Assembly: GCA_903901015.1 (NCBI GenBank)
Contig: CAIUPH010000069.1
Coordinates: forward strand, 1 to 44,056
Direction of reading: 5' to 3'
Source of the DNA: Candidatus Bathyarchaeota archaeon
Lineage (GTDB): Archaea > Thermoproteota > Bathyarchaeia > Bathyarchaeales > Bathycorpusculaceae
Length of the DNA stretch: 44,056 nt
The position numbers were made by a program, and so were the translations under genes. Below the pieces are notes generated by a model that saw only the letters and a list, made by a program, of their open reading frames with translations, made no database searches and was not told where the DNA came from. Positions within the stretch are counted from its first letter, which is position 1. Each line of letters opens with the position of its first letter. Shown piece by piece: positions 1-44,056 of this stretch.

Positions 1-75
1 CACAGTTACCCATGTCTATTCGTCCACAAGTCATTATCTATATTTCAGCTTTTAGTTTTTGCGTTTCAAAAAAAA

Positions 76-216
76 TTAGATGAATAAAATGCCGTTTAGG
101 TCTTCCTCTTCGTTGAAACAACCTATACACAATACTAAGCCATCACGTTCATAGATTTCATCTTCGCTTAGTTCTCTGTCGCAATGTTCGCAATGGATTT
201 GTTCCTTATTGCTCAT
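76..216 (-). CDS. Small zinc-ribbon protein overlapping the integrase gene
   Basis: This encodes 46 residues from the ATG at 216. Four cysteines form two CxxC knuckles (C9, C12, C30, C33), as in small treble-clef or zinc-ribbon proteins, and the C-terminus is acidic (EEED). The start overlaps the 3' end of the integrase gene by 11 bases, which suggests translational coupling. A longer reading from 273 would add 19 basic residues that lie inside the integrase gene, so I prefer the short form. Small zinc-finger proteins are common on archaeal plasmids and viruses and often bind DNA or partner proteins. The specific role here is unknown. Confidence 0.6.
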   Translation of the reverse strand: MSNKEQIHCEHCDRELSEDEIYERDGLVLCIGCFNEEEDLNGILFI

Positions 217-1621
217 TGTCTTCACCTTTCGTGTATTCTTTCTGGTCTTTCTTGGCTTCAGATTTCTTATCAATTATCTTAAATGACTCAGTGCTAAACT
301 TTGTTTTTTGTGCTTCATGCGTATATGAAGGGTCTATCTTCTTAAATTGTTGCTCACGTTTATCAAGAATTTCTTTAGATTCTTGTTTGTATTCAGGCGT
401 TTCAATCGGGCTAAAGTTCATGTCTTTTTCATGGTTTAATATCTGAGTAACTAAGGCTTTTAACTCTTCAATCTGTGATTGTTGAGTTTTAAATTTGCTT
501 TCAGTGTCGGTTAACAGTGCTTTCTGTTGGTTAAGCTCTATCTTTAACTCTGGAATCGTTTCAGGTATTAAGTAAGGAATGCACGATTTGAAGACTGCTA
601 ATAAGTCACTGTTGGGGTTATACTCTGAATCTTCGGGGTTCTCATAGGTTGCTTCGATTCCTTGAGGGCAATGTGACGTTAGCGGTTTAGTTAAGTTAGT
701 GTTGGCTTTCACTTTTGGATTCATCAATACCGTAGAAAGTACATCCCTAAAGTCGTGAGGACTAAAGCGTTTTTCGCCCTTGAATGCTTTATCTGATGCA
801 TCGACAAATACAGCAAAAATGTTAGTTAAAGTACCGCCTTTCTTACTGCCTAATTTTGTTGATTTATAGCTTACAAATAGCGGTGTGTTGTCATTGTATT
901 CTATGCCTTTTTGCTTTAGTTCTGCTTTGTATGCTTCAAATTTCTGAACTGCATAATAGTGCAAGAATCCTATGTGTTTAGCTTTTTTGTATTTGCCTTT
1001 ACCGCCACCTTTCAACCTTTTAGCATCAACTCTTAACCAGAAAGGCACATCTTTATCATTTAGAGGTTTTAAGTCACTAAACTTTAGCTGTTTAAGTGTA
1101 TTTTTTCTAACTGGACAAGATTCTAAGAACCAAACGAGAAACTTGTCTCTGTCTGTAGTCATCGCTTCTTCAAGCTTAAGGCAATCTTCAACTTTCGGAG
1201 TTCTCTTTTTTGCCTCTGGAACTTCGATGAATTCGCCTACATCTTGAACTAAACTTCTGCCTCTGGTAGAATCATAAAAGCTTTTGACTGCCGCAAGCAA
1301 TCCAACTTTGGTACTTTCTGTAAATTCAGCTTTTACTTTATTGCCTTCTTTATCTGGTTTTAAATATGTGTTTTGCCTTAGGAAATTCTCTAAAGTTTCC
1401 TCTGCTAAAAATTCTTTTTCTGTTGCTGGATTCTGTAAACCCGTAAGTTTTAGCTGAATTAATTCGTCTGGATTCTTGCCAACATTAAAGCAATAGGTAA
1501 AAACTCTACCAATATAGATTTGTTCCGTGTCCTTGCTGTTCTTGCATTTCTTATCAAAGAAGTTCTGTCCAGAAACGAATGATAAAAGCCATTCTTTAGT
1601 TGTGTCTGTCAATTTGCTCAT
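206..1621 (-). CDS. Tyrosine recombinase / integrase
   Basis: A 471-residue site-specific recombinase. The catalytic set of the tyrosine recombinase family can be read: R172 (PVRKNTL), a Lys in the RLKGGGKGK segment near 204, H289-x-x-R292 (PHDFRD), H317 (LTSHCP) and the nucleophile Y326 (ATYEN). Residues 1-140 look like the helical DNA-binding core-binding domain. After the catalytic Tyr comes a roughly 140-residue charged tail with a predicted coiled coil (about 355-395), longer than in phage-type integrases. The ATG at 1621 is preceded by a strong G-rich ribosome-binding sequence. The codons are more AT-rich than in the neighbouring operon, consistent with acquisition by transfer. It probably integrates and excises an element extending leftward, but the attachment site was not identified. 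Confidence 0.85.
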   Translation of the reverse strand: MSKLTDTTKEWLLSFVSGQNFFDKKCKNSKDTEQIYIGRVFTYCFNVGKNPDELIQLKLTGLQNPATEKEFLAEETLENFLRQNTYLKPDKEGNKVKAEFTESTKVGLLAAVKSFYDSTRGRSLVQDVGEFIEVPEAKKRTPKVEDCLKLEEAMTTDRDKFLVWFLESCPVRKNTLKQLKFSDLKPLNDKDVPFWLRVDAKRLKGGGKGKYKKAKHIGFLHYYAVQKFEAYKAELKQKGIEYNDNTPLFVSYKSTKLGSKKGGTLTNIFAVFVDASDKAFKGEKRFSPHDFRDVLSTVLMNPKVKANTNLTKPLTSHCPQGIEATYENPEDSEYNPNSDLLAVFKSCIPYLIPETIPELKIELNQQKALLTDTESKFKTQQSQIEELKALVTQILNHEKDMNFSPIETPEYKQESKEILDKREQQFKKIDPSYTHEAQKTKFSTESFKIIDKKSEAKKDQKEYTKGEDNEQ

Positions 1622-1774
1622 TAAGCGATTCCCCCCTCAAAAATTAAAGCCTTATGAATCTTGGATATTGGTTTTAAGTGTCTCAAATGGGGTGCAAGAC
1701 AAGCCGTTTTTAAGTTGCTCAGTCCAGTACCTAAACAAGCTTTAAATGTCCCATTTGGTACATTCACAAATGAC

Positions 1775-2353
1775 ATGACAGTAGCTCAAAACGTGCGAAG
1801 CCACCTGCGAAACAAACCCTACCTACTTGAAGCCCTCGAAAAAGGCATAGTTAACCTAAGCGAGCTGTCACGGCAAATTCAGAAAGAACTCAAAACCGAC
1901 GACACCAGCGCCATAAAAGCCGCATTACGCCGATACTCGGAAGAACTGCAAAAGCATAAGCAGAAAAGAGAAGAAAAAGTTTTGGCGCTGCTCAAACGAA
2001 GCAACATTGCGGTTTTCGACCGAAAATCCGTCATGATAACAGGCAAAGAACTGCCCTCGCAGACGGGTATGAAGGTGGATTTGCTGGGCAAATTCGTTTA
2101 CCTGCTCGACCGAAGCGACATGCCCGAACGCATATCTACACTGGTTAAACATGACAACTGCACCATGATCGTTGTGCATTCACCCGAAGAACTCGAAGCC
2201 ACCCCAGGAGTCGTCGCTTTTTTGGCGACACTGCTGGCGGAGCAGAATGTGAACATAATCGAGTTCATTTCCTGCTGGACAGAAACCATCATGGTGGTTG
2301 AGAAGAAAGACAGCCTCAAAACCTATGAGGTTCTGTCGAATTTGGTGGGTTAA
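1775..2353 (+). CDS. ACT-domain regulatory-type protein
   Basis: A 192-residue protein. I place the start at the ATG at 1775 (MTVAQNVRS). The frame is open back to 1661, but the extra 38 residues are not protein-like and have no better start signal. Residues 1-65 form a helical segment (YLLEALEKGIVNLSELSRQI) resembling the N-terminal helices of small archaeal regulators. Residues 70-190 contain two ACT-like stretches, including VYLLDRSDMPERI and GVVAFLATLLAEQNVNIIEFISCWTETIMVV. ACT domains bind amino acids. The gene lies 84 bases upstream of thrC and on the same strand as thrC-hom-aspartate kinase, so an amino-acid-sensing role in that pathway is likely but inferred. Confidence 0.65.
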   Translation: MTVAQNVRSHLRNKPYLLEALEKGIVNLSELSRQIQKELKTDDTSAIKAALRRYSEELQKHKQKREEKVLALLKRSNIAVFDRKSVMITGKELPSQTGMKVDLLGKFVYLLDRSDMPERISTLVKHDNCTMIVVHSPEELEATPGVVAFLATLLAEQNVNIIEFISCWTETIMVVEKKDSLKTYEVLSNLVG

Positions 2354-2437
2354 ACCCCGCAGGGCACCAGCAAAATTAATAATCTTACAATCAACTATAA
2401 GCGCACAAGTCGCTTACCAAATTGGAGACACAAAAAG

Positions 2438-3688
2438 ATGACACATCAAGAATGCATAAACTGCAAAACAACCTACGGCATAGATGAGATTGTTTATTTC
2501 TGCAGGAAATGCGGAGACATCTTGGAGATTAAATTCGATTTCAAAGAGTTAGCTGAGACTCTCAAAGAAAGCGGCTGGATGAGTAAGCCGCTGTCGGTTT
2601 GGCGGTACCGCGACTTCATGCCCATCCATGAAACCAGCAAAATAATTACTCTCAACGAAGGCGGCACAGGACTTCACCGTTCAGAACGTTTAGGTGCTGA
2701 GCTGGGACTCAAAAACCTCTACATAAAAAACGAGGGCGAAAACCCCACAGGCAGCTTCAAAGACCGAGGCATGACCGTCGGCGTCACCAAAGCATTGGAG
2801 CTTGGCACAAGACACGTCATCTGCGCATCCACAGGCAACACCTCCGCAAGCCTTGCCGCTTACGCTGCAAGAGCAGGCATAAAATGCACCGTCCTGATTC
2901 CCTCGGGCAAAATCGCTTATGGCAAACTCAGCCAAGCCATGATTCACGGCGCCAAAGTGCTCCAAGTTAAAGGAAACTTTGATGAAGCACTCGAATTCGT
3001 CCTCAAACTCGCTGAGAAACACAAGAGCATTTACCTGTTAAACTCGATTAACCCGTTCCGTATCGAAGGACAAAAATCGCTTGGCTACGAAATCTGCGAG
3101 CAACTAAACAACGATGCCCCAGACCGCATCATCGTTCCAGTGGGCAACGCGGGAAACATCAGCGCCATCTGGAAGGGCTTAACTGAATTCCACCGCCTCG
3201 GCTACATCAAAACATTGCCCAAAATGACGGGTATACAAGCCGCTGGCTCCGCACCCATCGTGCAAGCGATTAAAACTAACAGCGACAAAATCATCCCCGT
3301 CGAGCACCCTGAAACCGTCGCTACAGCCATACGAATAGGCGCACCAGTCAGCTGGAAGAAAGCCGTCAACGCCATCCACGAATCACAAGGCACAGCCGAA
3401 ACCGTCACAGACGAAGAAATCTTGGATGCACAAAAAATCCTCGCAAGAATCGAAGGCATCTTCGTGGAACCTGCGAGCGCTTCATCCATCGCGGGCTTAA
3501 AGAAACTCGTCCAAAGCGGCGTCATAGCGAAGGATGAGCGGGTTGTCTGCGTTACCACGGGACATGGGCTCAAAGATCCAGATACAGCGGTTAAGATGAG
3601 TGAGAAACCAATCGAGGTTGAAGCAGATATAGCAGCTATAGAGGGCGCTTTAGGTTTGAACCGTAAAGCGGCGATTTTGGCACGGTGA
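2438..3688 (+). CDS. thrC: Threonine synthase
   Basis: A 416-residue PLP enzyme converting O-phosphohomoserine to threonine. The N-terminus carries a four-Cys zinc ribbon (C6, C9, C22, C25), typical of many archaeal ThrC proteins. The PLP lysine is K108 in NPTGSFKDRG, followed by the substrate-binding ASTGNTSAS segment and the glycine-rich VPVGNAGN phosphate loop. Length and motifs match fold-type II threonine synthases. A related family, cysteate synthase, is less likely given the adjacent homoserine dehydrogenase. The ATG at 2438 has GGAGA 14-18 bases upstream. hom begins 6 bases after the stop, so thrC, hom and the aspartate kinase very probably form one transcript. Confidence 0.93.
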   Translation: MTHQECINCKTTYGIDEIVYFCRKCGDILEIKFDFKELAETLKESGWMSKPLSVWRYRDFMPIHETSKIITLNEGGTGLHRSERLGAELGLKNLYIKNEGENPTGSFKDRGMTVGVTKALELGTRHVICASTGNTSASLAAYAARAGIKCTVLIPSGKIAYGKLSQAMIHGAKVLQVKGNFDEALEFVLKLAEKHKSIYLLNSINPFRIEGQKSLGYEICEQLNNDAPDRIIVPVGNAGNISAIWKGLTEFHRLGYIKTLPKMTGIQAAGSAPIVQAIKTNSDKIIPVEHPETVATAIRIGAPVSWKKAVNAIHESQGTAETVTDEEILDAQKILARIEGIFVEPASASSIAGLKKLVQSGVIAKDERVVCVTTGHGLKDPDTAVKMSEKPIEVEADIAAIEGALGLNRKAAILAR

Positions 3689-3694
3689 AAATGA

Positions 3695-4723
3695 ATGAGG
3701 ATTATTCTGGTCGGATACGGCGTAGTCGGGAAGGGCGTAACTACTATTCTTGCACGCAGAGCCATGGAGAAAGTGAGTGACTACGGGTTTAACCCAAAAA
3801 TCGTAGCTATAGCAGACGTGGACGGCGCAGTCATTAACCCAAGAGGCTTAAGTCCCGAGAAACTTGAGGAAATCAAGAAACGCGGCTACCCCATTTCTGC
3901 AGACCCCGACTTTGGCAAAAAAGGAATCTCTGCTTTAGAAGTCATCAAAACGGTGGAAGCGGAAATAGTCGTTGAAGTCACACCCGTCAACATCAAAAAC
4001 GGCGAACCAGCCATATCCCACATAACTGAAGCTTTCAAAACGGGCAAACACGTCGTCACAACCAACAAGGGACCCTTAGCACTAGCCATGCCAGCGCTGA
4101 CGGAACTAGCCGAATACAACAACGTTTACTTGCGGTTCAGCGGCACAGTAGGCGGCGGAACACCCATGCTTGAATTTGCTAAAAGATGCCTCGCAGGAGA
4201 CAGAATCCTCGCTATCCGCGGCATACTCAACGGCACAACCAACTACATACTAACCGAAATGTCCCAAAACCACGTAACCTTCCAAGACGCATTAGCAAAC
4301 GCGCAGAAACTGGGTTACGCCGAGAAGGAGCCATCCATGGACATCGATGGATTCGACACCGCGTGCAAAGTAGTTATCTTGGCAAACTGGATTATGAACA
4401 AGAAAATCACATTAAAAGACGTTGACAGAACGGGCATCCGCGAAGTAACACTCCAGCAGCTTCAAGACGCCGCCAAAAGAAACAGCACCATCAAACTTAT
4501 CGGGTCAATAGAAGGCGACAAAGCAATGGTCAAACCAACGGAGATTCCATTAACCAACCCCCTGTGCGTCAGCGGAGTCCTCAATGCCATAACATTCTCA
4601 ACCGAATACGCGGCAGAGCAAACGCTCATCGGAAGAGGAGCAGGCGGCATCGAGACTGCCAGTGCAGTTTTAAGGGACCTTTTAGATATTAGACGTAAGT
4701 TAGCAACCAAACTACTAACATAG
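3695..4723 (+). CDS. hom: Homoserine dehydrogenase
   Basis: A 342-residue NAD(P)-dependent enzyme that reduces aspartate semialdehyde to homoserine. The N-terminal Rossmann fold has the dinucleotide motif G7-x-G9-x-x-G12 (VGYGVVGKG). The catalytic domain contains the family signature region GILNGTTNYILTEM and the DIDGFDTACKVVILA helix. There is no C-terminal ACT domain, so this is the short archaeal form and feedback control must come from elsewhere, possibly the ACT protein at 1775 or the aspartate kinase. An upstream out-of-frame ATG at 3691 overlaps the start (ATGAATGAGG); the frame that encodes the Rossmann fold begins at 3695. The next gene starts 9 bases after the stop. Confidence 0.93.
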   Translation: MRIILVGYGVVGKGVTTILARRAMEKVSDYGFNPKIVAIADVDGAVINPRGLSPEKLEEIKKRGYPISADPDFGKKGISALEVIKTVEAEIVVEVTPVNIKNGEPAISHITEAFKTGKHVVTTNKGPLALAMPALTELAEYNNVYLRFSGTVGGGTPMLEFAKRCLAGDRILAIRGILNGTTNYILTEMSQNHVTFQDALANAQKLGYAEKEPSMDIDGFDTACKVVILANWIMNKKITLKDVDRTGIREVTLQQLQDAAKRNSTIKLIGSIEGDKAMVKPTEIPLTNPLCVSGVLNAITFSTEYAAEQTLIGRGAGGIETASAVLRDLLDIRRKLATKLLT

Positions 4724-4732
4724 GCGATAAAA

Positions 4733-6142
4733 ATGAAGAAGATAGTGATGAAGTTCGGTGGAACAAGCGTTGGCACGGGCGAAAACATACGTCACGTAGC
4801 TGACTTAGTTACTAAATACGCTAAAGACAACAAAGTAGCAGTTGTGGTTTCGGCGTTGGCAGGTGTCACAAACAGCCTCATCGAGACTGGTTGCCAAGCC
4901 AAAAAAAGCGATGAAAAACACATCCAAACCTTCACGGCGGAACTGCGCAAAAAACACACAGACGCCATCTCCACAGCCATAACCAGTAAAGCAATCCAGA
5001 AAGAAGTCGCCCAAATCACAGAGAACACCATAGCTGAACTCGAAAAAGTCTTAACAGGCATCTGCTACGTAGGCGAGATTACACCTAAATCCAAAGACTA
5101 CGTTATGTCGTTTGGCGAGCGGCTTTCGGCGCCCATTGTGTGGGGAGCCATAAAAGACCATAAAGCCGAGTCACAGTGCTTCACGGGCAAAGACGCGGGC
5201 ATCGTTACCAACTCGAACTTTGGCGAAGCAGACCCGCTGATGAACTTCACCGCTCACCTCATACGCGAACGATTAAGCCCGCTGCTTGAAAAAAACATTA
5301 TTCCAGTGGTTACAGGTTTTATTGCCGCTGACCAGGACGGAGTAGTCACCACTGTTGGACGAGGAGGCTCAGACTACACTGCAACCATCCTTGGCGTCGC
5401 GTTGCAGGTGGACGAGGTCTGGATATGGACAGACGTCGACGGCATAATGACAACAGACCCCAAAATCGTCCCGTCCGCCCGAATGCTACCGCAGCTAAGC
5501 TATCAGGAAGCCGCGGAAATGGCGATTTTCGGCGCCAAAGCCATGCATCCCCGAGCTTTGGGACCCGTCAGCAAAGAAAACATTCCAGTAAGAATCCGAA
5601 ACACCGCTCACCCAGAAAACCCCGGCACACTCATCACCAAAGAACCCATCGCAAACGCCAAAGAAGCCGTTAAAGCAGTAGCCATGATAAAAGACGTCGC
5701 CATGCTCAACGTCTACGGAGCCGCAATGGTTGGTGCACCAGGCAGCTACGCCAAAGTCTTCGATGTCTTGGGCAAGAACAGCATAAACGTCATGATGATA
5801 TCTGCCGCTGCTTCAGAAGCCAACATTTCAATGGTGATTAAAAGAGGGCTCTTAGGCAGAGCTGTTAGTAACCTTGAAATCGCGTTGCAGGAACGAGGCG
5901 GCATAGTCAGCGAAGTCACCACAGAAGACGACGTTGCCGTCATCGCGGTCATGGGCGCTAACATGAAAGGCACGTTGGGCGTTGCATCAAAAATCTTTTC
6001 TACAGTCGCGAAGAAAGGCATCAACATCCGCATGATAGCACAGGGCAGCTCAGAACTCAACATTTCATTCGTGGTTAAAGAGAAAGATGGTGCTGCAGTC
6101 GTTAGGGCGATACATGAAGAATTCAACCTCGACAAAAACTAA
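4733..6142 (+). CDS. lysC: Aspartate kinase
   Basis: A 469-residue kinase that phosphorylates aspartate to start the Thr/Met branch, and the Lys branch where the DAP route exists. The amino-acid kinase domain begins with KFGGTSVGTG (K7-G15) and has the ATP-site sequence GRGGSDYTATILG and a DVDGIMTTDPK loop. Two tandem ACT domains follow, about residues 318-385 and 395-465 (each with a G-x-Y/L-AKVF or LGVASKIF helix and an ISMV/ISFV strand), which usually bind threonine or lysine for feedback inhibition. Because the window also has a LysW route, this kinase probably serves threonine and methionine. The gene closes a tight thrC-hom-lysC arrangement. Confidence 0.93.
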   Translation: MKKIVMKFGGTSVGTGENIRHVADLVTKYAKDNKVAVVVSALAGVTNSLIETGCQAKKSDEKHIQTFTAELRKKHTDAISTAITSKAIQKEVAQITENTIAELEKVLTGICYVGEITPKSKDYVMSFGERLSAPIVWGAIKDHKAESQCFTGKDAGIVTNSNFGEADPLMNFTAHLIRERLSPLLEKNIIPVVTGFIAADQDGVVTTVGRGGSDYTATILGVALQVDEVWIWTDVDGIMTTDPKIVPSARMLPQLSYQEAAEMAIFGAKAMHPRALGPVSKENIPVRIRNTAHPENPGTLITKEPIANAKEAVKAVAMIKDVAMLNVYGAAMVGAPGSYAKVFDVLGKNSINVMMISAAASEANISMVIKRGLLGRAVSNLEIALQERGGIVSEVTTEDDVAVIAVMGANMKGTLGVASKIFSTVAKKGINIRMIAQGSSELNISFVVKEKDGAAVVRAIHEEFNLDKN

Positions 6143-6168
6143 GTTCCTGCTCCTCCATTTTTCGGCAG

Positions 6169-6747
6169 GTGGGTTCATTGATTAAATTAAACCTTCAAGA
6201 CCAAACATTACAAAAACTTAAGCAGCTATTCAGCGGCGGCGCATGCGACTTTTTAGGTTTTACACTCGATTTAGAAGCAGGCGGGTTAACTGACAAATTA
6301 CACGGCGAATCAGTCTTGGAAATAAACGAAGGGAACATACAAATCGTCACCACCCTTCTCGAACACTATGCATCTGCCAAATCAACCATTCTTGCGGGCA
6401 AACTCATCAAGTTCAGGGACCTTCCAAGCGGATGCGCCTACGAGGGTGCATTTAACCAAAGAGCTATTCAGCCTATCGCTGAGGTTTTCGGCGAAAAACC
6501 AAATGGAATAACGAAAGCCGCAAAACTTTTGGGTGGATTTCAGCTTGAACTTGGAGATGCATCAGTTGAAATTTCCGCTTTAAAAGGCATCCCTTTAACC
6601 TACATTGTTTGGGGATCAGACGAGTTTGGAGGGTCAGCCAGCATACTCTACGACCAGTCGGCAAGCAACTATCTTCCAACCGAGGATCTAGCGGTTCTTG
6701 GCGAATTGACCACAATGCGCTTAATCCAAGCTGAATGCGAATGTTAG
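6169..6747 (+). CDS. DUF3786 family protein
   Basis: A 192-residue protein matching the DUF3786 pattern. The central and C-terminal part (GDASVEISALKGIPLTYIVWGSDEFGGSASILYDQSASNYLPTEDLAVLGELT) carries the family's conserved core. DUF3786 proteins occur in anaerobic bacteria and archaea, often near corrinoid, acetyl-CoA or one-carbon genes, but no activity is established. The start is the GTG at 6169; a TTG at 6178 is an alternative, and no ATG occurs near. It lies 26 bases after the aspartate kinase gene on the same strand and may be cotranscribed. No signal peptide or membrane segment is seen. Confidence 0.72.
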   Translation: MGSLIKLNLQDQTLQKLKQLFSGGACDFLGFTLDLEAGGLTDKLHGESVLEINEGNIQIVTTLLEHYASAKSTILAGKLIKFRDLPSGCAYEGAFNQRAIQPIAEVFGEKPNGITKAAKLLGGFQLELGDASVEISALKGIPLTYIVWGSDEFGGSASILYDQSASNYLPTEDLAVLGELTTMRLIQAECEC

Positions 6748-6805
6748 TTCACCAATTGCATTCATTTGAGGAAGGCTGAATCAAAGAGCCCGTTGAGAGG
6801 GAGGA

Positions 6806-7351
6806 CTATATTGTTCTTTTTGCTCCGCAGTTGGGGCACACCGTCAAAGTTTGGTCCATGAGTCCTTGGCAGTACCTGCAGGGAATCATCACGACTGTGC
6901 GGATGACTTCCCTTTGCACAGCCGCCGCTTGAACAGTTGGCGCTATAACTTGGAGTTCGACCGTTTCAGTCGTCTTATCTGGTCGACCATCCACGGCAAG
7001 CACGCCCTTAATTGTCCATGTAACTTTGCTGTCCACGCCCGAATATGTTGGTCTTGCACCTGCTGGAATGTTAATGTTGATTGGTATGCTTCGGACTTCG
7101 CCGTTTGAAAAGTGTGAAGGACCAGTAAGCGCTGGTTTTGCACTGTAAACAACAATGGTTTTCTCGACGACTTGAGGTATTGACCTTTTGAGGGCGGCAT
7201 CGTAGACTTGTTCAATAACTTTAGCCCGCTCGACGCATTCAATTTCACAACGGATTTCCGTGGTTTCAAAATCCTCTTTCGAGGCTACGTTGAGGGTTCC
7301 CTGTAAATTGTCGCCCAACGCGACGGAGTAATTTGTAAATTGCAACCGCAC
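6806..7351 (-). CDS. Arrestin-like beta-sandwich protein with C-terminal zinc ribbon
   Basis: A 181-residue protein. Residues 1-145 read as an all-beta arrestin / Spo0M-type fold: MRLQFTNYSVALGDNLQGTLNV opens it, then alternating strands and the segment SIPININIPAGARPTYSG, resembling the polar core of arrestin-N proteins. Residues 152-178 form a zinc ribbon with CxxC pairs (CRYC and CPNC). No membrane segment is present. Such proteins usually act as scaffolds or sorting adaptors; the partner here is unknown. The gene is convergent with the DUF3786 gene, with 58 bases between their stops, and reads alone. Confidence 0.6.
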   Translation of the reverse strand: MRLQFTNYSVALGDNLQGTLNVASKEDFETTEIRCEIECVERAKVIEQVYDAALKRSIPQVVEKTIVVYSAKPALTGPSHFSNGEVRSIPININIPAGARPTYSGVDSKVTWTIKGVLAVDGRPDKTTETVELQVIAPTVQAAAVQREVIRTVVMIPCRYCQGLMDQTLTVCPNCGAKRTI

Positions 7352-7619
7352 CGAAGCCTCGGGGTAGTTAGTTTGTTTGTGAATTTTTTAAGAAACCCCA
7401 TATTACCACCCATGCATGTAATGAACCGATTATTCGAGGGCGACCCTTTTAAGATTTGTGAATAGATGGTCCCTTAGTTTTAACTTGCCTTTTGTCAGGG
7501 TTGATACATTTTGGGTTTGTTGTTGGTTTTCACCATTCGCTCCATAGAGTAAGTATGCTTGGCGGCGATTGGTTTTTATTGCCATCCACGTAGCCGAATG
7601 ATTAATTCGGTGTGTTCAA

Positions 7620-9449
7620 GTGCCCTTCAAAAGAGTCTTGCTTGTGAAGCCTTCGGGCAGGAAAGGTTTGAGCTTTGCTTTCGATTTGATACCTATCGGT
7701 CTTGAGTACCTTGCGGCAAGCATCGAAGACATCGTTGAACAAGTCCACATTGTCGACATGGAACTGGATCGGAGAAGATTCCAGGAATGCTTAGATTTTT
7801 ACCATCCGGACTTAGTTGGAATTTCGTTATCCGCAACTGAACACAACGAAACTCTGGGTTTAGCAAAACTCGCCAAGCAAAGCGGGGCAGTCACGGTTAT
7901 AGGCGGCTATCACCCCACAAGTGTACCGGATTTGATGCTTTCTCACCGCCAAATAGATGTTGTCGTCCGCGGTGAAGGCGAACAGACCATGCGTGAACTT
8001 GTAGAACATGGCTCCGCTGAAAACGTGTTAGGCACTTCATACATTAAAAATGGAAAAATAATCCGTAATGAAGATAGACCAAGAATCATGGATTTAGATG
8101 CGATTCCTTTTCCAGCGCGCCACCTAAGGCAGTACCCCTACAAAAGTGCAGACCGCAAAACAAACTGCGACGTAATCATGATGTCAAGAGGCTGCAGCGG
8201 TCTTTGCAGTTTCTGCTGCGAACCCAGCATGAGCAATGGTTGCTCCAGGTGCCGGTCACCAGAAAACGTATTGAAAGAAATACTGGAAATGGCTCAATTT
8301 CACGCAAACAAACCTGTAAGCGTCATGTTTGCCGACCCCAACTTTATCGGTAACGCAAGACAAGTTGAGCGCCTCTGCGACTTGTTGATTGAAAAGGACC
8401 TGAACATAGAATTCGGCGCGTTAGTCAGAGCCGACATGATGGCGAATAACCCTCGCATAGTACGGAAAATGTGCAAGGCAGGCATCGCTAAATTTGAAAT
8501 GGGAATTGAAAGCCCCAACGTTAAAGATTTACAATCCACCAGAAAAGGCGTTGCAACCAAATTCCATAGACAGGCAGTTAAAAACATTCGTGAAAACGGC
8601 GGCAGAGCGGGAGGCACCTTCGTCATCGGTCTCCCCGATCAAACCGAAGAGGAAATCAAAGAGTTTCCTGTCTACGCTAAAGAGATTGGTTTAACGGGTG
8701 CAGCTTTTGGAGTAGCTACCCCGTTTCCAGGAACAGAATTTTATGCAGAACTCGATGAGCAAGGTTTAATTTTTGAAAGCAACTGGGACAACTTTGACGA
8801 GATGCACTCTGTCTTCAAGACTAATCATTTAACAAAAAAAACCATTGAAGAATTAGCGACTTATTGCATGGCAAAGTTCTGGAATATAGACACGTTCATA
8901 GACCATGAAATGGTCGCCCAAAAGAGAACTCTGAGAAAGAAGCCAGTGATGGAGTTCATTAAAGAGCGCTCATTAAACTTGGGGTTTATGGCAAATAACG
9001 GAAATGAACTGCAGAAAGGCAACTTTGATCAGCATATAAAGACTTTTCTTGAAGCTTACGTAGACCCCCGAGTGGAAGCCTATACTAGAAAAGTGGGAGT
9101 CCACGAGGCAATAGAGATTACAAAGTTTCTGCGAGTTCTTGGCTCACAAAAGATTCAATGCACATTAAAACTTGACGACACCACCATTAGTTTCGTGTTC
9201 AAAACAACCAGCAAGAGCGTTAATTACATAAGCGTCAAGTATGGAAGAGAAGAGGATTCTACAATCAACTTGGACGTAGACCTGAACTGGCTAGCTAAAC
9301 CCTCTGCTTCAAACTGGATTAAGACACCCGCCTACTTATTCAAAAATAATTTAAGTCCCAAGAAATTATGGAACACTTTCAGGCTTTTTGTTGCTGTAGG
9401 CACAGAGGTCGTGGCTTCGAATCTATCAACAGCCAACTCTCAAAAATGA
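7620..9449 (+). CDS. B12-binding-domain radical SAM protein
   Basis: A 609-residue enzyme. Residues 1-140 are a Rossmann-type cobalamin-binding domain (VLLVKPSG, VDMELD, VGISLSAT, VIGGYHPT, VVVRGEGE) that lacks the DxHxxG lower-ligand motif, as is usual in this class. The radical SAM core follows with C192-x3-C196-x2-C199 (GCSGLCSFC) for the 4Fe-4S cluster, then FADPNFIG, FEMGIESP and TFVIGLPDQTEEE strands. Residues 420-609 are an extra domain with an alpha/beta end that resembles a small lipid-binding (SCP2-like) fold only weakly. Family members include methyl-transferring and lipid-modifying enzymes; the substrate here is not known. The start is GTG at 7620. The gene stands alone between 7352-7619, where I see no other gene, and a convergent receiver-domain gene. 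Confidence 0.82.
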   Translation: MPFKRVLLVKPSGRKGLSFAFDLIPIGLEYLAASIEDIVEQVHIVDMELDRRRFQECLDFYHPDLVGISLSATEHNETLGLAKLAKQSGAVTVIGGYHPTSVPDLMLSHRQIDVVVRGEGEQTMRELVEHGSAENVLGTSYIKNGKIIRNEDRPRIMDLDAIPFPARHLRQYPYKSADRKTNCDVIMMSRGCSGLCSFCCEPSMSNGCSRCRSPENVLKEILEMAQFHANKPVSVMFADPNFIGNARQVERLCDLLIEKDLNIEFGALVRADMMANNPRIVRKMCKAGIAKFEMGIESPNVKDLQSTRKGVATKFHRQAVKNIRENGGRAGGTFVIGLPDQTEEEIKEFPVYAKEIGLTGAAFGVATPFPGTEFYAELDEQGLIFESNWDNFDEMHSVFKTNHLTKKTIEELATYCMAKFWNIDTFIDHEMVAQKRTLRKKPVMEFIKERSLNLGFMANNGNELQKGNFDQHIKTFLEAYVDPRVEAYTRKVGVHEAIEITKFLRVLGSQKIQCTLKLDDTTISFVFKTTSKSVNYISVKYGREEDSTINLDVDLNWLAKPSASNWIKTPAYLFKNNLSPKKLWNTFRLFVAVGTEVVASNLSTANSQK

Positions 9450-9462
9450 TTAACTCAGCGGT

Positions 9463-9849
9463 TCAGTTTCCAGCTTCATTTTTTAAAATTATCCTTTCTC
9501 GCACGGCAGCTATGAGTTCTGCTGGCTGGACAGGTTTAACTAAAAAGTCGTCTGCGCCGAAGTCAGCGGCTTTTTTCCCGACTTCTTCACTGGAGAATCC
9601 TGTGACGATAATCTTGATGGTTTCAGGGTCATCTGCCATCTTGAGAAGAACCTCGGTTCCATCCATATCTGGAAACCTGAAATCAACCAAACACACTTCG
9701 AATTTTCCTTTTTTAAATTTTTCAAGGGCAGACTTTCCCGTCTCAGCCGTTTCAACCTTGTAGCCTTCCCGCTCTAGAATACCTTTAAAACCCCTCAAAA
9801 TAGTTACGTCGTCATCCACTACAAGAATCCGTGTTTTGCCCGGGCTCAT
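9463..9849 (-). CDS. Stand-alone response regulator receiver domain
   Basis: A 128-residue CheY-like protein with nothing after the receiver domain. The acidic pocket D12-D14 (VVDDD), phosphoacceptor D56 (CLVDFRFPDMDG), switch threonine T83 (IVTG) and conserved K105 (LVKPVQPAEL) are all present, so it should be phosphorylated by a histidine kinase. No kinase gene or output domain lies within the window, so its partner is encoded elsewhere. Stand-alone receivers in archaea act in chemotaxis, phosphorelays or by binding other proteins. It is convergent with the B12 radical SAM gene, with 13 bases between the stops. Confidence 0.88.
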   Translation of the reverse strand: MSPGKTRILVVDDDVTILRGFKGILEREGYKVETAETGKSALEKFKKGKFEVCLVDFRFPDMDGTEVLLKMADDPETIKIIVTGFSSEEVGKKAADFGADDFLVKPVQPAELIAAVRERIILKNEAGN

Positions 9850-10128
9850 CTAACTCCTCCAATAGAAGATTGCAGATTCAAAAAATGTGCTTTACGGTAG
9901 ACCACTGGAAATTGCAAACTCAAGAACTCCAAACATAAAACAAGAAATTAACTTAACCACCAAGAAAATCTGTTAGATTTCTCGATAATCGCATCAAGAA
10001 AAATTCTCACAGATACATTTTAAAGGTATGTGGCTGGCTAAACACAGCAACAAGTAGGGATTGCTTAAAACTTTGTCAGGTCTAACTGATCCTTATCTGT
10101 ACTCTAAACGGGTATCACAGGCAATACT

Positions 10129-11154
10129 TTGGGAAAACTTTTATTCGATACCAATCAACATCTCAGTATGGTAAGAGTTCTCAGCGGTCCAGAGTTATAC
10201 GAAACTATCCTTCAGAAATCACTGGGTGCAAAAGAGATGCTGTGGGTATGTTCGCCAGCCGTTGCTTTAGGCGCCCACAAAGTTTTTTCTCAAGAAATCC
10301 TAAAAAAACCTCCAGCTGACATCCGCTTTATCTTTGGATTAAATGATTTTGCAGTAAAAGCGGGTGAAGTCAATCCTTTTGAAATCCAGTACCTCCTGGA
10401 GCATTTCAAGGGTATCAGCATCAAATCTCACGAGAATTTTCATTCAAACATCTACATTTTCGATAACTCCGCGTTAATAACGTCGGCCACCCTAACAGAA
10501 GCCGCGTTTGAAAGCAACGTTGAAGTGGGAGTTCTGCTCGAAGAACCCGATGCAGAAAACGTAAAAAACTTCTTTATTCAAAACCTTTGGAACACCGCAA
10601 AGCCGTTGAGTGAATTAAAAAAGTATAAGCTGATGTGGAATTTAGCCCAGAAAAACACAAAAAAAGTTACCCCAAAAAAAATTAAGCCCCACACAGAAAT
10701 CAAAGATTGGACCAACACCTACATCAACACGTGGTACATCGGGGTTTTCAAATGGATATCTAAAAAATCTATACACAAAATAAAGAAGGAAACGAGTTGG
10801 CGAAGTGACCTCTCGGTGCTGGGGGATGTCGGCTACCAAGCGTTCATGCATCTTAAACTTGGCGACTATGTGTATTTAGCTGACTTTAGCAAGCGTGGCA
10901 AAATCGAGGTTTCATTGGTCCGCATAACTGATAAGGCTAAAGTGGAAACTGACGAGGGAGACCTTCACTGCGCCTATGAAGCAGAAAAAACTTATTCGCT
11001 GGATAGGGAACGATTTTATGAATTGCTAAAGAACGCGAATATCAAATCTAAAGCTGAAGCGGTACTTAACGATGAGCAACTAAAGCAGGTTGTTGACGTT
11101 GTTTCTTCGATCAAGCGGAAAAGGAAAAACAAAGCTAAGAAACCTAAAAGCTAA
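10129..11154 (+). CDS. Degenerate phospholipase-D-like protein with extra C-terminal domain
   Basis: A 341-residue protein. Residues 15-160 look like a phospholipase-D-type fold, as also seen in TrmB-family regulators: GPELYETILQKSLGAKEMLWV, then FHSNIYIFDNSALITSATLTEAAFESNVEVGVLL. The HKD motif is altered to H105-x-N107-x4-D112, so hydrolase activity is doubtful and a binding role is more likely. A basic linker (about 170-195) leads to a second domain (197-320) containing WYIGVFKWISKKSIHKIKKETSW and a GDYVYLADF strand, somewhat like EVE/PUA-type folds. The tail is Lys-rich. The start is uncertain: TTG at 10129, or ATG at 10168. A TATA-like GCTTAAAAC lies near 10062. Stand-alone gene of unknown function. 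Confidence 0.55.
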   Translation: MGKLLFDTNQHLSMVRVLSGPELYETILQKSLGAKEMLWVCSPAVALGAHKVFSQEILKKPPADIRFIFGLNDFAVKAGEVNPFEIQYLLEHFKGISIKSHENFHSNIYIFDNSALITSATLTEAAFESNVEVGVLLEEPDAENVKNFFIQNLWNTAKPLSELKKYKLMWNLAQKNTKKVTPKKIKPHTEIKDWTNTYINTWYIGVFKWISKKSIHKIKKETSWRSDLSVLGDVGYQAFMHLKLGDYVYLADFSKRGKIEVSLVRITDKAKVETDEGDLHCAYEAEKTYSLDRERFYELLKNANIKSKAEAVLNDEQLKQVVDVVSSIKRKRKNKAKKPKS

Positions 11155-11262
11155 GTTGCGTTCTTGAATGGAAGGCAGTCGCCAATTTTCAGTAAACCTG
11201 TATTGAGACTAAAAGTCAACCGTCACATATAGTTTATTAAATTGTGTTCGTGAATTCTCAGA

Positions 11263-11910
11263 ATGCACCCCCAAGACAAAAACACACCTGCAAACGACCA
11301 CTGGAGCCAATATAGATGCCCCACCGGTGTTTTGGGCAGAGAAGTTGCTTTAAGCATGAACAAGGGACATTGGAACCTGACTACTTGGGGACTAAAACAG
11401 GTCAACGTCAAAACTGATTTTATAATTTTGGATGTTGGTTGTGGAGGAGGCAAAACCATAAGCCGCCTCGCACGGCGGGCAGGTCACGGCAAAGTGTATG
11501 GTTTAGATCAATCTTTGGATATGGTTGATTATTCAAGACAAATCAACAGAAAACTCGTCGCCAAAAACCGTGTGGAAATTGTCCACGGCTCAGTTGAAAA
11601 AACGGGTTTCAAAAGCGAATTCTTTGATTTGGTAACAGCAGTTGAAACTTACTATTTCTGGCCAAACCTTGCAGATAGCTTCCGAGAGATAAAACGTGTC
11701 CTAAAGAAGGGAGGTTACCTGCTTATCATAAATGAAATGGTCAAAGATGGGTCGTACGAAGTGGAGAACGCTGAGTTAATTGCTAAAACGCAGGTGCATC
11801 TTATGGCTTTAGAGGAGTTACGGAAGACTTTGCTTTCTGCAGACTATAGAAACGTAGAGATTTGTAAGAAGAGAAAATCTGATTGGAATGCGATTCTTGC
11901 TCAGAAATAA
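11263..11910 (+). CDS. Class I SAM-dependent methyltransferase
   Basis: A 215-residue protein with the Methyltransf_11/UbiE-type layout. Motif I is ILDVGCGGGKTISRLA (residues 55-70), the acidic end of strand beta2 is VYGLDQSLDMVDYS, motif II/III is FDLVTAVETYYFWPNL, and KRVLKKGGYLLIINEM follows. No membrane segment is seen. The substrate (small molecule, lipid or quinone) cannot be told from sequence. A TATA-like TTTATTAAAT at about 11230-11240 sits some 25-30 bases before the ATG, pointing to a leaderless transcript. Confidence 0.82.
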   Translation: MHPQDKNTPANDHWSQYRCPTGVLGREVALSMNKGHWNLTTWGLKQVNVKTDFIILDVGCGGGKTISRLARRAGHGKVYGLDQSLDMVDYSRQINRKLVAKNRVEIVHGSVEKTGFKSEFFDLVTAVETYYFWPNLADSFREIKRVLKKGGYLLIINEMVKDGSYEVENAELIAKTQVHLMALEELRKTLLSADYRNVEICKKRKSDWNAILAQK

Positions 11911-11970
11911 CAGTATTTTATGTTTTTGCGAATCAACGGAGGCAGAGGGTTAACATAGAAACGTTAATAA

Positions 11971-12654
11971 CCCATTTTACCGTTTATTGATAGTGGAGTT
12001 ATCTTTCTGTCAAGTCCAATCGATATCGTTCTTTGTTTCCATAATGCGTTTCGGCGGGACATATCTGAGATTGATTCCTCAGCCCTGGACATTGCACGAA
12101 GCGGTGGTGACATGTCACCTGTTTTGGATCGGCTGCATGTTATGGATGAAATTTTGGATTACCACGCTCAGGGTGAGGAAGCAGCAGTCTTTCCCGCCGT
12201 CGACCGCCTTGCGCCCCTTGTAACCAGGGCATACTTGATGGATCATCGGGAACTCGACAGGATGGTTGACACCTTGGAAACGATGCACCTGCAAAAATCA
12301 CCCGACCCTCTTCTCGCAGCAAGAGCCACGGCGGTTCTAAACTCGCACCTGCGGATTCACCTTGACAAAGAAGACGCTCATCTTTACCCTATTCTAAGGG
12401 AGAAAACAACGGTCAGCCAGCAGGTGACAATCGTCGGAGTCATGTCGAGTAAAATCCCTCCTGACCGGTTTCCTGCAGCGGTTAAGTGGTTGTTTCCTCT
12501 GCTTAGTCTCAGTGACCAGTTGGTCGTTACGAAGGGCTGGATGACGCTTATGCCTCCGCAAGTGTTTGCAAAGGTCAAACCGCTGATAGAAACTACTGTT
12601 GCTGAAAACTGGGATCTGATTATTCAACGAATCCCAGAATTGAATGTAAAATGA
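11971..12654 (+). CDS. Hemerythrin-domain protein; start codon unclear
   Basis: This encodes a hemerythrin HHE-type four-helix protein that binds a di-iron centre. Iron-ligand motifs appear in order: the first-helix His (IVLCFHNAFRRDI), H-x3-E in LDYHAQGEEAAVFP, MDHRELDRM, and H-x3-E in LRIHLDKEDAHLYP. The C-terminal 65 residues form a helical extension. The first ATG in frame (12112) lies after the first helix, yet the frame upstream (from about 12010, SPIDIVLCFHNAF) is clearly part of the domain. Between the stop at 11968 and 12111 there is no ATG, GTG or TTG in frame. A TTG at 11987 and a GTG at 11993 lie in another frame. Either a rare start codon is used or the extreme 5' end carries a frameshift or sequencing error. 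Confidence 0.72.
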   Translation, partial: PILPFIDSGVIFLSSPIDIVLCFHNAFRRDISEIDSSALDIARSGGDMSPVLDRLHVMDEILDYHAQGEEAAVFPAVDRLAPLVTRAYLMDHRELDRMVDTLETMHLQKSPDPLLAARATAVLNSHLRIHLDKEDAHLYPILREKTTVSQQVTIVGVMSSKIPPDRFPAAVKWLFPLLSLSDQLVVTKGWMTLMPPQVFAKVKPLIETTVAENWDLIIQRIPELNVK

Positions 12655-13008
12655 GCGTTTACGCTCTCCCATGCCTCAAATTAGGGAAAAAATTGTTGAA
12701 ACTGACTGGTTTAAAGTGAGAAAAAGATTTTCATTAAAAAAGGTCCGCTTTAGATAGCGGTTTACTGGTTCATTTTGTTATTAGCTGTCTACTAGATGGG
12801 CTGTGCCGTCTGGGCAGAAGACTTTTTCGCCTAGCGAGACTTATGCAAAGCAGTATTTGCAATCGTGAAGCTGTCTTTCGCATCAGTCATAATCACGGGA
12901 TAATATTTTTATTATTTCACCTTAATATGACACGTGTCATAACAGACTTATACACATTTCAAACAGATTTCCCCAAAATCACGATGCCAAAGGGCGAAGA
13001 AAAGAAAA
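12655..13008. other. Intergenic region between hemerythrin and TFB genes
   Basis: This stretch of about 350 bases lies between two convergent genes. Near 12655-12672 a GAGCGTTTACGCTC hairpin directly follows the hemerythrin stop and may act in termination. At 12781-12890 (minus strand) there is a possible decayed microgene, listed separately. The remainder is AT-rich, with no protein-like frame and no recognised RNA. Confidence 0.5.
12781..12890 (-). pseudogene. Possible frameshifted microgene
   Basis: On the minus strand an ATG at 12890 opens MTDAKDSFTIANTALHK and stops at 12831. In another frame, running to a stop at 12781, the sequence VSLGEKVFCPDGTAHLVDS reads like the C-terminus of a small protein. 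An AT-rich, TATA-like stretch (AAAAATATTA) lies about 20 bases upstream of the ATG. One frameshift near 12840 would join them into a protein of roughly 37 residues. It could equally be chance. Confidence 0.2.
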
Positions 13009-13983
13009 CTAAAAAGAGGCTCTTTGATCGGGGATTTCGAGTTTTAACTGCTTCTTTAATGCTTTGTACCTGTTTCTAACCGTGACTTCTGTGACTCCAG
13101 CTGCTTCCGCGATGTCTTTTTGCGTTATCTTCTCGCTGTTCTGCAGACAAGCTATGTAGAGTGCAGCTGCCGCCATGCCCATGGGGTCTTTTCCCGCTGC
13201 AAACCGTTTTTGCCTAGCTTCCCTTAGGATTTGGATGGCTGTGCCCTGTGTTTTGCCTGACACTCCGTTTTTCTCTGCAATTTTTGAAACATACGTCAAC
13301 GGATCGGCAATCGGCATGTGAAAATCGAGTTCTCTTAGCAGCAGCCTGTAGCACCTTGCAACATCTTTCTTGTCGACTAAACTGGCTTCAGCGATTTCAC
13401 GCAGCGTACGAGGTGTCCCGCTTCCACGGCAAGCAGCATACAACGCAGCAGCAGCGATGGCGGCGATTGATCTTCCGCGGACCAATCCTTTGTCGAGTGC
13501 TTTTCGGTAGACGACGGCGGCTTTTTCTTTGATTGGCGGTGAAATGTTTACTTTACCTGACAAGCGGTCAAGTTCACTCATGGCTTGAGCGAGGTTTCGG
13601 TCGCTGGATGAGTGAACGCGGCTTCGAATTTGCCACTTGCGCAGACGCCACATTTGAAGTCTAGTGGATAATGGCAGCTTTCTTCCGAACGCGTCTCTGT
13701 CCACTTGGCTGATGGTTGTAGATAATCCTTTATCATGAATTGAATACGATGTTGGCATGCCGACGCGGCTTCTAGAAGCCTTCTCCTGCTGAGTAAACGC
13801 GCGCCATTCTGGACCCTTATCTAGCATCTGCTCGTATAAGACAAGGCCGCAGTCGCCACAGATGGTTTCGCCTGAATCGTAGTCGTGGACGAGATTTTTG
13901 CTTGAACATTCAGGGCAAACTTCAGCTAAACGCTGATGCGCTTTCGGGGCATCCTTAGTTACATTAACTTGGGTTATACTCAT
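13009..13983 (-). CDS. tfb: Transcription initiation factor B (TFB)
   Basis: A 324-residue archaeal TFIIB homologue that bridges TBP, the BRE element and RNA polymerase at promoters. The N-terminal zinc ribbon has C23, C26, C42 and C45. The following B-reader/linker region includes GPEWRAFTQQEKASRSRVGMP. Two cyclin-like repeats come next, about 120-205 and 215-305, each with the AAALYAACR or AAALYIACL helix. The C-terminal repeat ends in a recognition helix TEVTVRNRYKALKKQL that reads the BRE. All expected parts are intact. Archaea often encode several TFBs; only one is seen here. The gene is single and lies downstream of the large helicase gene on the same strand, separated by 182 bases. Confidence 0.96.
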   Translation of the reverse strand: MSITQVNVTKDAPKAHQRLAEVCPECSSKNLVHDYDSGETICGDCGLVLYEQMLDKGPEWRAFTQQEKASRSRVGMPTSYSIHDKGLSTTISQVDRDAFGRKLPLSTRLQMWRLRKWQIRSRVHSSSDRNLAQAMSELDRLSGKVNISPPIKEKAAVVYRKALDKGLVRGRSIAAIAAAALYAACRGSGTPRTLREIAEASLVDKKDVARCYRLLLRELDFHMPIADPLTYVSKIAEKNGVSGKTQGTAIQILREARQKRFAAGKDPMGMAAAALYIACLQNSEKITQKDIAEAAGVTEVTVRNRYKALKKQLKLEIPDQRASF

Positions 13984-14165
13984 TTTTTATCTACTCCATT
14001 TATTTTGCCCAGAGCGTCACTAAATCGTAAAATCCCGATTCAAGGTTAAAAAAGTAATAATGCGATCCGCGCAATCTAATTAGAGGAATGGAGGTAGTTA
14101 TTATACATGATTTGTTTTTTAGGCATTATTCAGTCATTATTTGCATAAATAGGAAAGTAGAGAAA

Positions 14166-17100
14166 CTATTTTTCAAGATCCTCCGATTTGACATAGACTT
14201 CGAGCTTTACTTGTGAAGCGGCCTGCCCGAGAAATTCCGATAGAGCCCCAGTCCACTGCGCTGTGGAGTCCGCCGTAAACCCGACCGTCTGCGAAATGCC
14301 GCGCCACAGCAGGGCTTTGTCGTAGTCTTTGGCGTCTTGGGGCATGAACTCGAAGATGGAGCGGCTGGCGATGATAACGATTTTTTTCTTCATGCGGGAG
14401 ATGGCGACGTTGATTCGGTTCAGGTTTAGCAGGAAGTCGCTTTCGCTTCGGACGTAGTCGGGGTCGCTGACGGTGGATGAGATTATGATGAAGTCTGCTT
14501 CTCCGCCCTGATAACGCTCGACAGTGTCGATTCGGGCGTTTTCGCAGCCTTCCGCAAGCATGTTCTTGAGCAAGCCTTTCTGGGCGTTATGCGGGGTAAT
14601 TACGCCTATGCCTTCGGATTTGACGTTGCGCACCAGCGCTTCCACGATTGAGGCTTCGATGAGGTTTGATTGGAAACTTTCGGCTTCATCGTGGACAATC
14701 AACACGAAAACGTTTTCGGGCGCCAGAGCAACCCCTAAACCGTCGGTCTTTGGGTTCGACGGCGCCAATGTTTGTTTCTGGTCGGAGCGGAAATCAATCT
14801 TATCCTTTTCATACACCCATTCGCGTAGAAATTCTGCGACGATTGAGTGGCATCTGTGGCTTTCGCATAGGCGCTCGGCAGGGATGTCTGCGGGGTGTTT
14901 GCAGCTGATGCGTTCGATTCCGAGGTCTTCTTGACGCAGCAACCGTAAGAAATCCATTGCTGAGAGGAATGACGCCATTTCTTCGAGGGTTCGCCGGTCT
15001 TCTTTTTCCCAGTTGTGCGCTTGAATGGGGGGCAGTTGGCGGTGGTCTCCTGCGACGAGGATTTGGCTGCTTTTGGATAGGAAGCTGCCTGAGAGGATTA
15101 GTTCGGGCAGACGCATCATGCTTGCTTCGTCGACTACGAGCAAGTCAAAGAAGCCTTCGCCCCATGGGGGTTCGGAGTCGCCGATTTTCTTCATTAAACC
15201 GTATAAACCTGGCGGGGTGAGACATAGAACCACGGGGTCCGCGCCCGAAGCACTGGGCGTCAGCGTTACCTGATTCATGAGACAGTCTGTTAGTTCCTTG
15301 ACGGCTTCTTCGTCCTCGTTGTAGTTAACGTAGGTGACGCCGTCGATGGGCTTAGCCGACGAAGTGGAACTGCTCAAAACACGGTAGATTTGGAGGTCTT
15401 TTAAGTCGTTACCGCCTTCACGGCAATACTCTTGCCAACAGCGGGCAAGTTTGCACACGAACTCATGGATGGCTTTGTGGGTGGGAGCAACCATGAGCAC
15501 CCTGCACCTTCCCTTGACTCGGTGGGCAGCGATGTGGGCTAAAACCGCCAACTGCAAAGTCTCAGTCTTCCCCGTTCCAGGCGGACCCTGCAACATAACA
15601 ATCTGCTCCGCCCCAAAAACGCGGTCGATGAAACGCTGCTGCTCAGCCTTGGGAGGAAACCGCCGTTGTTCGACCCAGCGCAAAAACGGAGCCGCCGCAT
15701 CTCTTGACAGAGCTTTATGCATGGAAGTTTCAGATTTGCCTGCTAATAATCCTGCCAGCAATCCATAGAGCACATTATTGGCAGCGTAATCGAGGCATTT
15801 TGCTGCCCTATCCGAAATTATGTCGTCTGCCAACTCGTCCAAGATGTAGATGCGCCCGGCTTCGAAGAGCTGCATGTATTTGCTTTTAGCTTTTTCAGGG
15901 TTGGTTGTCGGGAGGTTGTGCCAGGCGCTGTATTTTCTGCCCTTGCCGCTTGGCCAAGTAACCACGTTGATAGCTATCTCGCCCTTGCGGACATCGACTT
16001 TGTCAACGATTGCGCGTGCGGATTTCTCCACTTCGGAGGGCGAACGTTTCTGGGTTTCCTCAAACTGCCCCTGCTCGCCACGCCGAAGCTCAGTCACAAC
16101 CATCCAGTCGCCTGAACTTGACCCGTCTGCGCCCTTAACTCTGCAAGCGTTAGCGATGCAGTCAGCTTCAGGCAAACCGATGTCTTTGTAGACGAGTTTT
16201 CCACGGACCACGAAATCCTTCTCAAACTCCTCCACGCCAGTGCACTCAAAAATCAGCGACCGCCCCGAAGCCACCCGCTGGTAGGGAAGCAACGCGTAGT
16301 GTTGATACATTTCTTGGCGCTTGCTAAAATACTCCAAATCCAAGAATTCTCTGCAGCCGCGCTCCAGAGTCGATGCGCCCAAAGAGAACTGCGCGATTGT
16401 GGGAACAGCGATGGGTTTTTTGCCAAGCCGCCTGTTACGAATCGTTAATGAACGCTCTATGAATTCGAGAGCCATGCAGAGTTTGAGAGCCATGAGGTTT
16501 AGTTCTTCATCGGTGATTCGCTTTGTCTTTTGTGGGTAGTCACACCATTTGTGTTTTTCGAGCAAGACCTTTGTTTCATAATTTTCTAAACGTCCTTTTG
16601 CTGCCCAGAGGTACTCGATGGGTATTTGGTTGCCAAACCTTGCCCGCGCGGGGTAGTAGCCGTCTTTGTGTCCGTAGCCATCTTGGAGAAAACGGATTGT
16701 TCCATCGGGGTTTCTTTGGAAAGAAAGATAATAATTAAACAGTCCATCGCGGAAAACTATCCGTAAATCAACCGTTGAGCCGTCTTTGCGCGTTGCCAAC
16801 CAAGCTTTGTTGTTGTCAAAAAAGCATGCTTGTTCAAGGATGGGCAAAAGCCCTGTGCTGTGAAATTTAAGCGCTTTTCTATTCAGAACCTCGTCTTGAA
16901 CTATCGAGAACATTGGTTGGTCGATGGCTTGCCTTAGCCCCAAAAGGTCCCTAATCGCCATGGCGCTCATCAATGTGGGTTGACGGCGAACGGCTTCCAT
17001 AAGAACGTCGCGTTCGCCTCGGCTGAAAAAGTACAGGTGGATTGGAACCTCCGCGGGGCTACCGACTTCCACAGCAATTTTGGTTATGGCTTCAGTGAGG

Positions 17101-18482
17101 TCTTTGAAAAAAGCTTCCAGCAGCAGTTTTTCTTCATCTAAACATACCTTTCGATCGTCTGGGAGAGATTTGATGACATGCGAAACATTCAGCGGTTCAC
17201 CTTTGAGACGTGAGCAATCCACCCGTGCGCTAATAATCGAAACAACATCAAGCATATAGTCGCGTTCAACAAACAGGTAAACACGGACCATACTGTCAGG
17301 GCTGAACAGGAGCGCTGAATCCACGCCGTTTGACGGACCATCCTCGGGCAAACCGCCGTAGCCTGTTCCAGTCAACCAAGGCATATACTTGCTTTTGCTG
17401 GCGTATGGGCTGGCGGGGCGGATTCCGCCGAGCATGTACTGCGCACGCTGCACCAGCCAATCAATCTTGGCGCCGACAACGCGGTCAGTGGCTATCAAAC
17501 GCGCCTTCTCAGCATCTCTTGCGGGGATACTTGTGAAATCGTAGGGACGCAGATCATAGGTGTCCCGTACAACCTTGAGCTTCGCCAAGTCCTCGAGCCG
17601 TTCAATACCATAATGCCCAAGCGACCGCTGCTCACCCCTGCTCAAATTAAGCAGCGCAATAGTTTCGTTCTCAACGGAGCGAACGATGCAGTATTCGTTG
17701 AATCCGCAGGTGTCGCATCTTGAGCAAAGCTGATACTCAACTTTTGACAGCGGAGTGTGGTGGATGCGGTTTAACTCGCCGTTTTCAGCAAGTAGACGTT
17801 CAACATCCTGAATTAGTGGGCTGAGCTTGAATTTGGGAAGTGTTTCTGGAGTGAGATTTTCCAAGTTCGTTTCCCTGTTAATCACTCCGCCTTCAATTTC
17901 GATTTTAGGCAGTAAACTCTCCATTTCTTTTGAAAACAACAGCACGTAGATGGCTACTTGTATTCTGTGAGCGGTTTGCTCCAGCCAAGAGGACTTGAGC
18001 TCGAAAATTCTAACCTTCACTTTTCCGTCTCTAACGCGCCAAATAGCAATTAAATCGGCGATGCCCTTAACTTTCCAAACGCCTATCTTGCCCATCATTG
18101 GAACTTGGTAGAGCAGAACAGGTTTACCGTCGTGGCTTTCTTTGCTCGAGATCTGTTCCTCGATGACTTCGCGTAATTTGTTGAAAGAAGTCTGCTCGTT
18201 TTCAGTGTACTTGTTAAAGTCGTGGTACTGGGCTGCTTTAGCTGTGAGTTCAGCTACTTTTTTCTCTTCAAGCGCTTTTCCAACGCCGTAGAGCAGGGGG
18301 CTGATGGGCTTAAATGCTGGCCACTTGCGGCCATCTGTTTCTTCATCATCTTCTAATCTTAATTTGAAGAATCGGGGGCAGCAGTTGAAGCGGATGTACT
18401 CTGCTATTCCTGAGGCAGTTAAGGAATCTTTGCTTCGCTTCTTTTTATGCGAATACTCTAAATTTTGGTCGTCACTGCTCAA
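14166..18482 (-). CDS. RecB/Cas4-type nuclease fused to a DNA2/NAM7-like helicase
   Basis: A 1438-residue protein. Residues 20-270 form a PD-(D/E)xK nuclease: LTASGIAEYIRFNCCPRFFKL, D143 (KGIADLIAI), E161-x-K163 (FELKSS) and Q175 (RIQVAIYVL). Cysteines at 34/35 and 253, 256, 259, 265 are placed as in the Fe-S cluster of Cas4, AddB and Dna2. Residues about 330-560 resemble the RNase-H-like part of TM0106-type RecB proteins. The C-terminal SF1 helicase has Walker A near 966 (GPPGTGKTE), Walker B LLVVDEAS near 1114, GDHRQLPP, GVITPHNAQK and ERYQGGEADFIIISS. It probably processes DNA or RNA-DNA ends in repair or defence; the exact role is unknown. It is preceded at 93 bases by a small gene on the same strand. 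Family members with this fusion are known in bacteria. Confidence 0.82.
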   Translation of the reverse strand: MSSDDQNLEYSHKKKRSKDSLTASGIAEYIRFNCCPRFFKLRLEDDEETDGRKWPAFKPISPLLYGVGKALEEKKVAELTAKAAQYHDFNKYTENEQTSFNKLREVIEEQISSKESHDGKPVLLYQVPMMGKIGVWKVKGIADLIAIWRVRDGKVKVRIFELKSSWLEQTAHRIQVAIYVLLFSKEMESLLPKIEIEGGVINRETNLENLTPETLPKFKLSPLIQDVERLLAENGELNRIHHTPLSKVEYQLCSRCDTCGFNEYCIVRSVENETIALLNLSRGEQRSLGHYGIERLEDLAKLKVVRDTYDLRPYDFTSIPARDAEKARLIATDRVVGAKIDWLVQRAQYMLGGIRPASPYASKSKYMPWLTGTGYGGLPEDGPSNGVDSALLFSPDSMVRVYLFVERDYMLDVVSIISARVDCSRLKGEPLNVSHVIKSLPDDRKVCLDEEKLLLEAFFKDLTEAITKIAVEVGSPAEVPIHLYFFSRGERDVLMEAVRRQPTLMSAMAIRDLLGLRQAIDQPMFSIVQDEVLNRKALKFHSTGLLPILEQACFFDNNKAWLATRKDGSTVDLRIVFRDGLFNYYLSFQRNPDGTIRFLQDGYGHKDGYYPARARFGNQIPIEYLWAAKGRLENYETKVLLEKHKWCDYPQKTKRITDEELNLMALKLCMALEFIERSLTIRNRRLGKKPIAVPTIAQFSLGASTLERGCREFLDLEYFSKRQEMYQHYALLPYQRVASGRSLIFECTGVEEFEKDFVVRGKLVYKDIGLPEADCIANACRVKGADGSSSGDWMVVTELRRGEQGQFEETQKRSPSEVEKSARAIVDKVDVRKGEIAINVVTWPSGKGRKYSAWHNLPTTNPEKAKSKYMQLFEAGRIYILDELADDIISDRAAKCLDYAANNVLYGLLAGLLAGKSETSMHKALSRDAAAPFLRWVEQRRFPPKAEQQRFIDRVFGAEQIVMLQGPPGTGKTETLQLAVLAHIAAHRVKGRCRVLMVAPTHKAIHEFVCKLARCWQEYCREGGNDLKDLQIYRVLSSSTSSAKPIDGVTYVNYNEDEEAVKELTDCLMNQVTLTPSASGADPVVLCLTPPGLYGLMKKIGDSEPPWGEGFFDLLVVDEASMMRLPELILSGSFLSKSSQILVAGDHRQLPPIQAHNWEKEDRRTLEEMASFLSAMDFLRLLRQEDLGIERISCKHPADIPAERLCESHRCHSIVAEFLREWVYEKDKIDFRSDQKQTLAPSNPKTDGLGVALAPENVFVLIVHDEAESFQSNLIEASIVEALVRNVKSEGIGVITPHNAQKGLLKNMLAEGCENARIDTVERYQGGEADFIIISSTVSDPDYVRSESDFLLNLNRINVAISRMKKKIVIIASRSIFEFMPQDAKDYDKALLWRGISQTVGFTADSTAQWTGALSEFLGQAASQVKLEVYVKSEDLEK

Positions 18483-18575
18483 TAGACTGCCTCTCTATGC
18501 AAACGTTCTGGCTTAACCCGCCATGAATTATTGTATTTACCTTGACTTACGCTTAAAGACATTACCCAAAAACGT

Positions 18576-18854
18576 TCAAGTTGCAATTTGCAAAAGAGGA
18601 ACCAGCAGTTTCAGCGGTTCATGCGGTCTCATGTTTTCTTCTAATTCAAGCCGTAGATGACAATTCTCTTTTACAATACAGTACTCACAACTTACAGTTT
18701 CTTTCTGGGTTTGGCAATCCAACACTATTTGGGCATACATACTCTCAATCTCGGGAAACCACACATAGAGAACACCCCGCTTATAGGCAGTGTCAACTGC
18801 ACGGCGGCATTTTCCGCTAGAGGCTTTTAGTTTTTTCTCGTTGGTCTTGGACAC
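18576..18854 (-). CDS. Small Cys-containing hypothetical protein upstream of the nuclease-helicase
   Basis: A 92-residue protein I do not recognise. The N-terminal third is basic (KTNEKKLKASSGKCRRAVDTAYKRG), the middle has a hydrophobic stretch (VLYVWFPEIESMYAQIVLDC), and a Cys cluster CEYCIVKENC (C57-C66 region) could bind metal. It lies 93 bases upstream of the nuclease-helicase on the same strand, so the two could share a transcript. The ATG at 18854 is the first in frame. Function unknown; its arrangement with the helicase is the only clue. Confidence 0.5.
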   Translation of the reverse strand: MSKTNEKKLKASSGKCRRAVDTAYKRGVLYVWFPEIESMYAQIVLDCQTQKETVSCEYCIVKENCHLRLELEENMRPHEPLKLLVPLLQIAT

Positions 18855-18945
18855 GAAAATGTCGAAAAGAACTTTGTCCCGAAGTTTTTATCCAAAGTTT
18901 ACCCTAAAAGCCTGAAAGAAAAAAATTGTGCGGTTGCCTGAATTC

Positions 18946-19278
18946 TCATTTTTGCTGTTTTGGTTTTTCTATTTCTATAAAAATAGTGCTGAACATGATT
19001 TTGCATCGGTAAGTCTGCAACACGGTTAATGGGTTCTCAGTGTACTGCCCGTTTCGCACGTCAAATTTCCATCCGTGACATGGACACATGACGATGTATT
19101 CTCTGAGAATTCCGCCTTCAAACGTGCAACCCGCGTGCGGACAGCGGTTTGATAACCCAAAAACTTCGCCGCCAACCCTCACAAGCAGAATCGGCTTGCC
19201 CTTGACGCGTACAGCCCTCATTTGTCCTTCTTTAAGCTCATCTTCTTTTATGGATGATTCAAAACCGTCTTTGTTCAT
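18946..19278 (-). CDS. Rieske-type ferredoxin domain protein
   Basis: A 110-residue soluble Rieske [2Fe-2S] protein. The cluster ligands are C46-x-H48 (NRCPHAGC) and C65-x2-H68 (MCPCHGW). The additional cysteines C51 and C67 occupy the positions that form a disulfide in high-potential bc1-type Rieske proteins but are absent from most dioxygenase-type ferredoxins. The frame is open to 19404, but the ATG at 19278 (MNKDGFESS) puts the domain at the expected distance; the longer N-terminus would be an odd Trp/Ile-rich stretch. There is no oxygenase partner nearby. Likely an electron carrier. Confidence 0.85.
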   Translation of the reverse strand: MNKDGFESSIKEDELKEGQMRAVRVKGKPILLVRVGGEVFGLSNRCPHAGCTFEGGILREYIVMCPCHGWKFDVRNGQYTENPLTVLQTYRCKIMFSTIFIEIEKPKQQK

Positions 19279-19431
19279 GCTTTCGCCATAAATATCATTC
19301 TTGCTTAACCTCAAAAACTTGCCTATCCAAATGCTAAAACAATAGAGGATTGCCCTCGTCCAGCTTAACTGTATATCATTGTGTATGTCAAACTGTATAA
19401 GCAAGCGACCTATGGGGGACTCCCTTAAGGG

Positions 19432-20565
19432 TTAAGTTGCTTTCTGGGCGTCGGACTTGCTGTTGTGTAACTCACCTAAGCGTAGCAATGTCTCTTTGTA
19501 AACTGCAATCGCTTCCAAGTACTCTTTTATTTCGATGTGCTCATCTAAGGTGTGGTCGAGGTGTGAGTCGCCGGGTCCATAGGTGACTATGGGCAGGTTC
19601 ATGGCTTTGCCCAGGATGTTCATGTCGCCCGTTCCAGTCTTGTGAAGGAGCGTTGCGGGTTTGTTGAGCACTTTACGCACAGAAGACGAGAGCACATGAA
19701 CGAGCGGTGAAGCTTTGTTAACTTCGAAGGGTTCAACAGTATCAAGAACAGTCGCCTTCACCGACACTTTGAGGTTGGCAGCTTGGTACTTCGTGATAAT
19801 CTTCTGCAGTTGCTCAAACACCTGACTCGTGGAGAACTGGATGGGCACTCGGACATCAAGGTTCATTTCAGCTTCGAAAGGAACCACCGAAGTGGCTCTG
19901 CCGCCCACGACTTTAACGAGGCATGCCGTTACAGCGTTATATGGGCTCGCTGAAGGGTCAAGCGAAGGGTAAGAAGACGCGTTTTTGATTTGTTCCCAAA
20001 GCTCATACGCTTTCTCAAGAGAGTTATCGTATAGCCAGGGGGTAGAGGCATGTCCCGTTTCGGTTTTGAGAACAACTTTAAGCTGGATTTGCCCTTTGTA
20101 GCCGATGGTTACGTTTTCGACGCCGCTGGGTTCACCGAAAATTGCGTAGTCAGCAGTTATGCCTTGGGTGATTAGGTGTTTTACACCTCGGCTGGTAGCT
20201 TCTTCCTCAACGACGGCGGCAACCAGAATTTTTCCTTTAAACCCAGGCTCTTTAGCAGCAGCAACAGCTGCCATAATCATGGCTGCGAGAGGACCCTTCG
20301 CATCCACAGCACCCCGAGCATAAATTTTGCCTTCTTCAATGCGAAGCGACAACAGCCCAGCCACCGTATCCATGTGACCGCACAATAGAATAACTGGTTC
20401 ACCTTCGCCCACGACGCCTATGACGTTTCCAATTGCGTCTATTCCAACTTCGAAGCCCAGTTTCTTCATTTCGACAGCTATGTAGTTGGCTGCGTCGGCT
20501 TCTTTTCCCGACGGACTATATATGCCCAGAAGGTTAGTTAGGAACCGTACTGCTTGCTCGCTCAT
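19432..20565 (-). CDS. lysK: [LysW]-lysine / [LysW]-ornithine hydrolase
   Basis: A 377-residue M20-family metallopeptidase that releases lysine (or ornithine) from the C-terminal Glu of LysW, the last step of the carrier pathway. Metal-site motifs are LLCGHMDTVAG, the bridging Asp of RGAVDAKGP, EEEATSRG, GEPSG and the late GDSHLDHTLDEHI histidine. A central dimerisation domain lies at about 165-275. The start at 20565 overlaps the end of lysJ by 32 bases, so it is probably translationally coupled. It is the last gene of the W-X-Y-Z-J-K order. Alternative family assignments (ArgE/DapE) are less likely in this operon. Confidence 0.9.
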   Translation of the reverse strand: MSEQAVRFLTNLLGIYSPSGKEADAANYIAVEMKKLGFEVGIDAIGNVIGVVGEGEPVILLCGHMDTVAGLLSLRIEEGKIYARGAVDAKGPLAAMIMAAVAAAKEPGFKGKILVAAVVEEEATSRGVKHLITQGITADYAIFGEPSGVENVTIGYKGQIQLKVVLKTETGHASTPWLYDNSLEKAYELWEQIKNASSYPSLDPSASPYNAVTACLVKVVGGRATSVVPFEAEMNLDVRVPIQFSTSQVFEQLQKIITKYQAANLKVSVKATVLDTVEPFEVNKASPLVHVLSSSVRKVLNKPATLLHKTGTGDMNILGKAMNLPIVTYGPGDSHLDHTLDEHIEIKEYLEAIAVYKETLLRLGELHNSKSDAQKAT

Positions 20566-21745
20566 TCTCTTCTTCTCCCAACACTGTATCTAAAACTGCG
20601 ATGGCTTTGTCAATTTGCTTTTTCTCGATAACCAGCGGCGGCAGCAAGCGGACGACGGTTCTGCCTGCATCCAGCACCAAAACGCCTTTGTCGAGTGCCT
20701 TCAAGATGACATTGTGAACATCGAAACGTAGTTCCATGCCCAGCATTAAGCCTAAGCCGCGGACTTCCTTGACGATTTTATGCTTCTCCTGCAGCCCTTC
20801 CAGCGCCGATTTGAAGTATTTCCCGTTGACGGCGGCTTTGTCGGCGAGTTTCTCTTCCAAAAGCGCATCGATAGCGGCGCATCCAGCAGCACAAACCAGA
20901 GGGCTTCCACTGAAAGTCGTGGAGTGCTCACCAACTTTAAGCGAGGACATGATGTTTTCTTTAGCCACGGTTATGCCGATAGGTAATCCGCCTGCAAAAG
21001 GCTTCGCCAAACACATAACGTCTGGAATGACGCCCCAGTTTTGGCAGCCAAATAGTTTGCCCGTCCGACCGAAACTCGTTTGAACCTCATCAAAAATTAA
21101 CAAAACGCCTTTTTCGTCGCAGATTTCCCGAACCGCCTGCAAATAGCCGTCTGGGGGAACCCGTACGCCGCCTTCTCCGCGAATTGGCTCCATGAGGACT
21201 GCGGCGGTTTTGTCAGTTATGGCTTCGCGGATTTTATCGGCGTTATCTGGCGCTACATGTTTGATTTCGGGGATGAGGGGCATGAAGGGTTCGCGGTATT
21301 TCTTGTCCCATGTAGCCGAGAGGGCACCCATTGTTTTGCCGTGGAACGCACCCATCAAAGCAATGATTTCTGGTTTGCCCGTGTATTTGCGGGCGAGTTT
21401 TATGGCGCATTCAACGGATTCGGCACCGCTGTTTGAGAGAAACGCTTTGTCTAAGCCTTTAGGTGTTATTTTGACTAGTTTCTCTATGAATTTAGCTCGT
21501 TTATCGTTGTAGTAGCAGCTGTGGCAGGTGATAAGCTGCTCCGCTTGGGCTTTTATAGCCTCCACAACTTTGGGGTGGCAGTGACCCAACGCAGCGACGC
21601 CGTAGCTGCTTGCGCAATCCACGTATTCTCTGCCGTTAATGTCCCAGAGAAGCGCGCCTTTGCCCTTCGTGATGACGACTGATTTTTTGCTGAAAACGTT
21701 GGCTAAGTAGCGGTTTTCAGTTTCCATTATGGTTTTTTCATTCAC
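20534..21745 (-). CDS. lysJ: [LysW]-aminoadipate semialdehyde / [LysW]-glutamate semialdehyde aminotransferase
   Basis: A 403-residue class III PLP aminotransferase of the ArgD/LysJ type. Recognisable parts are the SNSGAESVECAIKLAR segment, FHGKTMGALS, EPIRGEGGVRVPP, the FDEVQTSFGRTGKLFG motif and the PLP lysine in CLAKPFAGGLPIG. It transaminates the LysW-bound semialdehyde to the lysine or ornithine adduct, usually using glutamate. It overlaps lysZ by 8 bases at its start and lysK by 32 bases at its end, indicating a single tightly coupled transcript. Confidence 0.92.
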   Translation of the reverse strand: MNEKTIMETENRYLANVFSKKSVVITKGKGALLWDINGREYVDCASSYGVAALGHCHPKVVEAIKAQAEQLITCHSCYYNDKRAKFIEKLVKITPKGLDKAFLSNSGAESVECAIKLARKYTGKPEIIALMGAFHGKTMGALSATWDKKYREPFMPLIPEIKHVAPDNADKIREAITDKTAAVLMEPIRGEGGVRVPPDGYLQAVREICDEKGVLLIFDEVQTSFGRTGKLFGCQNWGVIPDVMCLAKPFAGGLPIGITVAKENIMSSLKVGEHSTTFSGSPLVCAAGCAAIDALLEEKLADKAAVNGKYFKSALEGLQEKHKIVKEVRGLGLMLGMELRFDVHNVILKALDKGVLVLDAGRTVVRLLPPLVIEKKQIDKAIAVLDTVLGEEENERASSTVPN

Positions 21746-22556
21746 TAGTTATCACTGTACCAACCTGATGATTAAGAACACACGTAATGGGCTGCTTAAT
21801 TTTGCCCGAGGTAACGAGCACTTCTTTGACACCCTGGTTTAGCGCGTCCAGACCCGCGTGGACTTTGGTGCTCATGCCACCACCGATGCTACTGAGGACT
21901 TCTTTGACTTCGGTCGCCGCGATTTTTGGAACCCGCTCACCCTTAAGCATCAAACCCTCCACGTCCGTTAGCAAGATTAGTCTGTCGGCTTTCAACGCTC
22001 CTGCGATTGCAGCTGCGGTTCTGTCGCCATCAACGTTAAGGGGCTCAAAATCCTGACTCAACGCAATGGGCGTAACAATCGGCACGTACCCTTTCTCGAG
22101 CAGCAGGTTAAGCAAGTCAGTATTGACATGGGTGATTTTGCCCGTGTAGCCGCCGTCCATCACTTTTTTTCTGCCACGCTCGTCAACGGCGATTAACTTG
22201 GTTTTTCGTTCACCCGACAGGATAGCTGCGTCGAGACCGCACAAGCCGACGGCTTGGACGCCTTGGGCTTCGAGTGCGAGGACGATTTGTTTGTTGATTT
22301 TTCCCGCCATAACCATCGTGTAGATTTCGATGGTTTCTTTGTCGGTGTAGCGGCTGCGGAATCCCTCGGGGGAGATGATGAATTTTTGTTCTTTGCCCAG
22401 TTTCGCGGCGATTTCGGTGACTTCAACGCCGCCGCCGTGGACTAAGACGACTTTGTGGGTTTTAACGACTTCTTTAAGGTCGCTGATTAAGTCTGTTGAG
22501 GCGCCTTCTTTGAGGATGCTTCCACCCATCTTAATTACGAGCAGCATGGCGGTCAC
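21738..22556 (-). CDS. lysZ: [LysW]-aminoadipate / [LysW]-glutamate kinase
   Basis: A 272-residue amino-acid kinase related to ArgB. It phosphorylates the side-chain carboxylate of LysW-bound aminoadipate or glutamate. Motifs include the N-terminal VIKMGGSIL, VLVHGGGVEVTEI, the NVDGDRTAAAIAGALKADRLILLTDVEGL region and GGGMSTKVHAGLDAL. The start is either GTG at 22556, overlapping the lysY stop by 4 bases, or ATG at 22547, which puts the MLLVIKMGGS strand right at the N-terminus. I list the former because of the overlap. It sits between lysY and lysJ. Confidence 0.91.
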   Translation of the reverse strand: MTAMLLVIKMGGSILKEGASTDLISDLKEVVKTHKVVLVHGGGVEVTEIAAKLGKEQKFIISPEGFRSRYTDKETIEIYTMVMAGKINKQIVLALEAQGVQAVGLCGLDAAILSGERKTKLIAVDERGRKKVMDGGYTGKITHVNTDLLNLLLEKGYVPIVTPIALSQDFEPLNVDGDRTAAAIAGALKADRLILLTDVEGLMLKGERVPKIAATEVKEVLSSIGGGMSTKVHAGLDALNQGVKEVLVTSGKIKQPITCVLNHQVGTVITSE

Positions 22557-23605
22557 ATCGGGTGGAACCCAGTGCTCACAAGACCTGTGGTTTCATCTAT
22601 ACCCATGAGCAGGTTCATGCATTGAACGCCCTGCCCAGATGCGCCCTTACACATGTTGTCAAGCGCCGAGAACATGATTAAGCGGTTGGCGTGTTCGTCG
22701 ATTTCGAAGCCGACATCGCAGTAGTTTGTTCCCAACGTGATTTTTGGGTCGGGCAGCTGGTAGGGTCCCTTTTGGTATTTTACGAGGCGGATGAAGGGTT
22801 CGGAGCCGTACATTCCGCGCAGGGCTTTCCAGATGTCTTTGCTGGCTATGGGCTGCTTTGGGAACACGTGGATAGTTGCAAGGATGCCGCGCACCATGTT
22901 GACGGCATGTGGAGTGAAGGAAACTTTGACTGGTTCAGTTGAAAGCGCGTTTAGTTCCTGTTCAACCTCGGCTATGTGGCGGTGCCCGACAACCTGGTAG
23001 GGGCGCACTCCGCCGAAGCGTTCAGGATGATGCGATGACTGGGTGGGTTTGCTGCCGCCGCCTGAGGAACCAACTTTGAGGTCGACAACGATTTTGTCTT
23101 TGTCAATTAAACCCGCATGCACGATGGGCGCTAAGCCAAGGATAGCGGTTGTTGCCATACAGCCTGGGCAAGCCACAAGTTTAGCTTTCTTGATTTCTTC
23201 ACGGTGCAACTCGGGCAGGCCGTACGCGGCGTCTTTTAGCATTTCAGGGTGGGCGTGTGTCCAGCCGTAGTAGGTGTCGTAGTCGGCTGGGTTTTTGAGG
23301 CGAAAATCTGCGCTCATGTCGATGACTTTCAGCCCTGTCTCCAAGAGTTTGGGAACGAGGTTCACTGAGCCGCCATGCGGAGTCGCCGTGAAGACCAGGT
23401 CGCAGTTCTTCTGCAGCTCCGCTAAGTCCTGGGGCACAAATTTGAGCTGTGTTAAGCCTCTGAGGTTTGGGTGCACGTTGAAAACGTATTCGCCAACGCT
23501 CTGACGTGAAGTCACCATGGTGACCTCTGTCTGCGGATGCATGAGTAGCAAACGCAAAAGTTCGCTGCCAACGTATCCTGAACCGCCGATTATTCCAACT
23601 CGCAT
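22553..23605 (-). CDS. lysY: [LysW]-aminoadipyl / [LysW]-glutamyl phosphate reductase
   Basis: A 350-residue NADPH-dependent reductase of the ArgC/LysY family that converts the LysW-bound acyl phosphate to the semialdehyde. The N-terminus is the GGSGYVGSELLRLL dinucleotide fold; the catalytic Cys is in VACPGCMATTAILGLAP; later His and Gly motifs (KPTQSSHHPERFGGVRPYQVVGHRHIAEVEQEL) are typical. The length matches the family. The gene begins 21 bases after lysX and overlaps lysZ by 4 bases. Confidence 0.92.
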   Translation of the reverse strand: MRVGIIGGSGYVGSELLRLLLMHPQTEVTMVTSRQSVGEYVFNVHPNLRGLTQLKFVPQDLAELQKNCDLVFTATPHGGSVNLVPKLLETGLKVIDMSADFRLKNPADYDTYYGWTHAHPEMLKDAAYGLPELHREEIKKAKLVACPGCMATTAILGLAPIVHAGLIDKDKIVVDLKVGSSGGGSKPTQSSHHPERFGGVRPYQVVGHRHIAEVEQELNALSTEPVKVSFTPHAVNMVRGILATIHVFPKQPIASKDIWKALRGMYGSEPFIRLVKYQKGPYQLPDPKITLGTNYCDVGFEIDEHANRLIMFSALDNMCKGASGQGVQCMNLLMGIDETTGLVSTGFHPM

Positions 23606-23626
23606 CTTGTTTTTTCTCCTTTTTGA

Positions 23627-24829
23627 TTAATGGTCAATTAAGCTCTGAGCGCCCCGCAGCAGTGGAATCGCCACGTTGAGCCCCGTTGCCAAACGCGTGT
23701 TCTCCCAGAACTCCGGGCACGAATTCGACTCATGAAACACCAACGCATCCACGTTTTTTCTTATGCTTTCCTCGATTATATCAGTGACGTTTCCATACGC
23801 GTCTGTGCTCTTGTAGGTTTTAAATGCCGCTTCCAATTTGCCTGTCCAAGTTGGAAAGTTGGTTAAGCGGGTTTCGTCCTGTTTGACTTTCTGCACGGGC
23901 ACCCATGCCTGCGCAGCCGTATCCAACTCGCCCTTCAGGTAGGTGTCGTCTGCATTCTTGTTTTCTCCCACGTTCACCATGGCATCCAAAGCGAATATCC
24001 ATGCGTCACTGCCTTTACCAAGTGTTTTGCCGCATTTCACCGCCAAATCCTGAATGCTCAAGGGCAGTTTGGCATGGAAAACCAGGTTGCCAAGGAAGGT
24101 GTTGGTGCGGAAATCTTTGAAGCCAGCCCGAGCCATAGCTGTGTGGTAGCAGACAGGTTCTTTGCCCCGCTCCTGCGAAACAATGATGCGTAAATCATAG
24201 AACCATTTCTGCACCAGTTCTTGGGCGACGACACCGATCGGGTTGATTATCGACGACTTTGTCTCTTTGATGCTGGCCTCGAGTTCCTCACGGTTCTTGG
24301 AAAGCATAATCATTTTGCCATGGGTGCCCGCATCAGCCTTGATAACAATGCCTTCTTTAAGGGGAATTTCTGCTTCAAAGAGGTCAGCGATGTCTTTTTC
24401 GTTGTGAATTTCCTTGCCGTTCTTAAGGGTGTCTGTGGAGTCGCAGGGCACGAAAACAGTCTTGGGAATCGGAAGCCCCTCCTTGAAGAGGTGCAGAAGG
24501 GTGCGGAGTTTGCTGTAGCAGATGAATTCGGATTGGGATGTGTTTAATGTTTTTTTTCCAAGCATCTCCATGAGGTACGAGGCTTGGAGGCGACGGTTTT
24601 TGCTTTGGGCGCGGTTCAACACGACTTTGGTGTCGTGGAAGGTTTGGGTGTAGTCTTTGCCCTTCGTTTTAGCGCTGAAGCCGTCTTTAGAGATGGATAG
24701 GGCGATTTTTCGGAAGGGAATAAACGTTAAGTCGATGCCGAGTTGCTGAGCAGTGAGTTTGATGCCGTTCTCGTCGTTTTCCGAGCGCTCATACAAAAGT
24801 GCAATGCTCATCGCTTTTGGCATCCTCAA
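23627..24829 (-). CDS. lysX: LysX/ArgX-like ATP-grasp ligase with a large insertion
   Basis: A 400-residue ATP-grasp ligase of the RimK/LysX type, in the position of the enzyme that attaches aminoadipate or glutamate to the C-terminal Glu of LysW. The N-terminal strand is MSIALLYER; the ATP-binding part has IVIKADAGTHGKMI and VAQELVQKWFYDLRIIV. Metal-binding residues are D282 (FALDAMV) and E367/N369 (FHESNSCPEFWENT), the latter close to the LysX signature. LysX proteins are usually about 280-300 residues; here about 85 residues separate D282 from E367 instead of roughly a dozen, so there is an inserted segment. Start: 24829 or, better fitting the strand, 24811. Substrate choice (lysine versus arginine branch) cannot be read from sequence. 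Confidence 0.78.
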   Translation of the reverse strand: MRMPKAMSIALLYERSENDENGIKLTAQQLGIDLTFIPFRKIALSISKDGFSAKTKGKDYTQTFHDTKVVLNRAQSKNRRLQASYLMEMLGKKTLNTSQSEFICYSKLRTLLHLFKEGLPIPKTVFVPCDSTDTLKNGKEIHNEKDIADLFEAEIPLKEGIVIKADAGTHGKMIMLSKNREELEASIKETKSSIINPIGVVAQELVQKWFYDLRIIVSQERGKEPVCYHTAMARAGFKDFRTNTFLGNLVFHAKLPLSIQDLAVKCGKTLGKGSDAWIFALDAMVNVGENKNADDTYLKGELDTAAQAWVPVQKVKQDETRLTNFPTWTGKLEAAFKTYKSTDAYGNVTDIIEESIRKNVDALVFHESNSCPEFWENTRLATGLNVAIPLLRGAQSLIDH

Positions 24830-24886
24830 ATTTGATATGTATTAAAAAACTGATTTACTGTGTGAAAATGGACAGTGGAAAACTGT

Positions 24887-25063
24887 TTATTCGCCCCAGT
24901 CTTCCCCTTCAATCGTCAACTCTTGAAGGTCAACGCATCCGCATTTAATCGCTTTAACCTCAAGTTCAAGACCACAGCCAGGGCAACTAACGATTTCGCC
25001 TTTCTCTGTGTCTGCTGGAACATCGAGTTCTGCGTCGCAGTCGGGGCATTTCGCCTTATTCAT
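24887..25063 (-). CDS. lysW: LysW amino-group carrier protein
   Basis: A 58-residue acidic carrier protein. A zinc ribbon is formed by C6, C9, C27 and C30 (CPDC...CPGC), and the C-terminus is EDWGE, the LysW hallmark whose final Glu gamma-carboxyl is the attachment point for aminoadipate or glutamate. The frame extends to an ATG at 25105, but a TATA-like AAATAAAAAG at about 25120-25129 (minus strand) would start transcription near 25098, downstream of that ATG, so I choose the ATG at 25063. An extra CGC motif (C41, C43) lies between ribbon and tail. First gene of the W-X-Y-Z-J-K operon. Confidence 0.95.
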   Translation of the reverse strand: MNKAKCPDCDAELDVPADTEKGEIVSCPGCGLELEVKAIKCGCVDLQELTIEGEDWGE

Positions 25064-25119
25064 AACCTTTGCTTCTTGAAGATTTGAGTGTACGGGTGTA
25101 ATCATTTTTTATTCGTCAC

Positions 25120-25157
25120 TTTTTATTTTATTGGAAATGTCATTCAGATTATTTCCA
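25120..25157 (-). promoter_or_regulatory. lysW promoter with inverted repeat
   Basis: On the minus strand a TATA-like AAATAAAAAG (25120-25129) lies upstream of lysW. Directly behind it, 7-base arms TGGAAAT (25132-25138) and ATTTCCA (25151-25157) form a perfect inverted repeat with a 12-base spacer. Its place next to the TATA/BRE region and the divergent Lrp-type gene make it a candidate operator for that regulator (inference). Confidence 0.5.
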
Positions 25158-25304
25158 GTTGTTTTTAAACATTTTGACTTATTTGTTACAACTTGGAGTG
25201 TTAATGTCTCATTTGGTGCAGCCTTTTCGCTTGCTTAAACAGGAAAAAAATGCAGTTTAAGGGCGCTTACACAACGAAAACCGCAGTTCCCACGGGGGCA
25301 AAGG

Positions 25305-25763
25305 ATGGAAAACGTTAAATTTATTCACGCCACTAGGTCCTCGGCGCAGAAAATGGATGAAAAAGACCGGCAAATCATAAAAATCCTCAAAGACGACGCA
25401 CGAGCAGGCTACGGCGACATCGGCAGCAAAGTCCAATTATCCGAAGGCGCAGTACGCAAAAGAATCAAAACGTTAACCGACGAAGCCGTCATCCGCAAAT
25501 TCACCGTCAAAATCGGCGCAGCAGAAGGCGCCCAAGCCGTAACCTTACTCGCCACAAACCCAACCCACCCAACCCAAGAAGTCAGCAAAAAAATCCAGGA
25601 AATCCCCCTCGTCGAAACCATCTACGAAGTCACAGGCGAATACGACATAGTCGTCGTCATCAGCGGCATGAACGTAACCGAAGTCAACGAATGCATCGAA
25701 AAAATCCGCCGAGTCGAAGGCATCATGAAAACCAACACCATGATAGTACTAAGAAGCTGGTAG
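25305..25763 (+). CDS. Lrp/AsnC-family transcriptional regulator (LysM-like)
   Basis: A 152-residue protein. Residues 17-75 are the winged helix-turn-helix (MDEKDRQIIKILKDDARAGYGDIGSKVQLSEGAVRKRIKTL) and residues 85-150 the RAM/ACT-like ligand domain (VSKKIQEIPLVETIYEVTGEYDIVVVISGMNVTEVNECI). It is divergent from lysW with about 240 bases between, the arrangement of Sulfolobus LysM, which controls the LysW operon and responds to lysine. So it probably regulates the lys/arg genes here. The start could be 25305 or the ATG at 25353 (MDEKDRQ), where most family members begin. Confidence 0.88.
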   Translation: MENVKFIHATRSSAQKMDEKDRQIIKILKDDARAGYGDIGSKVQLSEGAVRKRIKTLTDEAVIRKFTVKIGAAEGAQAVTLLATNPTHPTQEVSKKIQEIPLVETIYEVTGEYDIVVVISGMNVTEVNECIEKIRRVEGIMKTNTMIVLRSW

Positions 25764-26026
25764 GTTAACGTTTTACCAAAAAATGCGATGTTCATTGTTT
25801 TTGAGTGTCTTACCAGACTATTTGTGGTCTATTAGAGTCTATTAGAATCCAAATAGTTAATCATTGCAGAAACCGAGGAGGGAGGTCGATTGTGCCTCAG
25901 CATATTTGGAGCCTATTAGTGGTTCTATGTTGAAACGATAGAGAGGTAGGCATTCACTAAGGGGGTAGGTCTGTATTGGCTGGGAATCAGTGCATTAGCA
26001 TGTTGAAAACTGTATCTGACCGCTGG
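25764..26026. other. Intergenic region with short repeats
   Basis: This AT-rich, gene-free stretch separates the Lrp-type gene from rpiA. It contains a tandem duplication of GTCTATTAGA (25827-25836 and 25837-25846). It also has a 16-base block, GCATATTTGGAGCCTA (25900-25915), that recurs at 33152-33167. No protein frame or known RNA is recognised. Confidence 0.4.
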
Positions 26027-26740
26027 CTACTTGCGCAGTTTCTCGATTTTCTCCACGCCGCCCGCATAGCCAAGGTAGGCAATATCGGTTAAGCCGATGA
26101 AGAAGCCCGTTTCCACCACGCCTGGAACCATCTTCACTTTGACCGCGAGTTCTGCGGGGTTGACGATTTCGCCGAAGTATGCGTCTATGACTGCGTTGCC
26201 GTTGTCTGTGATTACGGGTCCGAGTTTACCTTTGCATTCGCGCACGACAGGTCGTCCGCCCATGGCGATGATTGTTTCTTTAACGATTGCCAACGCGAAT
26301 GGCAAAACTTCGATGGGGACGAACTGGTTGTTTTCTCCTATCAACGCGGTTTTTTTGGGTTGATCGGCGATGATTATGTTGAGTTTGGATGCTGACGCCA
26401 CGATTTTTTCTCGTGCGAGTGCTGCGCCGCCGCCTTTGATGAGGAAAAGTTCGGGGGTTAGTTGGTCTGCGCCGTCGATGGTGACGTCGATGACGGGGTG
26501 CTCGTCAAGGGTTGTTACGGGGATTTTGTTTTCGACCGCAAGCTGGAATGCCTGCGACGAGGTGGGAACGCCCAGAATGTGGAGGCTTCCGTTTTTGACT
26601 TGCTCGCCCAAGGCTTCAATGGCGAACGCCGCTGTACTACCGCTTCCAAGCCCTACTACGAAGCCGTCTTTAACATGCTTAACAGCCTCAAGCGCTGCTT
26701 TCTGTTTTGCAATTTGAATCGGGTCAAGGTTAACTTTCAA
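26027..26740 (-). CDS. rpiA: Ribose-5-phosphate isomerase A
   Basis: A 237-residue enzyme interconverting ribose 5-phosphate and ribulose 5-phosphate. RpiA signatures: GFVVGLGSGSTAAFAIEAL (phosphate loop), VTIDGADQ with the catalytic Asp, LIKGGGAALAREKIVA containing the conserved Lys, and VVRECKGKLGPVITDNGNAVIDA. Length is normal for the family. It overlaps the end of the upstream membrane-protein gene by 11 bases and is probably cotranscribed with it. The ATG at 26740 places the first helix normally. Confidence 0.95.
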   Translation of the reverse strand: MKVNLDPIQIAKQKAALEAVKHVKDGFVVGLGSGSTAAFAIEALGEQVKNGSLHILGVPTSSQAFQLAVENKIPVTTLDEHPVIDVTIDGADQLTPELFLIKGGGAALAREKIVASASKLNIIIADQPKKTALIGENNQFVPIEVLPFALAIVKETIIAMGGRPVVRECKGKLGPVITDNGNAVIDAYFGEIVNPAELAVKVKMVPGVVETGFFIGLTDIAYLGYAGGVEKIEKLRK

Positions 26741-27482
26741 TTTCCATCTGCCCCAGCTTATCTAAAACTTTCTCAACTTCGCTACGGATCGATTCTATGC
26801 GCCTTTCCGCCTCGGTTTTTGCGTCTGGTTTCTCTTCTGGCGGCTTGCGTTTCTTTCGCGGTTTCTCTTCGCCGCTTGCTGTTGGCGCCGCGGTTTCTTC
26901 TTCCTCTTCTTCGCCATCGTCGCCCTCCATCTGTTGGGGAGTTTGCGAGGGCATTTTTATTGGGATTTCACGGATGGGCTTCACGTCAATTCGGGTTCGA
27001 AGCTCCTCGACTTTGCTGGTTAATTCGCCGAATCGTTCGCTGAAGAGTTTCATGAGGTCTTCCTGCATGCCTTCAAGCTCGTGGAGTGCGACTATTCCTT
27101 CGTCTTTTTGGATGGATTCTTTGATGGTGTTCATCCTGTTTTTGTAGGTTATTGCCATTTTGTCTCGTTCTTGCTCGGTGATTTTGCCTTCTGCGTGGGC
27201 TTCGTAGAGTTTTCGGATGGCGTCGCCGAGGATGTCGCGTTCTAAATCAAGTGTACGCAATTCGTCTTTTGCGCTTGAAGCCATCGTGGTTTGGACGCTT
27301 TTAGAAATTTTGAATGGCACGTTGCTGTATTCGTGGTCGGGTTCGGTTTTCTGCGGGGCTCTTTTGGGCAGGGATGGTTTTTTGTCCCCGTACCGTCTCA
27401 TGACAAACATTAAGGTTCCCACGGCGATTATTACCACTAACAAGACCAAAGTGACTGTTACAGGGTCATCATACCAAACCAA
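26730..27482 (-). CDS. Membrane-anchored coiled-coil protein, hypothetical
   Basis: A 250-residue protein. An N-terminal transmembrane helix (about residues 8-28, VTVTLVLLVVIIAVGTLMFVM) is followed by RRYG and a basic stretch, suggesting a single-pass protein with the bulk in the cytoplasm. Residues 75-160 are helical and probably coiled coil (LRTLDLERDILGDAIRKLYEAHAEGKITEQERDKMAITYKNRM resembles short-C-terminal-helix motifs). Residues 175-220 are low complexity: acidic EEEEEE, then Pro/Lys. The C-terminus is again helical (IESIRSEVEKVLDKL). No enzymatic motif. It overlaps rpiA by 11 bases. Confidence 0.62.
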   Translation of the reverse strand: MVWYDDPVTVTLVLLVVIIAVGTLMFVMRRYGDKKPSLPKRAPQKTEPDHEYSNVPFKISKSVQTTMASSAKDELRTLDLERDILGDAIRKLYEAHAEGKITEQERDKMAITYKNRMNTIKESIQKDEGIVALHELEGMQEDLMKLFSERFGELTSKVEELRTRIDVKPIREIPIKMPSQTPQQMEGDDGEEEEEETAAPTASGEEKPRKKRKPPEEKPDAKTEAERRIESIRSEVEKVLDKLGQMEIES

Positions 27483-27516
27483 ACGTTGCCATCCTCGATA
27501 ACTTGTTGCGCGCCAT

Positions 27517-27640
27517 GTTATATATTAATTAATATAACGGCTACTTGTGGTGTTCCAAGTTTAAATAAATATTGCATCCTTTCCTTGTTAAATTTTATTC
27601 ACTCTTCATCCGCTAATTCTTATGCGGGACTAAGTTTAAA
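27517..27640. promoter_or_regulatory. Divergent promoter region upstream of the DUF2207 / radical SAM cassette
   Basis: An AT-rich near-palindrome with a TTAATTAA core, bounded by GTTATAT and ATATAAC (27517-27538), lies between two divergent genes. A TATA-like GTTTAAAT (core 27635-27640) is about 28-33 bases upstream of the ATG at 27668, as expected for a leaderless or short-leader archaeal transcript. Which protein, if any, binds the palindrome is unknown. Confidence 0.45.
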
Positions 27641-27667
27641 TCTCCAAGCCCTACACAGCAACTAATC

Positions 27668-28036
27668 ATGAGAATCCTTCCTATTCTTGGCGGTGTTGCG
27701 GCGACGGTTTTGTTCTTTTTTGCAGTGATTTTTGCGCTTGCCTCTTCTTACAGTGGGCTTACTGCTCAGGCGGCGCAGGGCAGACTCATCACCAGCGCAA
27801 TCCTCTTCATAGTGGGCTTATCAGTAATCGTTGGCATCTACTATACCACCCGCAAACCCAAAACGGTTATTCAGCGTTTGGAGGTTTCAGGCGAAATGAA
27901 GGCGGCGCAGATTAAGTGCCCCAACTGCGGCGGATTAATCAACGCTGACCAAATCAAAATTACCGAGGGCGTTCCATACGTTAAGTGTCCGTACTGCGGT
28001 ACCACGTTTGAGGTTACTGAGGAACCGAAATGGTAA
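27668..28036 (+). CDS. Small membrane protein with zinc ribbon
   Basis: A 122-residue protein with two transmembrane helices (about 5-28 and 40-60) and a cytoplasmic-side zinc ribbon formed by C84, C87, C107 and C110 (KCPNCGG...VKCPYCG). Its stop overlaps the start of the DUF2207-like gene (ATGGTAA, 7 bases), so translation is probably coupled and the two proteins may work together. It is the first gene of a three-gene block ending with a radical SAM enzyme. Its own function is unknown; the ribbon could bind protein partners or metal. A TATA-like element precedes it at the right distance. Confidence 0.7.
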   Translation: MRILPILGGVAATVLFFFAVIFALASSYSGLTAQAAQGRLITSAILFIVGLSVIVGIYYTTRKPKTVIQRLEVSGEMKAAQIKCPNCGGLINADQIKITEGVPYVKCPYCGTTFEVTEEPKW

Positions 28037-29655
28037 ACCGCTCAGCCCTGTTTGCTGCGTTGCTTGCTTTGTGCATCGTTGTGGCTTTAGCGGCAAGCGT
28101 TGCCAGCGCCCAGAGCTTGGTTTACAGCGTGGACCATGAGTGGGCGCAGGTCTTCATTAACCAGGATGGCACCATCGACTTAACCTACAACATAACCCTA
28201 ACGGTGACTTCGGGCACCCTGCACTCTTATGATGCTGGCCAACCGAAGCAGGATTTCACCATTGGCTCAGCCGTTGACCAGTACGGCAATCAACTTCACA
28301 CCTACAAGTACACATCTGATGTGGCATCAGTGGACTTCAAGACGCCCCTAACTGCGGGGCAAAGCATCTGGTATACGATAATAACCAACGTTGCAGGCAT
28401 GATAAGCAACGACACAGATAACCCCGGCAACTTTGGCATGCAGTTCATCCCTCAGTGGGACCCTAATGTGCCGATCAGTGACGTTCGGGTGCAGATTGTT
28501 CTGCCGCCGGGCGTTGCAACAAGCGATGTAAAAACCACCGCGAACTTCTACAACGGCACCTCAACCGTTGCGGGTCAGCTGGCGGTTTACTGGGAAAAAC
28601 CCGCCATACAAGCCAACGAACAGTTCCAGGTGGGCGTTTCTTTCCCAGCCAAATACATGCCAGGTTATAATCCTCCTTCAGGCGGAGGCGGACTCGACCT
28701 TGGCGGATTTGGAACAATCCTCGGGGTTGTCGGGGTGTTGTTTGCGCTGCTCGTTTTCGGGTTCATCATTTTTAAGGTTCGCAAGAGCACATATGCGTCG
28801 CCGAAAGTCAGCATGGAATCTTTGGGGGTCAAACGCGGCTTAACCGCCGTCGAAGCCTCATACCTGCTCGACTTGAAGCCGACGCAGATTGTCACCGAAA
28901 TCCTCTACAGCCTCCTCCAGAAACGAGCGGTTTGGGCGCAGGAAACCAAACCCGCGCTCAAACTAAAATTGCTGGCGCCCTACGAGAACAAAACAGGCAC
29001 CAAAGACAACCCGCTACGTTACTACGAGATTGACTTCCTAAACTCACTCAAAGCAGACGGGTCACTGGACGAAGAAAAACTCGCCCACACAATCATGTTC
29101 CTTCGCGACACAACCGAGCAGAAGCTGCAGGGTTACAGCCGCAAAGACACAGTGGATTACTATCGGAAGGTTGCGGCTGATGCGTGGGCGCAGGTAGAGA
29201 AGGCGGGCACCGTGGACTTGGCGGCGAACGCTTACGATGAACAACTGCTCTGGCTGCTTCTTGACCCCAACCAGCGCACCCGCACGGAAACCGTGTTCCG
29301 CGGCGGGATCATTCAGCCTAATCCATTGTGGTTCTGGTGGTGGTACGGCTACGGCGCATACCATCCAAACCCCACTTACGCTCCGAACGTTAACGTGCCT
29401 ACGCAGTCGGGCAAACCGCCAGCGATTCCAGGACCAGACTTCGCCAACACCATAGCCACATCAGTGGAGAAAACCTCGAACAGCGTAGTTGTCAACATAG
29501 AGAAATTCGCTAATGCCATCGTTCCGCCGCCCCCCAAAGTCTCCCACGACCCAGCCCATCCAAAAGCCGATTGTGTCTGCGCGTGTGCGACATGTGCCTG
29601 CGCGTGCGCTTGCGTTTCATGCGCTTGCGCTTGTGCAGGTGGAGGAGGACGCTAA
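28030..29655 (+). CDS. DUF2207-like membrane protein with Cys-rich C-terminal tail
   Basis: A 541-residue protein. It has a signal peptide (residues 1-27, ending ASVASAQS), an extracytoplasmic beta domain (30-210) of the DUF2207 type, a Gly-rich hinge and a transmembrane helix (226-249). The cytoplasmic part includes a winged-helix-like segment (LTAVEASYLLDLKPTQIVTEILYSLLQKRAVWAQ). A Trp/Tyr/Pro-rich stretch (355-430) and a Pro-rich linker come next. The last 27 residues hold ten cysteines at 515, 517, 519, 522, 524, 526, 528, 531, 533 and 535, mostly as alternating Cys-Ala, then GGGGR. DUF2207 proteins often end in low-complexity Gly/Ser tails, so the Cys tail is special. The next gene, a radical SAM/SPASM enzyme, begins at the base after the stop. 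The tail would be cytosolic and so accessible to that enzyme (inference). Confidence 0.75.
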   Translation: MVNRSALFAALLALCIVVALAASVASAQSLVYSVDHEWAQVFINQDGTIDLTYNITLTVTSGTLHSYDAGQPKQDFTIGSAVDQYGNQLHTYKYTSDVASVDFKTPLTAGQSIWYTIITNVAGMISNDTDNPGNFGMQFIPQWDPNVPISDVRVQIVLPPGVATSDVKTTANFYNGTSTVAGQLAVYWEKPAIQANEQFQVGVSFPAKYMPGYNPPSGGGGLDLGGFGTILGVVGVLFALLVFGFIIFKVRKSTYASPKVSMESLGVKRGLTAVEASYLLDLKPTQIVTEILYSLLQKRAVWAQETKPALKLKLLAPYENKTGTKDNPLRYYEIDFLNSLKADGSLDEEKLAHTIMFLRDTTEQKLQGYSRKDTVDYYRKVAADAWAQVEKAGTVDLAANAYDEQLLWLLLDPNQRTRTETVFRGGIIQPNPLWFWWWYGYGAYHPNPTYAPNVNVPTQSGKPPAIPGPDFANTIATSVEKTSNSVVVNIEKFANAIVPPPPKVSHDPAHPKADCVCACATCACACACVSCACACAGGGGR

Positions 29656-31002
29656 ATGAGTTTTCTAAAGAAAATCGTGGGTAAACAAAAGGTGCCCGTG
29701 GGACGTTTCATGTACCGCGGTGCGGACAAGTTTGCTGGGATGTCGCTGCAACTGCGCATTGAGCCGTCGGGGCAGGGCGTCATGGTTATCAACGCCAACA
29801 ACGTGCTGCACCTAAACCACACGGCAGCCGCCTACGCATTCTACTTCATGCAGGGCTTACCCCAAAAAGACGCCATATCAAAAATCCACCGAATGTACCA
29901 TGTGAACGCCGACACAGCCAAAACCGACTACGAAAAACTCGTCTACACCATTAGCACACTGGCGCAGACCGAAAAAATAGACCCCGTCACATACTTGGAG
30001 ATTCAAAAAGAGGAGCCCTTCAGCCACCAGTACTCAGCGCCCCTACGCATGGATATGGCTTTGACGTTTAGGTGCCAGAACGACTGCGTCCACTGCTACG
30101 CTGGAGGACCACATGAAACGCCTGAGCTTTCGACTGAGCAGTGGAAAAAAGTAATTGATAAACTCAGCGAAATCGGCGTTTTCATCTTAACCTTCACGGG
30201 CGGCGAGCCGACGCTGCGGGAGGATTTGCCTGAACTGTTAATTTACGCTCAAACCGTGGGTATGGTAACGGGACTCATCAGTAACGGGCGAAACCTCAAA
30301 GACAAAGCCTACGTCGAGGTGCTGGAGAAGTCAGGCTTAGACTTCGTTCAGGTAACCCTTGAATCCCACAAACCAGCATTCCACGACAAAATGACGGGTG
30401 CGAAGGGCAGCTGGAAAGAAACCGTCGCGGGAATCCAGAACGCGGTGCAATCCAAAATCTACGTTTCAACCAATACCACGCTTAGCAAAAACAACTCAGC
30501 CGACTTCTTAACCACCATCGACTACATCAAGGGATTGGGTGTGGATGCGTTTGGCTGCAACAGCCTCATCTACTCGGGCAGGGCACCCGACGCAAGCCAG
30601 GAATTCGCATTATCCATCGAAGAGTTGAACATGCTGTTGCCGAAAATCCGCGACAAAGCCCACATGCTCGGCTTAAAGTTCCTCTGGTACACGCCCACAC
30701 AGTACTGCCAATTTGACCCCGTCCAGTTGGGCTTGGGAGTCAAATCCTGCACCGCCGCCATGATAAACGCGTGTGTTGGACCCAACGGCGACGTTTACCC
30801 CTGCCAAAGCTACTTTGAAAGCCTCGGAAACATCCTCACCGAACCGTGGCAGAAGATTTGGCACCACCCACTAGCAGAAAAACTGCGCAGCCGAAGCTAC
30901 GTGGAAGAAAAATGCAAAGATTGCACGCAGCTGCAGGTTTGCGGCGGCGGATGCCCCCTGGAACTCCAGAATAAAACCCACGAGTGCACTCAGACAGGAT
31001 AA
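29656..31002 (+). CDS. Radical SAM/SPASM protein with N-terminal PqqD-like (RRE) domain
   Basis: A 448-residue enzyme. Residues 40-103 resemble PqqD, the peptide-recognition element of RiPP maturases (VLHLNHTAAAYAFYFMQGLPQKDAISKIHRMYHV). The radical SAM core starts at 130 with C140-x3-C144-x2-C147 and has FTGGEPTLRED near 180-190 and a VTLESHKPAFHDKM strand. The C-terminal SPASM region holds CTAAMINACVGPNGDVYPC and EKCKDCTQLQVCGGGCP, enough Cys for two auxiliary Fe-S clusters. Such enzymes install thioether, C-C or other bonds in peptides. The start codon directly follows the stop of the Cys-tailed protein gene, so that tail is the obvious candidate substrate. It could also be a heme-d1- or AdoMet-peptide enzyme with a distant substrate, but the context argues otherwise. 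Confidence 0.85.
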   Translation: MSFLKKIVGKQKVPVGRFMYRGADKFAGMSLQLRIEPSGQGVMVINANNVLHLNHTAAAYAFYFMQGLPQKDAISKIHRMYHVNADTAKTDYEKLVYTISTLAQTEKIDPVTYLEIQKEEPFSHQYSAPLRMDMALTFRCQNDCVHCYAGGPHETPELSTEQWKKVIDKLSEIGVFILTFTGGEPTLREDLPELLIYAQTVGMVTGLISNGRNLKDKAYVEVLEKSGLDFVQVTLESHKPAFHDKMTGAKGSWKETVAGIQNAVQSKIYVSTNTTLSKNNSADFLTTIDYIKGLGVDAFGCNSLIYSGRAPDASQEFALSIEELNMLLPKIRDKAHMLGLKFLWYTPTQYCQFDPVQLGLGVKSCTAAMINACVGPNGDVYPCQSYFESLGNILTEPWQKIWHHPLAEKLRSRSYVEEKCKDCTQLQVCGGGCPLELQNKTHECTQTG

Positions 31003-31064
31003 TTTATCTTTAGCAAGCCGCCATTCTCTTGCAAGGCAGCAACGCCGTTTGTGAGTTCACAGCT

Positions 31065-32300
31065 ATGGCTTCAACAGAAAAATGCAGGCTCATCGTTTTC
31101 GACGTGGAAGGAGTACTAATTCCTAAGAACCGCTTCATCTTTGAAGTGGGCAAAACCTTAGGGTTCACAAGACTCATCAGGCTTCTATTCTTAGGTTTTT
31201 TGTATGAAGCAGGCATTTTGAAGCTACAAACAGCCTTAAAACACATTTTCAAGGACTTAAAAGGAATCGAACTTGAAACGTTAATGGACATTTTCAGCAA
31301 AATTCCAGCTACCCCCTACCTGCACAGCTTATTCTGCCAGCTAAAATCCCGCAACTGCAAAATCGCTCTCATAAGCTCAGGTTTACCCACAGTCATCGTT
31401 GAGAAATTAGCAACGTCATTGGGCGCAGACTACGCATTCGGAGTCGAAGTTAAAACCAAAGATGGAAAATTAACGGGTGAAATCAGCGGCGACGCCATCA
31501 CAAAAAACGGAAAACGCAAAATTCTCTGCGAAATCTTAGACAAGGAAAAATTGGCACCCAGCGACTGCATCATCGTAGCTGACGACCGAAACAACCGCTG
31601 CATCTTCATGCCTGGAATGCTGAAAATCGGTTTTAACCCCGACGTTTTCCTGCGCGTTAAAGCTGACAGAGTAGTAAACGGCAAACTCACAGGCATCCTG
31701 CCCATCATCGATGGAAAACCGCATAAACGCTCTTTTCCCTCAGCCAACGATTTAGTGCGAGAAGATATCCATGCCTCAGGATTCTTCATGCCCCTCATCG
31801 CAGCATTAATTGGGGTTCCGATTGTGGCGTCAATAATCATTTTCATCGCCATCGTCTACACGGTGTCTGAGCTTTCAAGGCTTGAGGGACGCGAACTGCC
31901 ATTGGTTTCAGCGATTACGCGGCACGCGGCTTCCCAGTCTGAACTGTATGGGTTTGCTGCGGCACCAATCTACTTTGCCACGGGAATAGTGGCGACGCTA
32001 CTTCTGTTTCCATTTCACGCAGCTGGAGCAGCCATCGCCATGTTCTGCTTCGGTGACAGCGCAGCTTCGCTTTTCGGCGGATTAATCTCCACTTCTCTGC
32101 CTTTTAACAAGGGCAAAACTTGGGAGGGCTCGTTGGCAGGTTTCTTCTTCGCGTTTCTGGCGGGTTCATTCTTTGTGTCGCCGTGGTTGGCTTTGGCTGG
32201 AGCAGCGATTGCCATGACCGTTGAGGTTTTGCCGCTGCCCATAAACGATAACGTACTGATACCTGTGATTACGGGTGCCGCATTAACGCTGCTTATCTGA
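31065..32300 (+). CDS. HAD phosphatase fused to a CTP-dependent polyprenol/diacylglycerol-type kinase
   Basis: A 411-residue protein from the ATG at 31065; a TTG at 31029 would add 12 poorly supported residues. Residues 1-220 are a HAD-superfamily phosphatase of the SerB/ThrH kind: DVEGVLIPK (with Glu in place of the second Asp, as in ThrH), ISSG, a downstream Lys, and VADDRNN. Residues 245-411 are a multi-pass membrane domain like dolichol kinase / DGK1 / phytol kinase (SEC59 family): a VSELSRLEGRELP start, FCFGDSAASLFGG, KTWEGSLAGF and PLPINDNVLIPV. One half removes and the other adds phosphate on a lipid-like alcohol, suggesting polyprenol or isoprenoid alcohol recycling. Substrates are inferred. 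It begins 62 bases after the radical SAM gene. Confidence 0.78.
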   Translation: MASTEKCRLIVFDVEGVLIPKNRFIFEVGKTLGFTRLIRLLFLGFLYEAGILKLQTALKHIFKDLKGIELETLMDIFSKIPATPYLHSLFCQLKSRNCKIALISSGLPTVIVEKLATSLGADYAFGVEVKTKDGKLTGEISGDAITKNGKRKILCEILDKEKLAPSDCIIVADDRNNRCIFMPGMLKIGFNPDVFLRVKADRVVNGKLTGILPIIDGKPHKRSFPSANDLVREDIHASGFFMPLIAALIGVPIVASIIIFIAIVYTVSELSRLEGRELPLVSAITRHAASQSELYGFAAAPIYFATGIVATLLLFPFHAAGAAIAMFCFGDSAASLFGGLISTSLPFNKGKTWEGSLAGFFFAFLAGSFFVSPWLALAGAAIAMTVEVLPLPINDNVLIPVITGAALTLLI

Positions 32301-32318
32301 TGAGCTTGTTCTGAAAAA

Positions 32319-32573
32319 TTATTTCTTGTCCTGAGAAATGATTAAAGCTTGTTTTTGCTGGTGACTCAGCTTCTTTATTGCCCGCTCCCGCTTCATTGCG
32401 GCACTGCGAGAACCAAAAAGCTCCACGTACGCCACCTTTTGAGGTCGGTGAGATTTAGTGTATTTTGCCCCCTTCCCATTCTCATGCTGCCTTATCCGTT
32501 CATTCAAATCTCCCGTGTACCCAGTGTAGAAGCTTCCGTCCATACAGAGCAAAATATAAACGTAAAACGACAT
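32319..32573 (-). CDS. GIY-YIG family endonuclease domain protein
   Basis: An 84-residue single-domain GIY-YIG protein of the YhbQ/UPF0213 type. Motifs: YVYILLCMDGSFYTGYTGDLNERIRQHENGKGAKYTKSHRP, with the two Tyr, the catalytic Arg and His and a downstream Glu (KRERAIKKL) in place. The family cuts or binds branched or damaged DNA, though the cellular role of the stand-alone form is not firmly known. It is convergent with the preceding HAD-kinase gene and is followed at 7 bases by a second small gene on the same strand. Confidence 0.85.
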   Translation of the reverse strand: MSFYVYILLCMDGSFYTGYTGDLNERIRQHENGKGAKYTKSHRPQKVAYVELFGSRSAAMKRERAIKKLSHQQKQALIISQDKK

Positions 32574-32580
32574 GAATGCG

Positions 32581-32817
32581 TTAAAGCTCCTTAACCATGG
32601 GTTGAAGATGGTCGTAAACTATGCCTTTCTGGAGTAGAAATTTGGCGCAAACAAACTCCATCACGGTGTGGTTGATTTTCACCACGTTTTCTTTCTCGAG
32701 CTTAAGTAACCAGTCCTTGAGCATGTTGATTTTATTCTCCACTTCAGGAGATACCTCAACTGTTAAGTTGGATAAAAGAAGAGTTAAGTCACGCTCGAAT
32801 TTTTCTCGGTTGCTCAT
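32581..32817 (-). CDS. Small helical hypothetical protein
   Basis: A 78-residue protein from the ATG at 32817, which has GGA 9-11 bases upstream; a TTG at 32832 would add five residues. It is predicted to be helical and charged (NREKFERDLTLLLSNLTVEVSPEVENKINMLKDWLLKLE), with no Cys knuckles or membrane segment. It lies 7 bases upstream of the GIY-YIG gene on the same strand, so they probably share a transcript. I do not recognise the family. Confidence 0.6.
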   Translation of the reverse strand: MSNREKFERDLTLLLSNLTVEVSPEVENKINMLKDWLLKLEKENVVKINHTVMEFVCAKFLLQKGIVYDHLQPMVKEL

Positions 32818-32911
32818 TTTGTTTCCTGCCAAATCAGGGCTGCAAATTTGCCTGTATCTTAACTAGGTGAATTTAATATTTAAAGCCGAAAAAACTAGGC
32901 GGGGCTTTCCA

Positions 32912-33094
32912 CTATTTTACTGGTGAGAGAACGAGCCTTGCAGTGTTAACGTCAACTTCAACGATTTTGTAACCCTTGTATTCCTTGGCTTCACCCAGAA
33001 TGTTCTTAACGATTACATTGTCGCCGTCCACTTTAGCGTAGATAACGTCTCTGAACTGGATTTTCCCGTTTACGATTACGTTGAATTCACACAT
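32912..33094 (-). CDS. CooT-family small protein
   Basis: A 60-residue all-beta protein beginning MCEFNVIVNGK. The Cys directly after the start Met and the pattern with NILGEAKEYKGYKIVEVDV match the CooT family, first known as a nickel-binding accessory protein of carbon monoxide dehydrogenase maturation, where Cys2 is a ligand. An upstream ATG at 33106 would bury that Cys at position 6, so I start at 33094. There is no CODH gene in the window. Many archaea carry CooT homologues of unknown metal and partner. Confidence 0.72.
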   Translation of the reverse strand: MCEFNVIVNGKIQFRDVIYAKVDGDNVIVKNILGEAKEYKGYKIVEVDVNTARLVLSPVK

Positions 33095-33151
33095 TTTTCT
33101 TCCCATTAGGGAAAAATAGGTTTCTGGGTTATAAGGGCTTTGAGTGAGAGG

Positions 33152-33229
33152 GCATATTTGGAGCCTAATATCATATCATTGCAAAAACCTTTGAGGGGTA
33201 GTCGCTATTGGCGTTTTTTCTAGCCAATA
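33152..33229. repeat. Intergenic repeat copy and TATTGGC hairpin
   Basis: The 16-base block GCATATTTGGAGCCTA (33152-33167) also occurs at 25900-25915, again between genes. Further on, TATTGGC (33206-33212) and GCCAATA (33223-33229) form a perfect 7-base inverted repeat around a T-rich loop. This lies just downstream of the HTH regulator gene (minus strand), so it may act in 3'-end formation. Confidence 0.4.
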
Positions 33230-33239
33230 ATCAGTTGTT

Positions 33240-34010
33240 CTATGCGCTTATCTGCGGTGGGGTACGCACTTTTCGCCTGCCCAGCTTTACGCGAAGCGCT
33301 ATGCGATAGAGTTTACGAAGCGACTTCACCAGCGCTTCAACAGTGGGGGCAGTTGAGAAGATGAGCGGTATCTGCTCGTATTCAGCTATCCGTATGGCTT
33401 CTTCGTCGGGAACGGTTTTGTGGAAAACAACAATCCTTGGTTTAAGGCTGCTGACCCGCACAATCATCATGGGCAAACATCCAGCCTCGATGTTCGTGAA
33501 AATCAGTGCCCGCTCAGTTGAGGCACCGAAAAGCTGCGTGTACTCCGCCCCAGAATACACTTCAATCGCTTTTCTGCTGTCGATTACGGTGTAGCCGTTG
33601 ATTTCTTTAATGAATTTTTCTTTGCAAGCCACCACTTCGCCTCCGATGGCTTTGCACAAGTATTCAACCCTGACAGGTATGGGAAATTCACGCAGGTCCA
33701 CGACCGCCATGCTTGGGGAACTGGTTAGTTTAGCGAATTCACGGATGAAGCGGCTGCCTTTGCCCTCGTCGATGTGTAGAAGCGAGAGCACGAAACGCCT
33801 TATGAATTTGGCGCCGGGGCTTTTTCTTCTGCCGCTCTCATAATCGCTGATAACTGAAGAGGATACGCCCATGGTTTCTGAGAGGCTGATTTGGGAAACC
33901 GCGAAGAGTTCCCGCCATTTACGCATGGTTGAGCCTGGTTTGCTTGAAAGAATTATTTCTCCAGCGATTCTTCTCGCTAAAACCTCCCTCAACCCAGGCG
34001 ACACAGACAT
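33240..34010 (-). CDS. Archaeal HTH transcriptional regulator
   Basis: A 256-residue protein. Residues 28-75 form a Cro/C1-type helix-turn-helix (WRELFAVSQISLSETMGVSSSVISDYESGRRKSPGAKFIRRFV). The C-terminal 170 residues form an alpha/beta domain (VYSGAEYTQLFGASTERALIFTNIEAGCLPMMIVRVSSLKPRIVVFHKTVPDEEAIRIAEYEQIPLIFSTAPTVEALVKSLRKL) that looks like a ligand or CBS/DRTGG-like sensing fold. This layout recurs in archaeal regulators I cannot tie to a known effector. The tail is basic. It stands alone; the nearest genes are the CooT-like gene downstream and albA upstream, the latter divergent at 293 bases. Confidence 0.75.
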   Translation of the reverse strand: MSVSPGLREVLARRIAGEIILSSKPGSTMRKWRELFAVSQISLSETMGVSSSVISDYESGRRKSPGAKFIRRFVLSLLHIDEGKGSRFIREFAKLTSSPSMAVVDLREFPIPVRVEYLCKAIGGEVVACKEKFIKEINGYTVIDSRKAIEVYSGAEYTQLFGASTERALIFTNIEAGCLPMMIVRVSSLKPRIVVFHKTVPDEEAIRIAEYEQIPLIFSTAPTVEALVKSLRKLYRIALRVKLGRRKVRTPPQISA

Positions 34011-34230
34011 GAAGTTATCCTCTCTACTTGTACTCTCCCTTCAAAGTTGAGGTATAAAACTATAGCGTTTTTCCCTGAATCAAAAAGGTAAAACCTAAAA
34101 AATACGTGAAAAATACCCGGCAAATTAGCGGTGAAGCATCGGTAGGCTTTTTTCCTGTTGAAGTTACCGCTTGTCCATGTGTCGAGCTGCTGAATGTGGT
34201 TTATTAGGAAGTTTCGAGTTATATGAGCTA

Positions 34231-34260
34231 ACGTTCTTTGCTTGAAAAGGCAAAGAATGT
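34231..34260 (+). promoter_or_regulatory. Stem-loop upstream of albA
   Basis: TTCTTTGC (34234-34241) and GCAAAGAA (34250-34257) form a perfect 8-base inverted repeat around an 8-base loop. Flanking A-T, C-G and G-U pairs extend it to 11 pairs (34231-34260). It ends 43 bases before the albA start. It may fold in the mRNA leader or serve as a protein site. The rest of 34011-34230 shows nothing gene-like. Confidence 0.5.
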
Positions 34261-34303
34261 ACTATCATCGCAAAAAACAACATAAAAAGGAGTGTGATAT
34301 GAA

Positions 34304-34594
34304 ATGACAGAAAAACCTAATGACGTAATATTCGTCGGAAATAAACCACCAATGAGCTATGTACTCGCCATCATAACCGCGTTCTCTTCAGGCATAGGCA
34401 AAGAAATAACTCTAAAAGCCCGAGGACAAGCAATCACCACAGCAGTTGACGTTGCAGAAATCACAAGAAGCCGATTCATAAAAGACCTCAAAGTGACAAA
34501 GATTGCAATCGGAACTGCTGAGATGCCACCACGCGAAGGCGAGACTAGATCCAGGATGGTTTCAACAATAGAAATTACTCTTACAAAAGAGTAG
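34304..34594 (+). CDS. albA: DNA/RNA-binding protein Alba
   Basis: A 96-residue Alba chromatin protein. The start region DVIFVGNKPPMSYVLAIITAF, the ITLKARGQAITTAVDVAEI core and the C-terminal hairpin IAIGTAEMPPREGETRSRMVSTIEITL match the family. The single Lys in GNKPP corresponds to the DNA-contacting loop; many Alba proteins have two Lys there. The ATG at 34304 follows an upstream ATG (34298) that would read only Met-Lys-stop (ATGAAATGA); a GGAG lies 14-17 bases upstream. Abundant nucleoid protein, also bound to RNA. A stem-loop lies in the leader. Confidence 0.94.
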   Translation: MTEKPNDVIFVGNKPPMSYVLAIITAFSSGIGKEITLKARGQAITTAVDVAEITRSRFIKDLKVTKIAIGTAEMPPREGETRSRMVSTIEITLTKE

Positions 34595-34643
34595 TTACTA
34601 TAAAAAAGTTGAACCTGGGAGTTTAAATCTCTCTCCAAATTTT

Positions 34644-35501
34644 TTACCTTTGTTTATCCTTAGCTAAGTATCCTTCAACGTTCTCTACAATTTTCATGAA
34701 AGCCTTAGCTGCGGCCGAATCCTTATGCGAAGACACAAACGGCGTTCCCTTATCAGAATCCACGCCAACCTCAGGGTCAATGGGGATGCTGCCCAGAAAC
34801 GGCACGCCAGCTTGCTGAGACATTTTTTTGCCGCCGCCCGACCTGAAAATCTCTGTTTTTACCCCGCAGTGCGGGCAGATGAAGCCACTCATGTTCTCTA
34901 CCACGCCGATGATGGGCATGTTGAGTCTTTCAGCGAAGGTTATGGCTTTCTTAACGATTGTGCTCGCCAGTTCCGAAGGCATGGTGACAATTACTACGCC
35001 GTCCATGTCGGGTAAAAGCTGCGCTATGCTCAAAGGTTCATCGCCTGTGCCAGGGGGCAAATCGATGAAGAGAAAATCGAGTTCGCCCCAAACCACGTCG
35101 GAGAGAAACTGGCGGATAGCACGCATCTTTAATGGTCCGCGCCAAATCGTGGGTGCCTGCTCGGGCAAAAAGAAGTCAATAGACATAACTTCCATTCCAA
35201 GTGGTCCAGCTACAGGAAGAATACCTGAGTCAGTGGTCTTGACTTGTTGCCCCTCTAAACCAAGAAGCCGTGGAACGCTGGGACCGTGAATGTCCGCGTC
35301 TAAAACCCCAACATGTTTCCCCATCATCGCGAATGCTGTGGCAAGGTTCACTGTAACGGTGCTTTTGCCAACGCCGCCTTTGCCGCTTATGATGGCGATT
35401 TTATATTTGATTTTATCCATTTTCTCTTTCAGGTTCTGCTGTTCAGTTGATTGCTGCTTTTTGTAAGCTTCAAGTTGAGCCATGTTCCGTTCTAAAGCCA
35501 T
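34644..35501 (-). CDS. mrp: Mrp/NBP35-family ATP-binding iron-sulfur carrier
   Basis: A 285-residue P-loop ATPase used to deliver Fe-S clusters to apoproteins. The deviant Walker A is ISGKGGVGKSTVTV (residues 38-51); it also has GVLDADIHGPSVPRLLGLEG, LPPGTGDEPLSIAQ and the cluster-binding CxxC in SGFICPHCGVKTEIF. The N-terminal 30 residues are a helical charged extension without extra cysteines. Length and motifs fit the archaeal form. It is downstream of the adenosine-specific kinase-family gene (67 bases) on the same strand and convergent with albA. Confidence 0.92.
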   Translation of the reverse strand: MALERNMAQLEAYKKQQSTEQQNLKEKMDKIKYKIAIISGKGGVGKSTVTVNLATAFAMMGKHVGVLDADIHGPSVPRLLGLEGQQVKTTDSGILPVAGPLGMEVMSIDFFLPEQAPTIWRGPLKMRAIRQFLSDVVWGELDFLFIDLPPGTGDEPLSIAQLLPDMDGVVIVTMPSELASTIVKKAITFAERLNMPIIGVVENMSGFICPHCGVKTEIFRSGGGKKMSQQAGVPFLGSIPIDPEVGVDSDKGTPFVSSHKDSAAAKAFMKIVENVEGYLAKDKQR

Positions 35502-35568
35502 AAAAACACATCGCTTGGTCCGTTTAAGGTTTGATTCGGAAGTGAACTAAAATAGTTTATGGTGATGC

Positions 35569-36054
35569 TTAGCCGAGTTTGTAACCGATTTTTCGAAGAA
35601 ACATGCGCCGTTCTGCGATGTCTTTGTCGGTTTCTATGCCCTTACTCTTCAATCCATCAACGACGCCGATGATGCCTCTTCCCTGACTGGTTTCGGCAAT
35701 TAAAACCTCCAATGGATTCGCCGTCGCCGCGTAAACAGTGCATACTTCGGGAACCTTCTTAATCTTGTCGAGAACGTTGAGCGGGTAAGCGTTCCTTATG
35801 AATATCAAAAAGCTGTGTCCGCAACCGATTTCAAACGCTTTCTCTGATGCCAGCCGCCTCAGTTCCGTGTCGTTTCCTTCGTGGCGGACAAGGCATGGAC
35901 CTGAGCTTTCGCAGAAACCCAAGCCAAACTGGATGTTAGGCACTGAGTTTACGAGTGCTTCGTAGAGGTCTTCGGCGGTTTTTATGAAGTGTGCTTGACC
36001 TATTATGGTGTTGCAGTATTTGGGCGGGTCGATTTTCACTGTTTTTATTTCCAC
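35569..36054 (-). CDS. Adenosine-specific kinase family protein (PF04008-type)
   Basis: A 161-residue protein of the family annotated as adenosine-specific kinase. Features: [86 protein letters not shown]. The fold is small alpha/beta and conserved throughout archaea; the assigned activity rests on structural and ligand data and its physiological role is not settled. It is divergent from the MFS gene. The start at 36054 gives a normal family length. Confidence 0.82.
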
Positions 36055-36164
36055 TTAAATCAGTCCAAGTTAATGTTTGTCGTTTTGGGGATATAACGTT
36101 TAAGCATCTGCCTTTGCAGGCAAAAACTAAATCGATTGACACGAACAAGATATCATTTAATATA

Positions 36165-37418
36165 ATGGTTACGCAGACCATAGAGAGCATGACTTATCAG
36201 GAGACTAGATTCAGAAACAGGTTCTTTATGCTATTATTGCTCCTGAGCATGTTCTTGATGGCTACATTTGAGGTTTTTTTAAGCAACGCCATGGTAAACG
36301 TAGCCTCATCACTCAACGTTCCAGTGGGAACAGCAAGCCAGATTTTAACAGTCGGCTCTTTTGTGGGTCTCATCGTAGGCCTCATCATGGGCTTTTTAAC
36401 AGTAAGATTCAAGCACAAATCTTTATTCCTGCTCGGAATAGCACTTTTCGGCTTAGGAGCACTCGGAACGTTCTTTGCTCAAGATTTTCCTTCGATTCTA
36501 TTTTTCAGTCTTTTTCTTGGAATAGGCGGAGCAATGGGAAGCATTGTGGTCCTCTCGTTAATTGGCGATTTTTTACCGCTGGAAAAAAAAGGGATAGCAA
36601 TGGGGTTAGCAACGGGCGGCTCAATTATCGCGAATTTAGTTGTCCCTCAAGTAACTAGTGTTTTAACCAATGCTTCATGATGGAGAGTTGTTCTCCTGTG
36701 GTTTATCATTCCATTATCAATGATTTGTTTATTCAGCGGCTATTTCTTTATACCCTCAAGACCCCCAACAGAAGAGAAACCAAAACAAATTCGATATTTT
36801 GACGCTTTCAAACAAATATTAACAAACAAATCCGCTCTCGCCTGCCTTTTTGGAGGAACACTTGCCAACATTTCATTTTTAGCACCAGTCTTCGCAGTGT
36901 CCTATTACAGACTGCATTTTAATGCATCTTTGAGCGAGGGCGCGGTTTTCTATTCAATCGTTTCTGCAATTGGAGTTTTAGGTGTTATATTAGCGGGGCG
37001 ATCGATTAACCGGTTAGGGCGTAAGTCTGTTACGGTTGGAGCGGGTGTGATTTCAGGTTTTTTTGCTGTGTTGATTGCCTTTATGCCTAATATGTGGGCT
37101 TCTGCTGTAATGTGGATGGTGTCAGCGGGTTTTGGTTTGGCATCGATTGTTGGTTTTAACAGTTTGACTCTTGAGCAGGTTCCAGGTTTTCGGGGGACAA
37201 TGATGTCTTTGAATTCATCGTTTCGAAGTATTGGCTTCATTGCAGGGTTGATGATTAGCGGTTTGCTGCTCGATCTTTACGCTAACAACTTTCAAATACT
37301 GTATGCGATGTTTGGGGGAGCAGGCGTAGCCTCAGCAGCTGTTGTATTCTTTTTCGCAGCCGATGAAACTAAATCAGCTAGGGCAAAAACTCAAAATATA
37401 AAAAGTGTAACCCAGTGA
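36165..37418 (+). pseudogene. MFS transporter interrupted by an in-frame TGA
   Basis: A major facilitator of about 416 residues in one reading frame, with a TGA at 36678-36680. The N-half has six predicted helices (MLLLLLSMFLMATFEVFLSNAMVNV, GTASQILTVGSFVGLIVGL and others) and stops at LTNAS. The frame continues without shift as WRVVLLWFIIPLSMICLFSGYF, then a second six-helix half with ASLSEGAVFYSI and GRKSVTVGAG. MFS proteins commonly have Gly-Trp-Arg here, so GGA to TGA is the simplest explanation. Hence one substitution, sequencing error or readthrough. The start could be 36165 or 36189; a TATA-like ATTTAATATA at 36155-36164 favours the latter as a leaderless start. A restart in the second half at 36720 (ATG) would give only half a transporter. 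Confidence 0.75.
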
Positions 37419-37539
37419 AACAGCAAACTTATGGAACATTGTGGAAATAAGACTTACAACTAGCCATAAACCATAAAACTCAGAGAGTGATTAGAATTGA
37501 AAAACATACCAGAACAAGTAAACAGTGACTTAGGCGAAG

Positions 37540-37616
37540 GGGCTGGTAGTTCAGCCGGTATGAACGCTTGACTTGCACTCAAGAGGTCGGGGGTTCAAAT
37601 CCCCCCCAGTCCACCA
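37540..37616 (+). tRNA. tRNA-Ala (TGC)
   Basis: A complete cloverleaf. The acceptor 5' strand GGGCTGG pairs with CCAGTCC and contains the G3-U70 pair that identifies alanine tRNAs. The D arm is GTTC...GAAC, the anticodon stem CTTGA/TCAAG with loop CTTGCAC (anticodon TGC), and the T arm GGGGG-TTCAAAT-CCCCC. The discriminator is A at 37613 and CCA is encoded at 37614-37616. No intron. It faces the convergent toxin gene. Confidence 0.96.
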
Positions 37617-37623
37617 ACAAATT

Positions 37624-38046
37624 CTATTTTTTAACTGTCTTTTCGTATTCGAGAGGCCTGATAATTGTGGTGTTCTTGATTTTCTTCCAGTCAGTAACAT
37701 CTTCAGTTATTATGGTGCCCAAATCTTTTCTTCTCATGCACGCGGCGTGTATTGAATCATAGCTCACATTTGAATCAAGCAATATTCCTGCCGCATCTTG
37801 AAGAATCTCCTCGTCCACCTGTATCATACTTATCGGCAACGAGAAAAAGGCAGCGACGGCAATTCCAGCTTTTTCTGCGTCTATTCGAGCAAGAGAACCG
37901 AGGAGCTCTATCGGAACCAAAAAACCACAGTACGCTTTGAACTTTCCATTTTGGATGTCATCTATTATGCGTTTGCATGCCTTGCCATAAGTTGGATGCG
38001 CCAAAGCTGAGTAATCGAAAATGTTTGTGTCAACGTAGTAACTCAT
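37624..38046 (-). CDS. vapC: PIN-domain toxin, VapC-like
   Basis: A 140-residue PIN-domain ribonuclease. The acidic active-site residues are D6 (YYVDTNIF), E47 (VPIELLG), D97 (SYDSIHAACM) and D116 (TEDVTDW). VapC-type toxins cut tRNA or rRNA and are held inactive by their antitoxin. The gene starts 12 bases after the AbrB-type antitoxin and its stop lies 7 bases from the end of the tRNA-Ala gene. The two form a typical vapBC operon. The exact RNA target cannot be told from sequence. Confidence 0.86.
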   Translation of the reverse strand: MSYYVDTNIFDYSALAHPTYGKACKRIIDDIQNGKFKAYCGFLVPIELLGSLARIDAEKAGIAVAAFFSLPISMIQVDEEILQDAAGILLDSNVSYDSIHAACMRRKDLGTIITEDVTDWKKIKNTTIIRPLEYEKTVKK

Positions 38047-38058
38047 CTAGACATCCGC

Positions 38059-38343
38059 CTATTTTTTTCGCGCTTGTTTTTTTGGTTCGGAATTGTCTGT
38101 GGTTATCCAAGATTCTTCAACAAGCTTGGTTGCATCGATATCGAGAGATTTTCCAAAAAGGTTCCAGAGCGCATCAGAAGGGTTGGAAATGTGCTTGCTG
38201 GATTCCATGATTATGTGGTTATCTTCAGATTTTACGGTGAGTGTGTCGCCAATTTTAACTCCAAGCTTAGATCGGATGCTTTCAGGTATGGTGACTTGAT
38301 ATTTGCGGGTTACTTTCACCGTTTCAGTCAAGGCAATCGCCAA
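38059..38343 (-). CDS. vapB: AbrB-type antitoxin, VapB-like
   Basis: A 94-residue protein with an N-terminal SpoVT/AbrB swapped-hairpin DNA-binding domain (VKVTRKYQVTIPESIRSKLGVKIGDTLTVKSEDNHIIM) and a C-terminal tail (residues 55-94) that would neutralise the toxin. The very end is Lys/Arg-rich. It precedes vapC by 12 bases, so it would autoregulate the pair by binding its own promoter. A TATA-like GTTTTAAG (minus strand, about 38367-38376) lies at the expected distance from the ATG at 38343. Confidence 0.86.
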   Translation of the reverse strand: MAIALTETVKVTRKYQVTIPESIRSKLGVKIGDTLTVKSEDNHIIMESSKHISNPSDALWNLFGKSLDIDATKLVEESWITTDNSEPKKQARKK

Positions 38344-38388
38344 TTAAAAAGTAGTGCAGGCGTAGTACTTAAAACTTTTTGGAACAAA

Positions 38389-38463
38389 AGGCTGGTAGTT
38401 CAGCCGGTATGAACGCTTGACTTGCACTCAAAAGGTAGGGAGTTCAAATCGCCCAGTCCACCA
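38389..38463 (+). pseudogene. Degenerate second copy of tRNA-Ala (TGC)
   Basis: From 38390 the first 42 bases are identical to the intact tRNA-Ala at 37541, through the anticodon. Then substitutions break the anticodon stem (TCAAG to TCAAA) and the T arm, and two bases are missing from the T-stem 3' strand. The acceptor starts with A instead of G at 38389. The 3' end CCAGTCCACCA is kept. It cannot fold as a normal tRNA, so I call it a pseudogene. It lies on the far side of vapBC from the intact copy. Confidence 0.85.
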
Positions 38464-38510
38464 ACATGTTTTGCGGGTTCTTTTTGCCGTTTTAGGAAGT
38501 TCCTGAACAA

Positions 38511-39599
38511 TCATAGGATATCAGTTTCAGGCTTAGGAGGTCTCACAGTATAGTGCCCGATTACTTTCCAATGAAAAACACCGTAGGATACAACCATTCT
38601 AAACCAGAAAGTTGCAAGCCTATTTAGGAGAATCGAGGTTACGCCTACGGCTGCTGGAATCCCTAAAGCTATGAAAAGGGAACTGCGGATTATCTCGTTG
38701 AAACCCAAGAAGGACACACCTTCAACGAGCAAAGTCGCTGTTAAAGCGTATGCGATTAAAGCTTGGAAGGGTGGCAGATTGTACCCTAAAGCGATGAAAC
38801 ACAAGATAAAGACAGTTAAATCTGCAGCCCAAGCGAGGACAACAAAAACAGCGGGCAACAACAACTTGCGTGGATTCGCCCTAAGGGTAACGAAGCCCGT
38901 GTGGAAATCACTCAGATTTTTCTCCATTTTGCTTCTAAAATCAGCAGGGTCCCATTTGTTTCTGCGGAAAAAACTGATTAACCGAATAAGCCAATCCAGC
39001 AACTTGCCAGTTACTCGCGAATTACTGCTCAAGTAGAATATTATCACTAAAGTAAAAATAAGCACCAAGGAAATTCCCACAATTATCCCAAAGACTACCG
39101 AGCTCACGTTTCCATAGCCCCAAACCCACAACACCAAACCAACGATGGTGTTTGCCAAAATCACGGTAATTATCAGGATTTTATGGGCAATAACGGACGC
39201 AACGACTTTGCCCGTGTCACGAACCTCAGTTTTACAAAACCAGTATGCTTTGAATAAATCGCCGGTTACGCCGCCTGGGAGAATGTTGTCCACGAAAATC
39301 CCGATCCAACCGAGCAAAAAGGCAGATTTGACGCTAATAGGGCAGGATAAGTTGCTCAGGAGACCACGCCAAACAATAGAGTGGAAAAAAACACTAACAA
39401 CAACCAGAACGAAAGCTAACGAGTAGAACCATGGATTCAGCTGCTCCAAAGCAGAGATGAAGCTGGAAATGCCCACGTAATAGTAGAGGTACAAAGCGAA
39501 AACAACAAGCCCGATAACTGAAAGCAAAAGAACGGGTTTTGAGAGCTCAGGATTTGTTTGCGTTTGAACCTCTGTTTCAGTCATCCTTTCTTCGACCAC
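38511..39599 (-). CDS. YbhN-like flippase-domain membrane protein (LPG-synthase TM family)
   Basis: A 362-residue polytopic protein of the UPF0104/PF03706 family. Eight or so transmembrane helices can be seen, with the conserved segment WRGLLSNLSCPISVKSAFLLGWIGIFVDNILPGGVTGDLFKAYW near residues 75-120 and EGVSFLGFNEIIRSSLFIALGIPAAVG near 295-320. Bacterial members are joined to lysyl-lipid synthases, while archaeal stand-alone forms are thought to move lipids or lipid-linked sugars; the substrate here is unknown. The start is GTG at 39599 or ATG at 39584. No glycosyltransferase gene is adjacent. Confidence 0.8.
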   Translation of the reverse strand: MVEERMTETEVQTQTNPELSKPVLLLSVIGLVVFALYLYYYVGISSFISALEQLNPWFYSLAFVLVVVSVFFHSIVWRGLLSNLSCPISVKSAFLLGWIGIFVDNILPGGVTGDLFKAYWFCKTEVRDTGKVVASVIAHKILIITVILANTIVGLVLWVWGYGNVSSVVFGIIVGISLVLIFTLVIIFYLSSNSRVTGKLLDWLIRLISFFRRNKWDPADFRSKMEKNLSDFHTGFVTLRANPRKLLLPAVFVVLAWAADLTVFILCFIALGYNLPPFQALIAYALTATLLVEGVSFLGFNEIIRSSLFIALGIPAAVGVTSILLNRLATFWFRMVVSYGVFHWKVIGHYTVRPPKPETDIL

Positions 39600-39721
39600 C
39601 CGCTCAAATCCACAGGCACCTTAAGGCAATAAACTGTTGAGAATGTAGTACTTATTATTAGCCCAACTTCAAACGAGAAGCTCATAATACCTGCATTGGT
39701 CGGAGTGCGTCCAGCGCGATT

Positions 39722-40930
39722 TTAACCGAAGTAGTTCGTGTATAGGGCAATGTAGCCTAAGACGCCTGCGATGTAGGAGAGAACCCACAGAATCACGGTT
39801 GCAGGCGCTATCAGTCTGGTTTTGGCGACAAACACAGTTGAAGTGGGACTCCAAAGCACGATAAACCACACCGCTAAAACTAATGCTGGAAAAGACAGAA
39901 TCGAATGCGATATGAATTCGGCAGCGTATGCGGGCGAAGTGAAAAAAACTACCATAGTGAAACTGCTCGGAGGAGTCAGAAGCAGCACCAACGCGAAGTT
40001 GAGCAGCGTTATGGTGACTGCCACTATCCAAAAGATTCCATGCAGACGGTACCTGCCCTTCGCCCTAAACCACATGCTTGCAACGAGCAGTCCACACCAA
40101 ATTGTCTGCATAAAAAGGTTGATTTCGTGAAAGCTCATAGTGATTTTGCTTTGGAAAGCACCGAATAAAATTAAGGCAATACCCATCACCACAATAACCA
40201 GTATAATGGTGAGCGCTTTGATTCTCCGCAGCAAAACAGACAATAAACCTGCCATTTTCGGGCTTTTCCTATTCACCGCAACCACCAAAGAAAAAACAAG
40301 CAAAACCGCGCCCACCACGCCAGCTCCAACCAGAGCGTAAAGCTGCGACTGGTTCTGGTTTTGGTTTGTGATGGGGTCGGGGCTCCACATGTTTGTGGCA
40401 GTGGCGGTTGAGATGACGGTGAAGTTTTTGGGTTTTTCCAAAGAATACGTGTAGACGCCCGTTGCTTTGTCCCATTCCTTTACGATGCGTTCGGAGTCGC
40501 TTGCGTGGGTTATGGTTCTGGTTGCGCCTGCCACATTTTTTTGTTCTTGCTCCTCAATCGCTATATTGCCTGGTGTTGCAGAATCATAAAAAGTGGCGCC
40601 TGTACCAAGGTTCGCTGGAATGATTACCCATCCTTCAATTTGTCCTTTAGTTAAGTTGAAATCCCAAATTGAGCTTGAAACACTGCCATTAACGTTTCTA
40701 ACAGTTACATTTGCATGAAAAGCCGTGTCTTGTATCTCCAAAATTTCTATTCTAAACCAGGTAATGTTGTGTGCTGGAGAATCGGTTGGACCTGTTATGG
40801 AGACGGTGTATTCCATCCAGTCGCCCGCTTTGACGCCAACCGAAAGCTGTTCAGAAGCGCCTGCGGGTGAAGCCAAAATTGAAACAGAAACCATTATGCA
40901 GACTAGGACTAAAGCAACGAGGGATTTCAT
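39722..40930 (-). CDS. Exported multi-pass membrane protein, hypothetical
   Basis: A 402-residue protein. A signal peptide (residues 1-25, ending SPAGASEQ) leads to an extracytoplasmic beta-rich domain (30-190) with VKAGDWMEYTVSITGP at its start, a pattern seen in archaeal secreted proteins. About six transmembrane helices follow (near 200-225, 240-262, 272-290, 302-322, 330-362, 375-400). Conserved-looking residues lie in FHEINLFMQTIWCGLL and GRYRLHGIFWIVAVTITLLNF, weakly like DUF420. Function unknown. Two copies of a GTCAA-N6-TTGAC palindrome lie upstream, between it and the divergent gene at 41155. Confidence 0.65.
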   Translation of the reverse strand: MKSLVALVLVCIMVSVSILASPAGASEQLSVGVKAGDWMEYTVSITGPTDSPAHNITWFRIEILEIQDTAFHANVTVRNVNGSVSSSIWDFNLTKGQIEGWVIIPANLGTGATFYDSATPGNIAIEEQEQKNVAGATRTITHASDSERIVKEWDKATGVYTYSLEKPKNFTVISTATATNMWSPDPITNQNQNQSQLYALVGAGVVGAVLLVFSLVVAVNRKSPKMAGLLSVLLRRIKALTIILVIVVMGIALILFGAFQSKITMSFHEINLFMQTIWCGLLVASMWFRAKGRYRLHGIFWIVAVTITLLNFALVLLLTPPSSFTMVVFFTSPAYAAEFISHSILSFPALVLAVWFIVLWSPTSTVFVAKTRLIAPATVILWVLSYIAGVLGYIALYTNYFG

Positions 40931-40976
40931 ATTTCATCAATTAATGTCGTGAAGCTGTTACCTTAAGAGGTTTTTC

Positions 40977-41039
40977 GTCAAGAAACCTTGACTAACTCAC
41001 CACGGCAGACAAATGGTTTAGTCAAGAAACTTTGACTAA
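40977..41039. promoter_or_regulatory. Paired GTCAA-N6-TTGAC operator-like palindromes, divergent promoter
   Basis: Two inverted repeats lie here: GTCAAG-AAAC-CTTGAC at 40977-40992, and the longer TTAGTCAA-N6-TTGACTAA at 41018-41039, with centres 44 bases apart. They sit just upstream of a TATA-like CTTAAGG (minus strand, about 40961-40968) for the gene ending its start at 40930. The same motif recurs in tandem at 43965-44004. This looks like the site of a dimeric regulator not identified in the window. Confidence 0.65.
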
Positions 41040-41154
41040 CCTAATCGAGGGATCTCAAACATCACAACAAAAAAATTGGATGCAACTGAACCCCCAACCT
41101 GCAGATAGATACACTTAAAATACAAACGAATCAAATAAAGAAAGAGGAAAAGTC

Positions 41155-41865
41155 ATGTCTGAAGTCGAGGTAATACTAAGGCAGGAAGCAGGCGTTAAAG
41201 ATCACGAGTCAGAAACGCCGCCGACCGTCGGGCTCAAAGCAGGCGCCTTCGCAGAACTTGGCACCCTAATACTAACAAACAAACGCCTCATTTACATTTC
41301 AAAGGGAGGAGGCGCCCGAGCGGCTGCGTGGGCGTTAGGCGGAGTTTTCGCAGCTCAAGCCATTGAAAACAGCGTCTCTAAAGCCGAAATAGATGAACTT
41401 TCGAGCCAGGAAGGCAGCTACTTTACGCTCCTGCAGAACATTACTAGGGCTGAAGCTGGAAAGAAAATGGGGCAAACTTTCGTTAGTGTGGGTAGCGTTG
41501 GTTCAATGAAACCGGTTCATGCCTACGTCGTTGGAGGAGGAACCAACAATCAACAGTGGGCTGCCACCATAAATCAAGCTAAAGCCGCATTACAATTCAC
41601 GCCGACGGCAGGTTTTGGTCCTCAACAACCACAGCGAACATCTTATGTGAGAACCTGCCAGCGATGCGGCAAACCCGACAGCCTTGGATCAAAATTCTGC
41701 ACTTCATGCGGTGCACCTTTTGAGCAGCTCCAAACGCAGGCAACTTTTCCTTCGCCACCTCCACCGCCGCCGACAACGCCTACATGCCCCTACTGCAAAA
41801 GCCCAATCCGCTACATCCAGCAATATCAAAGATGGTACTGCGACAACGAAAAAAGGTATGTTTAG
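41155..41865 (+). CDS. PH/GRAM-like domain protein with two zinc ribbons
   Basis: A 236-residue protein. Residues 1-150 resemble a bacterial PH or GRAM-type domain: LGTLILTNKRLIYISKGGG is the typical strand pair, followed by a Gly/Ala-rich helix. Residues 163-185 are a zinc ribbon (CQRCGKPDSLGSKFCTSCG), then a Pro-rich linker with eight consecutive prolines broken only by Ser, and a final CPYC...WYCDNE ribbon, possibly incomplete. Archaeal proteins of this layout act as membrane- or protein-binding adaptors; no activity is known. A TATA-like CTTAAAATA (41114-41122) and GAGGA precede the ATG. Confidence 0.62.
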   Translation: MSEVEVILRQEAGVKDHESETPPTVGLKAGAFAELGTLILTNKRLIYISKGGGARAAAWALGGVFAAQAIENSVSKAEIDELSSQEGSYFTLLQNITRAEAGKKMGQTFVSVGSVGSMKPVHAYVVGGGTNNQQWAATINQAKAALQFTPTAGFGPQQPQRTSYVRTCQRCGKPDSLGSKFCTSCGAPFEQLQTQATFPSPPPPPPTTPTCPYCKSPIRYIQQYQRWYCDNEKRYV

Positions 41866-42164
41866 ATTTTTCTTCATGCATCCTTTTGCCTAATTAAAAT
41901 GAAAGAAAAAAATTATCGATTTTAGGATGGTTATTTAAAGTCGGAAAATTATTGTTTTCCGGTTTTTTCTTCATGCTTTTTCTTTTTTGCTAGGTTCTTT
42001 TTTGCTAATGAAGGCATAATATTATTCCTCTTAGGTAATTATAGTTTAACTATTATGTATGAAAGTGCCTAAAAGCTTACCTATTAAAAACCTGAAAAAA
42101 CAAACGCAGATGAGGTTTAAGCTATATATAATGGGTCAGACAAACTCAGCAAACATGTTAACTG
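41866..42164. other. Intergenic region, AT-rich
   Basis: About 300 bases without a gene. It contains the terminator-like hairpin listed at 41942 and T-rich runs. The end has a TATATATAAT-like element near 42124-42132, a likely TATA box for the helical-protein gene that follows. Confidence 0.5.
41942..41968 (+). terminator. Hairpin plus T-run after the PH-like gene
   Basis: CGGAAAA (41942-41948) and TTTTCCG (41955-41961) form a perfect 7-base stem with a 6-base loop, followed by a run of T. It lies 77 bases after the stop at 41865. Archaeal termination mainly needs the T-run; the hairpin may help. Confidence 0.55.
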
Positions 42165-42617
42165 TTGATTTGGGGGAACATCGAGTTGGATGAAGTCTTA
42201 GAAATGTTGGATAAAACCGCGAAGCGGGTACAGAAAGTTGCAGATGAAACAAAAGAAGCCACTGTGAAACAAACAGCCCTCTACGAGGGACTTCTAGCGT
42301 CGCCACTGGCGTCTCAGGAGCAGAGGTTAAGGGCGTTTATCGGAAAAACGCTAGAGTTGGAACGTTTAGAACGGTTGAATTCGCAGCTTACATTGCTCTA
42401 TACGCTGCAGATTTTCGCGTTCAAAGTTAAAGTGATTGAAGTTTCCGTCAGCAAAATAAACGAGCAACTAGTGAAAGCGGGGGTTCTGCAGAAAAGCGGC
42501 GAAGTCGAAGACATAACTAAGAACATCGACGCACTAAAAATCTTAATTGAAGCACATTACGAGTCGATGAAGGAAATAAACGAAACTCAGAACAAGAACC
42601 TCGGATACATTCAATAA
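42165..42617 (+). CDS. Helical hypothetical protein
   Basis: A 150-residue protein, nearly all helical: LDEVLEMLDKTAKRVQKVADETKEATVKQTALYEGLL, then a region with heptad-like leucines (LELERLERLNSQLTLLYTLQI) and another helix ending NKNLGYIQ. No Cys, signal or membrane segment. The start is uncertain: TTG at 42165, TTG at 42186 (preceded by a G-rich possible ribosome-binding sequence) or ATG at 42204. No ATG gives the full length. I do not recognise the family; coiled-coil interaction is likely. Confidence 0.5.
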   Translation: MIWGNIELDEVLEMLDKTAKRVQKVADETKEATVKQTALYEGLLASPLASQEQRLRAFIGKTLELERLERLNSQLTLLYTLQIFAFKVKVIEVSVSKINEQLVKAGVLQKSGEVEDITKNIDALKILIEAHYESMKEINETQNKNLGYIQ

Positions 42618-42637
42618 AAAATAATGATAAAAAGGGC

Positions 42638-42669
42638 AGCCTTGGTGGCTTTAAACCACCTTTTGGGCT
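42638..42669. terminator. Hairpin between convergent genes
   Basis: AGCC-x2-GGTGG (42638-42648) pairs with CCACC-x5-GGCT (42656-42669) around a CTTTAAA loop. It lies between the stops of two convergent genes (42617 and 42674) and could act for both. Confidence 0.5.
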
Positions 42670-42673
42670 TATT

Positions 42674-43594
42674 TTAGAATAGTTTTTCCCAACTTGTGAC
42701 TAAGTCGAGGACTTCTTGACCTTGTTTTCCGCCGTAGCTAACTAAGCGTTCGCGAACGTCTTTTTGGGCGATTGCTGCTTTCTGGAATTCTTGCATTTGT
42801 GCTGCTTTGTCTGTGAGGTATAGTAGTCCGTCTACTCCTGCGCGTGCCATGCGTACTGAGACTGTTAAGAGTTCAGCTGGGGTTGGGCATTCTTTTGGAT
42901 CGTCGCCGGGGCCTAGAACGTATAGAGCTATGTTGAGTGGTACGTCTTTGAAGAGTTTCTTGAAGTTGCGTGTAAGCATTTCGTTGTACCATGGTGTAGC
43001 GTAGTTTTTGTTGAACATGACGACGAGGAATTCGTCGGTTAATGGTGCGAGGTCGTCGAAGCATACTCCGAAGCGTTCGTAGTTTGTAACTGGGTCTGGA
43101 AGGACACCGATGACGAATTTTTTCTTTGCTTTGTTGCGTACGCGGTCGCTTACCTGTGCCATGTATTCAGTGATTTCTTTTCGTCTCCATTCATACCAGC
43201 TTAATCCGCTTTTCTTCCATAAGTCTTTGCATCGTGGGCATGTGCAGTGGCCGTGTTCTGCGAAGTGGATGCTGTTTAGCCAGATTCCTTGGCTTTTGCG
43301 TGCTACGTCTTCGATGTAGTCGAGTTGTTCTGCGCGGTGTTCAGGTTGTGTTGCGCATAGGACTTCCCAGCGAACGTTAAAGTTGTCGTTGGTTCTCCAT
43401 GCGGGTCCTAAGTCTGATTGGCTGATCCAGTCTGGGTGGATGCGGGCGGTTACGTTGTCTCCGAAAATCGCGATGTTGCTGTGCATGTCAGCTTTTGGGG
43501 GCATTCGTCTGCCTACTTCGGGTTTTACTCGGAAAAGGTCATAGTCGAAGCCTGGAACTTTCTTTGCTTCAAACATGTATGTGCCGAATTTCAT
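42674..43594 (-). CDS. Hypothetical TIM-barrel-like protein (hydrolase-like)
   Basis: A 306-residue soluble protein. Alternating strands and helices (FGTYMFEAKKVPG, IWLNSIHFAEHGHCTCPRCKDLW, KKFVIGVLPDPVTNYERFGVCF, DEFLVVMFNKNYATPWYNEML, PLNIALYVLGPG, RMARAGVDGLLYLTDKAAQ) suggest a (beta/alpha)8 barrel like those of glycoside-hydrolase-related families. CTCPRC near residues 117-122 is a possible metal site. No catalytic pair can be named with confidence, so I do not claim an activity. The minus-strand TATA-like TTTATAAC is at about 43637-43644. A hairpin overlaps the start codon (43594-43621). Confidence 0.55.
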   Translation of the reverse strand: MKFGTYMFEAKKVPGFDYDLFRVKPEVGRRMPPKADMHSNIAIFGDNVTARIHPDWISQSDLGPAWRTNDNFNVRWEVLCATQPEHRAEQLDYIEDVARKSQGIWLNSIHFAEHGHCTCPRCKDLWKKSGLSWYEWRRKEITEYMAQVSDRVRNKAKKKFVIGVLPDPVTNYERFGVCFDDLAPLTDEFLVVMFNKNYATPWYNEMLTRNFKKLFKDVPLNIALYVLGPGDDPKECPTPAELLTVSVRMARAGVDGLLYLTDKAAQMQEFQKAAIAQKDVRERLVSYGGKQGQEVLDLVTSWEKLF

Positions 43595-44042
43595 TTTGCG
43601 TCTACCTTTTTAGACACAAAACGTTCGGCGCGGTTATAAAGTTTTGCATATTAAGCACAAAATTTATTGCAAAGCGAAAAATGCACTTTGGCACTTGGTT
43701 AGGTTGAGTTAAACCATGGTTTTCTGGGGGATATTGATGGTTTTTGGGCTTGGTGACATGCTGAAATGGAATTTAAGTCTATTTTCGATGTTTTTTGTGC
43801 TTTTATTTTTTCTTTATTAGTAGTTGTTGAATTGAGGTTGCTATACACAACAACTTCCATCAGATTGAGTTGTTTATTGTTTTTTGACAGCATAGGCAAG
43901 TTTGGGTTGCTGGCTGGTTGTGGAGGCTACCACAAGCTGGACAGGTTTAAATGCGGAACCTTCCGTCAATAAACCTTGACTAAACCAGGTCAAGAAACCT
44001 TTACGAATAAGCTTTTATCGCAAACAGCTTCTAAGAGGAAGT
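43595..44042. other. Intergenic region with regulatory signals
   Basis: About 450 bases without a convincing gene. It holds the leader hairpin of the TIM-barrel-like gene (43594-43621) and T-rich runs near 43786-43818. A long-loop inverted repeat AGTTGTTG / CAACAACT occurs at 43822-43829 and 43848-43855. It ends with the tandem operator-like motif near the right end. Short frames across it (for example 43699-43899 minus and 43766-43972 plus) look like chance. Confidence 0.5.
43965..44004 (+). promoter_or_regulatory. Tandem GTCAA-N6-TTGAC motif upstream of the last gene
   Basis: GTCAA-TAAACC-TTGAC (43965-43980, followed by TAA) and GTCAA-GAAACC-TTTAC (43989-44004, one mismatch) lie 24 bases apart centre to centre. 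A TATA-like TTTTATC (44012-44018) follows, then AGAGGAAGT and ATG at 44043. The motif matches the pair at 40977-41039. Confidence 0.6.
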
Positions 44043-44056
44043 ATGAGCAGCATAAG
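44043..44056 (+). CDS. Start of a gene cut off by the window edge
   Basis: Only the first codons (Met-Ser-Ser-Ile) are visible. The ATG follows GAGGA at good spacing, a TATA-like element and the operator pair, so a real gene probably begins here. Nothing can be said about its product. Confidence 0.45.

Follow-up and report, generated by a model that had tools for sequence, protein, structure and literature searches.

In a 44,056-nucleotide contig of a Candidatus Bathyarchaeota archaeon (CAIUPH010000069.1, the window in the following) we found a three-gene locus that is quite probably a protein-tail maturation cassette, i.e., the cysteine-rich cytosolic tail at the end of a full-size membrane protein would be modified by a radical SAM/SPASM enzyme, thioether cross-links being the likeliest outcome. 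That the enzyme acts on this tail had been proposed in an earlier note on the same DNA and is supported by the analysis described here; the modification itself and its chemistry are inferred.

The three open reading frames all lie on the forward strand (Table 1). The first two overlap by 7 nucleotides (28030–28036) and the third follows with no gap, so gene order and spacing are as previously described. The first gene product matches TIGR02098 (MJ0042_CXXC) with 26 bits, above the cut-off, and its earlier description as a membrane zinc-ribbon protein holds. A homologue is found just upstream in 59 of the 82 tail loci that have enough upstream DNA, and the homologues have the C-terminal motif [T/E]EEPKW in common across both domains of life. 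The protein may be a partner of the tail protein/enzyme pair. Within the window no free short precursor peptide was found beside the enzyme gene, the direct neighbours being the membrane protein and a larger reading frame at 31029–32300. None of the three genes of the locus matched DUF692.

Table 1. Features of the tail/enzyme locus, in window coordinates.
Feature	Position	Strand	Basis or detail
Small membrane protein, 122 aa	27668..28036	+	N-terminal TM region, C-terminal zinc ribbon (CPNC...CPYC), ends in TEEPKW
DUF2207-like membrane protein, 541 aa	28030..29655	+	AF2 pLDDT 81; hhalign to DUF2207
Candidate leader-equivalent segment, residues 466–503	29425..29538	+	Consensus PGxxFA...V..N...F..., predicted helical
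Cys tail CVCACATCACACACVSCACACAGGGGR, proposed substrate	29572..29652	+	Invariance in 20 orthologues
RRE-radical SAM/SPASM enzyme, 448 aa, proposed tail maturase	29656..31002	+	PF04055, PF13186
RRE (PqqD-like) domain, residues about 14–104	29695..29967	+	AF2, profile search, PF05402
CxxxCxxC cluster motif, C140/C144/C147	30073..30096	+	Invariant in 42 relatives
SPASM domain, C365, C383, C420, C423, C429, C433, C444	30748..30987	+	Sequence, PF13186

The gene for the second protein is present in one copy in its genome. Its product is predicted to consist of a signal peptide or transmembrane segment (residues 4–21), an extracytoplasmic β domain (31–206) and a transmembrane helix (225–250), followed in the AF2 model by a cytosolic helical domain (273–422) and the Cys tail. 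It ends in DCVCACATCACACACVSCACACAGGGGR, from which the ten cysteines counted earlier can be read directly. Residues 503–541, at the tail, are predicted to be disordered. The tail is predicted to face the cytosol because a single transmembrane helix is followed by the sequence KVRK, which agrees with the topology assumed in the earlier note. A published topology analysis of DUF2207 proteins, with the N-terminus extracellular and a Gly/Ser-rich C-terminus intracellular (PMC10457818), is consistent with this orientation. Helices are predicted just before the tail (468–485 and 490–497, AF2), and an alignment revealed a PGxxFA...F motif common to archaeal and bacterial tail proteins. We propose the segment 466–503 as a candidate RRE-binding site.

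The protein had also been called DUF2207-like. In hhalign profile–profile comparisons the tail proteins matched a canonical DUF2207 protein (97.7%, E 2.5e-12) and a related protein with a different tail described below (99.8%), and by this measure they are clearly remote DUF2207 relatives. The name is therefore appropriate as a statement of remote homology but not of Pfam membership, as the window protein scored 16 bits against PF09972, below the gathering cut-off of 24.4. Foldseek returned the β fold of ribophorin-I and of M1-peptidase N-domains, which was uninformative on function.

The pattern C-A-C-A-C-x-x-C-A-C-A-C has a single match in the window and none in 100 dinucleotide shuffles. 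We analyzed tail conservation in 20 orthologues that had been collected via the enzyme rather than via the tail. Between C515 and A536 all residues except 521 were invariant, apart from one orthologue that is short of one Cys-Ala unit; the Ala and Val-Ser or Ala-Gly residues next to the cysteines were as invariant as these. Mean identity in the remainder of the membrane protein was 34–73%, depending on the region. The wobble positions of the Cys, Ala, Val and Ser codons in the tail varied freely, and Ser was encoded from both codon families. Such free variation beneath strict residue conservation rules out a chance or codon-repeat origin; the tail sequence is under strong selection.

The third protein had been described as a radical SAM/SPASM enzyme with a PqqD-type domain in its first 100 residues. 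Pfam matches to PF04055 (84 bits) and to the SPASM family PF13186 (42 bits) and the CxxxCxxC motif confirm the former; all SPASM cysteines except C444 are invariant or at least 90% conserved among 42 relatives. The AF2 model (pLDDT 92) has four strands and then three helices ahead of the radical SAM barrel. A PDB search with a profile of this region from 18 relatives matched TfuB1 (E 5.6e-7) and TbiB1 (E 0.0017), both of which are lasso-peptide RRE proteins. Moreover, 16 of the 18 relatives matched PF05402 (PqqD), although the window enzyme alone does not. From the predicted fold, the profile matches and the Pfam matches of the relatives, we conclude that the first approximately 105 residues are an RRE, and the PqqD-type assignment stands. 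The best PDB relative of the enzyme by sequence is SkfB (E 3e-24), and Foldseek with the enzyme model also found SkfB closest, followed by SuiB and CteB. All three are RRE-bearing RiPP peptide maturases.

No equivalog of NCBIfam release 20 covers the enzyme family. The best score was 145 bits against a cut-off of 500, and every match to a known system (ACGX, GeoRSP, SkfB, HxsC and others) lay far under its cut-off. Assignment to a defence system was rejected, as the PADLOC viperin match was confined to the radical SAM core. A second RRE-like radical SAM protein on contig C14 of the same genome is a different enzyme with no Cys tail nearby. Clostridial enzymes (locus L097) are without the C-terminal SPASM cysteines, and the chemistry may hence differ between branches.

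The tail gene is located directly upstream of the enzyme gene in 20 of 20 enzyme orthologues. In a sample of 232 genomes of the window's class, each at least 70% complete, we found the tail in 66 genomes, 65 of which also had the enzyme above background; in the remaining one a run of N falls within the adjacent enzyme gene. None of the 166 tail-less genomes contained the enzyme, three more matches at 205–211 bits being treated as background since their alignments start no earlier than the radical SAM core. The Fisher value for this sample, 2e-57, ignores shared ancestry and is not readable as a probability. The co-occurrence counts likewise ignore kinship, apart from the patchiness inside the window's genus, where 14 of 31 genomes have both genes and 17 have neither. 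These 17 genomes miss the entire tail protein, not merely its tail.

Whether a PqqD-SPASM gene is always adjacent to the tail had been raised before. Among the GTDB matches listed, the enzyme adjoins the tail in 114 of 129 tail loci; adjacency is hence frequent but not universal, and all 15 other genomes have a full or near-full enzyme elsewhere (386–656 bits, among the matches listed). Tails without a radical SAM neighbour, which the earlier note had named as evidence against the pairing, thus still have the enzyme in the same genome. The converse case, i.e., close enzyme relatives beside unrelated proteins, was not found in the samples searched. In some Asgard and Chloroflexota genomes the enzyme is at a locus clearly separate from the tail, and two gene orders occur, with the enzyme either upstream or downstream of the tail gene. 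In a sample of 150 Anaerolineae genomes 21 had the enzyme with more than 500 bits, 18 of these together with a tail of the same alternating type (CAC). In two of the other three the enzyme lies near a contig end, and the third has no adjacent tail gene.

A sister enzyme (310–372 bits) in Anaerolineae adjoins another DUF2207-type protein, which ends in ACHSACHSACHSACVHDACHSACV... (CHSA repeats). The CHSA tail was present in 19 of the 150 Anaerolineae genomes, among them all 18 with the sister enzyme; in the 19th the sister enzyme is adjacent and had been missed by the first search. No genome of this sample mixed the CAC and CHSA types. Within the first enzyme family, finer tail type required 6 changes on the enzyme tree compared with 34.8 in shuffles. 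Tail type is thus tracked by enzyme type, since the sister enzyme pairs with the CHSA tail without overlap with the CAC pairing. The CHSA-tail protein passes PF09972 with 31 bits.

The pairing had been presented as archaeal, a restriction that a scan of GTDB r220 with a DNA tail pattern removed: it occurs in both domains of life. The scan yields a sample, biased to the pattern used. Among the matches listed, archaeal carriers of the tail are Bathyarchaeia, other Thermoproteota, Methanocella and Theionarchaea as well as Asgard genomes labelled Hodar-, Heimdall-, Hermod-, Sigyn- and Loki-; the bacterial carriers are Chloroflexota, Clostridia, Planctomycetota, Armatimonadota, Acidobacteriota, Aminicenantes, Fermentibacterota and others. 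Most carriers are MAGs. Cultured carriers include Anaerolineae, and the named strains Ornatilinea apprima P3M-1, Bellilinea caldifistulae GOMI-1, Levilinea saccharolytica KIBI-1, Leptolinea sp. HRD-7 and Hungatella hathewayi WAL-18680 argue against a binning artefact. A viral origin was rejected, as the CxC matches in IMG/VR were other proteins or frames and not DUF2207-type tails.

Two further genes were observed at such loci. Many Chloroflexota, Planctomycetota and Armatimonadota have a second SPASM-like protein in which all three cluster cysteines are missing and which is probably a non-catalytic partner. A class I methyltransferase gene follows the enzyme gene in several Chloroflexota and Asgard loci.

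We compared the locus with described systems. With the sactipeptide and ranthipeptide maturases SkfB, CteB and SuiB the enzyme shares the domain order RRE–radical SAM–SPASM, the fold and, with SkfB, sequence relatedness, and it likewise adjoins a Cys-rich substrate candidate. In contrast, the candidate substrate here is the C-terminal tail of a membrane protein of about 540 residues, it is nearly invariant over two domains of life where sactipeptide and ranthipeptide precursors are short and variable, and the enzyme remains far beneath every NCBIfam equivalog cut-off. A protein rather than a small free peptide is also the substrate of the SPASM enzyme QhpD, which makes several thioethers in QhpC, the γ subunit of quinohemoprotein amine dehydrogenase (PMC8172795). 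QhpC differs, however, in being a soluble subunit with Cys to Asp/Glu methylene cross-links, no membrane tail and no alternating CxC. Ruminococcin C has thioethers from Cys to Ala, Asn, Lys and Arg (PMC8172795); as Cys-to-Ala bonds are among them, an alternating Cys-Ala tail would be a plausible thioether substrate.

A parallel to TIGR04222 proteins had been drawn in the earlier note. These have Cys tails and lie next to MNIO (DUF692) enzymes; the tails are periplasmic according to the authors and Ser/Gly-rich with interspersed Cys, and MNIO is missing from one third of TIGR04222 genomes (PMC12452194). Both systems thus combine a membrane protein, a C-terminal low-complexity Cys tail and an adjacent peptide-modifying enzyme. 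The enzyme here is unrelated, the tail is predicted to be cytosolic and the pairing is almost strict. Sequence comparison lends the parallel weak support: the CHSA-tail protein reached 38.3 bits, below the cut-off of 43, and 2 of 34 relatives matched with E up to 0.01, but the window protein did not match. DUF2207 proteins with Gly/Ser-rich tails, such as Streptococcus mutans SMU.243 (PMC10457818), are homologous by hhalign and share the extracellular N-domain, the transmembrane segment and the cytosolic low-complexity tail; their tails are without the Cys code, and the window protein is under the Pfam cut-off. We found no account of the tail/enzyme pairing in the open-access literature, in line with the earlier note, which knew of none; subscription journals or preprints may hold one.

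We propose the following mechanism. The membrane protein would display a flexible cytosolic tail of alternating cysteines. The N-terminal RRE of the enzyme would hold the tail protein, probably via the PGxxFA...F segment, and the enzyme would travel along the tail and alter several cysteines in place by radical SAM/SPASM chemistry. The likeliest products would be intramolecular thioether cross-links of sactionine or ranthionine type, which would leave the membrane protein with an attached tail that is rigid or able to bind metal. The system may serve to handle metals or redox reactions at the membrane.

Alternatively, the tail might stay unmodified and bind metal or Fe-S clusters in a metallothionein-like manner, docking the enzyme at the membrane or feeding it metal or electrons while its substrate is elsewhere. 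Alternating CxC and a zinc-ribbon partner do suggest metal binding. Phage contigs also encode CxC-rich proteins, and at the single such locus that was inspected no radical SAM gene was noticed. We consider this unlikely, because the enzyme carries a domain for peptide binding, the RRE, and has peptide maturases as closest structures, the residues flanking the cysteines match them in invariance, two different tail codes are matched by two enzyme subfamilies, and no alternative candidate substrate recurs among the loci inspected. Slightly less probable still is a giant RiPP precursor, whose modified tail would be cleaved off and act as a separate peptide, for instance as a bacteriocin or a signal. 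A core-like C-terminal tail behind a leader-like helix and the resemblance of the maturase to SkfB would fit; against it, the tail is predicted to face the cytosol and, unlike most bacteriocin cores, is almost invariant across vast distances. This invariance, and the fact that no protease or exporter was noticed repeatedly among the loci inspected (which is not a systematic count), suggest that the tail stays attached. Mere hitch-hiking of functionally unrelated neighbours in one operon is contradicted by the genome-level co-occurrence, as presence is coupled even where the genes are unlinked, in two gene orders, with joint absence within one genus and over many phyla, and has a negligible probability.

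Returning to tail maturation as the preferred reading, we are evenly divided on a wider proposal, namely that there is a class of tail-fixed modified proteins in bacteria and archaea. It would be built on full-size membrane proteins of a DUF2207/TIGR04222-like superfamily with an almost invariant Cys code at the C-terminus, and served by code-specific RRE-radical SAM/SPASM subfamilies (CAC, CHSA). Their product would be a tail that is cross-linked or binds metal and remains permanently in place, with a catalytically dead radical SAM partner in some lineages and MNIO recruited to the same platform elsewhere.

The two-code enzyme–tail pairs offer a means to study how a radical enzyme handles ten or more near-identical Cys sites, and cultured carriers (Ornatilinea apprima, Bellilinea caldifistulae, Levilinea saccharolytica, Leptolinea sp. 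HRD-7) make the system directly testable. If tail maturation is correct, DUF2207-like proteins would gain a testable biochemical handle. RRE-guided radical SAM chemistry would then, beyond making small natural products, also finish full-size membrane proteins, and such finishing would be conserved in Bathyarchaeia, Asgard archaea, Chloroflexota, Clostridia and many other phyla.

The zinc-ribbon membrane protein encoded just upstream of the DUF2207-like tail gene ends in [T/E]EEPKW in archaea and bacteria, as seen in the window protein and in its homologues at 59 tail loci. In the window, the ATG of the tail gene sits within the KW-stop codons of the zinc-ribbon gene, and [T/E]EEPKW is retained also at loci where the two genes do not overlap.

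Alternating Cys (..NCNCACTYNC..CACACFVCACACW) also ends phage proteins of about 130–160 aa (IMG/VR contigs L278, L281–L284, L290). At the single locus inspected (L283), no radical SAM gene was noticed nearby. These phage proteins are unrelated CxC-rich proteins.

The gut bacterium Hungatella hathewayi WAL-18680 has a tail-enzyme pair with a Clostridia-type tail, CACACAGCACACACAGGGRAGCSQKDFY; the enzyme gene lies upstream of the tail gene, and argininosuccinate lyase-like and synthase-like genes flank the pair. In Anaerolineae, DUF2207-type proteins bear a second Cys-tail code, ACHSACHSACHSACVHDACHSACV..., and have as their partners a sister RRE-radical SAM enzyme along with a coiled-coil-like protein of about 390 aa and a 163-aa membrane zinc-ribbon protein.

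Features in the window and at loci from other genomes (L-numbers; coordinates within each locus)
Feature	Locus	Position	Strand
Zinc-ribbon membrane protein	window	27668-28036	+
Tail-enzyme pair, H. hathewayi	L292	3539-6063	-
Second Cys-tail code, Anaerolineae	L247	5013-6716	-
Second Cys-tail code, Anaerolineae	L249	2879-4798	+
Second Cys-tail code, Anaerolineae	L250	2310-4061	+
Second Cys-tail code, Anaerolineae	L254	5925-7796	-
Second Cys-tail code, Anaerolineae	L296	4203-6035	-
Class I SAM methyltransferase	L036	4477-5262	+
Class I SAM methyltransferase	L081	4721-5449	-
Class I SAM methyltransferase	L293	3501-4289	-
Class I SAM methyltransferase	L294	3837-4556	-
SPASM-like protein lacking radical SAM cluster Cys	L036	3344-4522	+
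SPASM-like protein lacking radical SAM cluster Cys	L045	4275-5450	+
SPASM-like protein lacking radical SAM cluster Cys	L057	3677-5041	-
SPASM-like protein lacking radical SAM cluster Cys	L101	3782-5143	+

Class I SAM methyltransferases carrying the motif ..QxxWTxxxRxxxY.. repeatedly adjoin the enzyme in Chloroflexota and Asgard archaea, even at loci with the tail gene elsewhere. At the four loci tabulated, a neighbor of the active enzyme is a second SPASM-like protein in which all three radical SAM cluster Cys are gone, probably a pseudo-enzyme partner.

Follow-up and report, generated by a model that had tools for sequence, protein, structure and literature searches.

Paired palindromic boxes with the core GTCAA-N6-TTGAC, standing before genes for exported proteins in Bathyarchaeia, are probably the operators of a surface-protein regulon. 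We give a probability of roughly 60% to the fuller reading, in which these paired operators are most likely read by a membrane-anchored ArsR-type regulator with a PepSY-like sensor. The boxes themselves, their phasing, their register to BRE and TATA, their enrichment before hydrophobic N-termini, and their co-occurrence with the candidate reader were computed directly.

Results

The window (the whole stretch of 44,056 nucleotides that was analyzed) contains four sites in two pairs, three exact and one with a single mismatch, as the original prediction had it, and they are far above chance. First-order Markov simulations of the 44,056 bases (60 runs) gave 0.03 exact GTCAA-N6-TTGAC cores on average and never more than 1, whereas the real sequence has three. 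When two mismatches were permitted, 26 matches were found in the window versus 24.25 expected from shuffles, and because this looser pattern shows no excess, only exact or near-exact copies are informative. At the promoter of the minus-strand gene starting at 40930, the proximal box (40977..40992, minus strand) has an exact core and reads TTA-GTCAAGGTTTCTTGAC-GAAAA-AC-CTCTTA, and the distal box (41018..41039, minus strand), originally reported at this full length, is a 22-nt extended palindrome, TTAGTCAAGAAACTTTGACTAA, enclosing the exact core at 41021-41036. The core-to-core distance is 44 bp, one of the recurring spacings, and a BRE/TATA region (40964..40976, minus strand; downstream matrix part 14.2) follows directly after the proximal box. 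At the plus-strand promoter of the gene starting at 44043, an exact distal box (43965..43980) lies 24 bp from a proximal box (43989..44004) with one mismatch, its right half being TTTAC, and the BRE/TATA region GAATAAGCTTTTA follows at 44005..44017 (downstream matrix part 13.7). Using a promoter matrix trained on other genomes only and then applied to the window, the proximal boxes scored 42.8 at 40977(-), the top score of the window, and 32.2 at 43989(+), whereas the best score in six simulated windows was 8.0. Both pairs are found at promoters near TATA, in the form expected for a dimeric regulator, in agreement with what had been proposed.

The matrix scores uphold two of the three genes originally named as controlled, those starting at 40930(-) and 44043, but the third, at 41155, which had been named only as a possibility, is rejected as a target because in its direction no BRE/TATA follows either box (downstream scores −12.9 and −8.6). 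The description of its product as PH-like was also not borne out, a Pfam scan giving no PH domain and only zinc-ribbon matches, all under their cut-offs. The first target (39722..40930, minus strand) is a 402-aa ORF for a predicted exported or membrane protein with an N-terminal hydrophobic segment and a weak DUF420 match below the Pfam cut-off, and its 42% identical orthologue in another family (L114:4548-5798) has three boxes upstream. The second (44043..44056, plus strand; MSSI..., start read from the sequence) is truncated by the contig end; its start context resembles that of a gene on C92 (MSNLSKLLAL...), and by analogy its product may be exported.

The same boxes recur genome-wide and in relatives within the class Bathyarchaeia, including Candidatus Bathycorpusculum and Candidatus Bathyarchaeum, in two families. 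The window's genome contains 16 exact sites versus 6 for the reversed control, and 9 versus 1 for the longer form TNAGTCAAN6TTGAC (whole genome, forward strand). Stretches of 12 genomes contained 147 box clusters, counted among the matches listed, the neighborhoods covering most but not all listed sites. All 108 of the 108 spacings between neighboring boxes fall at 23-25 bp (37), 32-36 bp (54), 42-46 bp (15), or 54 bp (2), and spacings of ~24, 34, or 44 bp put paired boxes on one face of the helix. Across 109 promoters, the proximal box is in a fixed register to BRE/TATA, TTA-GTCAAGAAAnnTTGAC-RAAAA-nn-CTTTTA, with the positions right after the box reading RAAAA, and the box consensus from the aligned promoters is GTCAAGAAANNTTGAC. 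Random scatter through coding regions, which would have spoken against the original prediction, was not seen: an ORF of 100 aa or more encloses only 5 of 147 clusters. The many near-identical short copies in each genome could suggest that the palindromes derive from a repeat or a mobile element, but such an origin, to which we assign a negligible probability, is rejected: conservation is confined to box, BRE, and TATA, and the copies stand before unrelated genes, in helical phase and in two families.

A genome scan of the kind originally proposed found that genes sharing the boxes encode mostly exported proteins. An ORF with a hydrophobic N-terminus accompanied 116 of the 133 clusters that had a nearby ORF versus 141 of 409 pseudo-sites, signal peptides being called by a hydrophobicity rule rather than by a dedicated program. 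The pseudo-site control is the fair one, since clusters could take either direction, which makes the single-gene hydrophobicity control (24% of 696) too generous. With direction set by TATA alone, an ORF of 60 aa or more lay on one side of 92 of the 147 clusters, and 75 of those 92 were hydrophobic; the remaining clusters had no ORF (14), TATA on both sides (17), or no TATA (24). The matrix from other genomes located two further exported genes in the window's genome.

The boxes look like activator sites. A dimeric winged-helix regulator would bind two boxes on the same DNA face, the proximal one touching the BRE, and once bound would most likely activate by helping TFB/TBP at the promoter. The opposite possibility, that the boxes are repressor operators at which a regulator blocks TFB/TBP at the BRE and frees the exported-protein genes on a signal, is consistent with the direct contact of the proximal box with the BRE and with the fact that ArsR-type proteins are mostly repressors. 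We regard repression as unlikely, however, since there is no overlap between boxes and TATA, and activation accords both with the presence of another box two to four helical turns farther upstream and with the similar systems ArnR and TFB-RF1.

The most likely reader of these putative activator sites would be a membrane-anchored one-component regulator. The candidate is a protein of ~430 aa predicted to consist, in this order, of a cytoplasmic ArsR-type winged helix (wHTH), one transmembrane helix, and an extracytoplasmic PepSY-like sensor running through to the C-terminus. In the three reader proteins scanned, the Pfam HTH_5 family matched at 32.0-33.2 bits against a cut-off of 22, and a helix at 99-146 with a hydrophobic stretch, the predicted membrane helix, is present in both model and alignment. 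The best Foldseek match of the sensor is the YpeB C-terminal domain (E 1.4e-7), which we take to have the PepSY fold, followed by vibriolysin MCP-02 chain A (E 5e-4), with TM-scores of just 0.43-0.50 by target length; yet the sensor has no Pfam match, PepSY included, at E 0.05. Such a reader would respond to some cue at the cell surface by tuning the set of exported proteins made. Some of the genes behind boxes encode exported proteins akin to the sensor domain, which may point to feedback or competition at the cell surface.

The distribution of the membrane wHTH follows that of the boxes. In an order-level survey of 162 genomes, with box-rich defined as at least three strict matches and kinship ignored, a full membrane wHTH is encoded by 34 of 36 box-rich genomes, and of the 108 genomes lacking it 2 are box-rich; 20 of 54 carriers have fewer than three strict boxes. 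By genus, again ignoring kinship, box-rich genomes and the membrane wHTH share the same 8 of 68 genera, and among 151 genomes of the class, all 19 box-rich genomes have the membrane wHTH and none of 122 non-carriers is box-rich (kinship likewise ignored). The proposed check for autoregulation found boxes before a regulator gene in some genomes, and in some lineages the reader would also control its own gene. After five short or weak loci were dropped from 59, 54 reader loci remained (one of them, L330, without upstream sequence). In 12 of these, a strict box was found at most 300 nt before the gene, versus a background of 6 of 122; it was absent in 42 of the 54, and no strict box lies upstream of the reader copy of the window's own genome. 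The sole match of the strict pattern search in G161 sits just upstream of the reader gene.

Two nearly complete genomes, G178 and G179 (96% and 95%), contain 6 and 9 boxes, of which several precede exported genes, and no full-length membrane wHTH was found in them, profile search included, for which reason the reader is likely, not proven. Boxes are present and the reader was not found in G196 and G177, which are 71% and 78% complete. The nearly complete genomes G178 and G179, the many reader genes without boxes (the majority), and the occurrence downstream of boxes of an 86-aa HTH_45-like protein (L137:3786-4046) and of a 322-aa wHTH on C26 would fit a real regulon whose boxes are read by some other DNA-binding protein, the membrane wHTH sharing its lineages and sometimes being itself a target. 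We consider another reader rather improbable, given that box-rich genomes and membrane wHTH agree at genus level, the recognition helix of the membrane wHTH changes where the boxes change, the lone strict match of G161 precedes it, and no other candidate fitted, the C26-type protein being the sole alternative tested for co-occurrence. Neighbor clustering in the 12 genomes, considering families present in at least four of them, detected no other regulator conserved directly beside the boxes. A TrmB-like family occurs ~2 kb from boxes; TrmB paralogues, like the 86-aa HTH_45-like protein, are possible alternative readers.

The C26-type winged-helix protein is encoded upstream of hemA and has a perfect box pair before it in the window's genome; its gene is preceded by box pairs, exact or variant, at a distance of 24 bp in G000, G044, G078, G122, G135, and G149, and G052 has a variant box near a second copy. 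It is nevertheless very unlikely to be the reader: no match at E 0.001 was detected in the box-rich Bathyarchaeum-type genomes G039, G048, G069, and G128 or in G099, the orthologues in G144, G093, G111, and G102 have no upstream boxes, and the protein is present in many genomes without strict boxes. It is rejected as a general reader and is better read as a target.

The membrane wHTH also varies with the boxes at the residue level. Where one position of the recognition helix is H or Y, 9 of 10 genomes of the window's genus have at least five boxes, versus 1 of 15 where it is N (kinship ignored; helix readable in 38 of 42, one copy per genome). G146 and G176 have N in the copy read, yet are box-rich; each has a second reader copy, that of G146 with H; G181 has H and no strict box. 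With the H-to-N change, strict boxes are lost and GTAAA/TTTAC half-sites appear, in a lineage to which termite-gut species belong; the half-site comparison is biased by the choice of loci, which was made by strict boxes in the other genomes and also by weaker ones in the window's genome. A bolder proposal, which we hold only tentatively, is that in several Bathyarchaeia genera the surface proteome would have the membrane-anchored ArsR-type regulator with its PepSY-like sensor as its master regulator. This protein would read box pairs in helical phase at tens of promoters, with a specificity that visibly shifts with the H-to-N helix change.

Discussion

Bathyarchaeia are abundant and mostly uncultured, and an open literature search found no paper containing both "Bathyarchaeia" and "regulon." The boxes amount to a cis-regulatory code, readable from sequence, that would mark exported proteins switched together and that names a candidate reader. 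If true, this would mean that membrane-bound control of the ArnR type, described for pilus and archaellum promoters, also reaches a large surface regulon, and the changes in specificity would form a natural series open to study.

The DNA-binding domain of the reader has the fold and the Pfam HTH_5 match in common with the ArsR-type proteins SmtB, CzrA, and HlyU, whose solved chains are ~90-110 aa, whereas the reader adds a membrane helix and an outside domain. Transmembrane transcription regulators, reported to be widespread in archaea, combine a DNA-binding domain and a transmembrane region in one chain, as predicted for the reader, but they are a broad architectural class, and the main text of that report contains neither "Bathyarchae-" nor "ArsR" (PMC10269533). 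TFB-RF1 of Pyrococcus furiosus, a model for activation through TFB recruitment, likewise has a palindromic site immediately ahead of BRE and TATA; its described site is TCTG-N5-CAGA and its targets are few, whereas the BRE here is A-rich and, by sequence alone, not obviously weak (PMC5937170). The candidate reader would work like ArnR of Sulfolobus acidocaldarius yet is no ArnR. ArnR and ArnR1 are described as membrane-bound winged-helix activators of surface structures whose binding requires both of two inverted-repeat boxes lying immediately upstream of BRE/TATA (PMC6396743). A predicted membrane-bound winged-helix regulator and tandem inverted repeats upstream of BRE/TATA are found here as well. 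The ArnR box is TCGAC-N5-GTCGA rather than GTCAA-N6-TTGAC; ArnR has an HTH, a HAMP-like and a sensing domain, and two C-terminal transmembrane segments, in contrast to one central helix and an outside PepSY-like domain; and its described targets are archaellum and pilus promoters, whereas those of the boxes are the promoters of tens of exported proteins (PMC6396743).

Paired palindromes and their promoter context

The window contains three exact copies of the palindrome GTCAA-N6-TTGAC (the box) and one single-mismatch copy, arranged as two pairs as the original prediction had it; first-order Markov simulations of the window gave an expected mean of 0.03 exact copies. In the window's genome (2.05 Mb, 117 contigs), exact boxes number 16 versus six for the reversed pattern, many copies have the spacer GAAACC or GAAACT, and 24-bp pairing is frequent. 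A matrix built from other genomes only gave its two highest window scores to the boxes at 40977(-) and 43989(+), whose partners lie at 41021 and 43965 and which precede the exported membrane protein gene 40930(-) and the contig-end gene 44043(+), respectively. The gene at 41155, put forward as a further possible target, does not qualify by the promoter matrix. The gene at 42674-43594 (-), adjoining the second promoter, is transcribed away from the boxes; the same matrix does not class it as a target, and its product weakly resembles GHL10 (glycosyl hydrolase-like), below cut-off.

Among 151 genomes of the class, 19 had at least three matches to TNAGTCAAN6TTGAC when the two strands were counted together, with zero to one match for the reversed control in those 19. 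Among 162 genomes of the order, GTCAAGAAANNTTGACNA occurred at least once in 45 and at least three times in 36; its control matched two genomes, once each. Box-bearing relatives belong to the Bathyarchaeia and include Candidatus Bathycorpusculum, which inhabits termite guts, and Candidatus Bathyarchaeum.

Random scatter through coding regions, the alternative named in the original prediction, does not hold: only five of 147 box clusters sampled in 12 genomes fall within ORFs of 100 aa or more. All neighboring-box distances (108/108) were 23-25, 32-36, 42-46, or 54 bp, classes one helical turn apart (vector strength 0.86 at a 10-bp period). Alignment of 109 proximal boxes, each with a gene encoding a hydrophobic N-terminus, gave the consensus TTA-GTCAAGAAAnnTTGAC-RAAAA-nn-CTTTTA, with an A-rich BRE and TATA box at fixed register from the proximal box and gene starts mostly 35-60 nt past it. 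The inner GAAA of the box can take either orientation.

Genes downstream of the boxes

An ORF with a hydrophobic N-terminus was found at 116 of the 133 clusters with a nearby ORF, compared with 141 of 409 matched pseudo-sites. Downstream genes in the window's genome encode a NosD-like protein, a PQQ/BamB-like propeller, a kelch protein, a ferredoxin-domain protein, small exported proteins, and a 64-aa Cys-rich protein, and the matrix trained on other genomes picked up two more exported genes on contig C5. In G039, a genome from another family, boxes also precede an orthologue (42% identical) of the 40930(-) protein.

Several box-associated genes are of other kinds. A conserved Cys-rich protein of 61-64 aa, lacking a hydrophobic N-terminus and without a match in a Pfam scan, has a box pair upstream in two genomes (L035:6139 on contig C54; L208:2882). 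In G039, a perfect palindrome lies 141 nt upstream of an anaerobic ribonucleotide reductase gene (L119:1750-3972; NRDD, ATP-cone), the product of which has an N-terminal winged-helix-like stretch with a DUF7347 match just below cut-off. In genome G144, an 86-aa HTH_45-like protein, possibly a secondary regulator of the regulon, is encoded behind a box pair with 34-bp spacing (L137:3647-4046).

One box pair in the window's genome is upstream of a gene for a 322-aa winged-helix (wHTH) protein, followed by hemA. This Cys-rich protein is encoded directly 5′ of full-length hemA on contig C26 (L032:6585-8851). In G078 (L068), the ORF after the 322-aa relative has only 84 aa and matches the GlutR dimerization domain alone, and 84-aa ORFs likewise follow the relatives in G122, G135, and G149 (loci L068, L069, L070, and L072 being involved), as if hemA had been lost but for its tail in these four genomes.

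A membrane-anchored candidate regulator

In G144, a box pair adjoins the gene for a 431-aa protein with an ArsR-type winged helix (32 bits to HTH_5, against a cut-off of 22), predicted to be followed by a single transmembrane helix and an extracytoplasmic (outside) domain. The N-terminus matches the folds of HlyU, SmtB, and CzrA; the closest fold matches of the predicted outside domain (mean pLDDT 83.5) are the YpeB C-terminal domain and chains of vibriolysin MCP-02, both PepSY-type folds. Relatives of this domain also occur in exported proteins, and the genes for some of these are box-controlled. The 431-aa protein is a candidate reader, which would bind the boxes and adjust their genes in response to a putative signal.

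Full-length readers (E at most 1e-80) are encoded in 54 of the 162 order genomes, which include 34 of the 36 that are box-rich and 20 of the remaining 126. Carriers and box-rich genomes occupy the same eight genera out of 68 (Fisher p 1e-10, without correction for descent). In the class set all 19 box-rich genomes have the reader, and none of 122 non-carriers is box-rich. A variant pattern, GTMAAGAAANNTTKACNA, was searched in 11 carriers poor in strict boxes and 15 non-carriers, with the window's genome and G144 as positives; it matched one to three times in eight of the 11, not at all in carriers G096, G145, and G149, and in none of the 15. The main reader copy of the window's genome seems split across contigs C80 and C3, and a second copy is broken into separate pieces (C66:11016-11537).

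At 12 of 54 named loci, the 300 nt preceding the reader gene contain a strict box, often at positions -72 to -118. Among the other ORFs at these loci the figure is six of 122 (p 0.001), and divergent promoters may be shared by some of these. The single strict-search match in genome G161 belongs to two boxes immediately upstream of its reader gene. At several reader promoters the second box is, by eye, oriented to a TATA-like stretch on the opposite strand, and the pair therefore seems to serve two divergent genes.

Within the window's genus, box number varies with the residue at one position of the reader's recognition helix: at least five strict boxes were found in nine of 10 genomes where it is H or Y and in one of 15 where it is N (p 5e-5, without correction for descent). 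N-type genomes have variant half-sites GTAAA/TTTAC, for example upstream of the hemA-linked wHTH gene. The reader of the window's genome has N, and T replaces G in the right half of eight of its 12 paired proximal boxes versus 15 of 98 in the other 11 genomes; the single-mismatch box at 43989 is of this type.

Against the candidate reader, most reader genes lack a box, and no full-length copy was found in G178 or G179 despite 96% and 95% completeness, respectively; these two genomes have six and nine boxes, and several of those boxes stand ahead of clear exported genes. Paralogues of the winged-helix domain are numerous across the Bathyarchaeia genomes studied, and any one of them might use the box sites too.

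Comparison with known archaeal regulators

A search of an open-access library, with few subscription journals or preprints in it, turned up no account of this motif, or of such a regulon, for Bathyarchaeia. Transmembrane regulators are reported to be widespread in archaea (PMC10269533). TFB-RF1 recruits TFB from a palindrome directly upstream of BRE/TATA (PMC5937170), and the membrane-bound ArnR and ArnR1 of Sulfolobus acidocaldarius control archaellum and pili by binding a pair of inverted repeats (TCGAC-N5-GTCGA) that lie upstream of BRE/TATA and are both required (PMC6396743). The proposed Bathyarchaeia system would resemble ArnR in its way of working, but its box sequence and the domain order of its candidate reader differ from those of ArnR.
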